From: a bacterium
GTDB lineage: Bacteria > B130-G9
Reading direction: 5' to 3'
NCBI GenBank assembly: GCA_021160245.1
Contig: JAGHCW010000212.1
Span: forward strand, 1-8,798
DNA: 8,798 nt
A program made the translations under genes and the position numbers. Shown here in pieces: positions 1 through 8,798 of the stretch; within the stretch, counting starts at the first letter, position 1; every line of letters begins with the position of its first letter. The notes beneath the pieces are model-generated. The model was not told the origin of the DNA and ran no database searches. It saw only the letters and a program-made list of their open reading frames with translations.

Positions 1-2352
1 GCCGCCGCACGTCTCGCACCGCCCGCCTCGGACGTTGAAACTGAATCGCCCAGCCTTATAGCCCCGCTTTCGCGCCTCGACCGTCGCGGCAAATAGGTCC
101 CTGATGTGCCCAAACGCCTTGGTGTAGGTTGCTGCGTTTGAACGAGGCGTTCTGCCGATTGGGGTTTGATCGATTTCGATTACCTTGTCGATGTTGAAAA
201 CGCCACGTATCTCATCGTGCGCGCCCGGCAAATCCCTGGAACGATACAGCGCCCGCCGAAGCGCCCGATAGAGAATCTCATCGACAAGCGAGCTTTTGCC
301 TGACCCGGAGACCCCGGTTACGCAGCAGAAGACGCCCAAGGGAATCTCCACGTCGATGCCCTTCAGGTTGTTTTGGCGTGCGCCGATAATCGATATGCTC
401 CTGGGCTTTCTTTTCCTTCGTCTCTCGGGCACAGGGATCGAGCGCCTTCCAGCCAGGTAGTCTCCGGTTAGAGATTTCTTGCATTTCATCACACTTTTCG
501 CAGGTCCCGCCGCGACTATATGCCCACCGTCCTCCCCCGCGCCCGGGCCCATGTCGATTAGGTGATCGGCCGCCATCATCGTCTCCTCATCGTGCTCAAC
601 AACGATGACTGTGTTGCCTAAGTCGCGGAGCTGGCAAAGCGTGTCGAGCAGCCGGCGATTGTCCCGCTGGTGAAGTCCTATACTCGGCTCGTCCAGCACG
701 TAGAGAACGCCGACGAGGCTCGAGCCGATCTGCGTGGCGAGGTGTATCCGCTGCGACTCACCGCCGGAGAGCGTCGAGGACGTTCTATCGAGAGTTATGT
801 AGCCGAGGCCGACCTCCCGTAAGAAGCCCAGCCGGGCGACGATCTCCTTCAGGATGCGGTGAGCGATCGCCTCCTCCTTTTCAGGAAGGTCAAGATGCTC
901 GAAGAAGTCGGCTGCCTCCGCGACGTTCATGCTCGTCGCCTCGCTGATGTTCAAGTCGCCCACCTTTACCGCAAGCGCCTCGGGACGCAGCCTCGCGCCG
1001 CCGCAATCGGGGCACGGGACGGTGCTCATGTATCGACCGAGCCACTCGCGCATATCCTCCGAGGCCGTCTGCAGATACCGCCTGTCGATGTTATTGAGAA
1101 TCCCCTCGAACCTCTTGATCCGGCCCCACCTGAGCGTTCCGGCTTTGAATCTGAGCTTGATCCGTTCCTTGCCCGAGCCGTGCATCAGGATATCCCTGAT
1201 TTCGGGCGGCAGGTCGCGATATGGGGTGTTGGGATCGAATTCATAGTGCGCCGCCAGCGAACTGAAAACCTGCACGGTCATCGAGCTCTCGGAGCTCGCC
1301 CACGCCTCAATCGCGCCATCGACAAGTGACTTGGATTGATCGGGGACGACAAGTTCTTCTGATGCGGAGCGCACAAAGCCAAGCCCGGAGCATGACTTGC
1401 ATGCGCCGTAAGGGCTATTGAATGAGAAGGCTCTGGGCTGAAGCTCCTGATAGCTTATTCCGCAGTTGAGGCAGGCCATCTCGCTGCTGAACGTTCTGAT
1501 AGCGAAGCCATCAAGCGGCTCAGTAGCGGCCTGATCCTCGTCAGGCGATGCGCTCTTCTTTGGTTTCCTAGTTTTGCGTTTGGGTTTTGCGGGCTTGTCC
1601 GGATCATCGGACCAGCCCAGCTTGCCATCACGATCCTCCAGCGCTATCCTGACCAAACTCTTGGTGAGTCGCATCGAGAGCTCAACCGAATCGGTCAGTC
1701 TGGTGCGGTTCTTCTCACCAACAGTCAGCCGATCGACGACCACGTCAATGTCGTGTTTTTTGTACTTTTCAAGGGCAATCTCCTCGGAGAGTTCCCGCAT
1801 CTTGCCATCGACCAACACTCGCACAAAGCCCTGCCTCGCCAGATCGGCAAAGAGCGCGGTATATTCGCCCTTCCTGCCCCGAACGACTGGGGCAAGGACG
1901 TAGAACTTCGCCCGTTGAGGCATCGCAAGCACTGTATCGACAATCTGCTGTGCCGACTGCGATTCGATCCGGCGACCGCATTTGTAGCAATACGGCACGC
2001 CAATTCGGGCGTAGAGGAGGCGCAGATAGTCATATATCTCCGTGACGGTGCCGACGGTCGAGCGGGGATTCTTGCTGACTGGACGTTGCTCAATCGAGAT
2101 TGCTGGCGAGAGGCCCTCGATGTAATCGACGTCGGGCTTGTCCATCTGCTCGAGGAACTGCCGGGCGTAGGCCGAGAGCGACTCCACGTAGCGCCTCTGC
2201 CCTTCAGCATAGAGCGTGTCGAACGCAAGCGACGACTTGCCCGAGCCGGAAAGGCCCGTGATGACCACGAGCTTGTTTCTGGGTATCGAGACGTCGATGT
2301 TCTTGAGATTGTGCTCCCTGGCGCCTTTTATGAAAATGTTGCTTTGCGGCAT
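1..2352 (-). CDS. uvrA: UvrA, excinuclease ABC subunit A (3' part outside window)
   Basis: UvrA is the DNA-damage-sensing ATPase of nucleotide excision repair; it loads UvrB onto lesions in the cytoplasm. I read 784 uninterrupted codons from the ATG to base 1. Seen in order: first Walker A GLSGSGKS (33-40); CxxC at 122/125; zinc finger Cys294, Cys297, Cys318, Cys321; CPDCGG (447-452); ABC signature LSGGE (528-532); Walker [14 protein letters not shown] (549-561); His587 of the VVEHD switch; second Walker [10 protein letters not shown] (680-688); and the first CxxC of the second zinc finger (Cys779, Cys782). The family is usually about 940 residues, so some 150 remain outside. The ATG is preceded by GGAG with 5-base spacing, and the protein begins with the typical [13 protein letters not shown]. 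A Lys-rich stretch at about 251-270 just before the first zinc finger looks like a lineage-specific insertion. Identification is secure. Confidence 0.98.
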
Positions 2353-2422
2353 CCCTGCTCCGAATTCTGATTGCTCTTGCACTCAATGTTTTGCTAACTA
2401 ACAGTGGCAACATTGCAGGGCC

Positions 2423-2451
2423 AATTTAGTTTCTGCAGAAACCAATCGCAA
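2423..2451 (-). promoter_or_regulatory. Probable uvrA promoter with palindromic operator
   Basis: On the minus strand TTGCGA (2451-2446), a 17-base spacer and TAAATT (2428-2423) match the sigma70 consensus at 4 of 6 positions each, about 70 bases before the uvrA ATG. The spacer contains the perfect 14-bp palindrome GTTTCTGCAGAAAC (2429-2442), which fits a repressor site. Because uvrA is a classic SOS gene, a LexA-type operator is the natural inference. The motif is not one of the LexA boxes I know, so the regulator is unproven. Confidence 0.5.
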
Positions 2452-2589
2452 GCATGTCGTTTCTCATTTGGGCTGCTGATGGCAGGCTGGCGGCTGAGTA
2501 GGGAGATGCTTGCCCTATGCGAGTTTTTTGGGTGGCCCTCCCACAAGACGTGCTAAATCCAACAGGAAATTGAGTGGAGGTGTGCGCCA

Positions 2590-3299
2590 TCAGGTCGCTT
2601 GGGACCGCAGCGCATAAACCGACACGGAATTGCCCATAAAACTGCTTCTTTTGGCAACGAGCGAAGGCTTAAGTCCCGTTTCAATGAACTCCGTGAACTC
2701 GAACATCGAGGGCGAGACCACATCGGACACAGTTACCTGAACGCGGCCCGCCGGTGTCAAGTGCCGCATAACTCCTGCCCAAAAGCCTCTGATGACCTCG
2801 CCGGTTTTGCCGCCCATGAAGGCCCGTTGCCTTAGATTCTTGGGATCGCTGAAGAAGAAGGGCGGGTTGAAAACAATCATGTCAAACTTCTCGTCTGGAC
2901 CGATGTTCTCGAAGAGATTGCTGAGTCGGGACTCGATTCTGGCATCCACGCCGTTGACAATTGCGTTAATTCTTGAGCACCGGACGGCCATTGGGTTGAC
3001 GTCGCAGGCAAGGACACGAACGCCTCTGGCCGCTGCACGACCGCTTGAATCCCTGAACCGGTTCCCATGTCCAGGACTGAAGCGGCGCCATCAAGCGCAA
3101 GGTTATCAGCCAGAAACTCTCCGGACCAGTGCATTACGGGATCGAATACTGTGGGAAGAATAATGAGAGATTTGTCACGGTAAGAGACTGAACGGATAGA
3201 CCTCCCCTTAAAGCCAGACAAGAAACTCGCGCACGATGCAGCGCACAAGCCCCTCAGTCTCAAAGCGAGTCCCTCAAATGAACTACCATTGACCGGCAT
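2590..3299 (-). pseudogene. Small SAM-dependent methyltransferase (HemK/RlmG-like), frameshifted
   Basis: This encodes a Rossmann-fold methyltransferase of the small-MTase type, whose relatives methylate rRNA bases or release-factor glutamine. The N-terminal frame (from 3299) contains the SAM-binding motif VLDMGTGSGIQAVV. The reading then moves to another frame, which continues ARGVRVLACDVNPMAV and later has motif IV IVFNPPFFFSD and a normal C-terminus ending at the TGA at 2590. The frames join near 3036-3041; adding one base restores AVV-AAARGVRV, so a 1-base deletion explains the break. Restored, the protein would be about 236 residues. The ATG at 3299 has GGGG five bases upstream; an in-frame TTG at 3359 is possible but has no ribosome site. 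The C-terminal piece alone (2590-2991) lacks the SAM loop. This could be a real pseudogene or a sequencing or assembly error; substrate is unknown. Confidence 0.8.
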
Positions 3300-3379
3300 A
3301 TTTACCCCATGATAAGGCCAGGCGACATATACCTTCGCCCTTAGAAGAGTAGTTGTCAAGCAAAACGAGGCAAGAACTC

Positions 3380-3466
3380 CCCCGTTGGGGTAAACCGGAA
3401 AGAACTTGAAAAGTCAAAGGCCCCAAGGATTCCGCGTAATCGCCGCATCAGACCGGCGCTCCGGTC
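3380..3466. other. Cluster of nested and competing hairpins
   Basis: TTGGGG (3385-3390) pairs with CCCCAA (3421-3426). Inside that loop TTGA (3406-3409) pairs with TCAA (3414-3417). CCCC (3380-3383) can instead pair with GGGG (3387-3390), which is incompatible with the larger stem. Forty bases on, GACCGG-CGCT-CCGGTC (3451-3466) forms a 6-bp stem with a four-base loop. This could be a structured RNA or leader on either strand, or part of a repeat element; no known RNA family was recognised. Confidence 0.35.
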
Positions 3467-3551
3467 GGCAAATTCAACTGACTATGGTTCCGCTGCCTTC
3501 CCCTCTTCTCCCGCTTCCGTTCTGTCGAAGACCCAACAGGTGGCGGGGTAG

Positions 3552-3756
3552 ACTCCCCGGAGTGACTCATAATTGTGGGTAGTCTCTGTTTGTCCAAAGT
3601 TTTGCCCGATATTGACATGTCCTTTTAACCTTGAATGCCCTGACAGGGCATCATTTGAATAGTCGTAGGCGCGGGCGAGAGAAGAAACTTGTCTCGGCGG
3701 ACGGTTCGGTTCCCCGCGTTTCACGGGGGTTATTCATATTTCGTCCTCTCAGGGCG
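3552..3756. repeat. Palindrome cluster resembling a dispersed intergenic repeat
   Basis: Four short inverted repeats lie close together: ACTCC-CC-GGAGT (3552-3563), ATGCCCTG-A-CAGGGCAT (3635-3651, perfect 8-bp arms), CCCCG-CGTTTCA-CGGGG (3712-3728) and CGTCCT-CTC-AGGGCG (3742-3756, one G-T pair). The arrangement of a CCCTGA-AGGG palindrome, then a CCCCGCG hairpin followed by a ttattcatatttcg linker and a further GC hairpin, matches my recollection of repeated intergenic elements in several environmental bacterial genomes. With one copy here, the repeat status is inferred. Confidence 0.45.
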
Positions 3757-3949
3757 GAGACCCATGGAAATGCGCTTCATTGATAATTACGGCATCTGAA
3801 AATTACCTGCAATCTGAGGTCACACCTCTCCCCAATCATTCAGAAGTTTTCGTATTTCTAGTTTATGATTGATTGTGTTACTGGCCCTGGGGCCTGGTTT
3901 CGGTGAATAAATAAGTGGAATTGAGGTCGAGGTCATGCGATGTCTTGGT

Positions 3950-3985
3950 TCCCTGAAAGGGACTACAATCACAGTCACTTCAGGG
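3950..3985. promoter_or_regulatory. Imperfect hairpin with alternative fold
   Basis: CCCTGAA (3951-3957) pairs with TTCAGGG (3979-3985). Inside it GACT (3961-3964) pairs with AGTC (3973-3976) across a small internal loop, giving an 11-bp stem. The left arm can also fold locally as TCCCT-GAA-AGGGA (3950-3962), so the two folds exclude each other. No T-run follows, so it is not a simple terminator. It lies about 65 bases upstream of the -35 element of the aminotransferase-like operon and may be an operator, an attenuator, or another copy of the CCCTGAnAGGG palindrome. Confidence 0.4.
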
Positions 3986-4051
3986 ATACAGGAAGAACGC
4001 CCCAACGGAGCAGGTTCGTGAACGAATACGAAAACTCCTCTTTCTGCTTGC

Positions 4052-4081
4052 TTGACAGCATCTCTCTGTGCGCCCTATTCT
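4052..4081 (+). promoter_or_regulatory. Strong sigma70-type promoter of the aminotransferase-like operon
   Basis: TTGACA (4052-4057) is a perfect -35 hexamer. TATTCT (4076-4081) matches the -10 consensus at 4 of 6 positions with an 18-base spacer. Transcription would start near 4088-4090, directly at the ATG at 4091, predicting a leaderless message. This agrees with the absence of any Shine-Dalgarno sequence before that ATG. The in-frame TTG at 4052 that could be read as a start codon is then simply part of the -35 box. Confidence 0.55.
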
Positions 4082-4090
4082 GCGGCTGTC

Positions 4091-5323
4091 ATGGAAATTG
4101 AATCCAGTAAAGAGAGCACACCGCTGGTTGAGCGCGGTCAAGGGTGCTCATTCATCGACGCTTCGGGCCGAGAGATACTCAATCTTTCCGCATCGGCATT
4201 TTGCCTGCCCTTAGGTTACGGCAACAATCTCGTCAAGTCGGCTGCCTTGGAGACGTTAGATGCGAATCTGCTTGGTCTTCCGGGGGCTAATCTCGATCTT
4301 CGCTTGTGCGATCGACTAATGAGAACTCTCTCGGATTTCGAGCTCTTTTTCTATGCGAGGCGCGCTCTTTTATTCCAGACCGGACGCCAAGCCTTTCGTG
4401 GCGCGATTAAGATAGCGACAGAGCACACTTGCCGCAGCCGAGTAATGATGCTCTGTGGCGGCTGCCACGGCCGGAGTCTAGGCCAGATCAGCTGGGGCGA
4501 TGGCCCGGTGGGATGCGCAGCTCAAACATCGCCGGCCCCGGACGCCATATACTTGCCTTTCCCGGGCGCCTCAGGCTCCAGAATACGCGGGACATCCGAT
4601 TTTGTGGTCTATCTTCACGATTTTGTCTTCAAGCACATCGCTCATCCAAGTGAGATTGCCGCTCTGGTTGTCCCACCAATACAATTCAGCGAGTCGCTCA
4701 CTATCATTCCGGATGATTTCTTCACGGTCGTTCACGGCCTGTGCCAGCGAACCGGCATCGTGCTTATTGTTGATGAAACGAACCTTTCATTGGGGGTCCT
4801 GGGCAGTCGATTCGCGTGTGAGCAGTGGGATTTTCAGCCGGACATTCTCTGCTTGGGAGAGGGATTCGCCAACGGACTCTGCTTTGGGGCGGCGATCACG
4901 CTCAAGTCGTTTCTTGACTTCGATCTCAGTGCGCTTGATGGACATTCTCAATGTCAGGCTCTCTCCGCCGCCGCTGCAATCGCAATGCTCAAACGTGGTG
5001 ACGCCAAGCTAGCGACAAGCGCGGCCAAGATCGAGGCATTTTTGAAGGCGGGCCTTGAGAGGTTGGGTAACTCATGTGGTTTGATTACGGATATTGCCGG
5101 GAAGGGCGCCCTTTGGACCATCTCGCTTGAGCATCGCGCCTCAAGTGACCCCGAATGGCTTTTGCTTCGCGATGAGGTGGCTGCCAGAGCGTATTCGCAA
5201 GGCCTTTATGTGGCCAAGACTGGCACTCACTCGCTAATAATCGCCCCACCGCTTGTGATTTCCGACTCTGCTTTGGAGCGAGGATTGCATATTATTGGCG
5301 AGGTGCTGGCACACATTGAGTAG
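4091..5323 (+). CDS. Class-III aminotransferase-fold protein lacking the PLP lysine
   Basis: A 410-residue protein with the fold-type-I, class-III (acetylornithine/GABA aminotransferase-like) layout. Recognisable landmarks, numbered from this ATG: an N-terminal GQGCSFIDASGREILNLSA strand (16-34), HGR (126-128), LIVDETN with the pyridine-binding Asp228, the FACEQWDFQPDIL stretch, GFANGLCFGAAI (258-269), and an Ala-rich helix after DGHSQCQALSAAAAIAML. At the position of the Schiff-base lysine (family LAKGLGGG) the protein has LGEGFANG, so the residue is Glu257 (GAG, 4859-4861). The SGxEA loop is TGRQA and the EPxxGEGG segment is PPIQFSES. It is therefore unlikely to be an ordinary transaminase; it may be a pseudoenzyme, a binding protein, or a PLP-independent activity. 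I chose the ATG over the in-frame TTG at 4052 because the latter overlaps the promoter. It is the first gene of a probable operon with the next one. Confidence 0.85.
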   Translation: MEIESSKESTPLVERGQGCSFIDASGREILNLSASAFCLPLGYGNNLVKSAALETLDANLLGLPGANLDLRLCDRLMRTLSDFELFFYARRALLFQTGRQAFRGAIKIATEHTCRSRVMMLCGGCHGRSLGQISWGDGPVGCAAQTSPAPDAIYLPFPGASGSRIRGTSDFVVYLHDFVFKHIAHPSEIAALVVPPIQFSESLTIIPDDFFTVVHGLCQRTGIVLIVDETNLSLGVLGSRFACEQWDFQPDILCLGEGFANGLCFGAAITLKSFLDFDLSALDGHSQCQALSAAAAIAMLKRGDAKLATSAAKIEAFLKAGLERLGNSCGLITDIAGKGALWTISLEHRASSDPEWLLLRDEVAARAYSQGLYVAKTGTHSLIIAPPLVISDSALERGLHIIGEVLAHIE

Positions 5324-5368
5324 CATCTCTTTGGGTGTGCAGTAAGTGGGCAAGTGAGAATCCCTACC

Positions 5369-6433
5369 ATGACGGCTCTGGACTCGGCTATTGACGTTCT
5401 GTTTGATGAGATTCTGGGCCTTAGGGCACATGACAGGCTACTCATTCTCATCGATGAGAGTAGTTCGTCCGCTCTCTCGGGCGCGATAGCTGATAGGGCG
5501 CGCAAGGCAAAGGTTGATGTTGAGCTTGGCCGCCTAAGAAGCAGTGAGAGCTTCTATATTGAGCCAGACAGGGCAATCGCAAAAGCGATGCGAGCATCAA
5601 GCGTCATCCTCGAGCTATCGTCCTCTTGTTCGCTCTACTACAGCACTATCTTGAAAAGGGTCGTTCGAGCCGGCGCCAGGGCGTTTTTTCTGACGGGGCT
5701 TGGACCTTCAGAGCTTCAGCATTTGATAGGCTCCGCAAATCACTCCGAACTGCACGCTCTGGGGGATCGGCTTCTGCTTATGTTACGCCGCTCAAGATAC
5801 GTTGAGATATTCTCCGGACGCGGATGTGCCCTGGGCCTTTCGCTTGGCCCCGCATGGGCAAGGGAGTTCCTTCACTTTCGATTCTTGAGGCGCCACCTAA
5901 ATGCTTTCTTCGACCAGCCTACAGGGCTTTGCCGGAAGGTTGCGGCATTCTCATCGCTCGGAGGACAGGTTTCATTCAGCGGAATTAGGTCAAGTATAAA
6001 CGGAAGCTTGCTTATTGACGGCGCCTCATTTCCACCGCAAGAGGACTGTCCCTTAACTGCGCCTTTCAAGATAGACGTGAGGCGCGGCCGCGCGGTCAAG
6101 ATAGAGCGGACGTCAGCGGGGCAGAGATTCGCCGAATGGCTTGCAGACAATGGGATGGACGGCGCGAGAGAGGTCATGCACATCTCTCTTGGGCTCAATC
6201 CCTTGGCGTCTCTGGGGCCGACGATGCTCGTGAATGAGAGAATTCTGGGGGCAGTTACGATGGGTCTAGGTTACGGCGCAAGAAAGGCCCATCGTGACCT
6301 TATTGCGAAATCGCCTTCTGTGTGGGTTGATGGGCTTCCGCTTTTCGAGGACGGGCGCCTCGTTCATTCGGGGATCCTGCATTTCCCGAAAGCTCTCGTT
6401 CGGAGGGGGATGTCGGGGCGAAATACGCGCTGA
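5369..6433 (+). CDS. Aminopeptidase M29 / NicX-like protein with altered metal site
   Basis: A 354-residue protein related to the M29 thermophilic aminopeptidases and the 2,5-dihydroxypyridine dioxygenase NicX group, which share a fold binding one or two metals. Best evidence is the C-terminal part: GLNPLASLGPTMLVNERILGAV, then HRD (His308, Asp310), then PSVWVDGLPLFEDGRLV, which aligns without gaps to the family pattern GTNPxA...HxDG...PTVWVDG..xEDGxL. Other expected ligands differ: family GEV is GQV (Gln200), family GEFGIG is MHISLG (His271), and family GTVH is GAVT (Thr297). Only the HxD pair is retained, so normal hydrolase chemistry is doubtful. The start could also be GTG at 5354 (five residues longer); neither has a good ribosome site. 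It lies 45 bases after the aminotransferase-like gene, same strand, so probably cotranscribed. Its last 44 codons overlap the convergent membrane gene. Confidence 0.8.
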   Translation: MTALDSAIDVLFDEILGLRAHDRLLILIDESSSSALSGAIADRARKAKVDVELGRLRSSESFYIEPDRAIAKAMRASSVILELSSSCSLYYSTILKRVVRAGARAFFLTGLGPSELQHLIGSANHSELHALGDRLLLMLRRSRYVEIFSGRGCALGLSLGPAWAREFLHFRFLRRHLNAFFDQPTGLCRKVAAFSSLGGQVSFSGIRSSINGSLLIDGASFPPQEDCPLTAPFKIDVRRGRAVKIERTSAGQRFAEWLADNGMDGAREVMHISLGLNPLASLGPTMLVNERILGAVTMGLGYGARKAHRDLIAKSPSVWVDGLPLFEDGRLVHSGILHFPKALVRRGMSGRNTR

Positions 6434-7730
6434 AGAGCAGAATGAGTAGCGGGGCGTACATATAGGGCCAGATAATCGGCGAGAGCATCAAGAAGGCCAA
6501 CATCGACAGGCCCATGAGGCATAGAAGGGACCGCACCCCGCGCAGTTTGATTGCGGCGAAGGCTATCAGAAGCACTTGCAGCAGGGCGATTATCGGCTTC
6601 AATAGGCCCTGCAATCCGTATTCAAAGAAGAGAGGAACAAATGAGAGTGAATGCTCCCAGGCTCTTTCATTTACCCACTTCTCGACCGAAAAGGCGTCAA
6701 AGCGCGAATAGACGCCGAAGAGAAAGTCGGATGGCGAGTGCATGAAGAATGGCAAGCACAAGAGCACCGGGACCGCCACAGAAAGCAATGCGTTCGTCAT
6801 AAATCGAATCTGCCGTCGTCTTCTGAAGAGAAAGATCAGGTAGAAGGGCAGTAAAATGACAGCTTGCTGCCTCGCGGCGAGGCAAAGTCCCATCGCGGTC
6901 GATGCCATGATTAGTTTCTGCCTCGTGAGGCATAGAATGAAGATGGCCAGCGTGACCCAGAATACGGATTCTGGCGTTATCGTGCTGAAGCGAAGGGCGG
7001 TTCCAGAAAAAAGCAGCATCGCAATAAGAAGGCTGCGCGCGCCATTCGCCGGCTGTGAGGAGGATGTTGGGAACGCACGCCAGATAACAAGTATCGCCGT
7101 CACGCTGAGCGTCGCGCCCATCCACCTCAGGTCCACGCCCAATAAGTAGGCCGGCAGAAAACTGAGCCACGACGCCGGCAGGTATGTTAGCGGCAGAGGC
7201 CAAGGCATGAAGTATTGGGAGTAGGGATCTTGTCCCGATATGAATCGCTTGCAGGCCATGAAGACCAGCGGAAGCATGTCGCTCTTGGTGGGATTTATGC
7301 TTCCTGCAGCCCAGATGGGTGCGCGCGAAAGAAAGGAGACCGCGGCAAGAACTGTAACGAAAAGTAGATTTGACTTGAAACTGAACCAGCAGACGCCGGC
7401 GTAAAATAGCAGGATGAGGGCCTTAGTAACCATCGAGAAGCCTGTTGATAGGCCGGGGAATCCGGGGGCAAAGGCGAGCGCGAGGATAACGAACAAACAG
7501 GTCCCGACGCGGAAAAGAATCGCCTGTCGATCCGCTATCCGCGCCTCGCTGGCACATTTGCTATAGAGGCTTAATGCGAATGCGAGCGAGCAACAGGCCG
7601 CGAATACGAGAGATAGACCCAGCATTGTATAAGGTCCGATAAGCTCTCGATATGCCCCGAAGAAGTGGAGAGCAAGAATCGCGAGAATCGTGAATGAAAG
7701 CCTTGAATAAGAATGAGAAACGGGCAACAT
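6300..7730 (-). CDS. Polytopic membrane glycosyltransferase-like protein (GT-C / DUF2029-like)
   Basis: A 476-residue integral membrane protein with roughly ten to twelve hydrophobic segments (e.g. 11-25, 36-54, 77-93, 101-117, 121-135, 184-198, 205-218, 233-245, 256-268, 287-302, 313-330, 379-394, 402-436). GT-C enzymes use polyprenyl-phosphate sugars on the outer membrane face. Suggestive motifs are GQDPYSQYFMPWPLPLTYLP (166-185), a typical lumenal loop with DPY and PLTYLP, and CLAARQQAVILLPFYL (283-298), like the K/RQQ-LLPF segment of DUF2029/GT87 proteins. The basic FRRRRQIR (302-309) fits a cytoplasmic loop. The ATG is preceded by GAGGATTT, a good ribosome site. The hydrophilic tail from about 439 to 476 is encoded opposite the end of the M29-like gene. 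Neighbouring GT2 suggests envelope glycan synthesis; donor and acceptor are unknown. Confidence 0.75.
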   Translation of the reverse strand: MLPVSHSYSRLSFTILAILALHFFGAYRELIGPYTMLGLSLVFAACCSLAFALSLYSKCASEARIADRQAILFRVGTCLFVILALAFAPGFPGLSTGFSMVTKALILLFYAGVCWFSFKSNLLFVTVLAAVSFLSRAPIWAAGSINPTKSDMLPLVFMACKRFISGQDPYSQYFMPWPLPLTYLPASWLSFLPAYLLGVDLRWMGATLSVTAILVIWRAFPTSSSQPANGARSLLIAMLLFSGTALRFSTITPESVFWVTLAIFILCLTRQKLIMASTAMGLCLAARQQAVILLPFYLIFLFRRRRQIRFMTNALLSVAVPVLLCLPFFMHSPSDFLFGVYSRFDAFSVEKWVNERAWEHSLSFVPLFFEYGLQGLLKPIIALLQVLLIAFAAIKLRGVRSLLCLMGLSMLAFLMLSPIIWPYMYAPLLILLFSAYFAPTSPSERELSGNAGSPNERGARPRKAEAHQPTQKAISQ

Positions 7731-7778
7731 AAATCCTCAAGAAAGTCAAAGTGGTTTACCGAATAGCCCAATGAGAAG

Positions 7779-7806
7779 CGTATATCGAGCTACTGGAGTC
7801 GGTCAA
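7779..7806 (-). promoter_or_regulatory. Candidate promoter for the membrane glycosyltransferase-like gene
   Basis: On the minus strand TTGACC (7806-7801), a 16-base spacer and TATACG (7784-7779) give a 5/6 and a 4/6 match to sigma70 hexamers, predicting a start near 7772 and a leader of about 40 bases with GAGGA before the ATG. It lies in the 117-base divergent intergenic region shared with the GT2 gene; no comparably good plus-strand promoter was seen. Confidence 0.4.
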
Positions 7807-7847
7807 GTTAAAGGCTAGTCGTTTAGCAACTGATGGTGGGCCTGTGC

Positions 7848-8798
7848 ATGCCTCGTGTGTCGGTAATAATCCCCAACTGGAACGGGAAAGAGCTCTTAAG
7901 GCGGTGCCTCTTGAGCCTTGCAGAGCAACAATTCGCTGACTTTGAAACTGTCGTAGTTGACAACGGCTCGAGCGATGGTTCGCTTCAAATGATGAGGTCC
8001 CAATTCCCGAATGTTCGCATTATCGCGCTTGAGCGCAATTTTGGCTTTAGTGTGGCCGTCAACGCCGGGATTTGTAGTTCCGATTCTGAATACGTTGCAC
8101 TTTTGAACAACGACACTGAGGTAGGTCCGGATTGGCTATCAAGTCTCGTCTGCGCCCTTGACGCGAATCCCAGGGCTGGCTCCGCTGCCTCAAAGATACT
8201 CTGGGACAACGCGAGGGACACGATTTATGCGGCGGGCGATTTCTTCTGCCGGGAGGGGTTCGGGGGTAATATGGGCTCCGGTATGCCCGATGGCCCGGCT
8301 TTCAATAGCCCCGGCTGGGTTTTTGCCGCATCCGCTTGCGCCTGTCTCTATCGACGTCGGGTATTGGATGAGATCGGGCTTTTGGACGAGAGTTTCTTCA
8401 TTTTCTTTGAGGATATTGATCTCGGCTTTAGAGCGCAGCTCGCGGGCTGGGAGTGCATCTATGTCCCCGACGCGGTCGTCTATCATACTGGGACGGCAAC
8501 GGTTGGGATCTTCAGTAAGAGGCGGAAGTTCCTTCTTTCACGAAATGAGCTCTTCGTGCTCGCAAAAACTCTGCCTGGTAGCATCCTTCGGAAGAACGCG
8601 AAGGCCATTCTGCGTCATCAGCTTGAGGCGTCAACTCGGTCGATCGACGAGGGCAGTCCGGCAACGCTTCTGCGCGCTCGATGTGCGGCCGTTGCTGCCA
8701 TTCCCAACCTTCTTGGGTCGAGGCGCCGGATAGGAACCACCCGTCGCGCGTCAATAGAGTACATTGAGAGTTTCATCCGACCCCACGCGGAGTTTTAC
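7848..8798 (+). CDS. Family 2 glycosyltransferase, rhamnosyltransferase-like (3' part outside window)
   Basis: The first 317 residues of a GT-A-fold inverting glycosyltransferase of the WbbL-like rhamnosyltransferase group, cytoplasmic or membrane-associated, adding a sugar from a nucleotide donor to a glycan intermediate. Motifs: VSVIIPNWNG (4-13), VVVDNGSSDGS (35-45), the NFGFSVAVNAGI segment (64-75), LLNNDTEV (85-92) in the metal/nucleotide DxD position, and FFEDIDLGFR (186-195) with the catalytic acidic residues, followed by VYHTGTAT (211-218). The ATG at 7848 has GGTGGG seven bases upstream; an in-frame ATG at 7833 would add five residues but the family normally starts right at VSVIIP. 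No stop occurs before the right edge. It is divergent from the membrane GT-C-like gene, and the two probably belong to one polysaccharide locus. The exact sugar is not determinable. Confidence 0.93.
   Translation, partial: MPRVSVIIPNWNGKELLRRCLLSLAEQQFADFETVVVDNGSSDGSLQMMRSQFPNVRIIALERNFGFSVAVNAGICSSDSEYVALLNNDTEVGPDWLSSLVCALDANPRAGSAASKILWDNARDTIYAAGDFFCREGFGGNMGSGMPDGPAFNSPGWVFAASACACLYRRRVLDEIGLLDESFFIFFEDIDLGFRAQLAGWECIYVPDAVVYHTGTATVGIFSKRRKFLLSRNELFVLAKTLPGSILRKNAKAILRHQLEASTRSIDEGSPATLLRARCAAVAAIPNLLGSRRRIGTTRRASIEYIESFIRPHAEFY

Follow-up and report, generated by a model that had tools for sequence, protein, structure and literature searches.

A conserved gene pair in Candidatus Coatesbacteria: a class-III aminotransferase homologue without the PLP lysine beside an H-type, NicX-like protein

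Do two adjacent genes whose products resemble enzymes with altered active sites form a unit, and has each of the products given up the chemistry of its family? The question is raised by a locus within a window of 8,798 nucleotides, the whole stretch of DNA that we analysed, which is an entire 8.8-kb contig of a metagenome-assembled genome from the uncultured phylum Candidatus Coatesbacteria. We compared the locus across a set of four Coatesbacteria genomes (that of the window, G001, G002 and G003). The genes with which this analysis is concerned are as follows:

4091..5323, plus strand: gene 1, a class-III aminotransferase homologue without the PLP lysine (PF00202, 7.6e-45; 48% identical to its G001 orthologue)
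5369..6433, plus strand: gene 2, a putative H-type metalloprotein of the M29/NicX fold (profile match to NicX, PDB 7cn3; alternative GTG start at 5354)
6300..7730, minus strand: a GT-C-like membrane protein, convergent to gene 2 (neighbour kept in 4/4 genomes)
7833..8798, plus strand: a GT2 glycosyltransferase that runs off the contig (PF00535, 1.5e-28; neighbour kept in 4/4 genomes)

Genes 1 and 2 are complete, of full length and on the same strand, and the originally noted spacing of 45 bases between two full-length frames holds for the distance from the gene 1 stop codon (5321-5323) to the gene 2 ATG at 5369 (30 bases to the upstream GTG). The open frame of gene 1 reaches up to a TTG at 4052; the likely start is the ATG at 4091, which agrees with the start in G001. 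The 3' end of gene 2 runs into that of the convergent GT-C gene, with 134 shared bases in the window (6300-6433), and an overlap of about 39-134 bases is present in 4/4 Coatesbacteria genomes. Elsewhere in the window, a HemK2-like methyltransferase gene (2590-3359, minus strand) is split over two frames near 2990-3010, a split that stems from misassembly or marks the gene as a pseudogene.

The homology of gene 1 to class-III aminotransferases spans about 400 residues; the match to PF00202 covers residues 24-418, and the comparison with the class-III aminotransferase of PDB 7vno gives 1.3e-48. Two sites located by alignment are of particular importance:

4859..4861, plus strand: codon for Glu270, at the position of the catalytic PLP lysine (Lys in 34/34 other class-III homologues)
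4772..4777, plus strand: codons for Asp241-Glu242, a retained class-III motif

The original prediction that gene 1 specifies an aminotransferase-like protein devoid of the PLP lysine was borne out, in that Glu occupies this column in the gene 1 copies of both the window and G001, which belong to different genera; the 34 homologues with Lys include lysine-aminotransferase-like paralogues from all four Coatesbacteria genomes. The loss extends well beyond the lysine. In particular, of 54 columns that are each at least 90% conserved among the class-III homologues, 23 are kept by both copies of gene 1 and 25 are lost in both, whereas the homologues themselves retain a median of 98% and a minimum of 72%. 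Among the lost columns are those aligned with Glu208, Glu213, Gln244, Arg396 and the PLP-phosphate residue Thr298, a cross-subunit Thr that is replaced by His or Pro in the two copies. The aromatic, ring-stacking residue that precedes the HGR motif is missing from both copies, the aligned substrate Arg is gone, and the PLP phosphate loop is unlike that of class III and also differs between the copies (TGRQA versus SSDHA). Both copies have Asp241, corresponding to the Asp that in fold-type I PLP enzymes pairs with the pyridine N1 of the cofactor, and gene 1 also keeps H139-G140-R141 (the HGR motif) and many structural glycines. Because the lysine and most other PLP and substrate residues have been lost, it is very probable that the gene 1 product does not act as a PLP transaminase; its residue pattern, read from two sequences, fits a protein that has retained the fold and given up the cofactor. 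We found no precedent in the literature for a class-III aminotransferase pseudoenzyme. Single-chain AlphaFold models of both products were of low quality (pLDDT 39 for gene 1 and 48 for gene 2).

Single-sequence searches of Pfam, NCBIfam and the PDB with gene 2 returned no match. A profile built from gene 2 and its distant relatives, by contrast, matched NicX best (1.3e-19) and M29 peptidases weakly, confirming the superfamily first proposed for it, and when a profile was restricted to the H-type branch to which gene 2 belongs, leaving out E-type members, NicX was the sole match in the PDB. Consistent with these findings, hhalign assigned gene 2 to the NicX family with 97.4% probability and to the H-type family with 99.5%, at 18% identity to NicX across the profile alignment. 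NicX is a 2,5-dihydroxypyridine 5,6-dioxygenase (PDB 7cn3) whose iron ligands His265, Ser302, His318 and Asp320 have each been demonstrated by mutation, Ser302 being required for iron (PMC7910607). With the NicX numbering verified residue by residue, the alignment places the relevant codons of gene 2, all on the plus strand, as follows:

5966..5968, plus strand: Gln205, in place of the first M29-type Glu ligand
6179..6181, plus strand: His276, aligned with the NicX iron ligand His265
6257..6265, plus strand: Thr302, where the M29-type His ligand is lost, and Gly304, at the position of NicX Ser302
6290..6298, plus strand: His313-x-Asp315, aligned with the NicX iron ligands His318 and Asp320

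Set against M29-type relatives, gene 2 therefore carries Gln for Glu at 205, His for Glu at 276 and Thr for His at 302, and retains only the H-x-D motif. It was from this perspective that the metal site had been described as disrupted, a description that we rejected after the alignment with NicX: three of the four NicX iron ligands have aligned counterparts in gene 2 (H276, H313 and D315), none of which varies across 4/4 Coatesbacteria genomes. The superfamily as a whole splits in two, nearly all members of one class having Glu, Glu, His, His and Asp and those of the other having the counterpart of His276 together with H-x-D. A maximum-likelihood tree of 41 rows separates the His class, to which NicX and gene 2 both belong, from the other sequences by a branch supported at 98/96, and this split was recovered in 99% of bootstrap trees. 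Given this position in the tree, the change of M29 ligands in gene 2 came down with a lineage that has working enzymes among its members, and it does not indicate decay. The idea of a parallel loss in two linked enzymes is thus not supported: as judged from sequence, gene 2 looks like a member of the NicX-like H-type lineage, with an alternative triad common to many proteins, which leaves gene 1 as the sole apparent pseudoenzyme of the two. Metal binding by gene 2 is nevertheless not assured, because Ser302, needed for iron in NicX, is replaced by Gly304, and this Gly is found in 4/4 Coatesbacteria genomes.

The order and adjacency of the two genes recur in a second Coatesbacteria genus, represented by G001, in which gene 1 and gene 2 are 48% and 51% identical to those of the window and are separated by 18 bases. 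Gene 2 is found in 4/4 Coatesbacteria genomes, and gene 1 lies beside it in both of the genomes whose contigs permit the comparison; the contigs of G002 and G003 end inside gene 2, and gene 1 was not found elsewhere in these two genomes. Two scans of a public genome collection revealed no relative of gene 1 and, as relatives of gene 2, only sequences of Candidatus Coatesbacteria (JAFGIT010000265.1, from G002, and QMNL01000149.1, from G003); scans of viral sequences gave no match. In two heavily overlapping samples of about 386 genomes each, no relative of gene 1 scored above about 194 bits, as compared with about 860 for the true pair. The co-occurrence on which the original prediction hinged is thus present in two genera, and the glycan genes that it mentioned are indeed glycosyltransferase genes near the pair, themselves conserved. 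We infer that the pair is a conserved two-gene unit of Candidatus Coatesbacteria with a joint function; the proposed partnership of the products is drawn from their adjacency in two genera.

The purifying selection that had been anticipated for such a unit was also observed. Gene 2 has a dN/dS of 0.175 over 156 codons (G001-G003, within one genus, dS 0.62), a value to which the 3' part that overlaps the convergent gene contributes a constraint of its own, and the same-genus comparators give 0.235 (GT-C gene), 0.22 (GT2) and 0.10 (lysine aminotransferase). Between genera the dN/dS of gene 1 is about 0.18, which is indicative only because dS (2.6) is near saturation.

We tentatively prefer, with somewhat less than even confidence, a reading in which the two genes constitute a unit whose gene 2 product is a metalloenzyme for an O2-independent step and whose gene 1 product is its PLP-free partner. 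In this mechanism the gene 2 protein, from the H-type branch of the M29 superfamily, would hold a single divalent metal through H276, H313 and D315, and the metal would drive an O2-independent hydrolysis, or cleavage of a ring or C-N bond, in a small molecule. The fold of gene 1, being without the lysine, the phosphate loop, the ring-stacking residue and the substrate arginine, would no longer work with PLP and would instead serve gene 2 by acting as a scaffold, by activating it or by binding the amino substrate. A more specific form of this proposal, an anaerobic, O2-independent enzyme with the His2Asp site of NicX that works only when bound to a PLP-free aminotransferase fold, the latter binding or activating the substrate, we consider rather unlikely.

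Several other explanations were weighed against the preferred two-gene unit. That both genes are decaying remnants might be suggested by the several catalytic residues lost from gene 1; however, the frames are open in every genome with a complete gene, full-length copies occur in two genera, the metal triad is identical in four genomes, and dN/dS of about 0.18 lies near the 0.22-0.24 of the neighbours. Decay of the pair was rejected on these dN/dS values, and we regard it as extremely unlikely. A more serious contender, if still a doubtful one, holds that the two products act independently, that of gene 1 as a pseudoenzyme or binding protein and that of gene 2 as a metalloenzyme, and that the genes remain neighbours only through a general conservation of gene order around the glycosyltransferase block. 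Conservation covers the entire gene 1-gene 2-GT-C-GT2 block, so that adjacency does not set the pair apart, and relatives of gene 2 elsewhere adjoin other partners, such as E-type paralogues and ABC transporters. Weighing the other way, the two genes lie on one strand, 18-45 bases apart, in two genera that have diverged, and gene 1 is where the conserved block ends, since the genes upstream of it are not conserved in the Coatesbacteria comparison.

The remaining alternatives assign a working chemistry to one of the two proteins. Gene 1 might be a functional PMP enzyme with Glu270 standing in for Lys as the acid/base, in the manner of the sugar 3-dehydratases ColD and E1, which have the aminotransferase fold, carry His in place of the catalytic Lys and keep PMP (PMC8987622). 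These precedents, the retention of D241-E242 and the HGR motif, and glycosyltransferase neighbours that fit sugar chemistry all speak for such an activity. Gene 1 is a class-III protein, however, outside the class of the sugar aminotransferases, its phosphate-binding loop differs even between the two copies, and the protein lacks the aligned cross-subunit Thr, the stacking aromatic and the substrate Arg; loss of the phosphate site disfavours a trick of the ColD/E1 kind, which we judge to be distinctly unlikely. Gene 2, for its part, might be a NicX-like, O2-dependent ring-cleaving dioxygenase that gene 1 assists in a catabolic route, as would accord with the match to three of the four iron ligands and with NicX being the only solved structure matched by the H-type profile. 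Against this, the fourth ligand, Ser302, is Gly; the gene 2 column aligned with the substrate residue His189 is not His; the region of the substrate residue Glu177 aligns with no conserved acid and yields no clear counterpart; and catabolic genes are absent among the neighbours. We also detected no COX1 or cytochrome bd oxidase genes in the four Coatesbacteria genomes or in three further genomes that carry H-type genes, in searches whose controls responded and which were made on incomplete metagenome-assembled genomes. Pyruvate:ferredoxin oxidoreductase-type POR, which occurs in aerobes too, is present in all seven. The lack of these oxidases together with the presence of POR suggests that the Coatesbacteria hosts live without oxygen. 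The replacement of Ser302 by Gly, the failure to keep the substrate residues and the absence of COX1 and cytochrome bd make O2-dependent pyridine cleavage by gene 2 unlikely, and the full scheme of dioxygenase plus helper is more improbable still, to the point of being highly unlikely. We found no precedent in the literature for an anaerobic homologue of NicX.

If the preferred two-gene unit is correct, the metal site of NicX, known from O2-dependent pyridine cleavage, would be part of a broader family active also in bacteria without COX1 and cytochrome bd oxidases, and a class-III aminotransferase fold would have been retained as a non-PLP partner. Recognition of the His/Glu split would better annotate many genes, because homologues of NicX are often labelled as peptidases: among plasmid-borne homologues of 49-54% identity, "leucyl aminopeptidase" is a frequent annotation.

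Among the known systems closest to the pair are the H-type proteins of G144, G281 and G210 and of the Variovorax SRS16 and Agrobacterium T29 plasmids, which have His276, H-x-D and Gly304 as gene 2 does, those of G144 and G281 sharing Gln205 as well. They differ in lying beside an E-type paralogue, ABC transporters or degradation genes, with no pseudo-aminotransferase. In G144's relatives the H-type gene adjoins an E-type paralogue in nine genomes, and dipeptide-type ABC transporter genes lie beside the H-type gene at the two loci examined for them (L060, 7032-9068; L061, 7771-9798). The plasmid-borne H-type genes of Variovorax SRS16 and Agrobacterium T29 (L130, 3968-5020; L131, 3971-5008) are annotated as hypothetical and adjoin genes for an aromatic dioxygenase, hydrolases and tripartite transporters. 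NicX itself shares with gene 2 the fold family, the aligned His265, His318 and Asp320 and the His side of the tree, but gene 2 has Gly304 for Ser302, does not keep His189 and lacks a clear counterpart of Glu177, at 18% identity and in a host without COX1 and cytochrome bd oxidases. The M29 metallopeptidases (aminopeptidase T/AmpS/PepS; PF02073) belong to the same superfamily, with weak profile matches and a common H-x-D, whereas their E-type Glu, Glu and His ligand positions are Gln205, His276 and Thr302 in gene 2. The class-III aminotransferases (PF00202; PDB 7vno, GabT) are homologous to gene 1 over about 400 residues and share D241-E242 and HGR; they differ in having the lysine that is Glu270 in gene 1, together with the phosphate loop, cross-subunit Thr, stacking aromatic and substrate Arg that gene 1 has lost. 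By analogy, the nearest precedent for the lysine replacement in gene 1 is that of ColD and E1, in which His is combined with PMP binding in a protein of the sugar-aminotransferase class, whereas gene 1 combines Glu with loss of the phosphate site.
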